Shown here piece after piece: positions 1-64,000 of a stretch of DNA of 64,000 nucleotides. The position numbers and the translations under genes are program-made. This DNA is from Chloroflexus sp. Y-396-1 (GTDB taxonomy: Bacteria; Chloroflexota; Chloroflexia; Chloroflexales; Chloroflexaceae), in the NCBI RefSeq assembly GCF_000516515.1, contig NZ_KI911784.1:3448633-3512632 (forward strand), written 5' to 3'. The notes below the pieces were generated by a model. It was not told the origin of the DNA, made no database searches, and worked only from the letters and a program-made list of their open reading frames with translations. The first letter of the stretch is position 1. Every line of letters starts with the position of its first letter.

Positions 1-2202
1 ATTTAGATCACCGATAATCAAGACATCGGGATCGTTCACGCCGGTTGGATCGGTTGCCAACCATGCAGCCAGTGCATTCGCAGCATTGACACGAACAATA
101 TTACAGTTGCCCTGTCCATCACCAGCATCAGGTATATCACAGGGGCTTCCTTTGCTCTTGAAATGGTTGACACTGACGACAAAACGAGCACCAGTCGCGT
201 TGATCGCGAAGGCCTGTGCCAATGCTGCTCGATTCCGTGGTGCACTATCTCCGCCAGTAATGAACGTTGAACTATTCAACGCTGCCGTCTGCCCAATTGG
301 GGTGACCAGGGCTGGCTGATAGATAATCCCAACCTTAATCGCATCATTGCCCAGCGCGTCAATTTGACCGGTGGCGGCATCAACATCGATAAATGCGTAG
401 GTTCCCGGCGCTGTTGCGTTATTTAACCGGTCAACGAGATCGACAATTGCACTAGTTGGGCCATAGCCATCATTCTCTAACTCCATTAAGCCTAGCACGG
501 CTGGATTGAGCGCAACAATTGCCGCCACCGTCTTCGCAGTCTGCCGCGCAAATTCAGTGGCATTCTCGGCGCCGCGACAATTGGTTGGCCCACCAGTTAA
601 ACCATTTGTACAGCCACTGAAGGTGTTAAAGTAGTTGAGCAGGTTCATACCAACTACGGTTATGTTTCCACCGACATCAGGTGATGCAGTTGGTCGGGGA
701 TTTTCTGCTACAAAATTTGGTACCCCACCACCCGGATGCAGATCGCTTAAATCACCGACCGGACGCACACGATAGGCATTCCCACTCGCTGCATTCCCTG
801 ACCAGGTGTATGTCATGACGCCAATCAAACCGGTAACACTATCACCTCCACGCAGGGTATTAGTAGCGCTCAACGGATTACCGCCGCGGCCAAACAAGAT
901 CGGGTCGGGGTTCTGATTTTGCAAGTTATCATCAACAATAATCCGGTTGAGATCATTGGCCGCCTGTAACGCCTGCGCCAACGGACCCGGTGGGTAGAGA
1001 CTGGTCGGTTGATAGAGGCGATCTTCAGCCGACATCACCACTTGCCCAAAGCGACCGAGCTGGAAGTGTTCAGTCACTACCAACTTCATTGGAAAGCGCA
1101 CAAGCATCCCTTCAAAGCGCTCAAGATAGTCGGCAGAAGGGAAGGGCATGACTACATCAGTAGGATCAACAGTATCGTTCCCAATCACTGTGATCTGAAC
1201 TGCACTGATCTGGGTCTGACCTTGGAATTCGCTTACCGTTCCACGTACCTGAACTAGATTACCCAGGCTAACGTTGTTGTTGTTCCCGTTAAAGATGAAG
1301 ATACCCTCTGAGGTCAGCGGATCAGCATCCTGATCGGCAGCCTCCTCTTGCACATAGAACCCACGGAGATTAGGTGAAGGGCCTTCAAAATCGCCAATTA
1401 CTACACCTGCGATTAGTACCTCTTCGCCAACGCAGGGTGACGTGTCGGTCGTGCCCTGAATCTGGTGGATCGGCGTACTATTCGGTATATCAGGACAATT
1501 GCCCATCATTGGTGGAGGTGGGGGTGGTGTACTGCATGGGCTCTTGGGACTGTTGGTATTGCGTGGGTTTGGCGAGCCAGCACTAAAATCACTTGCGTTG
1601 TTATCGGTATCGATACAACCATTCCCATTGCGGAATGCTGCCGTCGTATTACTGAGCGTCGGTGCAGGTGCACCCTCAAAGAAATTGGCATTTCCATAGC
1701 CAACCAGATCAATAATCAACGCCTGCTGCGCCGGAGAGCACGGTGTCGAACCACCGTTGCACGCCAGGCCGTTGGTACTGTTCACCAGGGCAAACTTGCC
1801 GGCCGAGGCGCTGGCATTGATAGCACCACTTGCATCAGGTGCTGGCAACGGACTTCCGGTAGTCCCACCGGCTAACTGCACCAGATAATATTGACCAGGC
1901 TCCAATGAGCCACTCAGCAGCACAATCGGATTGCTACCAAAATTACCTGTTCCGGTAGCACTGGCATACTGAATTGACAATCCGTTCAAACTGACGGTTG
2001 TCGGCCCCCGATTAAAGATCTCGACAAAATCGTTTGTATACGGTGCACCGCTGTTTCCACCACCGCCATACACCTGACTGATTACCAGGTCTGCACTGAT
2101 GGCCCGCACAATCGGTACTGCGGACGCAAACGGTACCAGGATGCACGCAACAACGAGCAACACACTTACCCAGTGACGTATCCAACTGAACGTCCCATGC
2201 AT
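1..2202 (-). CDS. ExeM/NucH-family extracellular nuclease, 3' end outside window
   Basis: Secreted endonuclease probably used to degrade extracellular DNA. The reading frame runs from an ATG at 2202, preceded by GAGGTGA, to the window edge without a stop (734 codons). Residues 9-30 form a signal peptide. A lamin-tail-type beta domain follows from about residue 37 (DLVISQVYGGGGNSG) to 165. A beta-rich region at about 225-330 (GEEVLIAGVVIGDFEG) resembles the nucleic-acid-binding segment of NucH/ExeM proteins. The endonuclease/exonuclease/phosphatase domain starts near residue 510 (VVGMNLLNYFNTF), has the metal-binding Glu in LMELENDGYG near 574 and NHFKSKG near 679, and reaches the GDLN motif exactly at the window edge. 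Only the catalytic C-terminus is missing from view. Family assignment is from domain order and motifs; substrate is inferred. Confidence 0.85.
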   Translation of the reverse strand, partial: MHGTFSWIRHWVSVLLVVACILVPFASAVPIVRAISADLVISQVYGGGGNSGAPYTNDFVEIFNRGPTTVSLNGLSIQYASATGTGNFGSNPIVLLSGSLEPGQYYLVQLAGGTTGSPLPAPDASGAINASASAGKFALVNSTNGLACNGGSTPCSPAQQALIIDLVGYGNANFFEGAPAPTLSNTTAAFRNGNGCIDTDNNASDFSAGSPNPRNTNSPKSPCSTPPPPPPMMGNCPDIPNSTPIHQIQGTTDTSPCVGEEVLIAGVVIGDFEGPSPNLRGFYVQEEAADQDADPLTSEGIFIFNGNNNNVSLGNLVQVRGTVSEFQGQTQISAVQITVIGNDTVDPTDVVMPFPSADYLERFEGMLVRFPMKLVVTEHFQLGRFGQVVMSAEDRLYQPTSLYPPGPLAQALQAANDLNRIIVDDNLQNQNPDPILFGRGGNPLSATNTLRGGDSVTGLIGVMTYTWSGNAASGNAYRVRPVGDLSDLHPGGGVPNFVAENPRPTASPDVGGNITVVGMNLLNYFNTFSGCTNGLTGGPTNCRGAENATEFARQTAKTVAAIVALNPAVLGLMELENDGYGPTSAIVDLVDRLNNATAPGTYAFIDVDAATGQIDALGNDAIKVGIIYQPALVTPIGQTAALNSSTFITGGDSAPRNRAALAQAFAINATGARFVVSVNHFKSKGSPCDIPDAGDGQGNCNIVRVNAANALAAWLATDPTGVNDPDVLIIGDLN

Positions 2203-3032
2203 ACTTCACCTCATCAGTTTACAAATACGTGTTTGCCAACCAGCAACAGTACCCTACGGTTAGAGAGGAAAGTAGAAGCAAGATGAACCGCAATATTGAG
2301 TGGTCGGGCGTTGTTCATCATAAAAGGGGATTTTGAAATCGATGTTAAGCGGAGGATATAAAACACATCAATTTGATGACAGTTTTTTCATCAAGAAAAT
2401 AAAAATTTTGTTAACCGATTATAGAGGCGACCAGAGCTTTTCAAGAGTTTTTCCCAAGCTGGTAATGGCGATGTAGGAGAGGAAATAGTGGTTCATGCCC
2501 TATGGGGCGCAACGAACAATGAATATAGCGATGGGAACGGTGACATCACACTATTTGCAGGTGAGACCATACACATCGCGCAAGACATCTGCTGCTGCAT
2601 ACCCATCCAGACCTGTCGGTGACCGGCGCTCCAAACGGCACGCTCTCCCTGTTTGCGACCAGACGACGAACCAACCGAACCTGATGTTACAGCACAATGG
2701 ATATGGGAGTAGCTCTCATTGCCGATCCAGATCGTTCTGCTGCAAATCTCTGCCTCATGGTGCAATCCGATTGAAAAGCAGTGATGCTTGTTGCGGAAAA
2801 CGGTTATACACTTGCGTCGCCAGGTGGACGATCTGTCACGGGTGCGTGAGGAATTTATCGCTTCGTTGTCAGTTTCTCCGGCGGTTCGACCGACCCTCTC
2901 CGATCCGTTAGTCTATCTACCGGATGTGATGCTTAAAGCTAACCCGCCATGTGGTACACTGATGCGACCTGTATTATGAGCTGAATATTATGGGCTGAAC
3001 GCCTGCGCTATTAGGCAGGTGCAATCTACGCT
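2203..3032. other. 830-bp intergenic region with gene remnant
   Basis: No intact gene is supported. The first 250 bp are AT-rich. On the minus strand they contain a TATAAT (2418-2423) with a poorly spaced TTGAAA upstream, which may be the nuclease promoter (weak). The plus strand from 2697 to 2979 holds a probable decayed two-component gene, listed separately. Confidence 0.5.
2697..2979 (+). pseudogene. Decayed response-regulator/histidine-kinase remnant
   Basis: From 2697 one frame reads GVALIADPDRSAANLCLMVQ, has a TGA at 2772-2774, and continues in the same frame with VMLVAENGYTLA. This has the look of a receiver domain: beta-1 with its acidic residue, helix 1, then the V-ENG segment. A second frame, from 2788, reads RQVDDLSRVREEFIASLS, which resembles the linker that precedes the phospho-His of HisKA domains, but the expected HELRTPL does not follow. 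The simplest reading is a degraded two-component gene with a stop and a frameshift. Similarity was judged by eye over short stretches, so this is tentative. Confidence 0.3.
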
Positions 3033-3569
3033 TCAACGCTGCCCGTTACACGTTTCGGGCGACCACAAACCACGCTTTGCGGCGCGGGCATCGGCTTCTG
3101 CGGCTCGAAAGATAGCCTGGTAGCGGTATGGAACGTTGTAGGTATACTCGTAAGCGTATCCCTGCCAAATTTGTTCCAGGTTAACCATTCGACCATCTTC
3201 GAGCCAGACATAACGTAACAGACGCCCAAACTGGTCACGTGAATCCTGACTGGGGTCGTCTTCGAGGAGTACGGTTTTATTGTCGAGAAGAGCACGGGCA
3301 TTGGTGGCCGCTTCTTTACCAAAACATTCGACCGTTCGTCGCGGATCGACCGACTCGGGGGTATTGATACCGATCAGTCGAACTCGCTCTTCACGTCGAT
3401 CGATACGGACAATAATGGTATCGCCGTCAACAACCCGCACAACTCGAGCGCGGGTGAGGTTGTCGGGCAGCGGTGGATAGTCGAAAAGGGTTGTTTCTGA
3501 TCCTCCAGACTGGCTACAGCCGATTGTGAATAGGAGTAGTATCAGGATTGTAAGTACTCGTTGCTGCAT
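3033..3569 (-). CDS. Thermonuclease-like (SNase) lipoprotein
   Basis: Predicted calcium-dependent nuclease of the staphylococcal nuclease family, anchored outside the membrane. The ATG at 3569 is preferred over an upstream TTG because AGGGA lies 7 nt before it and the protein then starts with a lipoprotein signal (FTIGC, lipid-modified Cys18). The 178-residue protein has the SNase core: RVVDGDTIIV, RVRLIGINTPES (Arg and Glu of the active site) and RDQFGRLLRYVW (second Arg). The second acidic calcium ligand, usually Asp in G-D-TPE, is Asn here (GINTPE), so metal binding may be altered. It stands alone, with PhoU divergent on the other strand. Confidence 0.88.
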   Translation of the reverse strand: MQQRVLTILILLLFTIGCSQSGGSETTLFDYPPLPDNLTRARVVRVVDGDTIIVRIDRREERVRLIGINTPESVDPRRTVECFGKEAATNARALLDNKTVLLEDDPSQDSRDQFGRLLRYVWLEDGRMVNLEQIWQGYAYEYTYNVPYRYQAIFRAAEADARAAKRGLWSPETCNGQR

Positions 3570-3775
3570 AGTTGTTCCCTCTCGAAGCAAGTCTGAAAGT
3601 CTTCTTCCGTTCCTCTGTATCTTACCTCATCAACTTCTTCTGTCTATGGCCCGATCGATGGATAAAGACAACCGCCGGGCATTTTTGAAAGACCTGCGCA
3701 CCCCTCTAGCAAAATCGTACCAAAACGTGTATCCTGGAAGTGTGGAGGGTAGATTATCGTGGAGGGGAAATCTTC

Positions 3776-4426
3776 ATGCGACCACGTGAACACTTTGATC
3801 AGGAGCTCGATGCGCTACGCAGTCAGGTGGTGAATTTGGGACATGCAGTGAGTGAGGCGCTCGCTAGAGCAATCACAGCTCTCGAACGGGGTGATGTCGA
3901 ATTGGCACGAGCGGTCGTTAGTAATGATGCCGAGATTAATGAGGCGAAAAACGCCATTGAGCAACACGCTATCCAGCTTATTGCAACCCAGCAACCGGTA
4001 GCTCGCGATTTGCGCCGGATTGTCGCGGCAATGGCAATCAGTTATGAACTGGAACGCATCGCTGATTATGCCAAAAGCACTGCCAAAATGGTGGTCGGCA
4101 GCCCCGATCCCAATCGTGGGCCGTTGGTTGCACCAGCAGAGTTGGTCGCTCTCGGTAAGGTGGCGCGAGCTAATCTTGAGCGTACATTACAGGCCCTAAG
4201 CAATGGCGACGCCGAGACAATTAAGGATATCGTTGCTCGCGAAGATGAGATCGACCACGATTATAAACAGCTTAAGCGGGCTATGGTAGCACAACTGACA
4301 CCACCAGAGACAGCCGATCTGCTGTTTATCGCCCATAATTTCGAGCGGGTTTCGGATCGAGCATTGAATATGGTCGAAAAGATTATTTTTATGACAAGAG
4401 GTGATCAGGTTGAGCTGAACGACTGA
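3776..4426 (+). CDS. phoU: Phosphate signalling protein PhoU
   Basis: Cytoplasmic regulator that links the Pst phosphate transporter to the PhoR/PhoB system. The 216-residue protein is all-helical and made of two PhoU repeats. The first carries EINEAKNAIEQHAIQLIATQQP and RDLRRIVAAMAISYELERIADYAK; the second has REDEIDHDYKQLKR and FIAHNFERVSDRALNM. The E/D-x-x-x-D pattern of each repeat matches the metal-cluster motifs of the family. The start at 3776 has a strong GGAGGGGAAA just upstream; an upstream GTG in frame is less likely. No pst or pho genes adjoin it here. Confidence 0.93.
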   Translation: MRPREHFDQELDALRSQVVNLGHAVSEALARAITALERGDVELARAVVSNDAEINEAKNAIEQHAIQLIATQQPVARDLRRIVAAMAISYELERIADYAKSTAKMVVGSPDPNRGPLVAPAELVALGKVARANLERTLQALSNGDAETIKDIVAREDEIDHDYKQLKRAMVAQLTPPETADLLFIAHNFERVSDRALNMVEKIIFMTRGDQVELND

Positions 4427-5065
4427 TATGGCTTGATGGTGATCATCCACATCAATGAGTATGGCTGTTTTCATACTCGCTTGCGGTAGGGCTTTTCAAA
4501 GTCTCCGGGTCGTGTTTGATGTGCTGGTGAACGTTACATACCTGCTCACGGTTTTGCATCGCAGATATGTTCAGCGTTTTCCGTTTTTGGTCGTGTTCGC
4601 TAATGAATGTCTTTCTCACCCTCGTGGTACACTCTGCCCCACGCGCTTTCCTGGGAGCGCGCGCCTCTGGCTCGCATGGTGCGGGGTGCGGGTGGAACCC
4701 ATCGTTCGGCGCATCAGCACGCAATCGGGGGCGGGTTCCAAACCCGCCCCTACCGTGCGGTGACAGGTATGATCGGCGCGAGCACCAAGGCTTAGTCGCA
4801 GATCACCGTCGGAATGGGAAGCTGCGTACCGCTACACGCATAGCAGATGAGTGGAGAATCTCTTCTCTCGCACTCCTCTCACCTTCATCCTACTGCGTAG
4901 AGTGAAAAAACCTTTGAGAAGCCCTAGAGAAATAAGGAGATTGGTGCCCTCTGTAGTGCGGGTATAGGCCCGTATAAACCACTCTGAAATCACTATCGCG
5001 CATCCATGTGGACAGGTCGATAATCCATCACTCCTATTCCTGTGGTGTGCTCTTTGACAGTCTCT
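4427..5065. other. 639-bp intergenic region with dispersed repeats
   Basis: No gene is supported. It holds a dispersed repeat core GTTTTTGGTCGTGTTCGC (about 4586-4603), which recurs inverted near 19435-19452. It also has a relative of the CGCGGGCC-type palindrome near 4652-4680 and a perfect 10-bp palindrome GGGGCGGGTT-CCA-AACCCGCCCC at 4728-4750, which recurs near 33150. The last 300 bp show nothing recognisable. Confidence 0.55.
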
Positions 5066-5407
5066 TTACTGCTGTAACCATTCCAAGCGAACAAATGTCA
5101 CTACTGCGGCGAGGAATGCCATACCTAGACTAAACCAGGCGCTCAGTTCAGCAATTCGGTTCTGCTCAGCCTCTGCGGCAAGTCGGAGTGCGCGTAAATT
5201 GGTGTCGGCCAGTCCCATCACCCCTTGTTGCAACGCCTGTCGTGTCGCTTCGATAAGTTCCTGTTGGTGAAGCAATAACCAGGCCGCTCCAATTGCACGG
5301 GCGGAGAGGTACGCAATGATGCCAGCAAGGGTACCGATCAGAAGTGCTAATAACAGCCGTACCAACCAGGCCTGCAACGTGTCGGAAGTAGAGCTATGCG
5401 CAACCAT
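5066..5407 (-). CDS. Small two-span membrane protein of unknown function
   Basis: Not recognised as a named family. The 113-residue protein has an N-terminal membrane span (LLLALLIGTLAGIIAYL), a central amphipathic helical stretch rich in Gln, Glu and Ala, and a second span (FSLGMAFLAAVVTFV). It starts 4 nt after the stop of the large vWA gene, so the two are surely cotranscribed and probably work at the same membrane. The chosen ATG (5407) directly abuts an AGGAGG sequence, which is too close for normal use. A GTG at 5425, inside the upstream gene, is an alternative start. Confidence 0.65.
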   Translation of the reverse strand: MVAHSSTSDTLQAWLVRLLLALLIGTLAGIIAYLSARAIGAAWLLLHQQELIEATRQALQQGVMGLADTNLRALRLAAEAEQNRIAELSAWFSLGMAFLAAVVTFVRLEWLQQ

Positions 5408-5411
5408 CCTC

Positions 5412-8258
5412 CTATTCTCCCTCACCAGTAATGCGTTTCCGCGCTCGCTCCTTTGCAGCACGTAGTCTGGTTAGCGCATCTTCTGGCTGAACCGTTGTCG
5501 ATGGCGGTGGTGGCGTCGATAGTTGCGTAGGTGGTGTCTCTTCTAGCGGAAGCTGAACGCGATCTGCAACCATCTGCCGTCGAGCCTGATCACGGGCGGC
5601 TCGCAAGCGACTGAGCACTGGATCGGGCGCTACTGACACTGACTTCCTGTGTCGTAGTGTACCGAGCGCGCTAAAATCACTACGTCGAATCATCAATCGT
5701 CGCAACGCTATATCAAGCGGGAGCAGGATGAGTGCCAACCAGAGCAACGGCAGAGCAATTTCCTGAGCCGAAAAAACCCGATTAAGGCGATCAAAAACTG
5801 CTGCCGGGTCACTAATGAGCCGACCATTTGTGGTTGTCGCCAGCTCGTTTAGCAATCCCGGATTAGCCTGCGCGCTGCGGTATTCAGAAGAGTAGGGGAC
5901 AACCATCCCGGCAGTTTCTTGCACAACCACCCGATCACCTCTCATGCCGGAAATCTGTACCAGGTAGGTGCCAGGATTAGGGCTTTCCAATCGGGCCTGA
6001 TACTGATTGGGCGCCACCTGAGTCAGTGGGATTTCACGCCGTGAACCATCGCCGCCGATTAAGGTTGCAACCACATTCAAATCATTTTGCCCACTGTCGG
6101 TAACCAGGCGAACGACCGTTTCACTGCCGGTTACCGCTACTTCGGCTTTTACATTTTGCCCAACACGCGGAATAAGATCGCCAACGAGCTGCGAAACAAA
6201 CCGCGGAAATCCGTCCCAGGTGATCCAGTCGTGTGCCCACTTACCCTTTGTATCACTTAACCAGGCCGCACTGCGCCCAAGCCCGAATTGCCAGGTCGCC
6301 AGGATCGGTTGTTGATCTTCGGTAGCCAGCACCAATTGGGCAGTGCTTTTCAACGTACTGCCGTTGTATCCATACAATGGTGGTGTCGCACTAATACCGG
6401 CCAGGATTGGACTGCTACTGTAGCGTATTGGAATAAATGGCTGTTCAACAATATAATTCCCGATCGTCGTAATTGTCTCTTGCACGAAGATTTGTGGTAC
6501 GTCGGCCATATCAACTACCGGATAGTAACGTCCACCACCCTCGGCAGCCAGTTGCTGCAAATAGCTCGCCGAACCGCTCCCGGCGGCTACCGTCGTCAGC
6601 GTAATACCCTGTTCACGCAACCGCGCTGCTACATCGAGTTGATCGCCGCCACTTCCCCAGCCATCGGTCAATAAGACAATATGCTTGATCCGGGCATCAA
6701 CCTGTTGCAGTACCTCCTCAGCCCGCAGCAAACCTGCCCGAATATTGGTTGGCCCGCGAGGTTCGAGACCAGCGATTGCATTCATAACCTGTTCAACTGT
6801 TGCCCCACGAGTGGCCGGAAATGCAGCAGATGCTGCCCCATCAAAGGTGACAACGCCGACCGTATCCTGTGGGCCAAGCAAAGCGGTAGCCTGAGCAATC
6901 GCATCTTTGGCAATATCGATCTTCCGTTCGCTCGAAGAAGTCACCGGTACACCACGGTCAGGATCGGCGCAGTGACAGGCATCCATTGAGCCTGATTTAT
7001 CGATGACAAAGACGATTGCCAGATCGGGTCGTAGCTCACGATCACGCACATCCATGTAGACCGGCAACGCCTCTTCCACCGCAGTACGACCATACCCACC
7101 AACGCCAAAGCTGTTTTCGCCGCCGATCATCAAGAGACCACGACCTAGATCACGCACATAGCCGGGAATTGCCTGCATTAGGCCAACCGGTAAGGCGCGT
7201 GCCGGCGTATTGACCAGTACCAATACATCGTAGGTACTCAGATCGGCCAGTGTGCGCGGTGCTGCTTCAGGTGAGATCAGCTCGGCGGTGATACCGGTGG
7301 CGGTAAGAGCCGTGACCAATGGTCGAGCATCGGCTGCCTCTCGGGCAATAAGCAAAATCCGCGGTGGTCCTTGTACCCGGATCAACGCGGCAGCTTCATT
7401 GTTCTGAATTCGACCATCATCGGCCGCTTCAACCTGCACCCGATACCGGCGAAAACCATTGCCTTCCACCGGCACTAGAAACTCTACCGGAGTGACACCA
7501 GGTGAAAGCTCAAGCACACGTTCTTCAACAATACCGGTGTCGTCAATCAGTCGGACTACGGCTGACTGGCTGACATTGCTTTCGACATTGGCAACAATGA
7601 CTGCCTCTTGACCATCGCGGACACTGTTAGGAGCTTCAATACTGGCAACCAGCACTTCCGCATCGGTATTTACCAGCGTTAGATCAACAATGTCGATGGG
7701 AATACCACGACTGGCTGCCAGACGAGCAGCATCGATTGCCCGTCCGCTATTTTCACCGCCATCCGAAAGGAGTACCAATCGCTTTTGGGTATCAGCCGGA
7801 AAGAGTGCCATACCAAGCTGAATTGCCGCTTCAATATTGGTGCGATGCGCGATCGGAATAGACGTAATCCGTCCCAATCGTCGATCACTATCGGGGGTAC
7901 GCTCAACCAGAGCATTGTCGCCAAATACAACAATTGCTGCCTGGTCATCAGCAGGCATCGCCTGGAGCGCATCGCGAATAAACGCCTCTGCCTGGGCCCT
8001 CGTCGATGCCGGCATCGAATCGCTCCCATCCAACAGAAAGACGGTTGTCAGTCGATCAACTGGACGCACAAATTGAACGCCGGCAAATGCGAAGATTAGC
8101 ATCACCGCAATCACGGTACGTACAGTGAGACTGGCCCAAAACCGCAGCGGTGATAAGCGACGCGGTGCAAACAGGGCGATCACCACCATACCAACCGGCA
8201 CGAGGAGCAACCAGAGGGCTTCAGGATAAATGAAAGAAATATACGGCATAGGCGGCAT
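5412..8258 (-). CDS. Membrane protein with two vWA domains and a GATase-like domain
   Basis: A 948-residue protein. Two N-terminal spans (about residues 13-31 and 45-63) resemble BatA-type proteins. The first vWA domain has its metal site at DGSDS (77-81). A segment with GGENSFGVGGYGRT (near 380) matches the amidotransferase-like domain often joined to such proteins. It runs into a second vWA with DKSGS (near 420), which carries a small Cys/His insert DACHCADPD. Beta domains follow, then a C-terminal span near 835-850 and a charged cytosolic tail. Related proteins are thought to act with MoxR-type ATPases in envelope processes, but no MoxR gene is visible here and the function is unknown. An ATG at 8249 is an equally possible start; neither has a clear ribosome site. 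Confidence 0.85.
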   Translation of the reverse strand: MPPMPYISFIYPEALWLLLVPVGMVVIALFAPRRLSPLRFWASLTVRTVIAVMLIFAFAGVQFVRPVDRLTTVFLLDGSDSMPASTRAQAEAFIRDALQAMPADDQAAIVVFGDNALVERTPDSDRRLGRITSIPIAHRTNIEAAIQLGMALFPADTQKRLVLLSDGGENSGRAIDAARLAASRGIPIDIVDLTLVNTDAEVLVASIEAPNSVRDGQEAVIVANVESNVSQSAVVRLIDDTGIVEERVLELSPGVTPVEFLVPVEGNGFRRYRVQVEAADDGRIQNNEAAALIRVQGPPRILLIAREAADARPLVTALTATGITAELISPEAAPRTLADLSTYDVLVLVNTPARALPVGLMQAIPGYVRDLGRGLLMIGGENSFGVGGYGRTAVEEALPVYMDVRDRELRPDLAIVFVIDKSGSMDACHCADPDRGVPVTSSSERKIDIAKDAIAQATALLGPQDTVGVVTFDGAASAAFPATRGATVEQVMNAIAGLEPRGPTNIRAGLLRAEEVLQQVDARIKHIVLLTDGWGSGGDQLDVAARLREQGITLTTVAAGSGSASYLQQLAAEGGGRYYPVVDMADVPQIFVQETITTIGNYIVEQPFIPIRYSSSPILAGISATPPLYGYNGSTLKSTAQLVLATEDQQPILATWQFGLGRSAAWLSDTKGKWAHDWITWDGFPRFVSQLVGDLIPRVGQNVKAEVAVTGSETVVRLVTDSGQNDLNVVATLIGGDGSRREIPLTQVAPNQYQARLESPNPGTYLVQISGMRGDRVVVQETAGMVVPYSSEYRSAQANPGLLNELATTTNGRLISDPAAVFDRLNRVFSAQEIALPLLWLALILLPLDIALRRLMIRRSDFSALGTLRHRKSVSVAPDPVLSRLRAARDQARRQMVADRVQLPLEETPPTQLSTPPPPSTTVQPEDALTRLRAAKERARKRITGEGE

Positions 8259-8372
8259 TATTCACGACTGATGTGTGTTCGTGCTTTCATTGTACCGGTA
8301 ATGAACAGTGCTGACAAGACAACATGACCTCTTTTTTTAGACGTCACGATCACTGTGAGGGTTCCCCTTTAG

Positions 8373-8405
8373 AAAAAATGGCGCATCCATAGACAGGATG
8401 CGCCA
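8373..8405 (-). terminator. Intrinsic terminator after the DJ-1/PfpI gene
   Basis: On the minus strand a 10-bp perfect stem (TGGCGCATCC / GGATGCGCCA) with a 7-nt loop is followed at once by TTTTTT. It lies 22 nt after the stop codon of the gene ending at 8427. Confidence 0.9.
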
Positions 8406-8426
8406 CGCACGATTGACAAAGGTAGA

Positions 8427-9032
8427 TTAAGCGGCGACAGCCTCACTTTGCGGTTCAATCTCGATCTTCGCGCCAAGAACCTTCAAGAACTGCGCTAACC
8501 ATGCCGGATGAGCCGGCCAGGCGGGTGCTGTCACCAGGTTGCCATCGGTGATTGCCTGATCGGCAGGCAATTCGTGGTACTCAGCTCCGATCAGCGGGAG
8601 ATCAGGTCCAACGGCTGCATACGCCGTGCAGCGACGACCGTTGAGGACGCCAGCAGCAGCCAACACCTGAAGACCGTGGCAAATCGCTGCTACCGGCTTA
8701 TTGGCGGTGAAGAAGTGGCGTGTAATTTCGAGCACACGCGGGTTTAGCCGAATATACTCAGGCGCTCGCCCACCAGGGATCACCAGCGCGTCGTACTCGT
8801 GTTCGTTTACATCGTCAAAGTTCTGGTTGAGCGTGAAGTTGTGACCTCGTTTCTCACTATACGTCTGATCTCCTTCAAAATCGTGTACGGCAGTCCGAAC
8901 GAATTCACCAGCTTTCTTGCCTGGACAAACAGCATGGACCTGATACCCGAGAGCGGCGAGGGCCTGGAAAGGAACCATAACCTCGTAGTCCTCTACGTAG
9001 TCGCCGACCAGAAAGAGGATCTTCTTCGCCAT
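8427..9032 (-). CDS. DJ-1/PfpI family protein
   Basis: Class-I-amidotransferase-fold protein of about 201 residues. It begins [20 protein letters not shown], with the conserved Glu after the first strand, and has the nucleophile elbow AAICHG (Cys, then His) typical of PfpI/DJ-1 proteins. Family members act as deglycases, chaperones or peptidases in stress response; which applies cannot be told from sequence. The ATG at 9032 follows GGAGGAGGAG and fits the family's N-terminus, so the longer frame was rejected. It is monocistronic, with its own terminator at 8373-8405. Confidence 0.9.
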
Positions 9033-9137
9033 AGCTACTCCTCCTCCTATATAGTTATTGACTTCCTTGTCAGTGCATTGCATAGTGGGATGACTTCAGA
9101 TTAGCATAGCTCACTCCAACTGTCAACACTATCTGCT

Positions 9138-9258
9138 AAAGGCCTGTCCGGAATACCTTGTTGCAGAAGAAGATCGGTTGGGACGCAGCGCCGCTGTGCC
9201 CGTACATCGATTAGGTTTCATCCGCCGTATCGTGAGACGATGTTTCGGATAGGCTCTT
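9138..9258. repeat. Possible MITE-like element
   Basis: Imperfect terminal inverted repeats GGCCTGTCCGGAATACC (about 9140-9156) and, on the opposite strand, AGCCTATCCGAAACATC (about 9238-9254) enclose about 80 bp without a gene. Twelve of 17 positions agree. Judged by eye only. Confidence 0.3.
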
Positions 9259-9296
9259 AATACCTGTACCGAAGCCGAAAGTGCCGAGAAGCCATC

Positions 9297-11462
9297 CTAA
9301 TTCCCTGTCACCGCTGTAATCTGCATGGGCGGTACACTGGCAACCTGCTCGATCAAGACAGCCAGTGCTCGCGGTTGAATGTGATACATCTGATCGGTAA
9401 CGGGCAGGGGCTGATCTAAATCAGGTTGAGCGGTATCGATGACGACGTGCCAGCTTGCATCGTCTGGCCAATCAGGTAAGATAAATGGAACGGCCTCGTC
9501 GCCAGCGTTAATTAACACCAGCAGCACATCATCGCGCATCGAGTTCCCGCGTTCATCGCGATCGTCAATCACAGCTCCATTCAGCAAAACCCCAATACAG
9601 CGCAACTCCGGCTGCTGCCAGAGTTCGGGACCAACTTCTTGACCATCGGGGCTGAGCCATTCGACGTCGTATTCGGCATTACCAAGATGACCGGTAAAAA
9701 AGCGACGACGGCGTAACACGGGATGATTGCGTCGGAATGCGATTAGCCGTTGAGTAAACGCATGCAGAAGATCGGCTTCTGGCTCAGACCGCCAGTCAAC
9801 CCAAGAGATGGGGTTATCTTGACAGTAGGCGTTGTTATTGCCTTGCTGAGTACGGCCACGTTCATCACCGGCCAGCAGCATCGGTGTACCCTGCGATAAG
9901 AAAAGGGTAGCAATGAAATTCATCATCTGCCGCAGTCGCAATGCCCGAATTTCCGGATTGTCAGTAGGCCCTTCGACGCCGCAGTTCCACGAATTATTGT
10001 GGTTATCACCATCACGATTGTCTTCACCATTGGCTTCGTTGTGTTTTTCGTTGTACGAAACCAGATCACGCAGTGTAAAGCCATCGTGGGCAGTGACAAA
10101 GTTGATCGAATGGTACGGACGACGCCCATTGTGCTGATAGAGATCCATCGATCCCATAAAACGTGAAGCGAACTCGGCTGCCTGACCAGGATCGCCTTTC
10201 CAAAAGCGACGTACTGTGTCTCGATACCGACCATTCCACTCGGCCCACGGTGGTGGAAAACGACCGACCCAATAGCCGTCAAAACCGACATCCCATGGCT
10301 CGGCGATGAGCTTGACTCGCGAGAGAATAGGGTCCTGGCGCACCATTGCCAAAAAAGGACTGGTCTGTTCAGAGCCGACCGGGCCACGGGTAAGCGTGCG
10401 GGCGAGATCAAACCGGAAGCCGTCGACGTGCATCTCGGTCACCCAGTAGCGTAGCGAGTCGAGGACAAGCTGGAGTGTGCGGGGATGGTTCAGATCAAGA
10501 CTATTCCCGGTTCCGGTATCATCAAGATAATACCGCGGCTGATCGGGCACTAACCGGTAGTAGGCAACATTATCGATTCCGCGAAAACTCAGCGTCGGAC
10601 CAAGATGATTCCCTTCGCCGGTGTGGTTGTATACCACATCGATAATAACTTCGATTCCGGCGACGTGCAGAGCCTTGACCATAGCTTTAAATTCATTAAC
10701 CTGGGCCTGCGGATCAGATGTACTGGCGTACCGTGGTTCTGGACTAAAATAATTGATCGGCTGATACCCCCAATAGTTGGTCAACCCACGGTCAGCAAGA
10801 AACTGATCGGTGATGAAAGCGTGTACCGGTAAGAGTTCAACGGCTGTCACACCAAGTTCTTTCAGATACGCAATAACTGCTGGCGATGCCAGACCAGCAT
10901 AGGTTCCCCGTAACTGTTCTGGGACGTCGGGATGGAGTTTGGTAAAACCCTTGACGTGTAGTTCATAAATCACCGAGTCGGCCAGCGGCGTATCAGGAGG
11001 TCGATCATCGCCCCAATCAAAGCTGGGATCGATTACTACCGAACGGGGGACATACGGTGCACTGTCACGCTTGCCAATGGTGAGATCCCCATACGGACTA
11101 TCAACCCGATACCCGTAGTTTGCTTTATCCCAGATCAGTTCTCCATAGAGGGCGCGAGCATACGGATCGATCAGCAGCTTATACGGATTAAAACGATGGC
11201 CTTGCTTTGGTAAGTATGGCCCGTGAACCCGATAGCCATAGAGTTGTCCAGGTTGCAAGCCGGGAATATACCCATGCCAGACATCGTCCGTCCGCTCAGG
11301 AAGAACGATACGTACTGCTTCGCGAGCTGCGGTAGGGCTATCGAACAGACACAACTCAATCCGACTTGCGTGTGCAGAGAAGATGGCGAAATTCACGCCT
11401 TCGCCGTCCCACGTTGCCCCAAGCGGATATGGACGACCCGGCCAGATGTCGGAAATCTGCAT
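9297..11462 (-). CDS. glgX: Glycogen debranching enzyme GlgX
   Basis: Hydrolyses alpha-1,6 branches of glycogen limit dextrins in the cytosol. The 721-residue protein has an N-terminal carbohydrate-binding (CBM48) region beginning PGRPYPLGATWDGEGVNFAI. The GH13 barrel shows DVVYNHT, the nucleophile motif DGFRFDLA near residue 350, the acid/base Glu in AEPWDVG near 387 and the third carboxylate in TAHDGFTLRD near 457. Length and order match bacterial GlgX/isoamylase. The ATG at 11462 has GGAGG 9 nt upstream; the frame extends further but without a family match. No other glycogen genes adjoin it. Confidence 0.93.
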   Translation of the reverse strand: MQISDIWPGRPYPLGATWDGEGVNFAIFSAHASRIELCLFDSPTAAREAVRIVLPERTDDVWHGYIPGLQPGQLYGYRVHGPYLPKQGHRFNPYKLLIDPYARALYGELIWDKANYGYRVDSPYGDLTIGKRDSAPYVPRSVVIDPSFDWGDDRPPDTPLADSVIYELHVKGFTKLHPDVPEQLRGTYAGLASPAVIAYLKELGVTAVELLPVHAFITDQFLADRGLTNYWGYQPINYFSPEPRYASTSDPQAQVNEFKAMVKALHVAGIEVIIDVVYNHTGEGNHLGPTLSFRGIDNVAYYRLVPDQPRYYLDDTGTGNSLDLNHPRTLQLVLDSLRYWVTEMHVDGFRFDLARTLTRGPVGSEQTSPFLAMVRQDPILSRVKLIAEPWDVGFDGYWVGRFPPPWAEWNGRYRDTVRRFWKGDPGQAAEFASRFMGSMDLYQHNGRRPYHSINFVTAHDGFTLRDLVSYNEKHNEANGEDNRDGDNHNNSWNCGVEGPTDNPEIRALRLRQMMNFIATLFLSQGTPMLLAGDERGRTQQGNNNAYCQDNPISWVDWRSEPEADLLHAFTQRLIAFRRNHPVLRRRRFFTGHLGNAEYDVEWLSPDGQEVGPELWQQPELRCIGVLLNGAVIDDRDERGNSMRDDVLLVLINAGDEAVPFILPDWPDDASWHVVIDTAQPDLDQPLPVTDQMYHIQPRALAVLIEQVASVPPMQITAVTGN

Positions 11463-11603
11463 AACAGAGAGCCTCCTGCAAAATAATAGGCAGCGAAACG
11501 CTGACCTTTTCATTGTCAACGAGACGCTGCCTCGCTATAACCTTCCTACGTAGATGTTCAGTTGAACAATACAGACAGTCTCTGAGCTTGCGTAGATCGA
11601 AAA

Positions 11604-12953
11604 TCAATCATCCTCTTTACGTTCACGCGACCGGAACACGATCACGATTGGCGTGCCCTGAAAGCCATACCGTTCACGCAGGCGATTCTCGAGATAGCGG
11701 GCATACGACCAATGCACAAGCTCACCATCGTTAGCAAAAAACAGAAAAACTGGTGGCTCAACCTGTGGTTGGACTGCATAGTATAACCGCAGATGGGCAC
11801 CCTTCTTTACAGCCATTGGTGGTTGCTGCAACATCACTTCGCGCAAGAAATTATTTAGCTCGCCGGTAGGTACCCGTTTCTGCCGTTGTCCATATACCTC
11901 GCGGGCGTAGTCGAGCAAATGAAACACTCGCTGACCGGTTAGCGCCGAGACGAAAACAATCGGCGCATAATCAGCAAACTTAAACGCTTCACGCACCTGA
12001 TCTTGAAATTCGTAATAGGTATGCGAATCTTTCTCGATCGCGTCCCATTTGTTCACCACCAGGATCAGGCCCTTTTTCGCTTCGATGACCATACCGGCAA
12101 TATGTGTATCCTGGGCAGTGACACCTTCAGTAGCATCGATGAGCAGCAGTGCCACGTCACACCGCTCGATTGCTCGCAGGGTTCGTAACACACTATACTT
12201 TTCGATACCGCGTTCGATCTTACCGGCCCGTCGGATGCCGGCCGTATCAATCAGGGTAATTGGTTCACCGTGGTAAACAATCGTCGTATCAATTGGATCG
12301 CGGGTTGTCCCTGGAATCGGACTAACAACACTCCGCTCTTGACCTAGCAGCCGGTTCAACAGCGAGGACTTGCCGACGTTTGGACGACCGACGATGGCGA
12401 CCCGTAAATGACGCTCTTCTTCTTGATCAAAGGTCTTTGGGGGAAAATGCTCGGTCAGCCGGTCAAGCACATCACCGGTACCGAGACCGTGGAAAGCACT
12501 CATTGGAATCGGATCGCCTAGATTAAGAGCATAAAACTCGACCGCATCGAGCATGCGTTCCTGACTATCACATTTGTTGACGGCCAACACGACCGGCTTT
12601 GCAGTTGTGCGGAGGATCGCCGCTACATCGGCATCGGCAGCCGTTAAGCCATCACGTCCGTCAACCATAAAGATAATAGCGTCGGCTTCAGCAATCGCAT
12701 GTTCAGCTTGAGCACGAGTACGGCGACTGATCTCGGCTTCAGGTAACGTGGGATCTTCGCCCCCGAAAAGGATTCCGGCAGTATCTACCACCGTAAATTC
12801 GCGTCCATTCCAAAACGTATCTCCGTAGAGACGGTCGCGTGTGGTACCGGGAATATCTTCAACTATCGCCCGCCGCTCGCCAATTAAGCGATTAAAGAAC
12901 GTCGATTTACCAACATTTGGGCGACCAACAATGGCCACAATCGGTTTTGCCAT
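11604..12953 (-). CDS. der: Ribosome biogenesis GTPase Der (EngA)
   Basis: Essential GTPase that assists maturation of the 50S subunit. The 449-residue protein carries two GTPase domains in tandem. The first has GRPNVGKST at residues 9-17, DTAG and NKCD; the second has GRPNVGKSS near 189, DTAG and NKWD. A KH-like C-terminal domain follows. The start ATG is preceded by CAGGAGGAG. A TATAAT at 12992-12997 (minus strand) upstream is a plausible -10 element, but no good -35 is seen. It is divergent from lrgA. Confidence 0.97.
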   Translation of the reverse strand: MAKPIVAIVGRPNVGKSTFFNRLIGERRAIVEDIPGTTRDRLYGDTFWNGREFTVVDTAGILFGGEDPTLPEAEISRRTRAQAEHAIAEADAIIFMVDGRDGLTAADADVAAILRTTAKPVVLAVNKCDSQERMLDAVEFYALNLGDPIPMSAFHGLGTGDVLDRLTEHFPPKTFDQEEERHLRVAIVGRPNVGKSSLLNRLLGQERSVVSPIPGTTRDPIDTTIVYHGEPITLIDTAGIRRAGKIERGIEKYSVLRTLRAIERCDVALLLIDATEGVTAQDTHIAGMVIEAKKGLILVVNKWDAIEKDSHTYYEFQDQVREAFKFADYAPIVFVSALTGQRVFHLLDYAREVYGQRQKRVPTGELNNFLREVMLQQPPMAVKKGAHLRLYYAVQPQVEPPVFLFFANDGELVHWSYARYLENRLRERYGFQGTPIVIVFRSRERKEDD

Positions 12954-13057
12954 AACTCCTCCTGGACGCCGACATACGTGCGTCCTCTAATATTATAGTA
13001 GGGATTGCAGATGGAGCAGTCAGAGGCAAGAATGATCACAATAGTATGGAGCAAGGT

Positions 13058-13399
13058 ATGATCGATGCACTGCTGGGTATTTTACTCTGCCAACTGATCG
13101 GCGAAGTCATGAGCCGTGGTCTTAGCCTACCAATACCAGGGCCAGTTGTTGGCATGTTACTCCTGTTTACCATCTTACGCTGGCGAGGCCGTATACCAGA
13201 TCAGCTTCGGACAACCGCCCAGACCATTCTGGATCACTTACCGCTGCTGTTCGTACCGGCAGGGGTCGGAGTGATCGTCCATTTGCCGCTCCTGAACCGT
13301 GAAGGATTGCCACTCCTGGCAACAATTGTAGTATCGACGATGATCACCCTGCTGGTTACTGGTTTCACAATGAGCATCCTACCTAAACGAAAGCGATAA
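13058..13399 (+). CDS. lrgA: LrgA/CidA-family holin-like protein
   Basis: Small integral membrane protein with four hydrophobic spans. It carries the family motif IPGPVVGMLLLF, with polar turns between spans. LrgA/CidA proteins act with LrgB in control of murein hydrolase release or in export of small metabolites. The ATG at 13058 is chosen because GGAG lies 6 nt upstream; an ATG 12 nt earlier lacks a ribosome site. lrgB follows 8 nt after the stop, giving the usual two-gene operon. Confidence 0.88.
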   Translation: MIDALLGILLCQLIGEVMSRGLSLPIPGPVVGMLLLFTILRWRGRIPDQLRTTAQTILDHLPLLFVPAGVGVIVHLPLLNREGLPLLATIVVSTMITLLVTGFTMSILPKRKR

Positions 13400-13407
13400 A
13401 CAATATT

Positions 13408-14130
13408 ATGGACGAACGCATCTTCTCACTGTGGGTCTACCTGGCCCAAACGCCATTACTCTGGCTAACGACAACGATTGCTGTATACCGACTTATGACG
13501 ATCATCAGCCGACGGTTTGGATCGCCACCGTTATTGAACCCGGTTTTATTAGCCATTGTGACAATTGTGATGATCTTGTTAGTTTCTGACACCCCCTACC
13601 CAACCTACTTTGACGGGGCACAATTTGTACACTTTCTCCTGGGACCAGCAACAGTCGCCCTAGCAATTCCGCTTTACGAAGCTGAGCGAACGCTGCGCAG
13701 AATCTTCTGGCCAGCCCTTACCGGTTTGCTGATCGGTTCAATAACCGGCATAACGGCTGCGGTAGTGGTTGGCCGGCTCTTTGGTCTATCTGACATAACC
13801 TTGCGCTCGCTTGTTCCAAAATCGATCACGACACCTATTGCGATGGGTGTGGCCGAACAACTCGGCGGATTACCATCACTGACCGCAGTCATTGTGATCA
13901 TGACGGGCATGGTCGGCGCTTTGTTCGGTTGGGAACTACTGGGCCTGATCGGGATACGCGACGACGGCGAACGGGGTTTTGCGCTCGGTCTGGCCTCACA
14001 CGGCCTGGGCACGGCGCGTTCGTTGCAGTTTAGTAGCGCAGCCGGGGCATTAGCCGGACTGGCGATGGGTTTAAATGGAGCCGTAACCTCACTGCTGGCT
14101 CCCATCATTGTACCCTGGTTGGGCCTGTAA
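13408..14130 (+). CDS. lrgB: LrgB/CidB-family membrane protein
   Basis: A 240-residue polytopic membrane protein, partner of LrgA. Family motifs are seen: NPVLLAI near the start, FLLGPATVALAIPLY, LVPKSITTPIAMG and GLASHGLGTARSLQFS. Six or more hydrophobic segments are present. It lies 8 nt after lrgA and ends at a strong hairpin (14155-14197). Confidence 0.92.
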   Translation: MDERIFSLWVYLAQTPLLWLTTTIAVYRLMTIISRRFGSPPLLNPVLLAIVTIVMILLVSDTPYPTYFDGAQFVHFLLGPATVALAIPLYEAERTLRRIFWPALTGLLIGSITGITAAVVVGRLFGLSDITLRSLVPKSITTPIAMGVAEQLGGLPSLTAVIVIMTGMVGALFGWELLGLIGIRDDGERGFALGLASHGLGTARSLQFSSAAGALAGLAMGLNGAVTSLLAPIIVPWLGL

Positions 14131-14154
14131 CGACGTATGAAATGAAACGTGACC

Positions 14155-14197
14155 CATATACTCTCCCCTTGCATCAAGATCAAGGGGAGAGTATATG
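14155..14197. terminator. 17-bp perfect hairpin between convergent genes
   Basis: Arms CATATACTCTCCCCTTG and CAAGGGGAGAGTATATG with a 9-nt loop lie between lrgB (plus) and the gene ending at 14206 (minus). No clear T-tract follows on either strand. It probably acts as a bidirectional terminator or transcript stabiliser. Confidence 0.6.
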
Positions 14198-14205
14198 TCC
14201 ATTCC

Positions 14206-14613
14206 TCACTGACGCTCCATTGTACCGTCTGGTAACCAGCGAATACGAACGCCGTTAATCTCCGTCCAGCCTTCGAGATCCTCTTCCTCTTCCTCCTGCG
14301 GGACGAGCACTGGGCCTCGATCCTGCGACCAGAGGATGAGTTCTTCGATTGTATACCATCCCGCTCGATAACGCACCTGATCGGCCGGATTAAGCCAGAA
14401 GCGAATCTGGCCGTCCATCCATTGCCAGCGCTCGAGCGATCGCCATTCCTTGCCCTGATCACTCAGGACGATCTTAACCTCCTCCAACATGCGCAGCAGT
14501 TCCGGTAATGACCGGGGTGTACCATAGCGCAACTGGAGCAGGCGCTGATTGATAGCGTCCCGCAGTCGTTCGAGCTCAGGTATGCTCAAACTTTCCAGAT
14601 CGAAGTCAGTCAC
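14206..14613 (-). CDS. Hypothetical protein, 135 residues
   Basis: Not recognised. The chosen GTG (14613) has AAAGGA 8 nt upstream; the frame is open further upstream but that part is Cys/Arg-rich and reads like non-coding sequence. The N-terminus is an amphipathic helix (SIPELERLRDAINQRLLQLR). Later come WRSLERWQWMDGQIRFWLNP, an acidic run EEEEEED and a C-terminal GVRIRWLPDGT. No membrane span or metal site is seen. It converges on lrgB. Confidence 0.55.
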   Translation of the reverse strand: MTDFDLESLSIPELERLRDAINQRLLQLRYGTPRSLPELLRMLEEVKIVLSDQGKEWRSLERWQWMDGQIRFWLNPADQVRYRAGWYTIEELILWSQDRGPVLVPQEEEEEDLEGWTEINGVRIRWLPDGTMERQ

Positions 14614-14884
14614 TGCGGCATCCTTTCCGGGATGTCGATCCGGTTTACAGCACGTACGCTCTTGCCGGCCCGCCTCGACACCCATAAACAGAATCTCTGG
14701 GATTTGGTAGCACGCACTGCGGTGTGCGTTGGTTGCTAACCTTCCCCCACATGTATCATACTCCAATTTTGTTACAGAATCCTTTCCACATGAGAGGGTT
14801 GGCAGCAATTTTCTCTCGCTGCAATAATAACGCAAATTGAGCCTATTGTGTTGCACGTGGCGATTGCTGGAGATAACATTTCAG

Positions 14885-15145
14885 TTATTTTTCAGGTTGG
14901 GTTGCCAGCTCGAGCCTTGTGAGCAACCACATCGCTTCTTCGAAAGTACGACCGCACATATCGGGATGCGGACGCAGGCTCACACATACTGCTGGTCGTT
15001 CTGGCTTGCCGTACAATGCACAACGATTGTCAGCGGTTAATTGGATACAGCGCACTCCAGCAGGCTTACCATTGGGCATACCAGGAATAGGTGATGAGAT
15101 CGAGGGTGCAATGCAACAGGCGCCGCAACCGACTCGACACTCCAT
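14885..15145 (-). CDS. YkgJ-type cysteine-cluster protein
   Basis: An 86-residue protein of the zinc/iron-chelating YkgJ/UPF0153 kind. The N-terminus has CRVGCGACC, followed by the spaced cysteines in GVRCIQL, NRCALYG, AVCVSLRP and DMCG, giving the family pattern of about eight Cys. The tail EEAMWLLTRLELATQP is also typical. The precise role of the family is unknown; metal binding is inferred from the Cys spacing. Confidence 0.85.
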   Translation of the reverse strand: MECRVGCGACCIAPSISSPIPGMPNGKPAGVRCIQLTADNRCALYGKPERPAVCVSLRPHPDMCGRTFEEAMWLLTRLELATQPEK

Positions 15146-15233
15146 AGGCTGCCTCCAGAGCTAATCCGGTGGGCGGGTAGAGGGTGGGACGAGACGATAA
15201 CCGATGTGTCAGCACGGTCTTTCTGAACGGGTA

Positions 15234-15908
15234 TCAGAGATTGTCTACCCGCTCGATCCGCAGACCTCTAATAGTGCGGCCACGTGCAGCCCAGCGTCGG
15301 TGATAGTGCGACTCGAAGACTGCTAATTCAGCCGGTGAAGCCGGGATAGCACGCAGCGCTGGGAAAGCGGGCAAGAGTTCTTGCATCAGTGCAAAGAGGT
15401 CAGGATGGTCGGTAAGAAAGCTGAGATAACCACCTGGAACAAGAGTACGGGCAGCACATGCCAGCATCTGTGGTGAGACGAGCAACTGATTGCGTTGGCG
15501 ATTCCGCAGGAGCGGTGGTGGGAAATGCAAGATGATGGTCGTTAAAGCTGCATCAGGAATGCGCTGATAGATCAGTCGCGCATCAGCGTGAATGAATAGG
15601 ATATTCGTCAGATCAAGCGCGACAGCGCGTTCGACAGCACGGTAGAGCGGTTTAGCCACAATATCGATGCCCACAAAGCAGGCAGTTGGCTGCGCTGCTG
15701 CCAGAGTACAAAGGTATTCGCCGGTAGCGCAGCCAAATTCGAGGGTCAGTGGTGCAGCACGACCAAACAACCCTTCGGCGCTGAGTGGTGGAAAACGCTC
15801 CGGCGTATGGTAAAGTTCATGCGCCGGCCACGAACGGTAGTAACGGGCAGCAATTTCAGGCGGCGGCGCAGTAACGTGTAAGCGTGCGGGATAACGACCT
15901 CTCCCCAT
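15234..15908 (-). CDS. TrmB-like tRNA (guanine-N7) methyltransferase
   Basis: A Rossmann-fold SAM methyltransferase of 224 residues. LEFGCATGEYLCTLA is the SAM-binding loop and VGIDIVAKPLYRAVERA matches the TrmB beta-2/helix region. TrmB makes m7G46 in tRNA. The signature usually written FPDPWPKxRHxKRR is here HFPPPLLRNRQRNQLLVSP, with several changes, so activity or substrate may differ. The C-terminal FESHYHRRWAARGRTI is TrmB-like. The start ATG matches the frame opening; no close partner gene is present. Confidence 0.7.
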   Translation of the reverse strand: MGRGRYPARLHVTAPPPEIAARYYRSWPAHELYHTPERFPPLSAEGLFGRAAPLTLEFGCATGEYLCTLAAAQPTACFVGIDIVAKPLYRAVERAVALDLTNILFIHADARLIYQRIPDAALTTIILHFPPPLLRNRQRNQLLVSPQMLACAARTLVPGGYLSFLTDHPDLFALMQELLPAFPALRAIPASPAELAVFESHYHRRWAARGRTIRGLRIERVDNL

Positions 15909-16398
15909 AGTTTCCGATTCCGTCTATCAAGCAATCATGAATGCCAAAACAATTATATAGCAAGCGTGTGTCTGAAAAAACCTTTTTGTCACCGGTCGTT
16001 CTCTTTCCCTTGTGTAAGAGGAAGAGGGGCTAGGGGGAAAGTAAGAGAGTACTGTGCCGTAGGCAGACTTGCACGGGCGCGGTTTGACAAAAGCTCCAAT
16101 AGGGTTCCGCCCACTCACCATCAGGAAGCGGCCAGAGGCCTGCCCTCCCAAGCTCTAGGAACATGTTTCAGACACTCTAATATCAATTCTGTCCAGAAGA
16201 ACCGTATATCACACTGCCAACCTTGTGCTCCATGCTGCAATCATCGCATCGCATGTCTGCCTTCCTCAGGTTAACACACTGGGGCGGTTGGAATGAGACG
16301 CGGTCTTCACAGTAGTGGTGGTATAAGAGCGCATCCTTGTAGAAAACGCGGCAGATCCTCTGGGGCAACAGAGAGGGTTTGACAGTAATGAAAAACCG
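15909..16398. repeat. 490-bp intergenic region with inverted-repeat element
   Basis: No gene is supported. GTGTCTGAAA at about 15968-15977 and its inverted copy TTTCAGACAC at about 16166-16175 bracket some 200 bp that include a fragment of the purine-rich intergenic repeat and GGCCAGAGGCCTGC near 16129. The same GTGTCTGAAA occurs near 50125. This may be a non-autonomous mobile element. Confidence 0.35.
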
Positions 16399-16941
16399 TT
16401 ATTCGGCCAAACGTAGCAGTGCCAACGCCATCACTGTTGCCCAGGCCAGTACCTTAAACTCACCGGCATGTAACGCTCTGCGCACTTCATCAACCGACAG
16501 CAGCACTAGCTCTTGCGCTTCTAGATCATCACTCTCGCCTTTACCAACAAACCTGGCCTGACGGGCTAGGAAGAGGTGAGCGACGCCGGCTCCGCGGTTC
16601 CCATCGACCGCATATGCTCCCAATGCTTCCCATTCGGTGGCGACGTAGCCGCTCTCTTCTTGCAATTCACGTTGCGCCGCTACCAGTGGATCTTCGCCCG
16701 GTTCGAGATACCCACCTACTGGGGCCAGCGAAAAGCCTTCGACCGCATATTTCTCCTGTCGGAAGAGCACAAACCGCTGATCAACAGTTATCGCCGCCAC
16801 ATTTACGTATTCAGGCGTGATGACCCATTGCCAGTTTGGGATTTCGCGGCCATTGGGTAAGACAAGATGATGCCGTTCAACTGTTAAAAATGGCGGTTGG
16901 TGCAACAATACTTCACGCTTAAGGAGCTTCCAGGTCGGCAT
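16399..16941 (-). CDS. NUDIX hydrolase, ADP-ribose pyrophosphatase-like
   Basis: Hydrolyses a nucleoside diphosphate linked to another moiety. The 180-residue protein carries a full Nudix box in GGYLEPGED followed by AAQRELQEESGY, with the Glu residues that bind magnesium. The N-terminal strand-rich part (LTVERHHLVLPNGREI) matches ADP-ribose pyrophosphatases. Its ATG lies inside the 3' end of the histidine kinase gene (23-nt overlap), with GGAG 7 nt before the ATG, so translation is probably coupled. Confidence 0.87.
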   Translation of the reverse strand: MPTWKLLKREVLLHQPPFLTVERHHLVLPNGREIPNWQWVITPEYVNVAAITVDQRFVLFRQEKYAVEGFSLAPVGGYLEPGEDPLVAAQRELQEESGYVATEWEALGAYAVDGNRGAGVAHLFLARQARFVGKGESDDLEAQELVLLSVDEVRRALHAGEFKVLAWATVMALALLRLAE

Positions 16942-18241
16942 GTGTTACTCCATTCTGCTCATTCCAGCGCGGTAAGATAAACCGGATGCAGGTTCCCCCT
17001 GCCTTATCGGCTTCGATACGAACTTGCCCGCCATGAATCCGTGCAGTCTGACGGGCAATGATCAGTTCAAGCATATGCGCTCGTTGCATTTGTGCTGAAA
17101 GAGCTTGCAAATCGGTGCTTGGTGGCAGACCCGGATCGGTTACTTCGATCCAGACATGGCTTTCATTCGCCGCACCACCAATTCGGATAATACCGCCATC
17201 TGGCAGTGACCGTGCGGCTGATACAATGAGATTCTTCAGAGCGGTGTAGATCAATCCACTCGCACCGGCTGCCGGTGGTAAGATGGGAAGACTCGTCACA
17301 ATCTGTATGTTCCCTGGGAGGGAGAGTTCTCGTTTGGCCTCAGCTACTGCGGCAAAAGCTATGGTTGTCATATCTACCGGCTGAATAACGATATGTTCGA
17401 CTTGGGTAAAACGCTGCAAGCGACGTGCGCTACCGGCCCCAATCTCGGCTGCTGTTTCAATCATCTGTAGATCGGTGAGCTGATCCTCGCCGGCGTCAAG
17501 TTCAAGCAATTGCGCACGACCCAAAATGACCGTCATCAAATTATTGATGTCGTGCGCAACACCCGCTGCTGCTAGCCCTACAACCTGAAGCTGCATAATG
17601 GCCGGATGAGTAATTGCTAGTGCCAACTCAATAAAATGAAGCTCATCGGGCCAAAAAGGGTAAGAACGTCCGTACCGATCACTCTCTTTGCCAAAGGTGT
17701 AGGGAAGCGTAATCGGTGCGTCGGTTGTAGATTGCGGGACGAGATTCAAACTGCGCAGTAATACTTCACTGAGCAGCGCCTGCCGTTCTTCCCCAGCAGC
17801 GTACCGCACTCTAAGTTGCTCGAGCAGATGCTGCCAGATCGTCTGCCGTATCGCCATACGGCGAATATAAACTCCCTCGACTAACGATGCCAAGCCCTCA
17901 AGGAGGGTTGACGATACTGACCATTCGTCTGGCAAGACCAGCCCCCCAACCACACGGCCACGCACGTTGAACGGCACCCAAGAACCCTGAACGGAGGTCA
18001 AGGTTTCAAATGCTGGTGCCTCGGTGAGTGGCATCACTGTTGTCGGTAACGGCCAGATCGGCGTTGGCCGGACAGATCGATGATGCACTAGCCAGGCAGT
18101 AGGACCAATAATCAGCCAGGTGGTCACTGGTACGAAAGAAGCTAAGGCATGACACAACTCTCGTTCAGTTACCGTCAGTGGCGAAAGATGAGCGAGACCA
18201 ACCGAGCGGTTAGCCGCTGAACTATCGGTAGCTTGATTCAT
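16919..18241 (-). CDS. Soluble sensor histidine kinase
   Basis: A 440-residue histidine kinase without a membrane span. The first 230 residues look like a GAF-type sensor region but are not clearly assigned. The H-box is AAGVAHDINNLMTVILGRAQ, of the HDxNN type found in NtrB-like and hybrid kinases. The ATPase part has ALKNLIVSAARSLPDGG (N-box), a degenerate EVTDPGLPP (G1), and GGTCIRFILP at the end. The glycine-rich G2 loop is poor, so ATP binding may be weak. It lies between dedA and the NUDIX gene, and no response regulator is adjacent. A GTG at 18259 is an alternative start; neither has a clear ribosome site. Confidence 0.78.
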   Translation of the reverse strand: MNQATDSSAANRSVGLAHLSPLTVTERELCHALASFVPVTTWLIIGPTAWLVHHRSVRPTPIWPLPTTVMPLTEAPAFETLTSVQGSWVPFNVRGRVVGGLVLPDEWSVSSTLLEGLASLVEGVYIRRMAIRQTIWQHLLEQLRVRYAAGEERQALLSEVLLRSLNLVPQSTTDAPITLPYTFGKESDRYGRSYPFWPDELHFIELALAITHPAIMQLQVVGLAAAGVAHDINNLMTVILGRAQLLELDAGEDQLTDLQMIETAAEIGAGSARRLQRFTQVEHIVIQPVDMTTIAFAAVAEAKRELSLPGNIQIVTSLPILPPAAGASGLIYTALKNLIVSAARSLPDGGIIRIGGAANESHVWIEVTDPGLPPSTDLQALSAQMQRAHMLELIIARQTARIHGGQVRIEADKAGGTCIRFILPRWNEQNGVTHADLEAP

Positions 18242-18264
18242 AAAAACGAAAATCGGCACGTTTA

Positions 18265-18912
18265 TTATTCACTACGGCTAAATGCCATCTTTCGCAACCC
18301 GCGCAATCGCTGCACAACAAAAACTACAGCAGCAATGACCAGCACAATTAGCACCAGCTTTTGGTACTGGTCAACAATTTCAATCACAAACTCCCAGTTG
18401 GCGCCAAGAATAACACCCCCAATCGTGAGCAAAGATGTCCAGATCGTCGAACCGATAGTCGTAAAGAGGAGAAATCGACCGAGCGGCATGCGGTTCATTC
18501 CAGCCGGTAATGAGATCAGACTCCGGATAATCGGAATGACCCGACCACCTAGCACGATAATGTCGCCATGAGTTGTAAAGGCGTTGAGCGCTTTATCTAG
18601 GTCCTGTTCAGACAACAGGAAAAAACGGCCATAATGACGGAAGAAGGGCCGTACCAGTGGTTCGCCAGCCAGCATCCCGATGTAGTAGAGAATAATCGCC
18701 CCTAAAACCGATCCCATCGTCCCGGCAGCAATTGCCAGCACCAGGTTCATTTCACCGCGCCCAACTAGAAAACCGGCAAATGGCATCACGAGTTCTGATG
18801 GAATTGGGGGAAAGAGGTTTTCGGCCAGCATAACCAGCGTAATACCCGGATAGCCAATAGTGAGAATGATACTCTCGATCCAGAGTCCAAGTTGTTCCAA
18901 TATTTGCCCCAT
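18265..18912 (-). CDS. DedA family membrane protein
   Basis: A 215-residue member of the DedA/SNARE-associated (VTT) family, now known to include lipid scramblases/flippases such as UptA and DedA itself. Motifs seen: ENLFPPIPSELVMPFAGFL, GSVLGAIILYYIG, the charged loop FRHYGRFFLLSEQDLDKA, and GGRVIPIIRSLISLPAG with the key Arg residues. The ATG has AAGGA 5 nt upstream. It is first in a three-gene operon with the histidine kinase and the NUDIX gene, driven by the promoter at 18967-18995. Confidence 0.92.
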   Translation of the reverse strand: MGQILEQLGLWIESIILTIGYPGITLVMLAENLFPPIPSELVMPFAGFLVGRGEMNLVLAIAAGTMGSVLGAIILYYIGMLAGEPLVRPFFRHYGRFFLLSEQDLDKALNAFTTHGDIIVLGGRVIPIIRSLISLPAGMNRMPLGRFLLFTTIGSTIWTSLLTIGGVILGANWEFVIEIVDQYQKLVLIVLVIAAVVFVVQRLRGLRKMAFSRSE

Positions 18913-19738
18913 GTAGTCCTTCTCCGTGTAGGTATTGCCCGGTGCATCAATGTTGCACTGTCTGGTATGGTAGAGGATAGATACATCGGCGTCAAGTCTT
19001 GACAGGTGAAAAACATGGGGTTTTCGGCGTTCTCAGCTTCGCGTCCGCTGCGATGATGGAGTGATGAAACAGCAGAATGAGCTTGACAAACATCCCGCAC
19101 CTGCTGCCGATGACGCCAACTTACGCGGTTTTCTGGATGCGCGGGCCTCTGGCCTGCATAAACCTGAGATGAGCGACAGCGAGCGACGCGCAGCACTCGA
19201 GTTTTCTGGGTGCGCGGGCCTCTGGCCCGCATAAGCAGTGTGTGGCCGGAAGTCGGCACATGCGTCTACCATGGCCCTGCCAGGCCCCCGCTTGCGGGGG
19301 AAAACTTGCCCCTGTAAAGGACGGTCATCATTGTGTCGGCAAGACGTACCACATGGTTTTGTCCACACTGTGTAGGGGCGGGCCGCTGGCATGTGTACCC
19401 ATAGGTGCCATGCGGCCCAGGAGGTATTCATCGGCGAACACGACCAAAAACTGAAAACTTTGAAAAATCTCCCTCATCCTCAAGGCCGATGCGGAAATTC
19501 GGTTTATTTGTCCAGATTCGTTATCGGATTGTTGTTGAGCATCACGATACATGAAACAGATGACACGTATAATTGCAATACGGAGTCCACTGCAAAACGC
19601 ACCACAGGGAAAATACCGAACGAGACGACTCAGGGTAGAACTCGCTATGAATGCTATGCACTATCGCTGTGGTGAAATAATCTTTTTGCATTACATTCAA
19701 TAAGGTTAACGACTGAAATCATTCATGCCGAGGTCAGT
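18913..19738. other. 826-bp intergenic region with dispersed repeats
   Basis: No gene is supported. It has the dedA promoter at its left end. Two copies of a palindromic unit follow, near 19131-19160 and 19203-19233: TTCTGG-TGCGCGGGCCTCTGGCC-GCATAA. There is also a hairpin CCCCCGCTTGCGGGGG near 19285-19300, and an inverted copy of the GTTTTTGGTCGTGTTCGC repeat at 19435-19452. The last 240 bp before the zinc-ribbon gene are AT-rich with no clear promoter. Confidence 0.5.
18967..18995 (-). promoter_or_regulatory. Sigma70-type promoter for dedA operon
   Basis: Minus strand: TTGACG (18990-18995), a 17-nt spacer and TACCAT (18967-18972), about 55 nt upstream of the dedA start. Confidence 0.6.
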
Positions 19739-20824
19739 ATGAATCACAGGCAGCGTTCGCTTCGTTTTTGCCCCCAATGTGGTACCCAACTCCCGGAAGG
19801 AAACCCGCATTTTTGTATTGAATGTGGTCACCTCCTGAGAGAGATAAATCGACCGGAAGCCGTAGCGCAATCATCAGGAAGAGGTCAGGCCACCGTCCGT
19901 TTGCCCAATGCACGAGTTGAACAGAGTGTCATCGGTGGCACGATCAAATTACCTTCCTCAGGTGCTATTCCACCGGGGATGTGGGTGCTTGATGAACCAC
20001 CCGGCCCCCAAACCGTTGTTGCCATCTATGCCCCATTACGAGCAGTTGTCGGCGGCTGGAGTGGTTTGAGTGGTCACGGTTGGCGTCGTGGCGATCGCTA
20101 TGCGCTACCCGGTTCACGAATGGCGTATACCTTCACCGCCGAACGAGTCTGGTTCCCTGCGTCGGGGTGTGGTGGTGATATACGATTGCACATCACTATC
20201 GCCGCTATTGCCGAATCCGCAGAGGGTCGCAGTCGGCTTGGCTTTCGCTACCGTGAAGGAGATGATCCGCCGATGCAGGTTGTCTATGCCGAATGGCGCA
20301 ACCAGGATGGCGAACCAGTTCAGCATCCGATTCCAGAGATACAGATCATGGCGCCACCCCGAATTCCGCGCGTCTCCGACCTTCGAGAGGTGATCAGGCG
20401 CATGCGCGTTGATGAAGCCAGGCGCTGGCTGGCCGGTAGTGCAACGCAGGGAACGTACCGCCTCCTAGGTGGTGATGTCCAACAACGCACGCCAGCCGGT
20501 AGAGGTCTCGTCCTGGTTGAAGTTGAAGAGACAGCGCGGCAAGGCTGGTTGCAACGCTTGTTTGTCCTTACCCCCACTCACTATCGGGCACGTATCGAAC
20601 AACCGCTCACGGTTGAGTTTGCCCAATGGCAGCACCAGGTAAGCCAGATGAAACAGGAAGCAGCGAGTTTAGGGCTTGATATTGAGACCGATGCAGTGGT
20701 TGAGTGGTGGTTAGATCGGTACAATTACGATGGAGTGATCTTCACGAATGCCCGCCAGCGCTATCAGTACGATCAGGTGGTGGTTGTATTTCGCCGCAGC
20801 CAGTTGGTACAGGTAGGACGATAA
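19739..20824 (+). CDS. Zinc-ribbon protein of unknown function
   Basis: A 361-residue protein opening with a double-Cys zinc ribbon (CPQCGTQLPEG then CIECGHLL). A linker follows, then a largely beta-strand middle (RMAYTFTAERVWFPASGCGG, ITIAAIAESAEGRSRLGF) and a C-terminal region with LRRL-type helices and strands. No catalytic motif is seen and no known family beyond the zinc ribbon is recognised. The ATG has GAGGT just upstream. It ends 10 nt from the end of mfd (convergent). Confidence 0.75.
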   Translation: MNHRQRSLRFCPQCGTQLPEGNPHFCIECGHLLREINRPEAVAQSSGRGQATVRLPNARVEQSVIGGTIKLPSSGAIPPGMWVLDEPPGPQTVVAIYAPLRAVVGGWSGLSGHGWRRGDRYALPGSRMAYTFTAERVWFPASGCGGDIRLHITIAAIAESAEGRSRLGFRYREGDDPPMQVVYAEWRNQDGEPVQHPIPEIQIMAPPRIPRVSDLREVIRRMRVDEARRWLAGSATQGTYRLLGGDVQQRTPAGRGLVLVEVEETARQGWLQRLFVLTPTHYRARIEQPLTVEFAQWQHQVSQMKQEAASLGLDIETDAVVEWWLDRYNYDGVIFTNARQRYQYDQVVVVFRRSQLVQVGR

Positions 20825-20833
20825 TCGTTCTGC

Positions 20834-23800
20834 TCACGCCTGACCGCTATTTGCCAGCAGTTCTACAACCGCCAGTAACCGTTCAGGCCACTGTGGGCCA
20901 AGGATGCGCCGATGAAGTCGAATGGATTGAGGGCCGAACGTCATTGACGTATCCCGCAGGAATCGTCGTCGCAATCGTTCACGGATTGCCGATGTGAGCG
21001 GTGTCGCCATCCGAATGAGAAAGATGTCACCCTCGGTTGTAATTGAGACGACGCCAGCCTGCAAGGCCAGTAATCGAATCTGCAACCAGAGAATGAGATG
21101 CTGTACCGGTTCAGGAAGGGGACCGCCAAAGCGATCGATTAATTCCTGCCGCAAACCACGAACTTCGTCGATGGTTGTTGCGTCAACCATCCGCTGATAC
21201 ACCGCCAGCCGTACTGTTTCGTCGGTGATATACTCCGGTGGCAGATAGGCCGTGAGTGGCAAATCAATGGTCACCAGCGGCGCAACGAGAACTCGTTCGG
21301 AAACCGTTGGCGCCCGTAGACTATCGGTCATTGTTGTCGGTACCCCCTGCGCCGTCGCTGCATGCTGTTCGGTCAACTCATCAACATCTTGCTTGAGCTT
21401 CCGCACCGCCTGTTCAAGCAAGCGCGAATAGAGATCAAAGCCAACGGCGGCAATATGACCAGATTGCTCGGCGCCGAGGAGATTACCGGCGCCACGGATT
21501 TCGAGATCACGCATTGCGATACGAAAGCCGGCGCCTAATTCGGTGGCTTCTTGAATTGCTTCCAGCCGCAGACGGGCATCGGCAGAGAGTGGTCGGGTCG
21601 GATTGTAGAGCAGGTAGGCATACGCACGAGTCGCACCCCGCCCAACCCGGCCTCGCAATTGGTAGAGTTGGGCTAGGCCGTAATTGGGTGCATCGTCGAT
21701 GATGATCGTATTCGCATTCGGAACATCAAGACCGCTCTCGATAATGGTGGTGCATACCAACACATCGTAGCGCCCCTCAAAGAAATCCATCATCACCTGC
21801 TCGAGTTCGCGTTCGGCAAGTTGACCATGCCCGACCGCAATCCGCGCTTCTGGTACCAGCCGCCGTAACCGCTCGGCAACGTGATAAATGCTCTGCACCC
21901 GATTGTGGACGACATAGACCTGCCCTTCGCGTTCGAGTTCACGCCGAATGACTTCCTGAATAAGATGATCATCCGCCGGAACAACGTATGTTTTTATTGG
22001 AATACGATCTTCGGGTGGGGTATCAATCACACTCAAATCGCGAATGCCGGCGAGCGCCATGTGCAGCGTGCGCGGGATGGGTGTCGCCGTGAGGGTTAGT
22101 ACATCGACTTCGGTGCGTAACAGCTTGAGCCGTTCTTTATGGCGTACCCCAAAACGCTGTTCTTCATCAATAATTACCAGACCGAGATTACGGAAGGCTA
22201 CATCGTTAGACAGTAGGCGATGGGTACCGATGATAATGTCAATCTTCCCCCGTGCCAGATCGCGCACAATTGCCTCTTGTTCTTTCGGCGTGCGAAAGCG
22301 TGAGAGCATCTCAACGGTTACCGGGAAGGCGGCCATTCGTTTGCGAAAAGTGTCGAAATGTTGCTGCGCCAGCACTGTGGTCGGCACCAAAATCGCCACT
22401 TGCTTGCCATCCTGAACAGCCTTGAATGCGGCCCGCAGCGCAACCTCGGTCTTGCCGAAGCCAACATCACCGCAAACCAACCGATCCATCGGGGTTTGTT
22501 TCTCCATATCGGCCTTCACTTCGGCAATAGCACGCAGTTGGTCTTCAGTTTCAAGATAAGGAAAACTGGCTTCCAGCTCGCGTTGCCACTCGTTGTCAGG
22601 CGAGAAGGCGTAACCGGAGGTAAGCTGGCGTTGGGCGTAGAGTCGTAGGAGTTCTTCAGCCAGATTCTGTACAGCGGCCCGCACCTTGCGCTTGGTACGT
22701 TCCCAATCCTGCGTACCGAGTCGGGTAAGCGTTGGTGGACCGTCACCAGCGCCAATATAACGGGTGACACGATCTATCTGATCAACCGGCACGTAAATCT
22801 TGTCTTCACCGGCGTAGCGTAAGACCAGATATTCCCGCTCCACTTCACCAACTGTGCGCCGGATCATGCCGTCGAAGATCGCAATCCCGTGTTCGATATG
22901 CACCACATAATCGCCAGGTTTCAGGGCCCGCAGAAACGCTGTACGATCAGCGGTACTGCTTTTGGGCCGCCGCTCGCGCAATGACCGACGCTGCCGAATG
23001 CCGAAAATCTCGCTGTCGGTAAGCAGCGTCAGATTGAGATCGGCAAGAGTAAACCCAGCTTCCAATCCGCTATGAATTGGTACGAAGCGTCCGGGTGGAG
23101 TTTTATTCCCTAATCGTTCGCTAACCAACTCCTGTAAACGGGCCGCCTGCGTTGTTACTGCAATAACCAGCTCACCAGCATCGACTTGCTGAATAATCGT
23201 ATCAATGAGACGGCGCAACTGACCACCGTAAAGAGGTGGTACCCCGAACGATGGCGGCGTAAGTGCGTATGGGTACTCATTGTGACTGAGATCGACGATC
23301 ACCAGTCTGGACGAATCGCTTAAACCTAATTCGTTCCACTGCACATAAGGACGTGGAAAATCAGGCGGCAGTTCACCGAGCGCCTGTAGTTGCGAGCGAT
23401 AATTTGCGGCCTGAGCATCAATCTCTGCGGCGTGCTGCGCGAGAAGATGACCTTCCGCCAGTGCCACCAGACTCCCGGCGGGAAGATAATCTAACAGCGT
23501 GACCGGCTGTGCGTAAAAGAAAGGAGCGTAAAACGCCCGCCCTTCAAAACGTTGACCGTTGGCGAGCTGCTCTCGCGCAGTCGCCCATTCGTCGCGTACT
23601 TCACGACGCAGCGTGCTCAGATCAAGCAGATCGATCTGGCGCAGTGCCGCTTCACGTTGCCAGAACGGTATCTCGTGTGCCGGGCCAATCTCTGCCTGGT
23701 CTAAACGCTGCTCGCTCCGTTGGGTAGCAGGATCAAATCGCCGCAAGCTATCGATCTCGTCGTCGAACCATTCAATGCGCAACGGTAACTCATCGCCCGG

Positions 23801-24391
23801 TGACCAGACATCAAGAATCGCACCACGACGACTCAGTTCACCTGGCGCTTCCACCATTGCTACCCGCTGATACCCATTGGTCAGCAACGTCACCACCGTC
23901 TGCTCAAGCGATACCTGCATCCCCCGTTGCAGGTGGAGCGTGACAGAGGTCAGCTCGGCGGGTGGCAATGTTGGCTGCATCAGGGCTTTCACCGGCGCCA
24001 CGATTACCCCGGAAAATCGTGCAGCCTGCAACCCACGCAAAACAGCCAATCGCTGCCCAATAACCTCACGTCCGGGAGACATGTGCTCGTAGGGCAAGGC
24101 ATCGGCAGCCGGAAAAAGCCAGACTCGATCACTACCGAGCCACTGCCGAAGATCATCTGCCTCCCGCAACGCACTCTCGGCGCTGAGGGTTACGTAGAGT
24201 GTTGGCGTCGTGCGTTGATTGACAAGTGCCGCTAACAATACCGATCGAGCTGCCGCCGGAACCGGCGCAATTGCCTGATAACCGGGTCGGAGCGCAGCTT
24301 GCAACGACACGACAACCGGTAGTTCAGCAATAATTTTTACCAGTTCGTTGATGCGCTCTAGACGCTGAATTGTTGGCAATAAGGTCGCCAT
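20834..24391 (-). CDS. mfd: Transcription-repair coupling factor Mfd
   Basis: ATP-dependent translocase that removes RNA polymerase stalled at DNA lesions and recruits UvrA. The 1185-residue protein has the usual order: UvrB-like N-terminal domains (AADALPYEHMSPGREVIGQR), the RNA-polymerase-binding CarD/RID domain (LKPGDYVVHIEHGIAIFDGM), then a RecG-type helicase with Walker A GDVGFGKTE near residue 642, DEEQRFG near 743, TATPIPRTLHMAL and QLRGRVGRG. The C-terminal TRCF domain closes the protein. The ATG at 24391 is preferred over an upstream TTG; no ribosome site is obvious. Confidence 0.97.
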   Translation of the reverse strand: MATLLPTIQRLERINELVKIIAELPVVVSLQAALRPGYQAIAPVPAAARSVLLAALVNQRTTPTLYVTLSAESALREADDLRQWLGSDRVWLFPAADALPYEHMSPGREVIGQRLAVLRGLQAARFSGVIVAPVKALMQPTLPPAELTSVTLHLQRGMQVSLEQTVVTLLTNGYQRVAMVEAPGELSRRGAILDVWSPGDELPLRIEWFDDEIDSLRRFDPATQRSEQRLDQAEIGPAHEIPFWQREAALRQIDLLDLSTLRREVRDEWATAREQLANGQRFEGRAFYAPFFYAQPVTLLDYLPAGSLVALAEGHLLAQHAAEIDAQAANYRSQLQALGELPPDFPRPYVQWNELGLSDSSRLVIVDLSHNEYPYALTPPSFGVPPLYGGQLRRLIDTIIQQVDAGELVIAVTTQAARLQELVSERLGNKTPPGRFVPIHSGLEAGFTLADLNLTLLTDSEIFGIRQRRSLRERRPKSSTADRTAFLRALKPGDYVVHIEHGIAIFDGMIRRTVGEVEREYLVLRYAGEDKIYVPVDQIDRVTRYIGAGDGPPTLTRLGTQDWERTKRKVRAAVQNLAEELLRLYAQRQLTSGYAFSPDNEWQRELEASFPYLETEDQLRAIAEVKADMEKQTPMDRLVCGDVGFGKTEVALRAAFKAVQDGKQVAILVPTTVLAQQHFDTFRKRMAAFPVTVEMLSRFRTPKEQEAIVRDLARGKIDIIIGTHRLLSNDVAFRNLGLVIIDEEQRFGVRHKERLKLLRTEVDVLTLTATPIPRTLHMALAGIRDLSVIDTPPEDRIPIKTYVVPADDHLIQEVIRRELEREGQVYVVHNRVQSIYHVAERLRRLVPEARIAVGHGQLAERELEQVMMDFFEGRYDVLVCTTIIESGLDVPNANTIIIDDAPNYGLAQLYQLRGRVGRGATRAYAYLLYNPTRPLSADARLRLEAIQEATELGAGFRIAMRDLEIRGAGNLLGAEQSGHIAAVGFDLYSRLLEQAVRKLKQDVDELTEQHAATAQGVPTTMTDSLRAPTVSERVLVAPLVTIDLPLTAYLPPEYITDETVRLAVYQRMVDATTIDEVRGLRQELIDRFGGPLPEPVQHLILWLQIRLLALQAGVVSITTEGDIFLIRMATPLTSAIRERLRRRFLRDTSMTFGPQSIRLHRRILGPQWPERLLAVVELLANSGQA

Positions 24392-24480
24392 CGTCAGCCA
24401 AAACACTATCAACCGCCGACAAAGCTATCGGCGATTATCAAACTTGCATTGTAGTATAGTACCACGAGAAGCAGCACCGG

Positions 24481-25390
24481 TCACGGACGGCGCGTCAGTA
24501 AGACACCGCTGATAATTAGCACGCCGCCGATGCCCTGCACCCACGTTGGCTGTTCACCGATCAGCGGCCAGGCTATCAGGGTTGCTACCAGCGGAATTGC
24601 ACACCCATAAATGGCAGTACGAGCACTACCGGCGACGCGCACACTGTTATTCCAGAGTACATATGCCAGGACCAACGCCAGGAGGGTAGCATACGCTAAC
24701 GCCAGCCACGCCTGAAGGCTCACATGACTCCAGGCCACTGTTGACCAATCGGGCAAGCTGACTAGAAGCATCCCCGGCACACCGGTTATCATCGTCCATG
24801 TCGTAATGGCCAGTGGTGATAATCCCTGACCAAGAGTACGTACACCGAGGGTATAGATCGTCCAGCAGATTGCCGCGCCGAGCATCAGCAGATCACCGGG
24901 AGACCCCGACCGCCGAGCGCCAAACCACGTTCGGCAACGACCAGAACAACGCCACCGATCGCTAACGCGATATCGACCGCCATCACCCGCCGAATCCGCT
25001 CAATCTTCAACATCGCTGCCGCTAAGGCAACCAGGGCTGGTGTTGTGGCGATAATCAACGAGCCATTGGCAGCGGTCGTCAGCGTGAGACTATACGTAAA
25101 CAGCGCCTGATAGATTGTGTTGCCGATGATGCCAACCCACGTTAGCTTCCAGAGCGTCCGCCGATCCGGTAACGCTCGCTTTCCTTCGTGCCACAGCATA
25201 AACACCAGTAAGATCACACTGGCAGTTGCGAAGCGAAGGGTTGCGAAAGCAAGAGGTGGTATGTCGGTTAAGACCGACTTCACGATACTGAAGTTTGCCC
25301 CCAAATAACCACCACCAGCAACATCGTCAGGTCGATAGCTGTTAAACCGGCAAACAAAACCGGCTGATCGGTGCGCGTCGTGGTCGCCAC
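24481..25390 (-). pseudogene. EamA/DMT-family transporter, two frameshifts
   Basis: A ten-span drug/metabolite exporter split over three frames. The first frame starts at GTG 25390 (GAGG upstream) and runs to DLTMLLVVVIWG. One base is missing from the G-run at 25298-25302, after which the second frame continues GANFSIVKSVLTDIPPLAF to LALGGRGLP. One more base is missing near 24896-24900, and the third frame continues GDLLMLGAAICWTIYTLG to the stop at 24481. Joined, the three parts give a normal-length, fully motif-bearing EamA protein. Either the gene was lost very recently or the two gaps are sequencing errors in G/C runs. Confidence 0.85.
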
Positions 25391-25750
25391 AGATACCTCA
25401 CCATTACCTACACCCGACGCATCTCGTCGGCTTCGGTTGACTCTACAACAACGCTGAGCCAGAAACCAGATGCTTTAGACGGATATTTGGCTTGTCAAAG
25501 AGAGAGGGGCAGCCCCTCACCTTCCCCCCAGCCCCTTCCTCTCCCACGCTGCGGGAGAGGAAGGGGGGGATGAGCGGAGTAGGCGATCCTGCGGCTGTCA
25601 ACGATACCGCGTTCACGAACCATCCCTCTCCCGCACTGCGGGAGAGGGGCCGGGGTTGAGGGCCGCCCGCAGTGCGGGAGAGGGGCCGGGGGTGAGGGCG
25701 ACCCTCACCTTTCCCTCACTCCTCTCTCGTTTGCTACTGCCACCGTTAAT
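25391..25750. repeat. Intergenic region with inverted copy of GC-rich repeat
   Basis: About 25502-25725 is a copy, in the opposite orientation, of the repeat arrayed at 40265-40860. It contains the linker GGCTGTCAACGATACCG (reverse complement of CGGTATCGTTGACAGCC) flanked by CTCTCCCGCACTGCGGGAGAG-type palindromes. The first 110 bp show nothing recognisable. Confidence 0.75.
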
Positions 25751-26503
25751 CTACCTGGTGTCGGGATGCCAGCCCCATTCGGCTAGCAGCGCCAAATCGG
25801 CTTGGGTCAGTGCCCCGGCAGCCGCGGCGCGGGCGAGTAGATCGGGACGCCGAGTGAGTGTTCGGCGGAGTCGTTCGGCCCGGCGCCAACGTGCAATCTC
25901 ACCATGGTGACCGGAAAGGAGCACAGGTGGCACCGCCAGTCCCTCCCATACTGCTGGTCGTGTGTAGTGCGGATATTCGAGCAAAAAATCGCTGTGGCTC
26001 TCTTCAACAATCGACTCGCTGTCAATCACCCCTGGTACCAGACGTGCCACTGCGTCTACGACCACCATCGCCGCCAACTCACCGCCGGTCAGCACATAAT
26101 CGCCGATGCTCAACTCGCGGTCAATCAACGTCTCACGCACGCGCTCATCAATCCCCTCATAATGACCGCACACCAGCAACAATCGTGGCAGCGTTGCCAG
26201 TTCACGAGCGATGCTTTGCGTAAACAGCTCACCATCAGGAGTGAGTAAAATCGTCGGCCCCTGCCGCTCATCGGCTGCGCGTACCGCCCGGATTGCCGCT
26301 GCCAACGGTTCGGCCTTCATCACCATACCGGCTCCACCACCGTATGGTGTATCATCGGCAGTACGATGGCGATCAGTCGTCCACTGTCGAATGTCGTGGA
26401 GGTGAATCTCGATCTTCCCAGCCTGTTGCGCCCGCTTGAGAATACTCTCAGTGAGCGGCCCCTGGAACATCGCCGGGAAGAGCGTCAAAATATCAAACCG
26501 CAT
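25751..26503 (-). CDS. trmD: tRNA (guanine37-N1)-methyltransferase TrmD
   Basis: Makes m1G37 next to the anticodon, preventing frameshifting. The 250-residue SPOUT enzyme has [13 protein letters not shown] at the N-terminus, [27 protein letters not shown] and the trefoil-knot motif [24 protein letters not shown] and [13 protein letters not shown] complete the signature. The ATG at 26503 follows GAGGTG; a GTG at 26512 overlaps the upstream stop. It is last in a three-gene operon. The usual rpsP-rimM-rplS neighbours are absent. Confidence 0.96.
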
Positions 26504-26508
26504 TGTGG

Positions 26509-27426
26509 TCACACCTCAACACTGCGCAGATACTGATCAAAAAACTCAACCACGCGCCGACAGTAGGTAACCCGATCAACAAAATAGCCACCGCAATGCT
26601 CTGCGCCGGGAACTTCCCACACCATGCGCGGTTCACGGGCTGCGGCATATAATTGCCGAACGTGACTCACCGGGACAAGCGTATCATCAGTGCCGTGGAT
26701 TAAGAAGACCGGTCGTGGCGCAATCTGACCAATCACATCAACCGGGCGGGCCTGGCTAAAACGATACCCGTGGCGGCGTGCAACGATCATATCGGCCAGC
26801 CGTACCAGCGGCCCGGCTGGAAGGCGTAGCACCTGTTCGATCCCATGGGCAACGACATCATCACCGGCAGTAAACGAACTATCGGCTACCAGCGCTTTCA
26901 CCGATTGATCACGGGCCGTTGCCAGAATGCCCACTGCGGCCCCCATCGAGTAGCCAACGACTCCAATCGATGCTGTGGGTATGCGTTGCCGGACATACGC
27001 CAGCGCGGCCAGCAAATCCTCGACTTCGCGACTGACCAACGTCTGCGGCCATGGGTCCGACTCGCCCCGCCCACGGTAATCGAACAACAGCACGTTATAA
27101 CCGGCCCGCCAGCAATAACTACCAATGCCTAACAACTCATCTTTGCGACCGGAGTGACCGTGACTACCGACGATCACCGCATTGGTCTCAGGTCGAGGCA
27201 GCCACCAGCCGACCAGCCGTAGATCGTCGCTACTCCGAAACTCTACCCTCTCGTAGGGAACGCCAAGCTCCCATGGTGTAAAGGTGTATCTGTCGAGGTA
27301 AGATTGACGCGGCGGCGGACTAACCCGTAAACTGACGTAATAAGCTGTCCCAGTAATGCCTCCTAACAGGCCGATGGCACCGGTCAGCGCCATCGGTAAG
27401 GAACTCAACCCAAACTTGGTAGTCAT
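26509..27426 (-). CDS. Alpha/beta hydrolase, membrane-anchored
   Basis: A 305-residue serine hydrolase. An N-terminal hydrophobic helix ([18 protein letters not shown]) probably anchors it. The fold shows the oxyanion/HG region [15 protein letters not shown], the nucleophile elbow [10 protein letters not shown], the acid in [11 protein letters not shown] and the catalytic His in [10 protein letters not shown]. Substrate unknown. The stop overlaps the region of the trmD start and the GNAT gene ends 10 nt upstream, so it is in the middle of a tight operon. Confidence 0.88.
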
Positions 27427-27435
27427 AACACGTCC

Positions 27436-28026
27436 TTACCCATTGCTGATGAACTCAAATTTCGTCTCGCTTTGTGGTTGGAGCAACAGATGAATTTCGT
27501 AAAGACCCTCGGCGTGGCGTCCCTTGAAAGGTAAGCCCAAGCCGGTGGCGAGGCGAATCATAGCGGTATTATCGGCATGGGTCAAAAAGATCAGTCGCTC
27601 AAGCCCGCTCGTGCGAGCTTCAGCGATCAGCAATTCCATCAGCTTGCGTCCAACGCCTGTGCCCTGATAGTCATCACGAACCACAATTGATGCTTCGGCG
27701 ACTTTTGGATGATGCGGTAGACGGGCAAACCGCGCAACCGCCACCGCTTCCTCGCCATCTTGCTCATCGGCGAGGGCGACCAGTGCCGTTTCACGCTGTG
27801 GATTGATCGCTGCTAAACGCTGTGCTGACTTATGCACCAGCTCCGGCGAGGCATGCTCGGCGGCGATAAAGAACCGCCGGTAGATCGTTTGCGGGGAGAG
27901 GCGGTAAAACATCCGCTCAAGCAGCACTGCATCGGGTGCAGATAGGCTCCGTACCCGTAATGTGCGTCCATCACGGGTTGTTATCGTCGTCATCGATGTT
28001 GCCTGGCATACAGATTGATCGTTCAT
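27436..28026 (-). CDS. GNAT-family N-acetyltransferase
   Basis: A 196-residue acetyltransferase of the Gcn5 fold. RVRSLSAPDAVLLERMFYRL and SPQTIYRRFF match the N-terminal part seen in acetyltransferases and in the C-terminal domain of protein acetyltransferase Pat. The acetyl-CoA loop is VRDDYQGTGVGRKLMELL. HADNTAMIRLATGLGLPF completes the fold. Substrate is unknown. The ATG follows TAGGAG. First gene of the GNAT-hydrolase-trmD operon, divergent from miaA. Confidence 0.88.
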   Translation of the reverse strand: MNDQSVCQATSMTTITTRDGRTLRVRSLSAPDAVLLERMFYRLSPQTIYRRFFIAAEHASPELVHKSAQRLAAINPQRETALVALADEQDGEEAVAVARFARLPHHPKVAEASIVVRDDYQGTGVGRKLMELLIAEARTSGLERLIFLTHADNTAMIRLATGLGLPFKGRHAEGLYEIHLLLQPQSETKFEFISNG

Positions 28027-28240
28027 TTCGCTCCTAACGTGGCTAACGCTCCGGCAACAGATGCTCGATCATACAAATTGCGCTCGTTTGCGTTCCTCTC
28101 CATTGCGTGTGCCGATATGTCTCATCGGTATGCTGCATCTGTCGTGCTACAGGTATTGTAGCATGGGTATGATACCACCGTGTACCCTGATAACGCAGTG
28201 CGTTATACCGAATCGGAATAACCCTGAGTTCAGGAACTAA

Positions 28241-29155
28241 ATGAATGCACATCGAGGAGCAGCCTTGGAAGAACTGATTGCCATCGTTGGCCCAACTGCG
28301 GTTGGGAAGACAGAACTGGCTGTGGCCTGGGCCAGGAAACTCAACGGCGAGATTGTCTCTGCCGATTCGCGGCAGATTTATCGCGGTATGGACATCGGTA
28401 CGGCCAAGCCGACACCCGATGAGCAGCGCCAGGCCCCGCATCATCTGATAGACATTCGCGACCCTGACCAGGCATTTTCGCTGGCCGAATTCCACGATCT
28501 GGCGCTGGCCGCAATTGCCGACATTCGCTCACGTGGGCGCGTGCCGTTGCTGGTAGGCGGTACCGGTCAATACCTGGCGGCTATTCTGGAAGGCTGGCAA
28601 ATCCCACGAGTTGCGCCACAGCCCGCCTTACGCGCCGAACTCGAGCAGGTAGCAGTGCAGGAAGGTCCGACCACGCTCCATGCACGTCTTGCCGCTGTTG
28701 ATCCGGTCGCTGCGTCACGAATTCCACCGAGCAACGTGCGGCGCGTAATCCGCGCACTCGAAGTCTACCTGGTCAGCGGCGAACCTATCTCTCGTCTGCA
28801 AGAGCGACAGCCACCGCCATTTCGCCCGCGCACCATCTGGTTGCATCGCCCGCGATCCGAATTGTACGCTCGCGCCGATGCTCGCATTGAACGGATGATT
28901 GCGGTAGGGTTGGTCGAGGAGGTAGCCGCGTTGCTCGCCCGCGGCTATGATTGGTCGTTACCGGCAATGTCCAGTCTGGGATATATTCAGTTCCGACCGT
29001 ATTTCGAGGGGAAATCTGATTTGGCTTCCTGCATTGAGCGGCTACGCTTCGACACCCACGCCTTCATCCGCCGACAAGAGATGTGGTTCCGTCGGTTGCC
29101 CAATCTTGAAATCTGGACACCCGATCACCCGGAGTGGCGCGCCATTATCGCCTGA
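28241..29155 (+). CDS. miaA: tRNA dimethylallyltransferase MiaA
   Basis: Transfers the dimethylallyl group to A37 of tRNAs that read codons starting with U. The 304-residue enzyme has the P-loop IVGPTAVGKTELA, SADSRQIYRGMDIGTAKP, HHLIDIRDP, LVGGTGQYLAAI and the C-terminal SSLGYIQFRPY plus RRQEMWFRR. Length is normal. Its last 31 bp overlap the 3' end of the convergent RDD gene. Confidence 0.97.
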   Translation: MNAHRGAALEELIAIVGPTAVGKTELAVAWARKLNGEIVSADSRQIYRGMDIGTAKPTPDEQRQAPHHLIDIRDPDQAFSLAEFHDLALAAIADIRSRGRVPLLVGGTGQYLAAILEGWQIPRVAPQPALRAELEQVAVQEGPTTLHARLAAVDPVAASRIPPSNVRRVIRALEVYLVSGEPISRLQERQPPPFRPRTIWLHRPRSELYARADARIERMIAVGLVEEVAALLARGYDWSLPAMSSLGYIQFRPYFEGKSDLASCIERLRFDTHAFIRRQEMWFRRLPNLEIWTPDHPEWRAIIA

Positions 29156-29919
29156 GCCACTTCATGTTCGCGCAGCACGTGTTCGAGAAACCGTTCGGGA
29201 TGACCATCGGCTGGTGGTAGACCAAGACGCTGCCGGATCATCATTGTTAGTTGGGCCGCTAGTTCCAGCCGCGAGTCAGGATCGAATTCTAACCGCCGCT
29301 GTAGAAACTCGACTAACAAGGCTATATCGTCGGCGGTTAGCCGATCAACGTTGGGTACAAGAGGGGTTGGCGGGGCATCTGGTGCTCGCGGCGGCACCTG
29401 GACAACAACCGGTCGCAGCACCCGATCAAGTGTTAGTGGAGCGCCTTCGTGAACAACGATTGTCCCCGCAGTCAAATCGCCTAGCCGCCGGTGGTAACGA
29501 TCAACAAACATTGCCAGCAGGCCAACCCCGTACCCCAACGGCAAAAAATCAATGGCTCGCATCAGATTCCGCACCACAATCGCTCCGATGTCAACCGGAC
29601 GTCCCCCCTCGCGTAAGACACGCAGTCGTAACAACCGTTTTCCAGGTGTTTGCCCGTTCCAAAACCATTCAAAGAAGATATAGTAACTCCAGTTTACTAC
29701 AAAGGTATAGATCGCGAGCAGCGCCAACGCCAGATCAGCGCTCATCACCCTATCACTAAAACTAATCGAGGTTGCACCTATGATCAGGATAGTGACCAAT
29801 ATCAGATAGTCGATCAGCGCGGCCAGGCTACGACTCGCCGGGCCAGCCATAACGTAGATAATCTCGACCCCTTCTGGGGTTAATACCCGATACTGTTCAT
29901 CACGCTGGAGGGTGTTCAT
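29125..29919 (-). CDS. RDD family membrane protein
   Basis: A 264-residue protein with the RDD signature: PASRSLAALIDYLIL at the first span, then FFEWFWNGQTPGKRLLRLRV and NLMRAIDFLPLGYGVGLLAMF with DRYHRRLGDLTAGT. Three or four spans are followed by a soluble C-terminal domain of about 90 residues. Function unknown; some RDD proteins act in ion transport. Its ATG overlaps the stop of the upstream phosphatase gene (TGATG), so translation is coupled. The 3' end overlaps miaA on the other strand. Confidence 0.9.
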   Translation of the reverse strand: MNTLQRDEQYRVLTPEGVEIIYVMAGPASRSLAALIDYLILVTILIIGATSISFSDRVMSADLALALLAIYTFVVNWSYYIFFEWFWNGQTPGKRLLRLRVLREGGRPVDIGAIVVRNLMRAIDFLPLGYGVGLLAMFVDRYHRRLGDLTAGTIVVHEGAPLTLDRVLRPVVVQVPPRAPDAPPTPLVPNVDRLTADDIALLVEFLQRRLEFDPDSRLELAAQLTMMIRQRLGLPPADGHPERFLEHVLREHEVAQAIMARHSG

Positions 29920-30596
29920 CACTGCTCTTGCGTTGGCAATTCGGCATCATCGGGCGGTGTTGACACCAGCTCTGTTTCGTGTGTTACTTCCAGATGGCTC
30001 ATATCGTTCACTAGCTTCACTCGCCAGTGCTTATAACCAATTTCAAGAATCGTCACCGAGGTATTGCCTATCCCCCGATAATGACCAAAAATTGAGCCAT
30101 GGAAATTCTCTGCACGCGCCAGCAAGGCTCGAATACAGCCACCATGGGTTACAAAGGCCAGGGTATGGCCACGGTGTTGAGCGACCATTGCTTCTACCGC
30201 CGTCACGACTCGTTGCTGAAAGCGGGCGATCGTCTCACCACCGCCACGCGGCAAATCCTGCCCCTGCGCAATCTGTTCCCACTCATCAGCAAACCGGTCA
30301 CGTATCTCTTCGTTTGTTAAACCACTCCAGCTCCCTACATCAAGCTCACGCAGCGCTGGCAAAAGCTGCACCGGTACTCGCAGCGCAGCCCCAATTTCCC
30401 ACGCCGTCTGGTATGCTCGCGCCAGATCGCTACTGTAGATTGCGCTAAACGTTACTCCCTCATGAACCAGTCGCTGAGCCAACAATCGTGCCTGTCGGTA
30501 ACCGATCTCATTCAACGGAATATCGGTATGTCCTTGCCAGCGTTTTTGCAAGTTCCAATCAGTCTCGCCATGGCGGATCAGATAAACGGTCGTCAT
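29919..30596 (-). CDS. Histidine phosphatase (phosphoglycerate mutase-like)
   Basis: A 225-residue member of the histidine phosphatase branch. The phospho-accepting His is in YLIRHGETDWNLQKRWQG and the second His in AFVTHGGCIRALL. The SSDLARAYQTA and RELDVGSWSGL motifs are also present. Such proteins include cobalamin-, mannosyl- and phosphoglycerate phosphatases; the substrate cannot be fixed. Coupled to the RDD gene by a TGATG overlap. Confidence 0.9.
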   Translation of the reverse strand: MTTVYLIRHGETDWNLQKRWQGHTDIPLNEIGYRQARLLAQRLVHEGVTFSAIYSSDLARAYQTAWEIGAALRVPVQLLPALRELDVGSWSGLTNEEIRDRFADEWEQIAQGQDLPRGGGETIARFQQRVVTAVEAMVAQHRGHTLAFVTHGGCIRALLARAENFHGSIFGHYRGIGNTSVTILEIGYKHWRVKLVNDMSHLEVTHETELVSTPPDDAELPTQEQ

Positions 30597-31389
30597 ACAA
30601 TCCTCGTATACAGGCTGCTCCGTTCCTTTCTATGGTAGCACATAGCCGCGACCAGATTGTTAATCGTCTACCATTTAGGGCTTTTCGACATGTTCACCCG
30701 GTCAGACAGTGGTGGTGTGGAGAAAATATCACGGCCACGCTCCTGCTGTCGCGCTAATTATGCCTGTCAACACGGGGAGAGGTCTTGTTTTCCGCCCTTT
30801 TCAACTCGCGAGGATGCAGATGCCACCGACGCCGCTTAAAGCGCGGGCCAGAGGCCTGCGCACTCTAGCAATCGCGTGGGTTAGGGGTGTTTTAGGTTGC
30901 AACGATTTCAGTGCTGGTGCTACGAAGCACGCCTGGCGGCCCTCACCTTCCCCCTGGCCCCCTTCCTCTCCTCTATGGGAAGCGGAAGGGGGATGGGTTC
31001 CCCGCACCTTTCCTCGCACCCCTGTCTGCTCCCCCACGGGGAGCGGAAGGGGGAACGTGGGGTGCGGGAGCGAACGAACGTTGGCAACCCCTTACGCAAT
31101 GGTCGCACAAATCCGGTACTTGCCCGGTGAGCAATCCGAGTTTTTGATAAGGCTCTTATGTCGCTCCGTTCGTTCGCAGAGAAGGAGTTGTCATAACACC
31201 AAACGATGAACAATTCCTCTCCTGCGAGGGGCGTTGAGAGGGGAGTCTGGAGGATCATCAGGTCTACTTCGCAGCACGAGCGCTACAAACATCGAACCAT
31301 CCCTCCGATCCGAAACAAGCTCCTGCCGGACGTTTAGTCTAAGCGAGTATAATCTACCATAACCGACACGATAGAGCCCAGGAAAACCC
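30597..31389. other. 793-bp intergenic region with repeat fragments
   Basis: No gene is supported. It contains a palindromic unit GCGCGGGCCAGAGGCCTGCGC at 30838-30858 and two partial copies of the GC-rich repeat near 30940-31065 (CCTTCCCCCTGGCCCCCTTC and related, with AGGAAGGGGG-type arms). A TATAAT at 31348-31353 lies about 40 bp before the ThyX-like gene but has no good -35. Confidence 0.5.
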
Positions 31390-33030
31390 ATGTTTGATCA
31401 ACCGACCGAACATTTTACAGACCAGGAAATAGCCCTCCTCCGGCCGTTCGTTACCAACGTTGACCGGCCTATCTTCTGTCTGCGCAATCTGCCGGAAGTC
31501 GTAAAGGGGGCACTCTTCGCCCGCTACAGCCGGAGCACAAAGAGCCTTCGTCGCCTTCTGCTCGACGAATTCATCAACGAACCGGAATCAGGCTTTGCCG
31601 CCATTGTATCGGCAATTGGCGATAGTCCAGCCGCGCAACTGATTGCCGCCCGTCAGGCGGAAGCGTTTTACGACCGTGTCCTGATCGGGTACGGCGACGA
31701 CTCGGTCGCCGAACTGGGCGGCGCCCATCTGGCCTGCGAGGGCATCAGCAATATCGCTGCCAAGCTCCTCGAAGATAATCGGATCGGCATTTCACCGCTT
31801 GAAAAATCAACCCGCTATGTGCGCTTCGATCTGCCGGGGCCGCAGGGTTATCCCTATCTCCGCGAACCGACGATCATGGCCTCTCCCTTTGCCCCGCAGT
31901 ACACGACGGTGATGGACAACCTGTTTGCAACCTACCGCGCATTACTGACGCCGGTGCAGGAATGGTTGCAGCAGCAGTATCCCCGCGACGAAGCCACCTC
32001 TCCCCGCGCCTATCGCAACACGATCCAGGCGAAAGCCCTCGATCTGTTGCGTGGCCTGCTCCCGATGGCGACCCAAACCAACGTTGGTCTGTTCGGCAAT
32101 GGCCGTGCCTTCGAGTATCTGATCGTCAAACTCACCGCCTCGCCCCTTGCTGAAGCACAGGCCCTTGCCAACGCCATCCAGACTGAACTCGATCAGGTCA
32201 TTCCCGCCTTTGTGAAACGAGCGCGCAGCGACCGTGGTCGGGCGTATGCCGCATACCTGGCTTCGACTCGTGCGCAGGTAGCGGCTGTTGCAGAGCGACT
32301 CCCTCCCATGCCTGAACGACCATTGGCACCTGAACAAGCGGTATCGGTGCAGTTGGTCGAGTATGATCCCGACGCCGAGTGGAAATTGGCCGCAGCGGTG
32401 CTCTACCCCCATCTCGATCTGCCACTGACAACGGTGCGCGACATCGTTGCCGGCCTGACCACAGCGGAACGCCAGGCCCTGATCGCTGCTGCCGTCGGCG
32501 AGCGAGCCAGCCGTTTCCACCGCCCTGGTCGTGCCTTTGAAGAACCGTTCTACACCTTCGACATCCTGGCTGACATCGGTGCCTACCGTGACCTCCAGCG
32601 CCATCGGATGCTGACCCAGGATCGGCAACGGTTTACCGTCATGCACGGCTATATCATCCCGTCCGAACTAGAACAGATTGGCGTTGCCGACCGCTACCGG
32701 GCCGCATTGGAACAGGCCGCCGAACTAGTCACCATCCTGGAACCCATCTTCCCCAACGAAGCGCAATACGCAGTTCCCTTCGCGTTCCGTGTTCGCTGGC
32801 GCATGAAGCTCAACCTACGCGAAGCGTACCATCTGATCGAACTGCGCAGCGCCCGTCAGGGCCACCCAACCTATCGCCGGATCGCACAGATGATGTTTCA
32901 CGCAATCCAATCCGTTCATCCGACCCTCGCCGTCGGGATACAGTTCGTTGATCACAACGAGTACGACCTCGAACGCCTCGCTGCCGAGCAACGGCTGGAT
33001 CAGAAGAGAGGAGTGAAGGGAGAGGAGTGA
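31390..33030 (+). CDS. Large ThyX-like flavin-dependent thymidylate synthase homologue
   Basis: A 546-residue protein, about twice the size of normal ThyX. The first half has LIGYGDDSVAELGGAHLACEG and ISPLEKSTRYVRFD, which match one side of the ThyX active site. The second half has DIGAYRDLQRHRMLTQDRQRF, a shortened form of the RHRxxSxNxxSxRY motif. This suggests two fused ThyX domains sharing the FAD and dUMP sites between them. ThyX methylates dUMP to dTMP using folate and FAD. With the motif altered, activity is uncertain. The ATG has AGGAAA upstream. Confidence 0.65.
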   Translation: MFDQPTEHFTDQEIALLRPFVTNVDRPIFCLRNLPEVVKGALFARYSRSTKSLRRLLLDEFINEPESGFAAIVSAIGDSPAAQLIAARQAEAFYDRVLIGYGDDSVAELGGAHLACEGISNIAAKLLEDNRIGISPLEKSTRYVRFDLPGPQGYPYLREPTIMASPFAPQYTTVMDNLFATYRALLTPVQEWLQQQYPRDEATSPRAYRNTIQAKALDLLRGLLPMATQTNVGLFGNGRAFEYLIVKLTASPLAEAQALANAIQTELDQVIPAFVKRARSDRGRAYAAYLASTRAQVAAVAERLPPMPERPLAPEQAVSVQLVEYDPDAEWKLAAAVLYPHLDLPLTTVRDIVAGLTTAERQALIAAAVGERASRFHRPGRAFEEPFYTFDILADIGAYRDLQRHRMLTQDRQRFTVMHGYIIPSELEQIGVADRYRAALEQAAELVTILEPIFPNEAQYAVPFAFRVRWRMKLNLREAYHLIELRSARQGHPTYRRIAQMMFHAIQSVHPTLAVGIQFVDHNEYDLERLAAEQRLDQKRGVKGEE

Positions 33031-33462
33031 GAAAGATACCGGCGTTTCCACCCGCGATCCCGCACGTCAGCGCCTTGTAGGGGCGGGTTCCCACCCGTCC
33101 CGTGCTGGTGCGTTGCTGCGCCACCCGATGGGGGTTGGTCGTCGTTGTAGGGGCGGGTTCCAAACCCGCCCGTGATTATAGGGACGGGTGTCACCCCCAC
33201 CACAGATGCCACACTCCGCAGCACAAGCACTGAAGACATCCAGATAAACCGAAAGTACTGTTGAATTGCAAACCGAAACATGCTACGATTTGGATATAAC
33301 GTATATCAAACCGCAATTGCCCTTCCGGCTCTCTGCGCTCCCGAAATCGAAGAGACGCATGAGGCGCACGTCTACCCCTTCCGCTCGATTTGTGGGAGGA
33401 AGGTGATTGAGAGGAGAGAGGATAATTTCTACCGTACCTGCCAAGATAAGGACCTTGCTGCT
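33031..33462. other. Intergenic/leader region before the CHAT operon
   Basis: Palindromic GGGGCGGGTT-type repeats occur near 33079-33100 and 33150-33171. A likely promoter lies at 33261-33289. An open frame continues upstream of 33463 to 33280, but it would start inside this promoter and its residues look random, so it is treated as 5' untranslated sequence. Confidence 0.5.
33261..33289 (+). promoter_or_regulatory. Possible promoter of the CHAT operon
   Basis: TTGAAT (33261-33266), a 17-nt spacer and TACGAT (33284-33289). Each hexamer matches four of six consensus bases. It predicts a 5' leader of about 165 nt before the ATG at 33463. Confidence 0.4.
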
Positions 33463-36400
33463 ATGCCCATCTCGCACGCCGAACCGATCACGCTCACCTG
33501 CCCCGCCTGCGGCACATCACACACCGCCAACATCTGGCTGATCGTCGCCCCCGACGAACGCCCCGACCTGCTTGAACAGATTCGGAACGGATCCCTGCAT
33601 ACCGTAACCTGCCCGCAGTGTGGCCAGACCCACACCCTCGACGCGCCGCTGCTGATCTTCCGCCCCACCGCCGAGCCACCCATCCTCTTCGCACCTGCGC
33701 AGCAGACAAGCGCAGAGCAGGACCAGGAGCATGCCAACGCATTAATCAGCATTCTGCGCCAGCGCCTGGGCGCGGCGTGGAACGACGCCTGGCTTGGCCA
33801 GGGACCGGCAGTCGTGCCGCGCCAGTTACTGCCGCTGGCGCTGACCGACGATCCGGAAGCAGCGTTGCAGGAGCTGGCCGCCCAGATGCAGCAGGCGCTC
33901 GCCGAACTGCGCCGGCGCGACCCGGAGGCGTTCGCCCGGCTCGAAGCCGCAGCGCAGCAGGCAATGGAGGCGCTGCCGGAAGCCGACCGGTCGCCAGATG
34001 AAGCTCCTGAGAGCGCCGCGACGACCGACGCGCCTGCACCGGTGCAGGCTTTAGACGCCTTCCTCAACGCCCGCACCTGGCTCGACAGTTACCGGGAAGT
34101 GCAGGCCCACCCCGAACTGCTGAGCGATGAGGCGCTGGCGCTGCTCGAACAGCGCATTGCCGCTGCTCGTGCGGTGGGCAACTCTCGCGCCGTCGCCTTC
34201 TTCGAGGAACACCTGGCCCTGCTGCGGCGCTGCCGCGAGGTCGGCATCCCGCGCGCCTTCGCCGCGAAGATGCTGCCGCCCGAGACGCTGGCGCAGGCGA
34301 TCGAGGCTGCGGTTCAGGCGATGGACATAGGCAGCGGCGTGGATGTCCCGTCCCGATTCCGCAATGTTCTGCAGCAAGCCAAGGAAGCCGAGCAGCGCTA
34401 CCGGCGCACAGGCGACCGTGCCGCGTTGGATGCTGCGGCCGCGGCCTGGCAGCGGGTGCTCGATGATCCCGCTTTTGCGCGTAGCCAGGAACGCTTTCAA
34501 CTGGCAGCTATGAATGATGCAGGCGGTATCTTCTTACAGCGTTATCGGTCAGCGGGTCACATTGCCGATTTAAATCGCGCTATCGAGTTGTTGCAACGGG
34601 CGGTCGATCTCACCCCGCCCGACTCCCCCGACCGCCCCGCTCGCCTGACCAACCTGGGGCTCGGGCTGAGCGTCCGCTATGCCCGCAGCGGGCGGCTGGC
34701 GGAGCTGGATGCGGCCATTGCCGCGTTTGAGCAGGCGCTGGCGGCTACCCCGCCCGACTCCCCCGACCGCCCCGCTCGCCTGACCAACCTGGGGCTCGGG
34801 CTGAGCGTCCGCTATGCCCGCAGCGGGCGGCTGGCGGAGCTGGATGCGGCCATTGCCGCGTTTGAGCAGGCGCTGGCCGCCACCCCGCCTGACTCCCCCG
34901 ACCGCCCCGCTCGCCTGACCAACCTGGGGCTCGGGCTGAGCGACCGCTATGCCCGCAGCGGGCGGCTGGAAGACCTGGATGCGGCCATCGCCGCGTTTGA
35001 GCAGGCGCTGGCGGCTACCCCGCCCGACTCCCCCGCCCGCCCCGGCTACCTGAACAACCTGGGGAACGGGCTGAGCGACCGCTATGCCCGCAGCGGGCGG
35101 CTGGAAGACCTGGATGCGGCCATCGCCGCCTATGAGCAGGCGCTGGATGCCACCCCGCCCGACTCCCCCGCCCGCCCCGCAATCCTGACCAACCTGGGGA
35201 TCGGGCTGCGCGACCGCTATGCCCGCAGCGGGCGGCTGGAAGACCTGGATGCGGCCATCGCCGCCTATGAGCAGGCGCTGGATGCCACCCCGCCCGACTC
35301 CCCCGCCCGCCCCGCAATCCTGACCAACCTGGGGAGCGGGCTGAGCGACCGCTATGCCCGCAGCGGGCGGCTGGAAGACCTGGATGCGGCCATCGCCGCC
35401 TGGCAGCAGGCGCTGGATGCCACCCCGCCCGACTCCCCCGCCCGCCCCGCAATCCTGACCAACCTGGGGAGCGGGCTGCGCGACCGCTATGCCCGCAGCG
35501 GGCGGCTGGAGGAGCTGGATGCGGCCATCGCCGCCTGGCAGCAGGCGCTGGATGCCACCCCGCCCGACTCCCCCGACCGCCCCGCTCGCCTGACCAACCT
35601 GGGGCTCGGGCTGAGCGTCCGCTATGCCCGCAGCGGGCGGCTGGCGGAGCTGGATGCGGCCATTGCCGCGTTTGAGCAGGCGCTGGCGGCTACCCCGCCC
35701 GACTCCCCCGACCGCCCCGCTCGCCTGACCAACCTGGGGAACGGGCTGCGCGCCCGCTATGCCCGCAGCGGGCGGCTGGAAGACCTGGATGCGGCCATCG
35801 CCGCCTGGCAGCAGGCGCTGGATGCCACCCCGCCCGACTCCCCCGACCGCCCCGGCTACCTGAACAACCTGGGGATCGGGCTGCGCGACCGCTATGCCCG
35901 CAGCGGGCGGCTGGAAGACCTGGATGCGGCCATTGCCGCCTATGAGCAGGCGCTGGATGCCACCCCGCCCGACTCCCCCGACCGCCCCGCTCGCCTGACC
36001 AACCTGGGGAGCGGGCTGAGCGACCGCTATGCCCGCAGCGGGCGGCTGGAGGAGCTGGATGCGGCCATCGCCGCCTGGCAGCAGGCGCTGGATGCCACCC
36101 CGCCCGACTCCCCCGCCCGCCCCGCAATCCTGACCAACCTGGGGAGCGGGCTGAGCGACCGCTATGCCCGCAGCGGGCGGCTGGAGGAGCTGGATGCGGC
36201 CATCGCCGCCTGGCAGCAGGCGCTGGATGCCACCCCGCCCGACTCCCCCGCCCGCCCCGGCTACCTGAACAACCTGGGGAGCGGGCTGCGCGCCCGCTAT
36301 GCCCGCAGCGGGCGGCTGGAGGAGCTTAAGCAAGCCCGACGGTCGTATGCACTCGCCTGCAAACAAGGCCAACTGCTTGCGCCCGAAATTGCATTAGCCG

Positions 36401-38190
36401 CTTCCCAGTCATGGGGACGGTGGGCCGGCGAGCGTCATCATTGGAAAGAAACAGCGTATGCCTTCGGGTTTGGACTGGAGACAATTGAACAGTTGCACCG
36501 CGCCCAATTGCGCCGCAGCGAGCAGGAATTGTGGCTGAGTGACGCTCGTGGCTTGCACACCTCTGCCGCCTACGCCCTTGTCCGTGCTGCCCGCCCCAGT
36601 GTGCTGCGCCGCGCCGTTGAGGTCGCCGAACTTGGCCGCGCCCGCGGTCTCGGCGAGACGCTGGCCCGTGATCGCAGCGATCTCTCCATCATCGAACGCC
36701 AATACCCGGACATCTACGAACGCTACCGTGCGGCAGCGGAGGTCGTGCGCAGTCTGGAGCGCACCGACCGCGCCACGACTGATCGCCAGGACGAAGCGCA
36801 ACCGTCGTTCACCGAACTGGCGAACCGCATCCGCGCTGCCCGCGCCGACCTTGATGCCGCTATTGAAGCCATTCGCGCCATTCCCGGCTATGAAACGTTC
36901 CTCCGGCCGCCTGCCTACGCCGAGATTGCTGCTGCTGCCCAACCCGACGTGCCACTGGTCTATCTGATCACCACCTCTCACGGCAGCCTGGCGCTGATCG
37001 TTCCCCACGGCAATGTAGAACTTGAAGCGCTCCTGCTCGACGAATTTACGGAGAACGATCTGAACAACATCCTGCTTATGCACACAGGTGATAAGGTGAC
37101 AGGCGGGTATCTGCCGGGTCAGTTGCTCGGTGGTAAGATGCTGGAAACGGCGCTGGCAATGGCGCTGCCGATCCTTGGCGAGCGGCTGATCGCGCCGCTG
37201 GCGCAACGGCTCCGCGCCTTGAATGCCACCGGCGTGACGCTCATCCCCACCGGTCTGCTCAGCCTGTTGCCGCTGCATGCGGCAACCTACATGGTCGATG
37301 GTGCATCGCGCTGCCTGCTCGATGAGTTTGATGTCGCTTATGCGCCGTCGGCGCGGGTGCTGGCAATTGCGCAACGCGAACAACAGCGACGGGCAGCAAA
37401 AGGGGTGCGGCTGGCTGGTGTTGGGAATCCTACCGGCGATCTGCGTTATGCCGGTGCAGAGTTGCACAGTATCTGCGATCTGCTGCCACCGGCGGCGACG
37501 ACAACGTTCTATGAGCAGGCTGCGACTCGTAACGCAATCTGGTCCGCTCTCGGTGAGAGCACCATTGGTCACTTTTCCTGCCATGGCAGTTTCGCCGACG
37601 ATCCACTCGATTCGGCCTTGCACCTGGCGGCAGGTGATCGTATTACGCTGCGCGACCTGGTGGCAGGCGACACCACAGCACTGAGCAATCTGCGTCTGGT
37701 GGCGCTCTCGGCCTGCCAGACTGCGATCACCGACTTCCGGCGCCTGCCCGACGAGAGCATCGGTCTGCCGGGCGGCTTTCTGCAAGCCGGTGTGCCTGCC
37801 GTCGTCGGCACGCTCTGGAGTGTCAACGACCTCAGCACGGCGCTGCTGATGCACCGCTTCTATGAACTGCACCTGCACGGCGATGACGCAGCAGGACTGG
37901 CGCCGCAACCACCGGTGCGGGCGTTGCGTCTGGCGCAACAGTGGCTGCGCGATCTGACCTACAAAGAGATGTTTGACTATTTTCAGCGGCATCGCCAGCT
38001 CAAAGCGGTGCGGCAGCATAACTCGGCGTCGGCGCAGGTTTCAGGTGTGCGGATGCCGTCTGCTCTGATCGAAGTGGGGCGCGCCCTGGCTGAGGAATAT
38101 ATGCTCGATCATCCGAACAAACGTCCATACACCAACCCAATATTTTGGGCCGCCTTTACGTTCAACGGTGCCATGGGAGGAGCTGCATAA
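33463..38190 (+). CDS. CpXC-TPR-CHAT protease (caspase-like)
   Basis: A 1575-residue protein. Residues about 8-70 form a CpXC-type zinc-binding domain (TLTCPACGTSH and TVTCPQCGQTH). A helical region follows to about 360. Residues about 366-956 are TPR-like repeats: one degenerate copy, then 13 copies of a 45-residue unit containing YARSGRL-LDAAIAA-EQALDATPP. The C-terminal CHAT domain begins near 1140. Its dyad is His1374 in GHFSCHG and Cys1418 in LSACQTA, followed by GVPAVVGTLWSVND. CHAT proteins are caspase-like proteases. TPR-CHAT proteins include the protease of type III-E CRISPR effectors, but no Cas gene is visible here. The ATG at 33463 has AAGGA upstream and fits the domain start. The stop codon directly abuts the next CHAT gene. 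Confidence 0.9.
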   Translation: MPISHAEPITLTCPACGTSHTANIWLIVAPDERPDLLEQIRNGSLHTVTCPQCGQTHTLDAPLLIFRPTAEPPILFAPAQQTSAEQDQEHANALISILRQRLGAAWNDAWLGQGPAVVPRQLLPLALTDDPEAALQELAAQMQQALAELRRRDPEAFARLEAAAQQAMEALPEADRSPDEAPESAATTDAPAPVQALDAFLNARTWLDSYREVQAHPELLSDEALALLEQRIAAARAVGNSRAVAFFEEHLALLRRCREVGIPRAFAAKMLPPETLAQAIEAAVQAMDIGSGVDVPSRFRNVLQQAKEAEQRYRRTGDRAALDAAAAAWQRVLDDPAFARSQERFQLAAMNDAGGIFLQRYRSAGHIADLNRAIELLQRAVDLTPPDSPDRPARLTNLGLGLSVRYARSGRLAELDAAIAAFEQALAATPPDSPDRPARLTNLGLGLSVRYARSGRLAELDAAIAAFEQALAATPPDSPDRPARLTNLGLGLSDRYARSGRLEDLDAAIAAFEQALAATPPDSPARPGYLNNLGNGLSDRYARSGRLEDLDAAIAAYEQALDATPPDSPARPAILTNLGIGLRDRYARSGRLEDLDAAIAAYEQALDATPPDSPARPAILTNLGSGLSDRYARSGRLEDLDAAIAAWQQALDATPPDSPARPAILTNLGSGLRDRYARSGRLEELDAAIAAWQQALDATPPDSPDRPARLTNLGLGLSVRYARSGRLAELDAAIAAFEQALAATPPDSPDRPARLTNLGNGLRARYARSGRLEDLDAAIAAWQQALDATPPDSPDRPGYLNNLGIGLRDRYARSGRLEDLDAAIAAYEQALDATPPDSPDRPARLTNLGSGLSDRYARSGRLEELDAAIAAWQQALDATPPDSPARPAILTNLGSGLSDRYARSGRLEELDAAIAAWQQALDATPPDSPARPGYLNNLGSGLRARYARSGRLEELKQARRSYALACKQGQLLAPEIALAASQSWGRWAGERHHWKETAYAFGFGLETIEQLHRAQLRRSEQELWLSDARGLHTSAAYALVRAARPSVLRRAVEVAELGRARGLGETLARDRSDLSIIERQYPDIYERYRAAAEVVRSLERTDRATTDRQDEAQPSFTELANRIRAARADLDAAIEAIRAIPGYETFLRPPAYAEIAAAAQPDVPLVYLITTSHGSLALIVPHGNVELEALLLDEFTENDLNNILLMHTGDKVTGGYLPGQLLGGKMLETALAMALPILGERLIAPLAQRLRALNATGVTLIPTGLLSLLPLHAATYMVDGASRCLLDEFDVAYAPSARVLAIAQREQQRRAAKGVRLAGVGNPTGDLRYAGAELHSICDLLPPAATTTFYEQAATRNAIWSALGESTIGHFSCHGSFADDPLDSALHLAAGDRITLRDLVAGDTTALSNLRLVALSACQTAITDFRRLPDESIGLPGGFLQAGVPAVVGTLWSVNDLSTALLMHRFYELHLHGDDAAGLAPQPPVRALRLAQQWLRDLTYKEMFDYFQRHRQLKAVRQHNSASAQVSGVRMPSALIEVGRALAEEYMLDHPNKRPYTNPIFWAAFTFNGAMGGAA
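34600..36340 (+). repeat. 13-copy 135-bp in-frame tandem repeat
   Basis: The landmark GCCCGCAGCGGGCGG recurs exactly every 135 bp, from 34681 to 36301 (13 copies). Copies fall into subtypes by the words after YARSGRL (AEL, EDL or EEL) and the helix (FEQ, YEQ or WQQ). Subtypes are mixed along the array; for example, copy 8 is of the same type as copies 1-2. This mosaic points to growth by recombination or gene conversion. Confidence 0.97.
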
Positions 38191-40170
38191 ATGGCCGGTG
38201 AAGAGACTATAGCCGCGCTGGCAGCTATTTGGGACGAATGTTCATCCAGTGCGCGCTGGCCCGCATTACTGCCGGTGCTGTGTCAACTGGTCGATCAGTT
38301 TCAACAGAGCGCCGATGATGACACTCGCGCCGAGATTGCCATGCGTATTACCGATCTGCTGCGCGATACCGATCCCGATCTCTACCAGAAGCTGATTACG
38401 ATGCGCAAAGCCATGCGCGCTGGCGAGGCGCACAACCGCTTCAGCACGCGCGGCATGCCATCTGACGCTGAACTCTTGGCAGCCTGGCAAGAGATTCGGA
38501 CACGTGAAGCGTCAATCCACGGCGAGAGCATTACCACTGGCAACATCACCGGCACCGGCATTGCCATCGGTCAGGGCGCGCAGGCCACAGTGCATCAACA
38601 CTTCTACGAGCCGCGCTTCACCCGCTACACCGACATCTCCTGCCCGCGACGGGCGCAGGTGAACAGCCGGGTCACCGTCACCGTTGCGCTGACGATGCAG
38701 CCCCAGCCGGAGAGCGTCGCGTGCGAGGCTATCGAGGTCTTCGAGGGCAAGGTCAAAGTACGGATCGATGCGCCCGGCTTCGAACCGCTGAGTCTGCTCG
38801 AACAAACAATCATCGTCGAGCGGGATGACGATAGCGCCCCGGTCGTGTTTCACCTCAAGGCGCGCGAAACCGGTCCCCACGAGATTGCCATCCAATTCTG
38901 GCAGCGCGGCAATCTCATCGCTACGGTCATGGCGCCCATCGAGGTGCTAGAGGTAGAGCCGGTCTTTGCGCCGGCATTCGTGCCGAAAACGCCCGTCAGC
39001 CCACGCATGGCCGATGTCGCGCCGCCAGACCTCACCCTCGTCGTCTTCCGCGACCCTGCCGGGCGGATGCAGTTCACTCTGCACCGTGATAATATCACGC
39101 TCTGCTACGTCGAACAGACCCTGCCCCGTCCACCCGATGCGTTGATCAATGCGCTCTTTGACGAGCTACACCTGTTGCAACGCGGTACCGACAGCGCCAA
39201 CCGACGGCGTGGATCGTCGCTTCTGACCGCCGAGCAGGTCGAGCGGCGTATCCGCAATCTGGGTTACAAACTGTGGGATGTGCTGATCCCGCCCGAACTC
39301 AAATTGTACTACGCCCGTGAGCGTCATCAGTGGCAGCGAGCCGCCGCGGCCGGGCAGCGCTGGAGCATGCTGGTGCAATCGAATGAGCCGGACATTCCCT
39401 GGGAATTGGTGCGTCCGTACAGCGGTGGGCCGGATCGCTGGGAAGAAGACTTCTGGTGCCAGACCTTCCACTTCGCCCGCTGGCTGCTCAAGCGCCCCGA
39501 CAGCCCTGAGAGCGTGGTTCCCCTGCCACGCCTGCGCCTGCGCACACTGGCCGCAGTCGTGCCCACCTGCTACCCGGAACTGAAAGCCGTCCCCGCCGAG
39601 CACCAACTGCTGCGCGACCTGATCGCCCGCTATCGCCTGACCGACCGTAGCCCGCAGCGGGCGACCGAGAAAGAGGTCATCGACCTGCTCGAAACGGGTG
39701 GCTTCGACTGGCTGCACGTCATTACCCACGGCGACTTCTTCGCTCAGTCGGCATTGCACAGCAGCGCAATCGGACTGGATGACAACCAGTGGCTGGCAAG
39801 CAGCTCGATCACCGGTCCACACATCCGAGGTATGCTGTGCGACCGCCGCCCGGCAATCGTCTTGAACGCCTGTCACGTCGGTCGTGAGCAACCTTCGCTC
39901 AGCGGCGCTGCCGGATGGGTCACGCAGTTTGTCGGCTCCGGTGCGGGCATGATGATCGCGCCGCTCTGGTCGGTCAACGACGAGTTTGCTCTCCGCTTCA
40001 GCGAAGTCTTCTACACCGCGCTGCTCAACCCTGATCGCCCTGCCACCGTCGCTGAGGCAATGTGGCAGGCCCGCGAGGCCATCCGTCAGCCCGACGACCC
40101 GACCTGGCTGGCATACAGCCTGTTCGCCCACCCGAACGCGCGAGTTGAAGTACAGCCGTCGCAGGTGTAG
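38191..40170 (+). CDS. Second CHAT-domain protease
   Basis: A 659-residue protein starting directly after the stop of the first CHAT gene (TAA then ATG), with GGAGGAG 9 nt upstream. Residues 1-105 are helical. Residues 107-138 hold a Gly-rich segment with GNITGTGIAIGQGAQATV. A beta-rich domain spans about 140-255 (ISCPRRAQVNSRVTVTVALT, FHLKARETGPHEIAIQF). A mixed region follows, then the CHAT domain from about 440. The dyad is His513 in HVITHGDFF and Cys561 in VLNACHVG, and the family block MMIAPLWSVND follows. Both proteases therefore look active. The pair probably forms a sensor/effector or protease-cascade system; the trigger and the target are unknown. Confidence 0.88.
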   Translation: MAGEETIAALAAIWDECSSSARWPALLPVLCQLVDQFQQSADDDTRAEIAMRITDLLRDTDPDLYQKLITMRKAMRAGEAHNRFSTRGMPSDAELLAAWQEIRTREASIHGESITTGNITGTGIAIGQGAQATVHQHFYEPRFTRYTDISCPRRAQVNSRVTVTVALTMQPQPESVACEAIEVFEGKVKVRIDAPGFEPLSLLEQTIIVERDDDSAPVVFHLKARETGPHEIAIQFWQRGNLIATVMAPIEVLEVEPVFAPAFVPKTPVSPRMADVAPPDLTLVVFRDPAGRMQFTLHRDNITLCYVEQTLPRPPDALINALFDELHLLQRGTDSANRRRGSSLLTAEQVERRIRNLGYKLWDVLIPPELKLYYARERHQWQRAAAAGQRWSMLVQSNEPDIPWELVRPYSGGPDRWEEDFWCQTFHFARWLLKRPDSPESVVPLPRLRLRTLAAVVPTCYPELKAVPAEHQLLRDLIARYRLTDRSPQRATEKEVIDLLETGGFDWLHVITHGDFFAQSALHSSAIGLDDNQWLASSSITGPHIRGMLCDRRPAIVLNACHVGREQPSLSGAAGWVTQFVGSGAGMMIAPLWSVNDEFALRFSEVFYTALLNPDRPATVAEAMWQAREAIRQPDDPTWLAYSLFAHPNARVEVQPSQV

Positions 40171-40264
40171 GAAAGAGAACAATACGCTAGTCATATCCGA
40201 CCTCTCATATCATAGGGACGAGTTCTTACCCCGCCCTTGGCTGTGCCGTCGCCGGAAATACCTG

Positions 40265-40860
40265 CCCGACCCTGCATGCATCCCCCCTCCTCTCCACAGC
40301 CTGGGAGAGGAGGGGGGCAGGGGGGGGTGAGGGCCGCCCTCACCCCCGGCCCCTCTCCCGCGCTGCGGGAGAGGGGTGAGCTGAGGACACAGTATCGTTG
40401 ACGGACGCAGAATCGCCCCTGCTCCGCTCGTCCCCCCCTCCTCGCCCACAGCGTGGGAGAGGAGGGGGGCAGGGGGGGGAGGTGAGGGCCGCCCTCACCC
40501 CCGGCCCCTCTCCCGCGCTGCGGGAGAGGGGAGAGCTGAGGACACAGTATCGTTGACAGCCGCAGAATCGCCCCTGCTCCCCTCTTCCCCCCTCCTCTCC
40601 CCACCCTGGGAGAGGAGGGGGCAGGGGGGCGGTGAGGGCAGCCCTCACCCCCAGCCCCTCTCCCGCGCTGCGGGAGCGGGGAGAGCTGAGGACACAGTAT
40701 CGTTGACGGACGCAGACTCGCCCCTGCTCCGGCGACCCCCCCCTCCTCGCCCACACCACGGGAGCGCAGGGGAGTCGGGGGGAGGTGAGGGGCATAATCC
40801 TCCCCCTCCGCTCCCACAGCGTGGGAGCGGAAGGGGGCAGGGGGGAGGTGAGGGCTTACC
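40265..40860. repeat. Tandem array of about 150-bp GC-rich repeats
   Basis: The word CTGAGGACACAGTATCGTTG occurs at 40381, 40536 and 40686 (spacing 155 and 150 bp). Each unit has a palindrome CTCTCCCGCGCTGCGGGAGAG-like, the linker with GACGGACGCAGA or GACAGCCGCAGA, CGCCCCTGCTCC, and a second purine-rich hairpin AGGAGGGGGGCAGGGGGG. A partial unit ends near 40860. Related copies lie at 25502-25725 (inverted), 43385-43680 and, as fragments, near 30940-31065 and 61020-61075. Confidence 0.9.
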
Positions 40861-40914
40861 TACCTCACAAACATTTGAATTCCCTGTGCAAAAGTTGTGT
40901 TACCTCTTCCCCTA

Positions 40915-40942
40915 TTGACGCAACCCTCACAACCCTGATAAT
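40915..40942 (+). promoter_or_regulatory. Promoter of the EF-G-like gene
   Basis: TTGACG (40915-40920), a 16-nt spacer and GATAAT (40937-40942), about 75 nt before the start codon. Confidence 0.65.
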
Positions 40943-41016
40943 CTGTTCTTAACAAAATCTTTTTTCCTTTCCAGCACACGCCCAACGGGCGCGGGCTTGC
41001 GTCAAGGAGGACAGTC

Positions 41017-43128
41017 ATGCGAGCGTTTGAACCGGAAAGGATTCACAACATCGGCATATTTGGTCACCTCGGCAGCGGGAAGACCACGCTGGCCGAGGCA
41101 ATGCTGATGACCGCCCACGCCATCCCGCGGATGGGGCGCGTCGAGGATGGGTCAACGACTAGTGACTACGATCCCGACGAGCACCGACGCGGGATGTCTA
41201 TTTCGCTCAGTGTGTTACCCCTCGAATGGAACGGTGACAAGATCAATCTGATTGACGTGCCGGGTGCCGCCGATTTTGCCGGTGAAGCTGCTGCCGCGAT
41301 GCGCATCATCGATGGCGCATTGCTCGTGCTCGACGCGAGTGCCGGTGTTGAGGTCGGTACCGAACTCTTCTGGGAGATGGCGGTACAGCAGCGCGTACCC
41401 CGTATTCTGTTCATCAACAAACTCGACCGCGAGAATGCCAATTTCTACCGTGTGATCGAGCAGGCTCGCGAAATCCTCGATGCTGCGGTGATTCCGCTGC
41501 AAATACCAATTGGTTCTGGCAAAGACTTCAAAGGTATTATCTCGCTGCGTCAGCGGCGAGCTTGGCTGACCAGCCCCAAACACGATGGTAGCTATATCGA
41601 GGCTGATGTGCCGCCAGAACTCGATACGTTGATGCACGAGTGGCGCACGGCCCTGATTGATAAAATTGCGGCAACCAACGATCACCTGATCGAACGCTAC
41701 CTCGAAGGCGGTGAAGATGCGCTGACTCGCGAAGAGCTGTTGCTCGGTCTGCGCACCGGTATCGCCGATGGTTCGATTGTGCCGGTCTTCTGCGGTTCGG
41801 CTACTGAAGTTGTCGGAATTGCCCAACTCCTCAACGGTATCATCGACTCGATCCCATCGGCAGGCCGGAAGACGACAACCGCCACCGATCTGAATACCAA
41901 CCAGGAAGTTGAGCTGCAACCTGACCGCAACGAACCGCTAGCAGCGCTCGTCTTCAAGACAGTGTCCGACACCTATGGCAAACAAAGCTACTTCCGCGTC
42001 TTCTCGGGTGAAATCCGCGCCGGCATGACGCTGTTAAATGCCCGCACCCGCAAAGAAGAACGGATTGCACACGTCTACATCGTGCGCGGCAAAGAGCAGA
42101 TCGAGGTCGAGGCAGTTGGCCCTGGTGACATTGGCTTACTGACCAAACTTGGCGACACGCAGACCAACGACACCCTCTGTCTGTCGTCACGCCCACTCGC
42201 GCTCAGTCCCATTCAATTCCCTGCTCCAGCCTTTATCGCAACGGTGAAACCACGTACCCGCGCCGACCTTGATAAGCTCAGCTCGGCGCTCAGCCGGATG
42301 ATCGAAGAAGACCCCTCTTTGCAGGTATCCCGCGATGCACGTACCGGCGAAGCCCTGCTGAGCGGTCTGAGTGAGACTCATCTTCAGATAGTCGCTGAGC
42401 GGATGAAGCGCAAGTTCGATGTCAACATCGACCTTGAACTGCCCCGTATCCCCTACCGCGAAACCATTCGCAGCGTTGCCACTGCTCAGTATCGCCACAA
42501 GAAACAGACCGGTGGTGCTGGTCAGTTTGCTGATGTTGCGCTGCGTGTCGAGCCATTGCCCCCCGATCCCCATCGGGAAGACCCGCTTGAATTCGTCAAC
42601 GAAATTGTGGGTGGCGTGATCTCGCGCGGATTCATGCCGGCTATCGAAAAAGGCATTCGCGAGGCGATGGAAGAGGGCATCATTTCGGGGAACCCAGTGG
42701 TTGATGTGCGGGCTGCGGTCTTCGACGGCAAAGAGCACCCGGTCGACTCGAAGGAAATTGCCTTCAAGACAGCAGCAAAGGAAGCGTTCCGCCTTGCCGC
42801 TCAGAAAGCCGGCGTGATTATCCTCGAACCCATCTACAACATGGAGATTATCGTCCCCGATCAATTTGCTGGCGATGTCATGAGCGACATGAGTACACGT
42901 CGGGGCCGTGTTCAGGGAATGATGCCAATGGGGAATGGCAAAACGGTAATCCATGCCCAAGCGCCGCTGGTAGAGATTCAACGCTATGCAACCGATCTGC
43001 GTGGCATGACCCAGGGGCGTGGGCGGTTCTCGATCAGCTTCGCCGGTTATGAAGAGGTGCCGCCGCATCTGGTCAACCAGATTGTGGAAGCTCACAAGAA
43101 AGAGCTAGAAGCGGCACACAGTCATTAG
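41017..43128 (+). CDS. Elongation factor G-like GTPase
   Basis: A 703-residue translational GTPase with all five EF-G domains. The G1 loop is GHLGSGKTT (16-24). G2 is RGMSISLS in place of the usual RGITI. G3 is DVPG (80-83) in place of DTPG, and G4 is NKLD. Domain IV has KKQTGGAGQFADVALRVEP and domain V ends QGRGRFSISFAGYEEVP. These departures mark an EF-G paralogue (EF-G2-like), not the str-operon EF-G; no rpsL, rpsG or tuf is adjacent. The family role is uncertain and may be in translocation under stress or ribosome recycling. CAAGGAGGA precedes the ATG. Confidence 0.88.
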   Translation: MRAFEPERIHNIGIFGHLGSGKTTLAEAMLMTAHAIPRMGRVEDGSTTSDYDPDEHRRGMSISLSVLPLEWNGDKINLIDVPGAADFAGEAAAAMRIIDGALLVLDASAGVEVGTELFWEMAVQQRVPRILFINKLDRENANFYRVIEQAREILDAAVIPLQIPIGSGKDFKGIISLRQRRAWLTSPKHDGSYIEADVPPELDTLMHEWRTALIDKIAATNDHLIERYLEGGEDALTREELLLGLRTGIADGSIVPVFCGSATEVVGIAQLLNGIIDSIPSAGRKTTTATDLNTNQEVELQPDRNEPLAALVFKTVSDTYGKQSYFRVFSGEIRAGMTLLNARTRKEERIAHVYIVRGKEQIEVEAVGPGDIGLLTKLGDTQTNDTLCLSSRPLALSPIQFPAPAFIATVKPRTRADLDKLSSALSRMIEEDPSLQVSRDARTGEALLSGLSETHLQIVAERMKRKFDVNIDLELPRIPYRETIRSVATAQYRHKKQTGGAGQFADVALRVEPLPPDPHREDPLEFVNEIVGGVISRGFMPAIEKGIREAMEEGIISGNPVVDVRAAVFDGKEHPVDSKEIAFKTAAKEAFRLAAQKAGVIILEPIYNMEIIVPDQFAGDVMSDMSTRRGRVQGMMPMGNGKTVIHAQAPLVEIQRYATDLRGMTQGRGRFSISFAGYEEVPPHLVNQIVEAHKKELEAAHSH

Positions 43129-43142
43129 TATCTGCCAAAACT

Positions 43143-43170
43143 CCTGCGGCCTGTAACCACGGGCCGCAGG
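43143..43170 (+). terminator. Hairpin after the EF-G-like gene
   Basis: Arms CCTGCGGCC and GGCCGCAGG with a 10-nt loop lie 15 nt after the stop codon. The T-tract is poor. Confidence 0.45.
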
Positions 43171-43384
43171 TCTGTACGACAATGCACTATCGGGATTCCT
43201 CACCGAAAACCGTCTCAGAGTGTTCGGTATATGCCCTGGTCATCCCCGCATCTAACAGTAGAGAGTAGAACCTACCACGCACCGTAGCAGCACACCGGTC
43301 GGGGCGGATTACGAATCCGCTCCGACAAGGTGATGCAAGCGAGGAACGCACGGCTTCGCACCCTATCTACGTCTACGCTCCATC

Positions 43385-43680
43385 CCATCTCCCCTCCTCT
43401 CCCACAGCGTGGGAGCGGAGGGGGTAGGGGGGAGGTGAGGGCAGCCCTCACCCCCGGCCCCTCTCCCGCAGCGCGGGAGCGGGGAGAGCTGAGGACACGG
43501 TATCGTTGGCAGCCGCAGGGACGCCCCTGCTCCGCTCATCCCCCCTCCTCTCCCACAGCGTGGGAGCGGAAGGGGGCTGGGGGGAGGTGAGGGGCATAAT
43601 CCCCCCCTTCCTCTCCCGCAGCGCGGGAGAGGAAGGGGGCTAGGGGGGAAGGTGAGGGGGGCTGGGGGGAGGTGAGGGCC
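43385..43680. repeat. GC-rich intergenic repeat, further copies
   Basis: Direct-orientation relative of the 40265 array, with GAGCTGAGGACACGGTATCG and GGCAGCCGCAGGGACGCC at about 43486-43525, flanked by purine-rich hairpins. It lies upstream of the ileS promoter. The 250 bp between 43129 and 43384 hold the EF-G hairpin and a small palindrome GGGGCGGATTACGAATCCGC near 43301, with nothing else recognisable. Confidence 0.8.
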
Positions 43681-43700
43681 TCCAACGCCAACCCCATACC

Positions 43701-43729
43701 TTGACGGAACGCCATTCCCGCCGTATACT
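43701..43729 (+). promoter_or_regulatory. Promoter of ileS
   Basis: TTGACG (43701-43706), a 17-nt spacer and TATACT (43724-43729), directly upstream of the T-box leader. Confidence 0.8.
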
Positions 43730-43735
43730 GTCAAG

Positions 43736-44030
43736 CAATGGCGATGACGGGGACGAGTACCTATTGCCTGCTCTCCAGCGAGCCTGGGATGGTGGAAGCC
43801 AGGTAGAAGCAGCGATAGCGAAAATCACCCCTGAGCTGGCAGGTGAACTGCGTGGTCAGATGATCTGCATAGTAGCTGCGCCCGGAATGCCCACCGTTAT
43901 CGGGCATAGCGTTGCTTGACGCTCACAGAGTGCGATGACTCGTGATAACGGCTCACGGCATCGAAGTGGGGTGGTACCGCGGGGCTTCTCGGCCTCGTCC
44001 CCTAATGGGGACGAGGCTATTCATTTGGTT
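43736..44030 (+). promoter_or_regulatory. T-box riboswitch, Ile specifier, upstream of ileS
   Basis: tRNA-sensing leader about 295 nt long. Stem I shows the distal block AGCGAGCC-GGTGGAAGCC (about 43777-43799) that contacts the tRNA elbow. The specifier is ATC (43824-43826), an Ile codon, followed by the usual ACCCCTGAGC. The antiterminator carries the T-box core GGTGGTACCGCGG (about 43970-43982). A terminator hairpin GCCTCGTCCCC / GGGGACGAGGC (43992-44002 and 44007-44017) follows. Uncharged tRNA-Ile should stabilise the antiterminator and turn ileS on. Confidence 0.95.
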
Positions 44031-44044
44031 CAGATGGAGGCACT

Positions 44045-47000
44045 ATGTTCAGACCGGTTGATACAAATGTCAAATTCCCTCAGCTTGAAGAATCGATTCT
44101 TACCTGGTGGGAAGCCAACGACATCGTAGCAAAATCGCTGGCAGCAGGCGAAAAGCCGTTTGTCTTCTACGAAGGTCCGCCAACATCGAACGGTCGTCCG
44201 GGATTACACCATACCATCTCGCGGAGCTTCAAAGATGTGATCCTACGCTACCGTGCAATGCAGGGCTATCGCATCATCGGTCGCCGTGAAGGTTGGGATA
44301 CCCATGGCCTGCCGGTCGAAATTGAGATTGAAAAGAAGCTCGGTTTCAGCGGTAAACCTGATATTGAGCGCTTCGGGATCGCTGAGTTTAACCGTCTCTG
44401 CCGTGAAAGCGTTTGGGAATATATCCAGGACTGGAAGGCGTTTACAAAGCGAATCGCGTTCTGGCTGAGCGAAGATGCCTATATTACTTACGAAAATGAC
44501 TACATCGAGTCAACCTGGTGGATCTTCCGTCAGTTGTGGGATCGTGGTCTGTTGTTCCGCGACTACAAAGTGACCATGCACTGCCCCCGCTGCGGCACTA
44601 GCCTCAGCGACCACGAGGTTAGCCTCGGCGCCCGCGATGACGTTGATGATCCCAGTGTCTACATCAAGTTCCGGGTGAAAGGTTCGACGGTACCACCACC
44701 AGCCGTTAATGGTACCCTTGAGGACGCATTCCTGGTGGCCTGGACGACAACGCCGTGGACGCTGCCGGCCAATGTTGCCCTGGCCGTGAAACACGATGCG
44801 GAATACGTTGAAGTTGAGCACCATGGTGAGCGTTTGGTGATGGCTGCTGCGCTCTTGAATCAGGTGTTGCCAGCCGATAGCTTTACCGTGTTGCGCCAAT
44901 TCCGCGGCAACGATCTGGTTGGTCTGCGCTATGAACCCCTCTTCCGTGGTGTGCCCGGCGCCGGTGATACCGTCGATTGGGATACTGCTTACCGCGTAAT
45001 TGCCGATGAAATCGTTAGCCTCGATGACGGTACCGGCATTGTACACATTGCGCCAGCTTACGGTGACCTTGAGGTTGGACGCAAGCACGGCCTGCCGACG
45101 CTCTTCTCTGTCGGTTTAGATGGACGAGTATTGCCTGAGTTTGCCGATCTTGGCTTCGCCGGCAAGTTCTTCAAGGAGGCCGATCCGGATATTACGCGCA
45201 ACTTGAAGCAGCGTGGTCTGCTCTTGCGTAGTGGTCGGGTACGCCACTATTATCCCTTCTGCTGGCGCTGTAGCACACCGCTCCTCTACTATGCTAAACG
45301 ATCCTGGTACATCCGCACGACGGCGTTTAAAGCCGATCTGGTTGCCAACAACCAGCAAATCCACTGGGTGCCAGAGCATATTCGCGATGGTCGCTTCGGC
45401 AACTGGCTCGAAAACAACATCGATTGGGCGATCAGTCGTGAACGCTACTGGGGAACCCCCATCCCGATCTGGACGAACGCCGACGGTTCGTATATGGTCT
45501 GTATCGGTTCGCTCGCCGAGTTAGAGGAAAAGGTCGGTCGTTCGTTACGTGATCTCGACCTCCATCGTCCGTACATCGACGAGGTGGTGTGGGAAGACCC
45601 CGAACATGGTTTGATGCGGCGTATTCCTGATGTGGCCGACTGCTGGTTTGACAGTGGGTCAATGCCGGTGGCACAGTGGCACTACCCCTTTGAAAACCGC
45701 GACATCTTCGAGATGGCCCATCCCGCCGACTACATCTGTGAAGCGGTCGATCAAACTCGCGGTTGGTTTTACACTTTGCACGCCATCAGTACCCTACTCT
45801 TCGACCGCCCAGCCTTCAAGAATGTGATCTGTCTGGGTCATATTCTTGATGAAAATGGGCAAAAGATGAGCAAGAGTCGCGGGAATGTGATAGAGCCGGA
45901 AGAGGTGATCAATGCTTACGGCGTTGATGCGTTGCGCTGGTACCTGTTTACCGCAGCACCTCCCGGTAATGCCCGTCGCTTCAGCATGGCGCTGGTGAGC
46001 GAAAGCATGCGCAAGTTCTTGCTCACACTCTGGAATACGTATGCTTTCTTTGTGACCTACGCCAACCTCGACCGCTGGCAACCGGGTAGCGGACGCACCG
46101 TCGATCTCCAACCAATCGACCGCTGGGCACTGGCCGCGCTTAACCAGCTTGTGCAGCAGGTGACCAGTTCGTTCGAGGAATACGACGTTTACACGGCAGC
46201 CAATGCCATCGAACACTTTGTTGATGAGCTGTCGAACTGGTATGTGCGTCGTAACCGTCGCCGTTTCTGGAAGAGCGAAGCCGACGCTGATAAAGAGGCT
46301 GCCTACCAGACCCTCTACACCTGTCTGGTGACGGTAGCAAAGCTATCGGCGCCGTTCATCCCATTTGTCAGCGAGGAAATCTATCGTAATCTGGTTGCCG
46401 AACACGATCCGACAGCCGCCGAGAGTGTGCATCTGGCGCGTTGGCCACAAGTCGATCAATCGCTGCTCGATCCGCAACTAGTCAGCGACACCGAAGCTCT
46501 CTTGACTGCCGTCTCGTTAGGTCGCGCAGCTCGCAAGCAGGCTAACTTGAAGGTTCGGCAGCCGCTGAGCGAAATCTGGCTGCGGGCGAGCACGCCTTCG
46601 CTTCTCAACGGGGTGCGACGCTTTGAAGCCGATCTGCGCGATGAGCTAAACGTGAAAGCGGTGCGTTACCTCGATGCGAGCAGCGCGGTTGTTGAATACC
46701 GCCTAAAACCGAATCTGCGTCTCGTAGGCAAGAAATTCGGTAAGCTGGTACCAGCGATCACCGCAGCATTGCGCGATCTGCAGGGCGATGCGTCGCGGAC
46801 AGCAGCTCAGGCCGTAGAGTCTGGTCAGCCGATCCAGATCACGGTAGACGGTCAGGTCGTGGAGTTGCTCGCGGAAGAGGTGTTGGTCGAGAGTAGCGGG
46901 CCAGCAGGCTATGTCGTTGTGGAAGCCGATGGTATGCTGGTGGCGTTGAATACGACCGTTACCGAAGAGCTACGGCTCGAAGGTGCAGCTCGCGATCTGG

Positions 47001-47245
47001 TACGCTACATCCAGGATGCCCGTAAGAGTGCTGGCCTGGCGATCAGTGACCGTATTCGTCTCTTCGTCACCAGTCCAGATCAGGTTGATCTCTTGCACGC
47101 TACTCTGGCTCAGTACGAGCAGTATGTCAAAAACGAGACATTATCTGTCGAGTTAACAGTCTCTCCGCCACCATCCACTGCTTATACCGAAACCCATGAG
47201 TTTGGTGAAGGTACCGTGACAGTGGGCGTGTTGAAAGCAGATTAG
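44045..47245 (+). CDS. ileS: Isoleucyl-tRNA synthetase, eukaryote-like type
   Basis: Charges tRNA-Ile. The 1066-residue class I enzyme has EGPPTSNGRPGLHH as its HIGH-region and GQKMSKSRGNV as KMSKS near residue 605. REGWDTHGLPVEIEIEKKLG, the CP1 editing region with WTTTPWTLPANVALAV, and the anticodon-binding helices are all present. The N-terminal motif and the long C-terminal extension (ending in GEGTVTVGVLKAD) match the type 2, eukaryote-like IleRS that is often less sensitive to mupirocin. The start has GATGGAGG upstream. Expression is controlled by the T-box leader just upstream. Confidence 0.95.
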   Translation: MFRPVDTNVKFPQLEESILTWWEANDIVAKSLAAGEKPFVFYEGPPTSNGRPGLHHTISRSFKDVILRYRAMQGYRIIGRREGWDTHGLPVEIEIEKKLGFSGKPDIERFGIAEFNRLCRESVWEYIQDWKAFTKRIAFWLSEDAYITYENDYIESTWWIFRQLWDRGLLFRDYKVTMHCPRCGTSLSDHEVSLGARDDVDDPSVYIKFRVKGSTVPPPAVNGTLEDAFLVAWTTTPWTLPANVALAVKHDAEYVEVEHHGERLVMAAALLNQVLPADSFTVLRQFRGNDLVGLRYEPLFRGVPGAGDTVDWDTAYRVIADEIVSLDDGTGIVHIAPAYGDLEVGRKHGLPTLFSVGLDGRVLPEFADLGFAGKFFKEADPDITRNLKQRGLLLRSGRVRHYYPFCWRCSTPLLYYAKRSWYIRTTAFKADLVANNQQIHWVPEHIRDGRFGNWLENNIDWAISRERYWGTPIPIWTNADGSYMVCIGSLAELEEKVGRSLRDLDLHRPYIDEVVWEDPEHGLMRRIPDVADCWFDSGSMPVAQWHYPFENRDIFEMAHPADYICEAVDQTRGWFYTLHAISTLLFDRPAFKNVICLGHILDENGQKMSKSRGNVIEPEEVINAYGVDALRWYLFTAAPPGNARRFSMALVSESMRKFLLTLWNTYAFFVTYANLDRWQPGSGRTVDLQPIDRWALAALNQLVQQVTSSFEEYDVYTAANAIEHFVDELSNWYVRRNRRRFWKSEADADKEAAYQTLYTCLVTVAKLSAPFIPFVSEEIYRNLVAEHDPTAAESVHLARWPQVDQSLLDPQLVSDTEALLTAVSLGRAARKQANLKVRQPLSEIWLRASTPSLLNGVRRFEADLRDELNVKAVRYLDASSAVVEYRLKPNLRLVGKKFGKLVPAITAALRDLQGDASRTAAQAVESGQPIQITVDGQVVELLAEEVLVESSGPAGYVVVEADGMLVALNTTVTEELRLEGAARDLVRYIQDARKSAGLAISDRIRLFVTSPDQVDLLHATLAQYEQYVKNETLSVELTVSPPPSTAYTETHEFGEGTVTVGVLKAD

Positions 47246-47265
47246 TTCGTCGATGCGGTGTGGTA

Positions 47266-47296
47266 TCTTAGTGGTGATATCTTTCCACCACTGAGA
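47266..47296 (+). terminator. Hairpin after ileS
   Basis: Arms TCTTAGTGGTG and CACCACTGAGA (one G-T pair) with a 9-nt loop, about 20 nt after the ileS stop. No T-tract follows, so it may be a 3' stabiliser. Confidence 0.4.
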
Positions 47297-47486
47297 GATC
47301 GTCTGAATATCTCCCTATGGACGCGGGCCAGAGGCCCGCGCTCCCAGGGTCTCCCAGAGTGGCGTTGATGTGGGTAGCATGCCGGTCGGAGGCTGGCGCG
47401 CCTGATGAGCATTTTTCAGATACGACTCTGCCAGGCAGAGCCGCAAAACACGCTGTTCACTCCATAATTCCGGAGTGCGATCAACG

Positions 47487-49862
47487 TCATCTCTGTGTCA
47501 GTGGCACAAAAACGTGATAGGTAGGCACAACCTCTATCGGTAACCCCATCTGACCGGTAGCATCGCGGAAACGCACAAACAATCGCGGTGTTTCTGTCGT
47601 TTCCCAACGCCAACGTACCTCTGGAATAAACGGTAGCCACGCCGCCGTCGTGAAATCAGGTGTCTCGCTCAGTTGTACCTCTATCGGCAGATATTGTTCG
47701 CTCGCATTGAGCACTACCCGCACCGTGGCTGGGTCAAGCCATTCCGCGCTTGCAGTTGCTTGGGGGGGCAGGTTGAGTAGGACAGTTTGCGAAACAACCG
47801 CTGTGTTACCTGCCCGGTCGAAGTAGTGCACTTCGACGACGTGTTCTCCTTCGACTGGTGGCAGGCTCCAACGGTAGCTGTCATAGTAGGGTAGCGGATC
47901 ACTCGCTTCGCCGTTAATACTAAGTGTCACTGCAACAATGCCACCGTTGTCGTCTATTGCGTTCGTATCAATGCGGATTGTTCGTTCAGTAACAACGACT
48001 GGTTCTACCATTAGCGACGATTCTGTGGCTAGTGCCGCAATTTCTGCTCGTGTCAACGGACGGTCGAAAACAGTTAACTCATCGATACGTACTCCGGCGC
48101 TGGGTCCGCCGCTGCTAAATCGCCCTATATAGAGAAATGCACCGGTAAGGTACGGCAATACACTGCTACTTCGTTCGGCAACCAGTATACCATCAATATA
48201 AAGCCACTTCTTGCCGTTCACCGCATCCCAACTGATCGCAAAATGATGCCAGCCGGGGTTTAAGGTGTCTGGTACGCTAAGCAAGTCTTCGCCACTCGTT
48301 GCATCACCAACCGTCCAGAATGTCCACTGCGCGTTCCCATTGGGACCGAGTTGATCTCGACGGAGCGCCAGCGTACCGGTGTAGATTGGTGCTCCTATCG
48401 GCTCGGCGCTTGTAGCAAGTAGGTAATGGCGGTTGAGGCTATTAGCGGGAAAGTTCTCTGGTATTTCAACCCACAGACTGATCGTGCCCTGTTCGATGAT
48501 CAGATTTCCGGTAGTTGGAAATGCAATCTCGGCGCGGTCGCTGATCAACGCCTGACCAAAGCGGCCATCCGCAAAGCGCAGGGTACCGTTGATGTAAGGT
48601 AAGCCCTGGCCGATGGTCTGGAGGGGGTGTCCATCGAAACTGACTGACAGTAGAACGTGATCGGGTGGGTTAACCCGTATTGTACCAATCGGTGGTGTCG
48701 TATCGGGAACCGGTAATGAATGGGCGGGTGGCGTAAAATCGTAAGTGCCGATCAGATTTGGGTGCCAGAGCCATGTGCTGGCAGCGCAACCGGCATAGGC
48801 AGGGCAGGGATCAGGGCCAGGGCCAAACCAGCCGTAAGGATCAACCTGTTTGCGGATGCCCCCCTCCCAACGTCGGACTTCAAAGTGGAGATGTGGCGTG
48901 CCGCTAACACCGCTGGCCCCGCTCATACCAATCGGTTGACCAGCCGAAACCTGCACACCGTTGCCTTCGCTAAAGATAGGCGCAAATGCACTCAGGTGCC
49001 AGTAGACGGTCTCATAGCCGTTGGGATGAATAATCACCACCCCCAAACCACGGGCTTCGCGAAATGCGTAGGCTTTACCGGCGGCTGCGGCAAGAATTGG
49101 TGTTGCAAACGGTGCATCAGGAAAGACATAATCATGACCGTCGTGACCGTCGTACTGGACATGACGCCGACCAAGATAATCAATCATCTCGTTATTGCCA
49201 TCACCGCCCAGATCAACCATCGGATACATATGATCAAAATAGGCAAGATGATAAACCTTTGTTCCTAGAGGCCATGGTGCGTGCAGCCAGCCATTGATGT
49301 CGGATGGTGCACTCACCGGTGGGGCAAAGCGACCATCGAAGTAAGTACGGAGAGCGGCTTTCGTCGCTTTCACTGCTGTCAGCCATGCGGCTGCATCACG
49401 TCCTTGTGCTAAAAAGCGTTTGATAGCAATCCACTCTGCCGGCTCGTCGAGCGAAAGTGTAAGTGTTAACCCATCTTGCAACCGGATAGTTGGTGGTTGT
49501 TGATATGGGCCTAAGCCAGCACGTAATTCCCGGTGTACCCAGACTATCTGCTCGGTGAAACCGACAGGGCCGTGTTGACCAAATGGAGTAGAGAGCACTT
49601 CATCGGGTGGTGATGGATTACTTAACAGACCAGCAGTTGCTTCCAATAGCGCCAAAGTGAGAAACGGGCTAACACCGTAGTAATTGCTCTGCTCCTCGAT
49701 GATCTGGGCGGCAGTTTTTCCATCAAAATGCACATGCTTAAGTGGACCAGGTTGTTGCTCTAGGAACGTCGCAATGTTCCACTTCTCTGATGGTTGAGCG
49801 TGTAGTGAGGTTACAGGTATGATCAATGTGACAAGCAAGAGATAGTATGTCAGACGATGCAT
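47487..49862 (-). CDS. Secreted M23 peptidase with LamG-like domain
   Basis: A 791-residue exported protein. The ATG at 49862 gives a signal peptide (LTYYLLLVTLIIPVTSLHAQ). An N-terminal helical region resembles those of cell-wall enzymes. The M23 metallopeptidase core has YDGHDGHDYVFPDAPFATP, HPNGYETVYWHLS and the HxH motif in TPHLHFEVRRW, near residues 270-400, so zinc ligands are present. After a Pro-rich linker, a concanavalin-A/LamG-like domain lies at about 460-630 (GTISLWVEIPENFP, HHFAISWDAVNGKKWLYIDG, RIDELTVFDRPLTRAEIAAL). Ig-like strands follow to the end. It probably cuts peptidoglycan cross-links or another polymer at the cell surface. The 5' region lacks a clear ribosome site. 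Confidence 0.88.
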   Translation of the reverse strand: MHRLTYYLLLVTLIIPVTSLHAQPSEKWNIATFLEQQPGPLKHVHFDGKTAAQIIEEQSNYYGVSPFLTLALLEATAGLLSNPSPPDEVLSTPFGQHGPVGFTEQIVWVHRELRAGLGPYQQPPTIRLQDGLTLTLSLDEPAEWIAIKRFLAQGRDAAAWLTAVKATKAALRTYFDGRFAPPVSAPSDINGWLHAPWPLGTKVYHLAYFDHMYPMVDLGGDGNNEMIDYLGRRHVQYDGHDGHDYVFPDAPFATPILAAAAGKAYAFREARGLGVVIIHPNGYETVYWHLSAFAPIFSEGNGVQVSAGQPIGMSGASGVSGTPHLHFEVRRWEGGIRKQVDPYGWFGPGPDPCPAYAGCAASTWLWHPNLIGTYDFTPPAHSLPVPDTTPPIGTIRVNPPDHVLLSVSFDGHPLQTIGQGLPYINGTLRFADGRFGQALISDRAEIAFPTTGNLIIEQGTISLWVEIPENFPANSLNRHYLLATSAEPIGAPIYTGTLALRRDQLGPNGNAQWTFWTVGDATSGEDLLSVPDTLNPGWHHFAISWDAVNGKKWLYIDGILVAERSSSVLPYLTGAFLYIGRFSSGGPSAGVRIDELTVFDRPLTRAEIAALATESSLMVEPVVVTERTIRIDTNAIDDNGGIVAVTLSINGEASDPLPYYDSYRWSLPPVEGEHVVEVHYFDRAGNTAVVSQTVLLNLPPQATASAEWLDPATVRVVLNASEQYLPIEVQLSETPDFTTAAWLPFIPEVRWRWETTETPRLFVRFRDATGQMGLPIEVVPTYHVFVPLTQR

Positions 49863-50297
49863 GAATGTGACCAATATATGCAGAAACAGACCGCTGCTGC
49901 CAGGCTTAATTATATAACGTAGCCAGAGCTGAAGAGTTACGCACACTACGAAGGTTATGCGGGAATTTGGTTCGGCTTACCCCTTATCATCTCTACCAGT
50001 AATAAGGAAGCTGGTAAAAATGTCGTGAAACGACAACAGAAACACTACCTTACCGCTGCAACGACAGAGGGGCACGCTATGCCGTGCCCCTTCGTACCGT
50101 CAGACAGCTCCTGATAAAGAGCGTGTCTGAAACGTGCACCTATGCTTCGGGAGCGCGGGCCGCTGTCCTGCGTTCTGATGTGAGAGAGTGAAACCCTGTC
50201 GAAGTTGTTGTCCGACCGTGCCTGAGCAGGTTGGCTCACAGCACGGCAGCCTCTTTCTCTGTTCCCACGAGGGAGCTTTCAGACTGTCGTTTATCTT
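49863..50297. other. 435-bp intergenic region
   Basis: No gene is supported. It has a hairpin AGGGGCACG-CTATGC-CGTGCCCCT at 50068-50091, possibly the leuD operon terminator though without a T-tract. There is also a GTGTCTGAAAC near 50125, which matches the ends of the element at 15968-16175, and a fragment GGGAGCGCGGGCCGCTGTCCTGCG near 50150-50173. Confidence 0.5.
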
Positions 50298-50927
50298 CTA
50301 CTCTATCTTGCCCCGACCGTGTACGTTCGTCACAACCGGTTGTGGATGCGTTGCCTCATACTCTGCGATGAGCGCCTCTTGATTGAGCAAAAAGCCTAAT
50401 TGATCAACTCCGTGCAAGAGGCAATATTTGCTGAACGCATCAATTGGGAAACTAATCTGCCGACCGTTGGGCAGGGTGACCGTTTGGGCTGCGAGATCGA
50501 TAACCAGGTGCATTTGGGGATCAACTGCATAATGCGCTACCAGCTCATCGTAGACGGTCTGATCGACCGTCACCGGTAATAACCCGATCTTCAGCGCATT
50601 GCTGCGAAAAATGTCGGCGAACGATGGAGCAACAACGGCGCGAAAGCCGTAATCTTGTAATGCCCAAGGGGCATGCTCACGAGAGCTACCGCAACCAAAG
50701 TTACGCCCACTGATCAGAATCGTTGCTCCGGCCGCTTCGGGCCGATTGAGTGGGAAGTCAGGATTGAGCGTACCATCGGATCGGTAGCGCCAGGCCTCAA
50801 ACAGACCGGCAGCCAGACCGCTCTTATCGGTAACCTTCAGAAACCGCGCCGGAATAATTTGATCGGTGTCAATATTGTCAACCGCTAAAACAACCGCTTT
50901 TCCGGTAATCATTGAAATCGGTTCCAC
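50298..50927 (-). CDS. leuD: 3-isopropylmalate dehydratase small subunit LeuD
   Basis: Small subunit of isopropylmalate isomerase in leucine synthesis. The 209-residue protein has NIDTDQIIPARFLK and the swivel-domain motif GRNFGCGSSREHAPWAL. The GTG at 50927 is chosen: AAGGAG lies 6 nt upstream and the family usually starts M-E-P. An ATG at 50942 that overlaps the leuC stop (ATGA) is the alternative. Last gene of the ilv-leu operon. Confidence 0.95.
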   Translation of the reverse strand: MEPISMITGKAVVLAVDNIDTDQIIPARFLKVTDKSGLAAGLFEAWRYRSDGTLNPDFPLNRPEAAGATILISGRNFGCGSSREHAPWALQDYGFRAVVAPSFADIFRSNALKIGLLPVTVDQTVYDELVAHYAVDPQMHLVIDLAAQTVTLPNGRQISFPIDAFSKYCLLHGVDQLGFLLNQEALIAEYEATHPQPVVTNVHGRGKIE

Positions 50928-50938
50928 AGCGATCTCCT

Positions 50939-52366
50939 TCATACATTCAACAGAGTACGTGGATCGGTAACGACACCGGTCACTGCTGCGGCAGCCGCAG
51001 TAAGCGGACTGGCCAGCATCGTGCGTGCTCCTGGCCCTTGCCGACCCTCAAAGTTGCGGTTCGAGGTGCTGATTGCATACTTACCAGGCGGAACCTTGTC
51101 GTCATTCATCCCCAGACACGCACTACAACCGGCTTCGCGCCACTCGGCTCCTGCCTCTTTGAAAATTCGATCCAGCCCTTCCGCTTCGGCTGCCCGCTTA
51201 ACCTGTTGCGAGCCGGGAACCACCATCACGCGCACACCGGGGGCAACCTTACGCCCACGGAAGAATTGGGCGGCCTGACGGAGATCCGACAACCGCGAGT
51301 TGGTACAAGAGCCGATAAAGACCACATCAACCGGATGTCCCAACAATGGCTTACCCGGTTCGAGACCCATATAGGCCAGCGCCTTATCAAGTGCGGCCCG
51401 GCTACGCGCATCGGGCATATCCTCTGGCCGCGGAACCGGTGCGTCAATCGGAATTCCCATGCCGGGGTTGGTGCCGTAGGTAATCATCGGTTTCAGATCA
51501 CTTACCGAGAGGGTTAGTTCGTGGTCGAACACTGCACCTTCATCGCTGGGCAATGTGCGCCAGCGGGCGACTGCCGCTTCAAAATCAGCCCCTTTCGGTG
51601 CAAAAGGTCGCCCCGCAATATACTCAAAGGTCGTGTCATCAGGCGCCACCATTCCGGCGCGGGCACCGCCTTCGATACTCATATTACAAATGGTCATCCG
51701 CTCTTCCATCGAAAGCGAGCGGATTGCCTCACCCATGTACTCGAACACATAGCCGGTGCCGCCACCGACACCGTATTTGGCAATGAGCGCCAGAATAATG
51801 TCCTTTGCCGTTACCCCAGGACTAAGCCGACCATCGATGCGTACCGCACACGTCTTCGGTTTTCGTTGTAAGAGACATTGCGTTGCCAGCACGTGCCCCA
51901 CCTCAGACGTGCCAATCCCAAACGCTAAGGCTCCAAATGCGCCGTGGGTACTGGTATGGCTATCCCCACAGACAATCGTCATTCCTGGCTGAGTTAGCCC
52001 TTGTTCGGGTCCGATCACGTGGACAATGCCCTGATTCTCGTCGCCTAACTCGAACAATGGAATACCAAACTCGGCACAGTTTTTACGTAATTGCTCAAGC
52101 TGGCTGATCGCCATTGGATCAACGACCGGAATAATCCCCAAATGATTGCGGGGGGTAGTCGGCGTACTGTGATCCATCGTGGCGAGCGTCTTATCCGGGC
52201 GACGCACGCGCAGACCACGCTGGCGCAATTCGGTAAATGCTTGTGGCGAAGTAACTTCGTGAATCAGATGGAGATCAATGTAGAGTACTGCTGGCGTCTC
52301 TGGTGTCTCTGGACGTACTATATGGGCTTCCCAGACCTTATCAAACAGGGTGCGCGGTTTACTCAT
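50939..52366 (-). CDS. leuC: 3-isopropylmalate dehydratase large subunit LeuC
   Basis: Iron-sulfur subunit that interconverts 2- and 3-isopropylmalate. The 475-residue protein shows [32 protein letters not shown], the cluster ligands in [15 protein letters not shown] and SACLGMND (Cys residues), and [29 protein letters not shown] precedes the ATG. It begins 20 nt after pheA and is followed at once by leuD. Confidence 0.97.
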
Positions 52367-52386
52367 TTCTCCTCTCCTTGCCGCAA

Positions 52387-53238
52387 TTAACCAGAATTGC
52401 CGTTCGTGCCACGCCAGCGCGGATAACTGCCAAAAATCTTCAGCATCCCAGTGTGTAGCCGAATCCGCTCTAAAGCGCGGGCAACGTGTGGTTCGCGGCG
52501 GTGTCCGTTAATGTCAACCAAAAAGATGTATTGGCCGAGTATTGCACGGGTCGGGCGTGACTCGAGTTTGGTCATGTTGATATTTTCGACTGCCAGTTCC
52601 TGAAGGGCGGTGACGAGACTGCCCGGTCGATCTTCGCGAGTGAAACCGAAACAAAAGCTTGTCTTGTCGTCACCGGTTGGCGGCGAGTCTTCTCGCGCCA
52701 GCACGATGAAGCGCGTAACGTTATGAGGGCTGTCGGCAATATCACGGGCTAGAATCGCAGCACCAACAAGTTGGGCTGCGCGTAAGGTACCAATCGCAGC
52801 CGCCGGACGCTCATCAGCCATTGCTTCCGCGGGTGCAGCCGAATTGCTGAGCGAAGCAACAGTTGCCACACCGGGTAAACATCGTTCCACAAAGCGCCGA
52901 CATTGAGCGAGCGATTGTGGGTGGGCGTACAACACCTTGATGTCACTCAGTTGTAATCCCGGACGTGCCAGCAGGTACTGTCGGATTGGTACGACAATTT
53001 CGCCCGCAATTTGCAAGTTGGTCTCGTGGATCAGCAGATCAAGGGTATAGCTGACACTGCCCTCAAGCAGATTCTCAATTGGCAAAACACCAACGGTAGC
53101 CGCTTCAGTTTCAATCGCTGTGACCACCGCAGGGATGCTCACCAGAGGGAGCAGCCGCGCTTCCCGCCCCGCTGCGTAAGCGAGCGCTGCTTCTTCACTA
53201 AAGGTTCCTGGTGGACCAAGATAGGCAATAGTTTGCAT
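52387..53238 (-). CDS. pheA: Prephenate dehydratase PheA
   Basis: Converts prephenate to phenylpyruvate. The 283-residue protein begins [18 protein letters not shown], has [13 protein letters not shown] and the TRF motif [11 protein letters not shown] of the catalytic domain, and ends with an ACT domain. ESRPTR in the ACT domain is the usual Phe-binding motif, so feedback inhibition by Phe is expected. ATG at 53238 or 53241; no clear ribosome site. Its place inside the ilv-leu operon is unusual. Confidence 0.94.
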
Positions 53239-53288
53239 CATACGTGTGTGTAGGCAGGCTGATCCGATATCGTCAGTGGGTAGATGTG

Positions 53289-53359
53289 CAGAGAAGTGAG
53301 TAGCAAGAACTGACCAATGCTCACAATTGGTCATTCCCAGCCCGTTTCTCACTTCTCTG
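53289..53359 (-). other. Nested inverted repeat between leuA and pheA
   Basis: Outer arms CAGAGAAGTGAG (53289-53300) and CTCACTTCTCTG (53348-53359) enclose an inner hairpin TGACCAAT (53311-53318) / ATTGGTCA (53326-53333) with a 7-nt loop. All pairs are perfect. In RNA it should form a two-tier stem within the operon transcript. No T-tract follows; a role in processing or partial termination is possible. Confidence 0.6.
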
Positions 53360-53407
53360 TGCTCTGGTCAAGGCAAAGCATTCTTCATTCCCGACCAGCA
53401 TCAAACC

Positions 53408-55114
53408 CTAGCCGAGCGTGCTACCGCCAAAGATGTCAACCGGCAAACTACTCGTCTCGCCGCTGTAGCCAGCAGAATAGGCCATCGCTTCCGCCTTAAT
53501 CCGCTCCTGGCGCGCCGCTAACATCTTATTGAGGGCAGCCATATACGCCTGGGCGGCAGCCACGATGGTATCGGTATGTACCCCATAACCACTGAAGATC
53601 TGCTGGGTTGGACGACGACCGGTCAGGCTGATTGCAGTGCTGCTACTCTCGTTCAAGCGGGCAGGTGAACCTTGCTCACGAATGCGCACCGTCACTTCGG
53701 CGACCGCATCAAGCCCCTCAGTGATGGCATTGATCGAGAACTCAATCAACTCGTTGGGACGCTGAATGATGCGGTTGATCGCCTGATAAACAGCATCGAC
53801 CGGCCCGGTACCCTGGGCGCTGTCAACTTTGGCTTGACCATCAGGCCCGATCAGGCGCACGGTTGCCGTCGGAATCATCCCGACACCTGATGCGTATTGC
53901 ACGTGATCGAGTTTATACAACTCTGGGGTATGCTGCATCTCACCGGCGATCAATGCCTCAATGTCGCGATCATCGACTCGCTTCTTCCGATCACACAGGT
54001 CTTTGAAGCGAGCAAAGACGTGCTGGAACTCCTCTTCGTTCAGCTTGTAGCCCTTTTCTTCGAGATACTTGCGGAAGGCATGGCGACCTGAGTGTTTCCC
54101 TAACACCAGCGTATTGCTTTCCAGCCCCACTGTCTCGGCACTCATGATCTCGTAAGTCTGGCGATACTTCAAGACACCATCCTGATGGATGCCCGATTCG
54201 TGGGCAAAGGCATTGGCGCCAACGATAGCCTTGTTCGGTGGCACCGGTATGCCGATAAAGCTACTGACCAGTCGTGAAGTACGGGCAATTTCGCGGGTCT
54301 CAATCCGTGTCCGCAGGCCATAATATTGTTGGCGTGTATGCAATGCCATCACCACTTCTTCCAGTGAGGCATTACCTGCCCGTTCACCGATACCGTTGAT
54401 AGTACATTCAACTTGCCGGGCGCCGGCACGCACACCGGCCAGCGAATTAGCAACTGCCATGCCGAGATCGTCGTGACAATGGGTCGAGAGGATGCACCGT
54501 TCAATGCCCGGTACATTCTCGCGCAAATCGCGGATCATCGCCCCATACTCATCAGGGGTGAGATAACCGACCGTATCGGGAATATTGAGGGTGGTAGCTC
54601 CGGCGGCCACGGCTACGGCTACAGCTTCACGCAAGAAGAGCGGATCGGTGCGACCGGCATCCATCGGTGAGAACTCAACATCCTCGCACAGCGATCGCGC
54701 ATAGCTGACCATTTCGTGAATCAGCTCCAGGGCTTCGGCGCGTGTTTTACGAAACTGATATTCGAGATGAATGTCTGAAGTTGACATAAATGTGTGAATG
54801 CGCTTTTTCGCTGCCGGTTGGATCGCACTCCACGCCTTATCAATATCGTCACGGTTGGCGCGGGCCAGTGCTGCGATAATCGGGCCATCGGGTGTACCGA
54901 TTTCACGGGCAATTTCGTGCACCGCCGCCCAATCACCGGGCGAAGCAGCCGGAAAACCGGCCTCGATAATGTCTACCCGCAGTCGGGCCAACTGGCGGGC
55001 GACCTCTAATTTCTCTTCTAGCGTCATGGTACAGCCGGGCGCCTGTTCACCATCGCGCAGGGTTGTATCAAAGATCCGAACGTACTCTACACTCGGTTCA
55101 GTTGTGTTGGTCAT
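53408..55114 (-). CDS. leuA: 2-isopropylmalate synthase LeuA
   Basis: First committed enzyme of leucine synthesis, joining acetyl-CoA to 2-ketoisovalerate. The 568-residue protein has FDTTLRDGEQAPGCTM, HCHDDLGMAVANSLAG with the metal-binding HxH, NGIGERAGNASLEEV and LGKHSGRHAF. A C-terminal regulatory domain (about 400-550) is present, so Leu feedback is likely. AGGAGGTAACT precedes the ATG at 55114. It sits 70 nt after ilvC. Confidence 0.97.
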   Translation of the reverse strand: MTNTTEPSVEYVRIFDTTLRDGEQAPGCTMTLEEKLEVARQLARLRVDIIEAGFPAASPGDWAAVHEIAREIGTPDGPIIAALARANRDDIDKAWSAIQPAAKKRIHTFMSTSDIHLEYQFRKTRAEALELIHEMVSYARSLCEDVEFSPMDAGRTDPLFLREAVAVAVAAGATTLNIPDTVGYLTPDEYGAMIRDLRENVPGIERCILSTHCHDDLGMAVANSLAGVRAGARQVECTINGIGERAGNASLEEVVMALHTRQQYYGLRTRIETREIARTSRLVSSFIGIPVPPNKAIVGANAFAHESGIHQDGVLKYRQTYEIMSAETVGLESNTLVLGKHSGRHAFRKYLEEKGYKLNEEEFQHVFARFKDLCDRKKRVDDRDIEALIAGEMQHTPELYKLDHVQYASGVGMIPTATVRLIGPDGQAKVDSAQGTGPVDAVYQAINRIIQRPNELIEFSINAITEGLDAVAEVTVRIREQGSPARLNESSSTAISLTGRRPTQQIFSGYGVHTDTIVAAAQAYMAALNKMLAARQERIKAEAMAYSAGYSGETSSLPVDIFGGSTLG

Positions 55115-55182
55115 AGTTACCTCCTGTTGCGTTACTGGGGCAGGTCGTGGCCGAAACACTGCCGACCACGACTGATACACTC

Positions 55183-56205
55183 TCAGGCGCCACCCTCGCC
55201 GGGTTTAACTTCACGCGGATTCACGAAGGGCATCATACGGCGCAGTTCACGGCCAATTTGTTCAATTGGATGATTGATGTCGGCCTGACGATACGCATTA
55301 AAGCGGGGGCGTCCATTGTGATTTTCCTCGATCCAGTCTTCTGCGAAGGCACCGCTCTGGATGTCGGCCAGAATCTGGCGCATAGCCGCCCGCGTTTGAT
55401 CGGTGATGATCTTCGGGCCAGCGGTGTAATCACCCCACTCAGCAGTGTCACTCACCGAATAGCGCATGTAGTTGAGGCCACCCTGGTAGAAGAGGTCGAC
55501 GATCAGCTTCAGCTCGTGCATACACTCGAAATAGGCAACTTCTGGCTGATACCCGGCCTCTACCAGAGTCTCGAAAGCAGCTTTGACCAGCGCACTCACT
55601 CCGCCGCAGAGCACAACCTGTTCACCGAACAGATCGGTCTCCGTCTCCTCGGCGAAGGTTGTCCGCAACACGCCAGCACGAGTACAGCCCAGGCCCTTGG
55701 CGTAAGCCAGGGCGTCCTCGAACGCACCGCCGGTCGCGTCTTGTTCAACCGCGATCAATGCTGGCACGCCGCCGCCTTGAACAAACACCTCACGCACGCG
55801 ATGGCCAGGCGCTTTAGGCGCGACCATACTGACGTCAATCCCCTTTGGAGGCACAATCTGACCAAAGCGAATATTGAAGCCGTGGGCGAACATTAACGTC
55901 TTACCGGGTTCCATTGCTGGTGCGATGTGCTCGCGGTAGAGTTCGGCCTGACCGATGTCGGGAGTTAACATCATCACAATTTGGGCTTCGCGAGCGGCCT
56001 CTGCAACGGTCATAACCTTCAGGCCAGCAGCTTCAACTTTAGCCCAGCTCTTCGAGCCTGGATACAGACCAACGCGCACGTCGAGACCACTATCGGCGAG
56101 GTTGCGGGCATGGGCGTGACCTTGGCTGCCAAAGCCAATGATGGCGATTGGTTTGTTCTTCAAGCGGTTAAGGTCGGCCTGATTGTCGTAGTAGAGTTCT
56201 GCCAT
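55183..56205 (-). CDS. ilvC: Ketol-acid reductoisomerase IlvC
   Basis: Converts acetohydroxy acids to dihydroxy acids using NADPH and Mg. The 340-residue class I enzyme has the Rossmann motif [34 protein letters not shown] with the metal-binding Asp/Glu, and [12 protein letters not shown]. Between it and ilvN lies a hairpin at 56270-56294. Confidence 0.98.
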
Positions 56206-56269
56206 AATGGTTCAATTCCTCACTCTTGGGCGACCGATCAGCGTCGCCTGCGATAGACCTGAGAACCAC

Positions 56270-56294
56270 TGAGACGCCCACTATGGGCGTCTCA
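56270..56294. other. Hairpin between ilvN and ilvC
   Basis: Perfect 11-bp stem TGAGACGCCCA / TGGGCGTCTCA with a 3-nt loop in the 102-nt gap. No T-tract; probably a transcript-stabilising or processing structure. Confidence 0.5.
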
Positions 56295-56307
56295 GATGAT
56301 CACAATG

Positions 56308-56847
56308 CTAGTTTAGTACCGGTACTGTAGCGCCGTTCGTTGTCGGCTCTACATACTCACTGGCGTTATGACCGCGCGCACCACGTACCATGGCAATACG
56401 TCCGGTGCGCATCATCTCTTTGATACCGTAAGGCCGTACCACTTCGATGAAATTCTCGACCTTACCCGGCGTACCGGTCATCTCGATAATCATCGTGTTG
56501 GTGCCTACATCGACGATCCGCGCCCCAAAGACACTACACATCGAGATAATCTCGTGGCGCACGGCTGGCGGTGCATGCAACTTAATCATTGTCATTTCGC
56601 GTTCGACCGTCGGATCATCGGTGACATCACTGACTTTGATCACTTCAATTAACCGGTAGAGCTGTTTTACTACCTGCTCAACGTCTTCCGATTCAACGAC
56701 CAGCGTGAGACGGCTAACACCGGGGGTTTCACTATGTCCGACGGCCAGGCTCTCGATGTTATAGCCTCGGCGGCGGATCAATCCAATGACACGGCTCAGT
56801 ACACCGGGTCGATCTTGTAAGAGGGCAACGATGGTGTGCGTTTTCAT
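56308..56847 (-). CDS. ilvN: Acetolactate synthase small subunit IlvN/IlvH
   Basis: Regulatory subunit of acetohydroxyacid synthase. The 179-residue protein starts with an ACT domain (THTIVALLQDRPGVLSRVIG then RRRGYNIESLAVGHSE), the usual valine-binding site, followed by the ALS_ss C-terminal domain. AGGAG lies before the ATG at 56847. It follows ilvB by 37 nt. Confidence 0.97.
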   Translation of the reverse strand: MKTHTIVALLQDRPGVLSRVIGLIRRRGYNIESLAVGHSETPGVSRLTLVVESEDVEQVVKQLYRLIEVIKVSDVTDDPTVEREMTMIKLHAPPAVRHEIISMCSVFGARIVDVGTNTMIIEMTGTPGKVENFIEVVRPYGIKEMMRTGRIAMVRGARGHNASEYVEPTTNGATVPVLN

Positions 56848-56884
56848 AATGTACAACTCCTGAGATTACGGTCGCTGCTGCATG

Positions 56885-58627
56885 CTACGCCTGTGATTCT
56901 GAGAGGATCATCTCACCAATTGACTTGTTCTGCGGTACCATCGGGAAGACGTTGACTTCACGCTCAACCCGGAAATCGATCAGTACCGGCCCGTCGGTTG
57001 CGTAGGCCTCATCAATTGCATCTTGCACATCTTCGCTGCGCTCTACCGTCAGCCCCTTCCAGCCGTAGGCTTCGGCCAGTTTTGCAAAGTTGGGGCCTGA
57101 CAGGGGGGTACCGCTGTAGCGTTTGTGCTCGAACAACTCTTGCCACTGCCGGACCATTCCCAGGTAGCCGTTGTTGATCACTGCTATCTTGATATTCTTT
57201 AGCCCTTCCTGCACAATCGTTGCCATTTCCTGGTTGGTCATCTGGAAGCCACCGTCGCCCACGATAGCCCAGACGGTATCGTTAGGGCAGGCGATTGCCA
57301 CGCCTAGCGCTGCCGGTACTGCGAAGCCCATCGTGCCGGCGCCACCCGATGTAATGTGTGTGCGCGGGCCAGCGTTCCAATCGATCAACTGCGCTGCCCA
57401 CATCTGGTGCTGACCAACATCGGTAACGACCCGATAGTTGCCACGGGCATTGAGGGTACGACTTAACGCCTCATAGACATCGTGCGGTGGTAAGGCCATG
57501 TTGGCCATTGCAGCCCGATTCTTGTACTGCTGCTTTCCCTGATGCTTATCTTGCATTTCACGGATATGCTCCATCCAATCCGAAGCATGCGTATGCAGCT
57601 CGGCTAGCTCGCTCGGTGGTGGCAAGTCTTCAAGCAGGGCCTGTAGAACAAGGCGGGCATCGCCAACAATCGGCACATCAACCCGCACGTTCTTCCCAAT
57701 CTCTGAAGGATCAATGTCAACGTGAATAATGCGAGCATGGGGAGCAAAGGTGCTTGCCTTTCCGGTCACCCGGTCATCAAAGCGACCGCCGATATTGAAG
57801 AGCACGTCACATTCTTGAATTGCCCGGTTAACGTGTACCCAGCCGTGCATACCGGGCATACCGATACATAGGGGGTGATTTTCAGGAATTGCACCGATGC
57901 CGTGTAGTGTCGTAATCACCGGAATGCGTAAGCGTTCGGCAAACTCTTGCAGTTCGCGATGAGCGCCGGACATAATAATTCCGTGACCGGCGATAATCAA
58001 AGGTTTCTTCGCACTGATCAACAGCTTGATCGCTTCACGAATCTGACGGCGATTCCCCTGATAGGTTGGTTTATAACCGGGCAGGTTGAGCTTAATATCC
58101 CAATTGGGCACTGTTGTCTTCTGCATCGCATCCTTTGTGATGTCGATCAAGACCGGGCCAGGTCGGCCGGTTGTGGCAATATAAATAGCCTCTTTGAAGA
58201 CATAAGCCAGCTCATCGACATTCTTCACCAGGTAGTTGTGTTTGGTGATCGGCATCGTGATACCGGTGATGTCGGTCTCTTGAAACGCATCCTTACCAAG
58301 GACGTGGCTCCCGACCTGACCGGTGATCGCCAATAAGGGGGTACTATCCATCATCGCATCGGCAATCGGCGTCACTAAATTAGTAGCGCCAGGGCCGCTG
58401 GTACCGATACAGACGCCAATTTTGCCCGTAGCACGGGCATACCCTTCAGCGGCATGACCGGCGCCTTGCTCGTGGCGGCAGAGCACATGGCGCAGCCGGT
58501 CTCGGTAATCCCACATCGCGTAGTAAAAGGGCATAATTGCGCCGCCGGGAATTCCGAACATCACTTCGACCCCCTCGCGGATGAGGGCCTCACACATGAT
58601 CTGGGCACCGGTGAGTGGTTTGGTCAT
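56885..58627 (-). CDS. ilvB: Acetolactate synthase large subunit IlvB
   Basis: Thiamine-diphosphate enzyme that makes acetolactate and acetohydroxybutyrate. The 580-residue protein has GIPGGAIMPFYYAMWD, HEQGAGHAAEGYARATGK with the catalytic Glu, SGPGATNLVTPIADA, and the ThDP motif GDGGFQMTNQEMATIV followed by NNGYLGMVRQWQ. AGGAGTAGTCCG precedes the ATG at 58627; the frame upstream is non-coding leader. First structural gene of the operon. Confidence 0.98.
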   Translation of the reverse strand: MTKPLTGAQIMCEALIREGVEVMFGIPGGAIMPFYYAMWDYRDRLRHVLCRHEQGAGHAAEGYARATGKIGVCIGTSGPGATNLVTPIADAMMDSTPLLAITGQVGSHVLGKDAFQETDITGITMPITKHNYLVKNVDELAYVFKEAIYIATTGRPGPVLIDITKDAMQKTTVPNWDIKLNLPGYKPTYQGNRRQIREAIKLLISAKKPLIIAGHGIIMSGAHRELQEFAERLRIPVITTLHGIGAIPENHPLCIGMPGMHGWVHVNRAIQECDVLFNIGGRFDDRVTGKASTFAPHARIIHVDIDPSEIGKNVRVDVPIVGDARLVLQALLEDLPPPSELAELHTHASDWMEHIREMQDKHQGKQQYKNRAAMANMALPPHDVYEALSRTLNARGNYRVVTDVGQHQMWAAQLIDWNAGPRTHITSGGAGTMGFAVPAALGVAIACPNDTVWAIVGDGGFQMTNQEMATIVQEGLKNIKIAVINNGYLGMVRQWQELFEHKRYSGTPLSGPNFAKLAEAYGWKGLTVERSEDVQDAIDEAYATDGPVLIDFRVEREVNVFPMVPQNKSIGEMILSESQA

Positions 58628-58951
58628 CGGACTACTCCTGTTACAATGAAATTGCGAACATACAACCCTTTGGAGACGCAGACATACCAGCGGTCTTGAG
58701 CGCTGCATTGCGCTTGACCTTCTACAACGACCGAGTCGCCAACCAACGGGCCACAGCAGTGGGGCTTTTCGCCGCTACTCACCGCGATGTGAGTGACCGA
58801 GCGCGGAGCAATGCGTCGGTACGACGGCGGTGAACTGTCGGATACACAAGCTGCCGGACGGATACAACCGGCACGAGCATCGGTTGCGGCTGTAGCATCA
58901 AGTGTACGATATCGTTCATAAGCCGCAACATCTGGAACCTCACAAGGGTAC
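58628..58951 (-). other. Leader segment between attenuator and ilvB
   Basis: About 320 nt of untranslated leader, after the attenuator terminator and before the ilvB start. No gene or further terminator is seen; it is GC-rich with short inverted repeats. Confidence 0.5.
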
Positions 58952-58979
58952 TAAAAAACCTCCCGAACATCGGGAGGTT
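58952..58979 (-). terminator. Attenuator terminator upstream of ilvB
   Basis: Minus strand: stem AACCTCCCGA / TCGGGAGGTT (10 bp, 3-nt loop) followed by TTTT. A GGGAGG at 59017-59022, at the leader-peptide stop codon, can pair with CCTCCC of the 5' arm and so could form an antiterminator. Confidence 0.88.
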
Positions 58980-59021
58980 CAGTCTTGCATCCTGCACTGG
59001 GGCTTTGCGTCCTTCCCCTCC

Positions 59022-59105
59022 CTAAGCACGTCTGCTCCACCCGCCGATAAGGCTAAGGAGGAGTACGAGTACGAGAAGGATAAGGCTTACAAAGCGAGCA
59101 GTCAT
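59022..59105 (-). CDS. ilv-leu operon leader peptide
   Basis: A 27-codon open frame (ATG at 59105, TAG at 59022-59024) between the promoter and the attenuator terminator. Of residues 6-20, thirteen are Leu, Val or Ile (8, 3 and 2). This is the pattern of branched-chain attenuator peptides such as IlvL and LeuL. Its weak AAGAG ribosome site lies about 10 nt upstream. When Leu/Val/Ile-tRNAs are scarce the ribosome should stall inside this run, free GGGAGG to pair with the terminator arm and let transcription reach ilvB. The mechanism is inferred from sequence. Confidence 0.85.
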   Translation of the reverse strand: MTARFVSLILLVLVLLLSLIGGWSRRA

Positions 59106-59437
59106 AGATTTGTACTCTTTGCCTAAATTCCTGATCCGCGATGAGGATACCACACACTTCTCAGTTTGTCAACCGGAATTTGTGAACCTGTAAGGCTTGT
59201 TACGACTATAGCGTGTGCTGGGATGTGCTGCTACCTGTACCAACGGTGGTCTCTACGGTCAGCCCCCGTTCTTGCGCCGGGACGCGGTCTATGGGACACC
59301 TGCATAGGGGAGAGGTGTCGATGCCTTCCAGACTCCTCCCCACTGTGACCATAATCCGTCATCTCCGACGGGGGGCTAGGCACTCTTCGCATGACAGGCC
59401 CAGACAACGTGGCCCATCCCTGTACCGTCCACCGTCC
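59106..59437. other. 332-bp intergenic region
   Basis: Holds the ilv operon promoter (59144-59172). From 59173 to 59437, beyond the end of the NYN gene, I see no recognisable feature. Confidence 0.5.
59144..59172 (-). promoter_or_regulatory. Promoter of the ilv-leu operon
   Basis: Minus strand: TTGACA (59167-59172, perfect), a 17-nt spacer and TATCCT (59144-59149). It predicts a transcript start near 59137, about 30 nt before the leader peptide. Confidence 0.85.
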
Positions 59438-60070
59438 TTACAATGCCACTTCTGCCGTTGCTTGTGGTGGGCGCGAGAACAGGCTATGGAACACCTCGAC
59501 TGTACTCGGATGATTTGCTAGGCTCCCGACATCGAAGGAGTAGTTGCATGCTCTCAACAGCCGTTGGTTAGCAGTACTGTTGCGCTGTGGTGACTCGTAC
59601 TCAAAGTAGAAGACGCCAACCCGTACCCCATGTTTCATCAGCGCACGGGCCAACGGCATGAGTTCGCCATCGCATGAAACCAGAACCGCAACATCAATTT
59701 TTCCTTCTAGTGCCTTTTCCATCGCGTCAATCGCCAGCGCAACATCGACGCCTTTCTCATGACCGTTGGGAGCCATTGGTGCATATTTCACTTCGATACC
59801 GGCGTGCATCAGGTCGATATGACGGTTCCGTTCAACCTGGAACTGTTTTTCTGTGGTCTGCGATGAAGGAAAGAGACCTTGATGTCAGCTCGCGTACACG
59901 ATCCGGTGCATCGCGTAGCGCTGTTCTTTCCTACTGATGAACTGCTCGATAAGCTGGTGGAATGGTGGAAATGAGAGCCATCCTAATCGCCGTACCGCGT
60001 AATAATGCGATTGTGCATACGCAAAATAGGAACCGTCGTAGAAAACGCTAATGCGACAGAGGTTGCTCAT
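59438..60070 (-). pseudogene. NYN-domain (LabA/DUF88-like) gene with in-frame stop
   Basis: Predicted PIN-like ribonuclease of the NYN family, normally about 210 residues. From ATG 60070 the frame reads RISVFYDGSYFAYAQSHYY (first catalytic Asp) to HRIVYAS and meets TGA at 59885-59887. It continues in the same frame through HQGLFPSSQTTEKQ and then GVDVALAIDAME and VLVSCDGELMPLARAL, which carry the other catalytic Asp residues. One base change (TGG to TGA) would explain the stop. A re-start at an internal ATG (59809) could give only a C-terminal fragment. Confidence 0.82.
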
Positions 60071-60141
60071 AGACCTTGATCCTATTGTACTATCAACAGC
60101 ATGTGATGCTGCTCGAAGATAAATCCTGAACTAGCATAAAC

Positions 60142-60725
60142 TCATCTGCCGGCTTTCCGCCAACCTGCTTTGATTGCTTCCTCTTCAGTGCAGAACCAGC
60201 GTTCTCCGTATCGTTCGTTAATTCTGGTTCTGTCGTAGTCTTTCATACCAGGGAGGTGATAGATTTTCTCTCCGGTTTCGATGGAGATATTGCCTTTAAT
60301 CACACATTCTGGTGGCCCTGGACGCTTGGCGACGATTTGCGTGATGGTAGCCTGGACAGTATCGCCAGCCAGGATGGTTACAACCAGGCTGCTGGCAATG
60401 AAAAACAGCACAATAATAGCGGCTACCAAAAGCACATCGAGCATACTTCGGGATTGACGGGTTTTTCGCTGGCGATAAAAGTTTCGAGGTCGTGCTGAAA
60501 CTCCTTCAATCCAGGCATAATCGGCACGAATCCTTCCGTCTCGATCAGTTGCGATGGTATAGGTAACAATGTCTCCTGCCCGAGGACGACGATTTATTTT
60601 ACTAAAAGCGGTAATATGGACAAATACTCTCTTCTTCCCCCCCCCCCCGTGTCAGGCGTAATGAAACCGTACCCTCTGTCATCGAACCAGGTGTCAAGTA
60701 TGCCACGAAACCAGATTGTACTCAT
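60142..60725 (-). pseudogene. Cold-shock domain/membrane protein out of frame at a poly-G run
   Basis: From ATG 60725 the frame gives a cold-shock-like strand set (RGILDTWFDDRGYGFITPD) and reaches a run of 12 G on the coding strand (60637-60648). The next frame continues KKRVFVHITAFSKINRRPRAG, which completes the cold-shock fold. It is open without a stop through a membrane span (LLVAAIIVLFFIASSLVVTI) to a C-terminal domain with GNISIETGEKIYHLPGM and WFCTEEEAIKAGWRKAG, of the kind seen in sunset/excalibur-like modules. One more G (13) or three fewer groups (10) restores the frame. It may be a phase-variable switch, a decayed gene or a sequencing error. A gene start downstream at 60444 would give only the membrane and C-terminal parts. 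Confidence 0.8.
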
Positions 60726-61102
60726 ACATTTGTGTATATGTAAAGTTTTGAGACATACAACAAAGAATAATACTATTGTTGTGTATAAACTTGCAATAGT
60801 ACTTTGGTAATTCATAATTTTGGTACTGAATCGAGGGGCAAGTGGGGAGAAATGTCGTTTAACGCGAAGATATGTGGAGTAGGTATTCTGAAGCTCATCG
60901 TTCTTTTCGATGTTGATTCCGCATCCCTTCCTAGACCCTGCATCTCTCGCTCCCCCTGCCGCTCGCCGCGGGGACGTGGAAGCTCGGTGCGGGCCTAGGT
61001 CTTCTCGGCGTCGCATCTCTCACACCCCCTTCCTCTCCTCCACGGGGAGGGGAAGGGGGGAGGGGGAAAGGGAGGCTGTTTACTATTGCCCCTATACCCC
61101 CC
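60726..61102. other. 377-bp intergenic region
   Basis: Begins with an AT-rich stretch holding the possible promoter of the cold-shock gene. Near 61020-61075 lies a fragment of the GC-rich repeat family (CCTTCCTCTCCTCCACGGGG then GGAAGGGGGGAGGGGG). No gene is supported. Confidence 0.5.
60767..60796 (-). promoter_or_regulatory. Possible promoter of the cold-shock gene
   Basis: Minus strand: TTGCAA (60791-60796), an 18-nt spacer and TATTAT (60767-60772) in AT-rich sequence. Confidence 0.35.
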
Positions 61103-62230
61103 TCACGATGAGCTGATGGTGATAATCACCGTCGTCTTGTTATCAATGACCGAGATCGTGATCGAGGCCTCACGTCCGTCTTTGGTGAATGTAAGCAAGT
61201 AGGTGTTGTCATACTGACTGGTATTGCCAGGGCGCCAGCCCTTTGCTTCCATCTCAGTCTGATAGAAGGTTGCGACGTTTTTTGGTGAGTCGGTTGTTTC
61301 AAAGCTGATCAGGTCTCCCATGCGCACCTGATTGCTCACGTTCGGCGGAAACGGAATGTCGGCGCTAGCAGCTTGTTGCTGCGCACAAGCTTCGGGTAAT
61401 GTAAGCGTGGTGTTGGCTGCCAGTCTGGTAACATTGTACTCCCAGCGCAGATTACCTAATTGGCCCGGGAGAGGTGCGGTGCCATCTTCTTCGACAATGC
61501 CGGTAATCGTGCCGATTAATTCACCGACATGGCGTACCACAATCGCCGGATTGCTCGCTGCCCAAATCTCGCCTTTCGCTTCACCCTGGTAATTCGCCGT
61601 TTGTTCTTTAACAGAGAAGGTGTAGCGATCGGTCGTAAAACCGTTCACCTGGACACCGCGTTCAACGAGCTGTGCACTCTCCAGATTGCCGATCAGTTGA
61701 TCAGGTGTGAGCATACTCCCCTCAAACAGGTCTGCCATGCTCCCCATTGAGAAACAGAATTGTTGACTTCCTTCTTCTGAATACTGGTACGTTTCGCCAC
61801 CGATTTGTATATTGGTGATGCGAACGAGACGACTATCGGATGATGTGCTTTCGATCGTGAGACTCCGATCCCCGTTTTCGAGGATGATCTGACGTATCAG
61901 AAGGTTAAAAGGCTCCTCTGGTTTGCCTTCCTCTCTCGCAACACCTGCCATATTCATCTCAACCTGGACGTTCCCCAAGCCACGGAAGTCGGTTTGGGTG
62001 TTGATGACGGGTGGACGTTCGGAAGCGCCAACGCTAGCGGTCGTGGGTAGAGCAGCGGGTGACGGATTGGTGGTCGGAGAGGGATTGCTGGCGGCTGGTC
62101 GTGGAGTGCGGGTAGGTCGCGTCTCTTCGACGGTCGGTGAGGGTGAGGTGTTGCCGGTTGTTCCTCCACCACAGGCAGATAGCAAAACAATCAGGGTGGC
62201 GCCGATGATGATCCTGGCAACTTTGATCAT
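61103..62230 (-). CDS. Lipoprotein of unknown function
   Basis: A 375-residue exported lipoprotein. LIVLLSAC ends the signal peptide (lipid-modified Cys20). A Thr/Pro/Ser-rich linker of about 60 residues follows, then a beta-rich domain (about 80-270: NVQVEMNMAGVAREEGKPEE, SLTIESTSSDSRLVRITNIQ) of LolA/LppX-like look. The last 90 residues (ISFETTDSPKNVATFYQTEM then GWRPGNTSQYDNTYLLTFTK) form a separate small domain seen in some lipoproteins. Function unknown. AGGAG lies before the ATG. Confidence 0.82.
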   Translation of the reverse strand: MIKVARIIIGATLIVLLSACGGGTTGNTSPSPTVEETRPTRTPRPAASNPSPTTNPSPAALPTTASVGASERPPVINTQTDFRGLGNVQVEMNMAGVAREEGKPEEPFNLLIRQIILENGDRSLTIESTSSDSRLVRITNIQIGGETYQYSEEGSQQFCFSMGSMADLFEGSMLTPDQLIGNLESAQLVERGVQVNGFTTDRYTFSVKEQTANYQGEAKGEIWAASNPAIVVRHVGELIGTITGIVEEDGTAPLPGQLGNLRWEYNVTRLAANTTLTLPEACAQQQAASADIPFPPNVSNQVRMGDLISFETTDSPKNVATFYQTEMEAKGWRPGNTSQYDNTYLLTFTKDGREASITISVIDNKTTVIITISSS

Positions 62231-62348
62231 GATGATGACTCCTATTGTGTTTGTAGCTGATCGTCACAGGCGTGCGAGGCTGACGCCATCTACACTGTAC
62301 CATTTGGGATAGCGTCTCGCAAAGAATATGAACATTTTGTCAGGTTTT

Positions 62349-63389
62349 TTAGGTGGTGTGTCCTGTAAAAGCGTTCCTAACGGCTGTCAGTAGTCGTTGG
62401 GCAGTTTCGTCCCATCGCGGTAACGAAGCAGCCCTTTGTTGGGCCGCCTCGCTCAGATGCTGACGTAGGAGCGGATCTGCCATAACAGTGCGCAAGGCGT
62501 GCACCAGCGCCTGTTCATCGTCAGGTGGTACCAGGATGCCACCGTTGCCAACCAGCGTCGGTACGGGGCCGACAGCACCGGCAATGACCGGTAATCCGCA
62601 TGCCAGCGCTTCGGCAAAGACTAAGCCGTACCCTTCAAATCGCGATGGCAGGGCGAAGATGCTTGCACGAGCATAACGCTCGGCCAACTCGTTGTCGGGC
62701 ACTACACCACGCACAATGACCGGTGTTGGGCAGTGTCGTATGGCATGCCAGATCTCTGTCGCGTAGGCTGGGTCGGCATCAGTTTCACCGATCAATTCGA
62801 GGCGCCAGGTGTTAGACGCGATTTGACTCCAGGCTCGCACCAGGTGGGCTATGTTTTTGCGCGGTATCCACTGACCAACAGCAATGACCAGCATTTCACG
62901 GGGTAGATTCGGCGGTATGTCGTTTCGCAAACGATCACAGCCGCCAGACACGACGTGAATGCAGGCCGGGTCGGCGCCTCGCTCAATTAGGGCCATCGCA
63001 CCTTCATCACTGACGGTAACCAGGACATCGGCGCGGAGCAAGGTTCGTTCCCATTGGTGTTCTTGCGGATCGTTGGCGCCTGCGAGCGTAGGTAGCTCGT
63101 GGATGAGGGCGACGATCGGTCGGTATGTGCGCCAGGTATCAATCCACGGTGCAACTACCGCACGGGCAAGTGCATCAATTATTAGAACATCGTAGCGACT
63201 CGGATCAATAAAGCGCTCCACCTGTGCCCTAGCCGCAAGTTGTCCGGCTACATCTGCTGGTCCCAGCACGATTTCATCGACCGGTTGACCCCAAGCGCGC
63301 CAGCGGCGAAAGACTTCACGGTGGTACAGATACCCACCAGTACGGCGATCAGGATTACCGACGGTGAGGAAGGCGAGGTTTAGTGTCAT
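62349..63389 (-). CDS. Family 4 glycosyltransferase
   Basis: A 346-residue GT-B glycosyltransferase. The N-terminal half has NLAFLTVGNPDRRTGGYLYH. The C-terminal half has VGQWIPRKNIAHLVRAW, the donor-binding ASIFALPSRFEGYGLVFAEA with its Glu residues, and GNGGILVPPDDEQAL. The ATG at 63389 lies 5 nt after the QueD-like stop, with GGAGGGATAGGGGT before it, so the two are surely coupled. Acceptor unknown; position next to a pterin enzyme suggests a pterin or a derived product. Confidence 0.88.
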   Translation of the reverse strand: MTLNLAFLTVGNPDRRTGGYLYHREVFRRWRAWGQPVDEIVLGPADVAGQLAARAQVERFIDPSRYDVLIIDALARAVVAPWIDTWRTYRPIVALIHELPTLAGANDPQEHQWERTLLRADVLVTVSDEGAMALIERGADPACIHVVSGGCDRLRNDIPPNLPREMLVIAVGQWIPRKNIAHLVRAWSQIASNTWRLELIGETDADPAYATEIWHAIRHCPTPVIVRGVVPDNELAERYARASIFALPSRFEGYGLVFAEALACGLPVIAGAVGPVPTLVGNGGILVPPDDEQALVHALRTVMADPLLRQHLSEAAQQRAASLPRWDETAQRLLTAVRNAFTGHTT

Positions 63390-63393
63390 ACCC

Positions 63394-63774
63394 CTATCCC
63401 TCCAGCGCGGCACTGTAACTAGCAAACGCCTGTGGGTTTTCCCAGATACGCACCGTTAATGTCTGCAAGCCAACACCACGGACTGCGGACGCAATCCGTT
63501 CCCAGCAGTATCGAGCCACATTTTCGGCAGTGGTGTTCATGTGTTGCAGACCTTCAACGGTACTCAGATCACGGTAGTGGAGATCGGCGACGATTGCGTT
63601 GACTGCATCTTGCAAGCGCGTGATGTCAAACAGTGTTCCATCGGGATGCAGATGATGTCCGGCGACAATCGCTTCAATGCGATAGGTGTGGCCATGCATC
63701 CGAGTAGCCGGGCCAAAGTTGCCTTCTAACCGGTGAGCTGCCTCAAATTGGGCAGATATGCCGATCTCGTACAT
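63394..63774 (-). CDS. QueD/PTPS-like protein lacking the usual Cys
   Basis: A 126-residue protein of the 6-pyruvoyl-/6-carboxy-tetrahydropterin synthase fold. Zinc ligands are present: ISAQFEAAHRL and MHGHTYRIE. MNTTAENVARYCWERI matches the family's NPTxE region and IWENPQAF gives the catalytic Glu. The Cys that lies just before the HGH motif in QueD and PTPS enzymes (as in CGRLHGH) is replaced (ATRMHGH), so the reaction may differ or use another residue. AAAGGAG precedes the ATG. It lies between a zinc alcohol dehydrogenase and a glycosyltransferase. Confidence 0.82.
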   Translation of the reverse strand: MYEIGISAQFEAAHRLEGNFGPATRMHGHTYRIEAIVAGHHLHPDGTLFDITRLQDAVNAIVADLHYRDLSTVEGLQHMNTTAENVARYCWERIASAVRGVGLQTLTVRIWENPQAFASYSAALEG

Positions 63775-63821
63775 AGTAATCTCCTTTCAGGATATAGTTC
63801 TCAGCCGGAACAGGCCCTCGC

Positions 63822-64000
63822 TTACGAATGCGGTTGGTGTAGATGTTCCGCCGGTGATAGCGACTCATACCGGAGCATCACCTGCACTAGACCTGCTGGG
63901 GCCTGATCGATCAAGGTGTACGCTGCCTTTGCCTCAGTGAACGGAAACTGATGACTGATGAGTTCGATTAAACGCAACTGCGGCAGGAGATCAATGACCG
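63822..64000 (-). CDS. Zinc alcohol dehydrogenase-like protein, C-terminal part
   Basis: Only the last 58 codons lie in the window; the gene continues past 64000. The residues (LISHQFPFTEAKAAYTLIDQ and then APAGLVQVML) match the C-terminus of zinc-binding medium-chain alcohol dehydrogenases, where this helix and strand close the catalytic domain. It ends 47 nt before the QueD-like gene in the same direction and probably heads the same operon. Confidence 0.72.
   Translation of the reverse strand, partial: VIDLLPQLRLIELISHQFPFTEAKAAYTLIDQAPAGLVQVMLRYESLSPAEHLHQPHS

Follow-up and report, generated by a model that had tools for sequence, protein, structure and literature searches.

A putative leader-peptide attenuator upstream of ilvB in Chloroflexus, and its distribution across the Chloroflexota

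The DNA upstream of ilvB in Chloroflexus sp. Y-396-1 very probably encodes a ribosome-mediated transcription attenuator. Sequence and comparison show the parts of this putative leader, their order, their conservation, and the possibility of alternative pairing; ribosome stalling, coupling, read-through on starvation, and control of the distal genes we infer. The mechanism is classical. What we report is a widespread new occurrence of a known kind, in a phylum for which we found no description of it. The window that we analysed is a stretch of 64,000 nucleotides from this genome.

The preliminary description of this DNA had placed a promoter, a 27-codon peptide, and a terminator in that order before ilvB. 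All three are located there, on the minus strand, and the claimed 13 Leu/Val/Ile among residues 6-20 proved correct when recounted. The parts of the leader are:

59144-59172, minus strand: promoter, with -35 TTGACA (59172-59167), a 17-nt spacer, and a TG-extended -10 TATCCT (59149-59144)
59022-59105, minus strand: leader peptide ORF, 27 codons and UAG (59024-59022), with its ATG at 59105
59055-59063, minus strand: region 1, the Leu codons CUC CUC CUU, complementary to region 2 (candidate protector pairing)
59015-59023, minus strand: region 2, AGGGAGGGG in the sequence, overlapping the peptide stop; candidate 5' strand of the antiterminator
58970-58980, minus strand: region 3, the 5' arm of the terminator, GAACCUCCCGA; alternative partner of region 2
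58956-58966, minus strand: region 4, the 3' arm of the terminator, UCGGGAGGUUU
58953-58958, minus strand: terminator U-run of six U

The promoter matches the consensus at 10 of 12 positions. The peptide reads MTARFVSLILLVLVLLLSLIGGWSRRA up to its stop codon, and GGGAGG at 59022-59017 overlaps the UAG. The Shine-Dalgarno sequence is weak (-2.4 kcal/mol). The terminator hairpin, GAACCUCCCGA-UGU-UCGGGAGGUUU (58980-58956), has a predicted energy of -17.4 kcal/mol and a z-score of -4.2, and 325 nt (58628-58952, minus strand) separate its U-run from the ATG of ilvB at 58627. (The corresponding distance is about 76 nt in the relatives L062 and L063.) Single promoter-like and terminator-like matches in this stretch are each at chance level (0.7 and 0.6 expected, respectively), so the window alone would not prove an attenuator, and the case rests on comparison.

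We propose that the leader would work as follows. RNA polymerase probably initiates about 30 nt upstream of the peptide's ATG, and a ribosome would follow on the leader. If charged Leu-tRNA (and Val- and Ile-tRNA) is plentiful, the ribosome would reach the UAG and mask the GGGAGGGG block on and after the stop; with the block masked, the CCUCCC/GGGAGG terminator would form and transcription would stop before ilvB. If these tRNAs are uncharged, the ribosome would stall in the Leu/Val/Ile run and mask the pyrimidine-rich Leu codons that are able to hold the G-block. The freed G-block could then pair with the 5' arm of the terminator, which would permit read-through into ilvB-ilvN-ilvC-leuA-pheA-leuC-leuD.

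To examine the distribution of the leader, we looked for homologs of IlvB, with cut-offs set per search: 57 of 60 genomes of the order had one, as did 132 of 150 in the class and 128 of 161 in the phylum. The order sample comprised 70 genomes with upstream DNA (those 57, plus 13 more from the window's family). For the rest of the class, we used 32 loci from its other orders; for the rest of the phylum, 40 loci were taken from the other classes, with a single locus for each family. Our strict scan required at least 10 Leu/Val/Ile in 15 residues and a terminator within 110 nt of the stop; the relaxed scan required at least 9.

An ORF with a Leu/Val/Ile run and a terminator lies upstream of ilvB (or of an ilvD that is placed first) in 66 of the 70 genomes of the order. 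The scan found 61 of these. The leader of L082 was recognised by eye because its 10-nt terminator loop exceeds the limit of the scan, and a longer record (L230), probably of the same genome as L135, showed the leader for that genome. In three Herpetosiphon-type genomes, the leader lies about 2.2 kb upstream and was found on 3-kb stretches (L307, L308, and L316). The four genomes without a leader are G052 and G129, where the contig edge intervenes; G064, for which 2.6 kb were covered, to the end of the contig; and G127, for which 3.5 kb were covered. Of the 32 loci from the rest of the class, 18 have the leader at the strict setting and 24 at the relaxed one. The remaining 8 have none even at the relaxed setting, and six of them, re-read over 3.5 kb, still showed none. 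In the other classes of the phylum, the leader was found in 9 of 40 loci (strict) or 11 of 40 (relaxed). By these counts, the putative leader is near-universal in the order, common in the class, and patchy beyond.

As a background, we ran the strict scan on reverse strands: a single match turned up in 176 kb and none in another 107 kb, whereas the sense strands yielded dozens. In a collection of bacterial and archaeal genomes, 20 of the best 80 named loci passed the strict setting. Three of these 20 are from Gemmatimonadota; L217, which bears a planctomycete label, is probably the same as G040 of the order, and L223 is probably the same as G013 of the order; the labels of the rest name Chloroflexota or a lineage within this phylum.

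The preliminary description had named alignment in relatives as a test of its proposal. That alignment came out in its favour: across the order, and partly beyond, relatives retain the Leu/Val/Ile run together with the promoter, the terminator arm, and the block complementary to that arm. Between families, it is mainly the Leu/Val/Ile run and the G-rich end that are kept, while N-termini and lengths vary. The leader peptides of the order have at least 22 residues (their start codons are not certain), as compared to 27 in the window. Some relatives, such as the Roseiflexus-type loci, have poor terminator U-runs.

In several genera, the leader is absent directly before ilvB but is found about 2.0-2.8 kb upstream, where it fronts a large ORF. 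This ORF is ilvD in L113 (by NCBIfam), and in the other genera we recognised it by its similar start. Judged by gene order, the candidate leader tracks the ilv operon even where the first gene switches from ilvB to ilvD. We also considered ilvD genes that are detached from the operon. We searched 16 genomes for such a gene; it is 43-47% identical to the operon type in 15 of them and 80% identical in G011. When the DNA upstream of these 16 loci was scanned, only L299 gave a match, which passes even the strict setting; it has no counterpart in the five other loci of its genus. The detached ilvD of the window's own genome has no leader by the scan. We also read 1.5 kb upstream of two other biosynthetic genes of this genome. 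No ORF before trpE has two Trp in 12 residues; before hisG, two ORFs contain three His, but a terminator-like site is absent. These results suggest that, among the genes tested, such control is confined to the ilv-leu cluster.

Some loci have unusual arrangements. In L285, two complete peptide-plus-terminator units stand in tandem (-2069 to -1783 relative to ilvB). In L137 and L143, both from family f12, there are several tRNA matches within 1.5 kb upstream of ilvB.

Can the conserved parts form an antiterminator? A GGGRG block that is complementary to the CUCCC arm of the terminator lies near the end of the peptide in 79 of 96 leaders, as compared to 28.4 expected by base shuffling. The block persists even though it is read as different codons or placed after the stop. 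Where the terminator arms differ, matching blocks can be found: UGCGGAAGG with CCUUCCGCA in L098 and L118, GCAUUGAGAGG with CCUCUCGGUGC in L097, GUUUAGGGGGUU with AACCUCCUGGAU in L062, and CGUUUGGGAGG with CCUCCCGAACG in L068. Among 60 distinct leaders, the pairing extends better beyond the core when a leader is matched with its own arm than when the arms are permuted (of 2000 permutations, 3 and 1 reached the observed values); in the window's genus, this extension is nil. Also, in 18 of 21 families, the family's own region 2 beats most region 2 stretches from other families on the same arm. Families f12, f30, and f52 do not follow this trend, and the advantage is practically nil in f4 (21 loci, 0.49) and f6 (0.48). 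A test of the antiterminator duplex at each locus gave values of 0.05 or below in 55 of 96 leaders. In six loci from other classes (L170, L176, L177, L179, L186, and L196), the antiterminator is not supported, so some such leaders may be chance matches or may differ in design.

We also folded the leaders as free RNA just before the 3' arm of the terminator is made. Because the model assumes a downstream ribosome footprint of 14 nt and equilibrium folding, we view it as a plausibility check, not as kinetic proof. Across the 96 leaders, the predicted antiterminator pairing was 0.85 with the ribosome in the middle of the run, 0.31 with the ribosome at the stop, and 0.52 when the ribosome was left out. 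The mid-run value was above the stop value in 94 of 96 leaders and above the ribosome-free value in 87 of 96. For shuffled leaders, the values were 0.49 mid-run and 0.40 at the stop, which is a difference of 0.095 versus 0.54 for the real leaders. For the window's leader, the predictions were 0.77 mid-run, 0.11 at the stop, and as much as 0.67 even without a ribosome. The predicted protector of this leader is a 9-bp duplex, CUCCUCCUU:AGGGAGGGG (59055-59063 with 59015-59023), and its fold is no stabler than those of shuffled sequences (z = -0.32). The duplex of regions 2 and 3 in the window is also no better than shuffles, as 19.5% of them pair as well. The antiterminator that the preliminary description drew between GGGAGG and the terminator arm gains in silico support across the relatives, while in the window alone it does no better than shuffled sequence.

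A variant of this scheme is that attenuation is real but that, in the window's genus, the antiterminator is formed by GGCGGGUGGAG, an in-frame stretch of Gly-Gly-Trp-Ser codons, while the GGGAGG at the stop pairs with GCCCC further on. This stretch, or the shorter CGGGUGGAG, gives the best duplex with the terminator arm in seven leaders (L052, L053, L055, L056, L057, L060, and L061), and GGGUGGAG is kept in most of the aligned leaders of the family. But the GGGAGG block gives the best duplex in the window's own leader (L051) and in L054, L058, and L059, and families without the GGGUGGAG block still retain GGGRG. We consider the variant to be rather unlikely.

Many leaders of amino acid operons work without ribosome stalling, and the leader before ilvB might likewise be a riboswitch, a protein-binding attenuator, or a T-box. 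A T-box also senses the charging of tRNA, which it binds directly, without translation. The preliminary description had claimed that the same chromosome uses a T-box for ileS, and a T-box leader (RF00230, 99.8 bits) does lie at 43735-44005 (plus strand), ending about 40 nt before ileS at 44045. (With so short a gap, the T-box may act on translation initiation.) It is the sole T-box in the window; the leader before ilvB matches no T-box model. Nor did any Rfam family of amino acid leaders reach its gathering score at the window's leader or at the 16 relatives' leaders that we scanned, and 19 loci that were first seen without a leader had no Rfam match. In favor of a leader without a stalling ribosome, T-boxes do occur upstream of ilvB within the phylum, as described below. 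However, the Rfam models that detected the T-box of ileS in the same window left the leader before ilvB without a match at the gathering score; and no such mechanism is needed to account for a conserved ORF whose run consists of exactly the cognate codons. We therefore view a leader without ribosome stalling as very unlikely.

In the sample from the other classes, seven of the 40 loci carry a sense-strand T-box no more than 2.7 kb upstream of ilvB: L169, L171, L173, L175, L195, L198, and L201. In L175 and L198, the T-box is about 2 kb upstream of ilvB. None of the seven has a leader, even at the relaxed setting, which suggests that the two sensors of charging may stand in for each other. Apart from these seven and the loci with a leader, the 40 show neither. 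Within the class, an Rfam scan of 15 loci gave a T-box in one, L164, which has no leader. The phylum offers a natural comparison between lineages whose ilv genes stand behind a leader peptide and lineages that have a T-box upstream of them.

The ORF itself could instead encode a real small hydrophobic membrane protein, in which case the terminator would merely end its short transcript or act as an insulator of the operon. In favor of this, the peptide's hydrophobicity is like that of a single membrane helix, and synonymous changes are in overall excess in its frame: 198 of 482 codon differences are synonymous, versus 28% expected (compared pairwise within 12 groups, so that the pairs are not independent). 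Third positions hold 299 of 600 base differences in the 12 groups, as for a translated frame. The picture varies from group to group: 7 of the 12 have more nonsynonymous than synonymous changes, and in 4 of the 12 the share of synonymous changes falls under 28%. Codon usage is skewed. In the 15-codon segments of the 96 leaders, Leu codons number 550, Val codons 284, and Ile codons 261. Of the Leu codons, 80% are CTC or CTT and 7% are CTG, versus 34% each in nine genes of the window; Val is GTA in 57% of cases, versus 14% in those genes. The skew is compatible both with a pyrimidine-rich strand that pairs with the G-block and with a preference for particular tRNAs. The skew of Leu codons to CUY and of Val codons to GUA speaks against a membrane protein. 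Such a protein also fits poorly with the variable N-termini and lengths between families, which mainly keep the run and the G-rich end; with the constancy of the GGGRG nucleotides while their codon reading changes or the block lies past the stop; and with the ORF staying with the ilv operon when its first gene changes from ilvB to ilvD. We judge a membrane protein to be most improbable. That a hydrophobic ORF stands beside an ordinary terminator by chance can be dismissed for the order, where the conservation and the reverse-strand background refute it, even though promoter-like and terminator-like matches are singly at chance level in the window.

A promoter-like pair (at least 9 of 12 matches) lies within 110 nt before the start codon in 76 of 96 leaders, as compared to 6% of shuffled stretches, and all 61 leaders of the order in this set have one. 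The median distance from the -10 element to the start codon is 35.5 nt. A clear Shine-Dalgarno match is present in just 32 of 96 leaders, which may mean that initiation is inefficient or follows a different mode.

Downstream of the leader, we identified seven genes by NCBIfam models that scored above their cut-offs:

56885-58627, minus strand: ilvB, acetolactate synthase large subunit (TIGR00118)
56308-56847, minus strand: ilvN/ilvH, acetolactate synthase small subunit (PRK11895 and TIGR00119)
55183-56205, minus strand: ilvC, ketol-acid reductoisomerase (PRK05479 and TIGR00465)
53408-55114, minus strand: leuA, 2-isopropylmalate synthase (PRK00915.1-3 and TIGR00973)
52387-53241, minus strand: pheA, prephenate dehydratase (PRK11898)
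50939-52366, minus strand: leuC, 3-isopropylmalate dehydratase large subunit (PRK05478 and TIGR00170)
50298-50942, minus strand: leuD, 3-isopropylmalate dehydratase small subunit (PRK01641 and TIGR00171)

The order is ilvB-ilvN-ilvC-leuA-pheA-leuC-leuD, on one strand throughout. Terminator-like sites inside the cluster number 13, not far from the 8.3 ± 3.1 expected (both strands, with the leader's own counted), including a weak hairpin in the gap between leuA and pheA (53333-53311). Promoter-like sites number 8, versus 6.1 ± 2.7 expected (again with the leader's own counted); an example is 52344-52317. Co-transcription of all seven genes is plausible, and from the gene order, the leader would control the entire operon, distal genes included. 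Although pheA lies within the ilv-leu cluster, Phe is encoded just once in the leader peptide of the window, and its supply is therefore probably not read by the leader.

In gammaproteobacteria, the leuL, ilvL, and ilvB leaders control ilv or leu genes by means of a run of cognate codons and mutually exclusive protector, antiterminator, and terminator pairings. The leader described here is similar in that it has a short peptide with cognate codons, could form mutually exclusive pairings, and precedes both ilv and leu genes. Unlike those leaders, it has no Rfam match; a single leader heads a combined ilv-leu-pheA cluster; and the control codons, CUC CUC CUU, can themselves hold the antiterminator block, which overlaps the stop codon of the peptide.

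Leader peptides of ilvB are also described outside of the proteobacteria. In Actinobacteria, passages of one paper describe ilvB leader peptides that overlap terminators, and they report that control codons had no effect in experiments with Streptomyces (PMC1262725). Passages of another describe a uORF at ilvB-II of Corynebacterium, with peptides of usually 15-17 residues and an alternative antiterminator (PMC10272879). The actinobacterial leaders resemble ours in having an I/L/V-rich uORF before ilvB and a terminator and, in ilvB-II, an alternative antiterminator (PMC1262725, PMC10272879). They differ in that the ORF and the terminator overlap (PMC1262725), while here the two are separate, with the antiterminator strand near the end of the peptide, and in that the ilvB-II peptides are usually 15-17 residues long (PMC10272879) versus 27 in the window. 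In Staphylococcus aureus, which belongs to a different phylum, a leucine-rich attenuator peptide of the ilv operon, as here, is reported to control the synthesis of branched-chain amino acids, there in combination with CodY (PMC5794164). The preliminary description had called our leader the "classic proteobacterial design." The outline is indeed that of a classical attenuator, but the label is too narrow, as Actinobacteria also have ilvB leader peptides, according to the same passages (PMC1262725, PMC10272879). Its placement of the chromosome in the Chloroflexota holds.

In the passages concerned, one paper lists motifs of Chloroflexi and does not mention ilvB (PMC2864571), and another refers to the Chloroflexi a single time, among groups for which few genomes or related strains are available (PMC4833913). 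Among the matches listed in our search of the open-access literature, we found no description of this leader in Chloroflexota, and we do not claim priority. The broad comparison of attenuation systems that Lopatovskaya et al. published in 2010 (Mol Biol 44:128) may well include cases from Chloroflexi. As the leader predicts control by Leu, Val, and Ile, it may help to annotate operons in this little-studied and partly photosynthetic group.

A 2013 survey of regulatory RNAs proposed that amino acid attenuators may originate in gammaproteobacteria, with very few transfers (PMC3766115). The survey used the four attenuator families that were then in Rfam and five genomes of Chloroflexi (PMC3766115). 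Since our leader has no Rfam match, surveys that use those models would miss it and its relatives, which occur throughout the order, in much of the class, and in parts of the phylum. We tentatively suggest that attenuation of the ilv genes is an old trait of the Chloroflexota instead of an import from proteobacteria, that it was swapped in place for a T-box in some lineages, and that it was carried with the operon into Gemmatimonadota. This history is quite possible, though we would not call it probable. If it is true, then one phylum shows two sensors of tRNA charging that replace each other at the same operon.

In three metagenome-assembled genomes of Gemmatimonadota (L218, L220, and L221), we found the same kind of leader about 2 kb upstream of ilvB. 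The IlvB proteins of six Gemmatimonadota MAGs nest inside Chloroflexales in a phylogenetic tree (a clade of 12 rows, with support of 100/99). Together with the leader, this suggests transfer of the operon plus its leader. L224 has only a weak candidate for a leader, and L219 and L222 have none. For the Gemmatimonadota leader, simple folding shows no clear drop in pairing at the stop (0.9 to 0.84). This leader has an extra hairpin, and its C-terminal codons, GGGAAGAG, could pair with the 5' arm of that hairpin, which would give five alternating segments.
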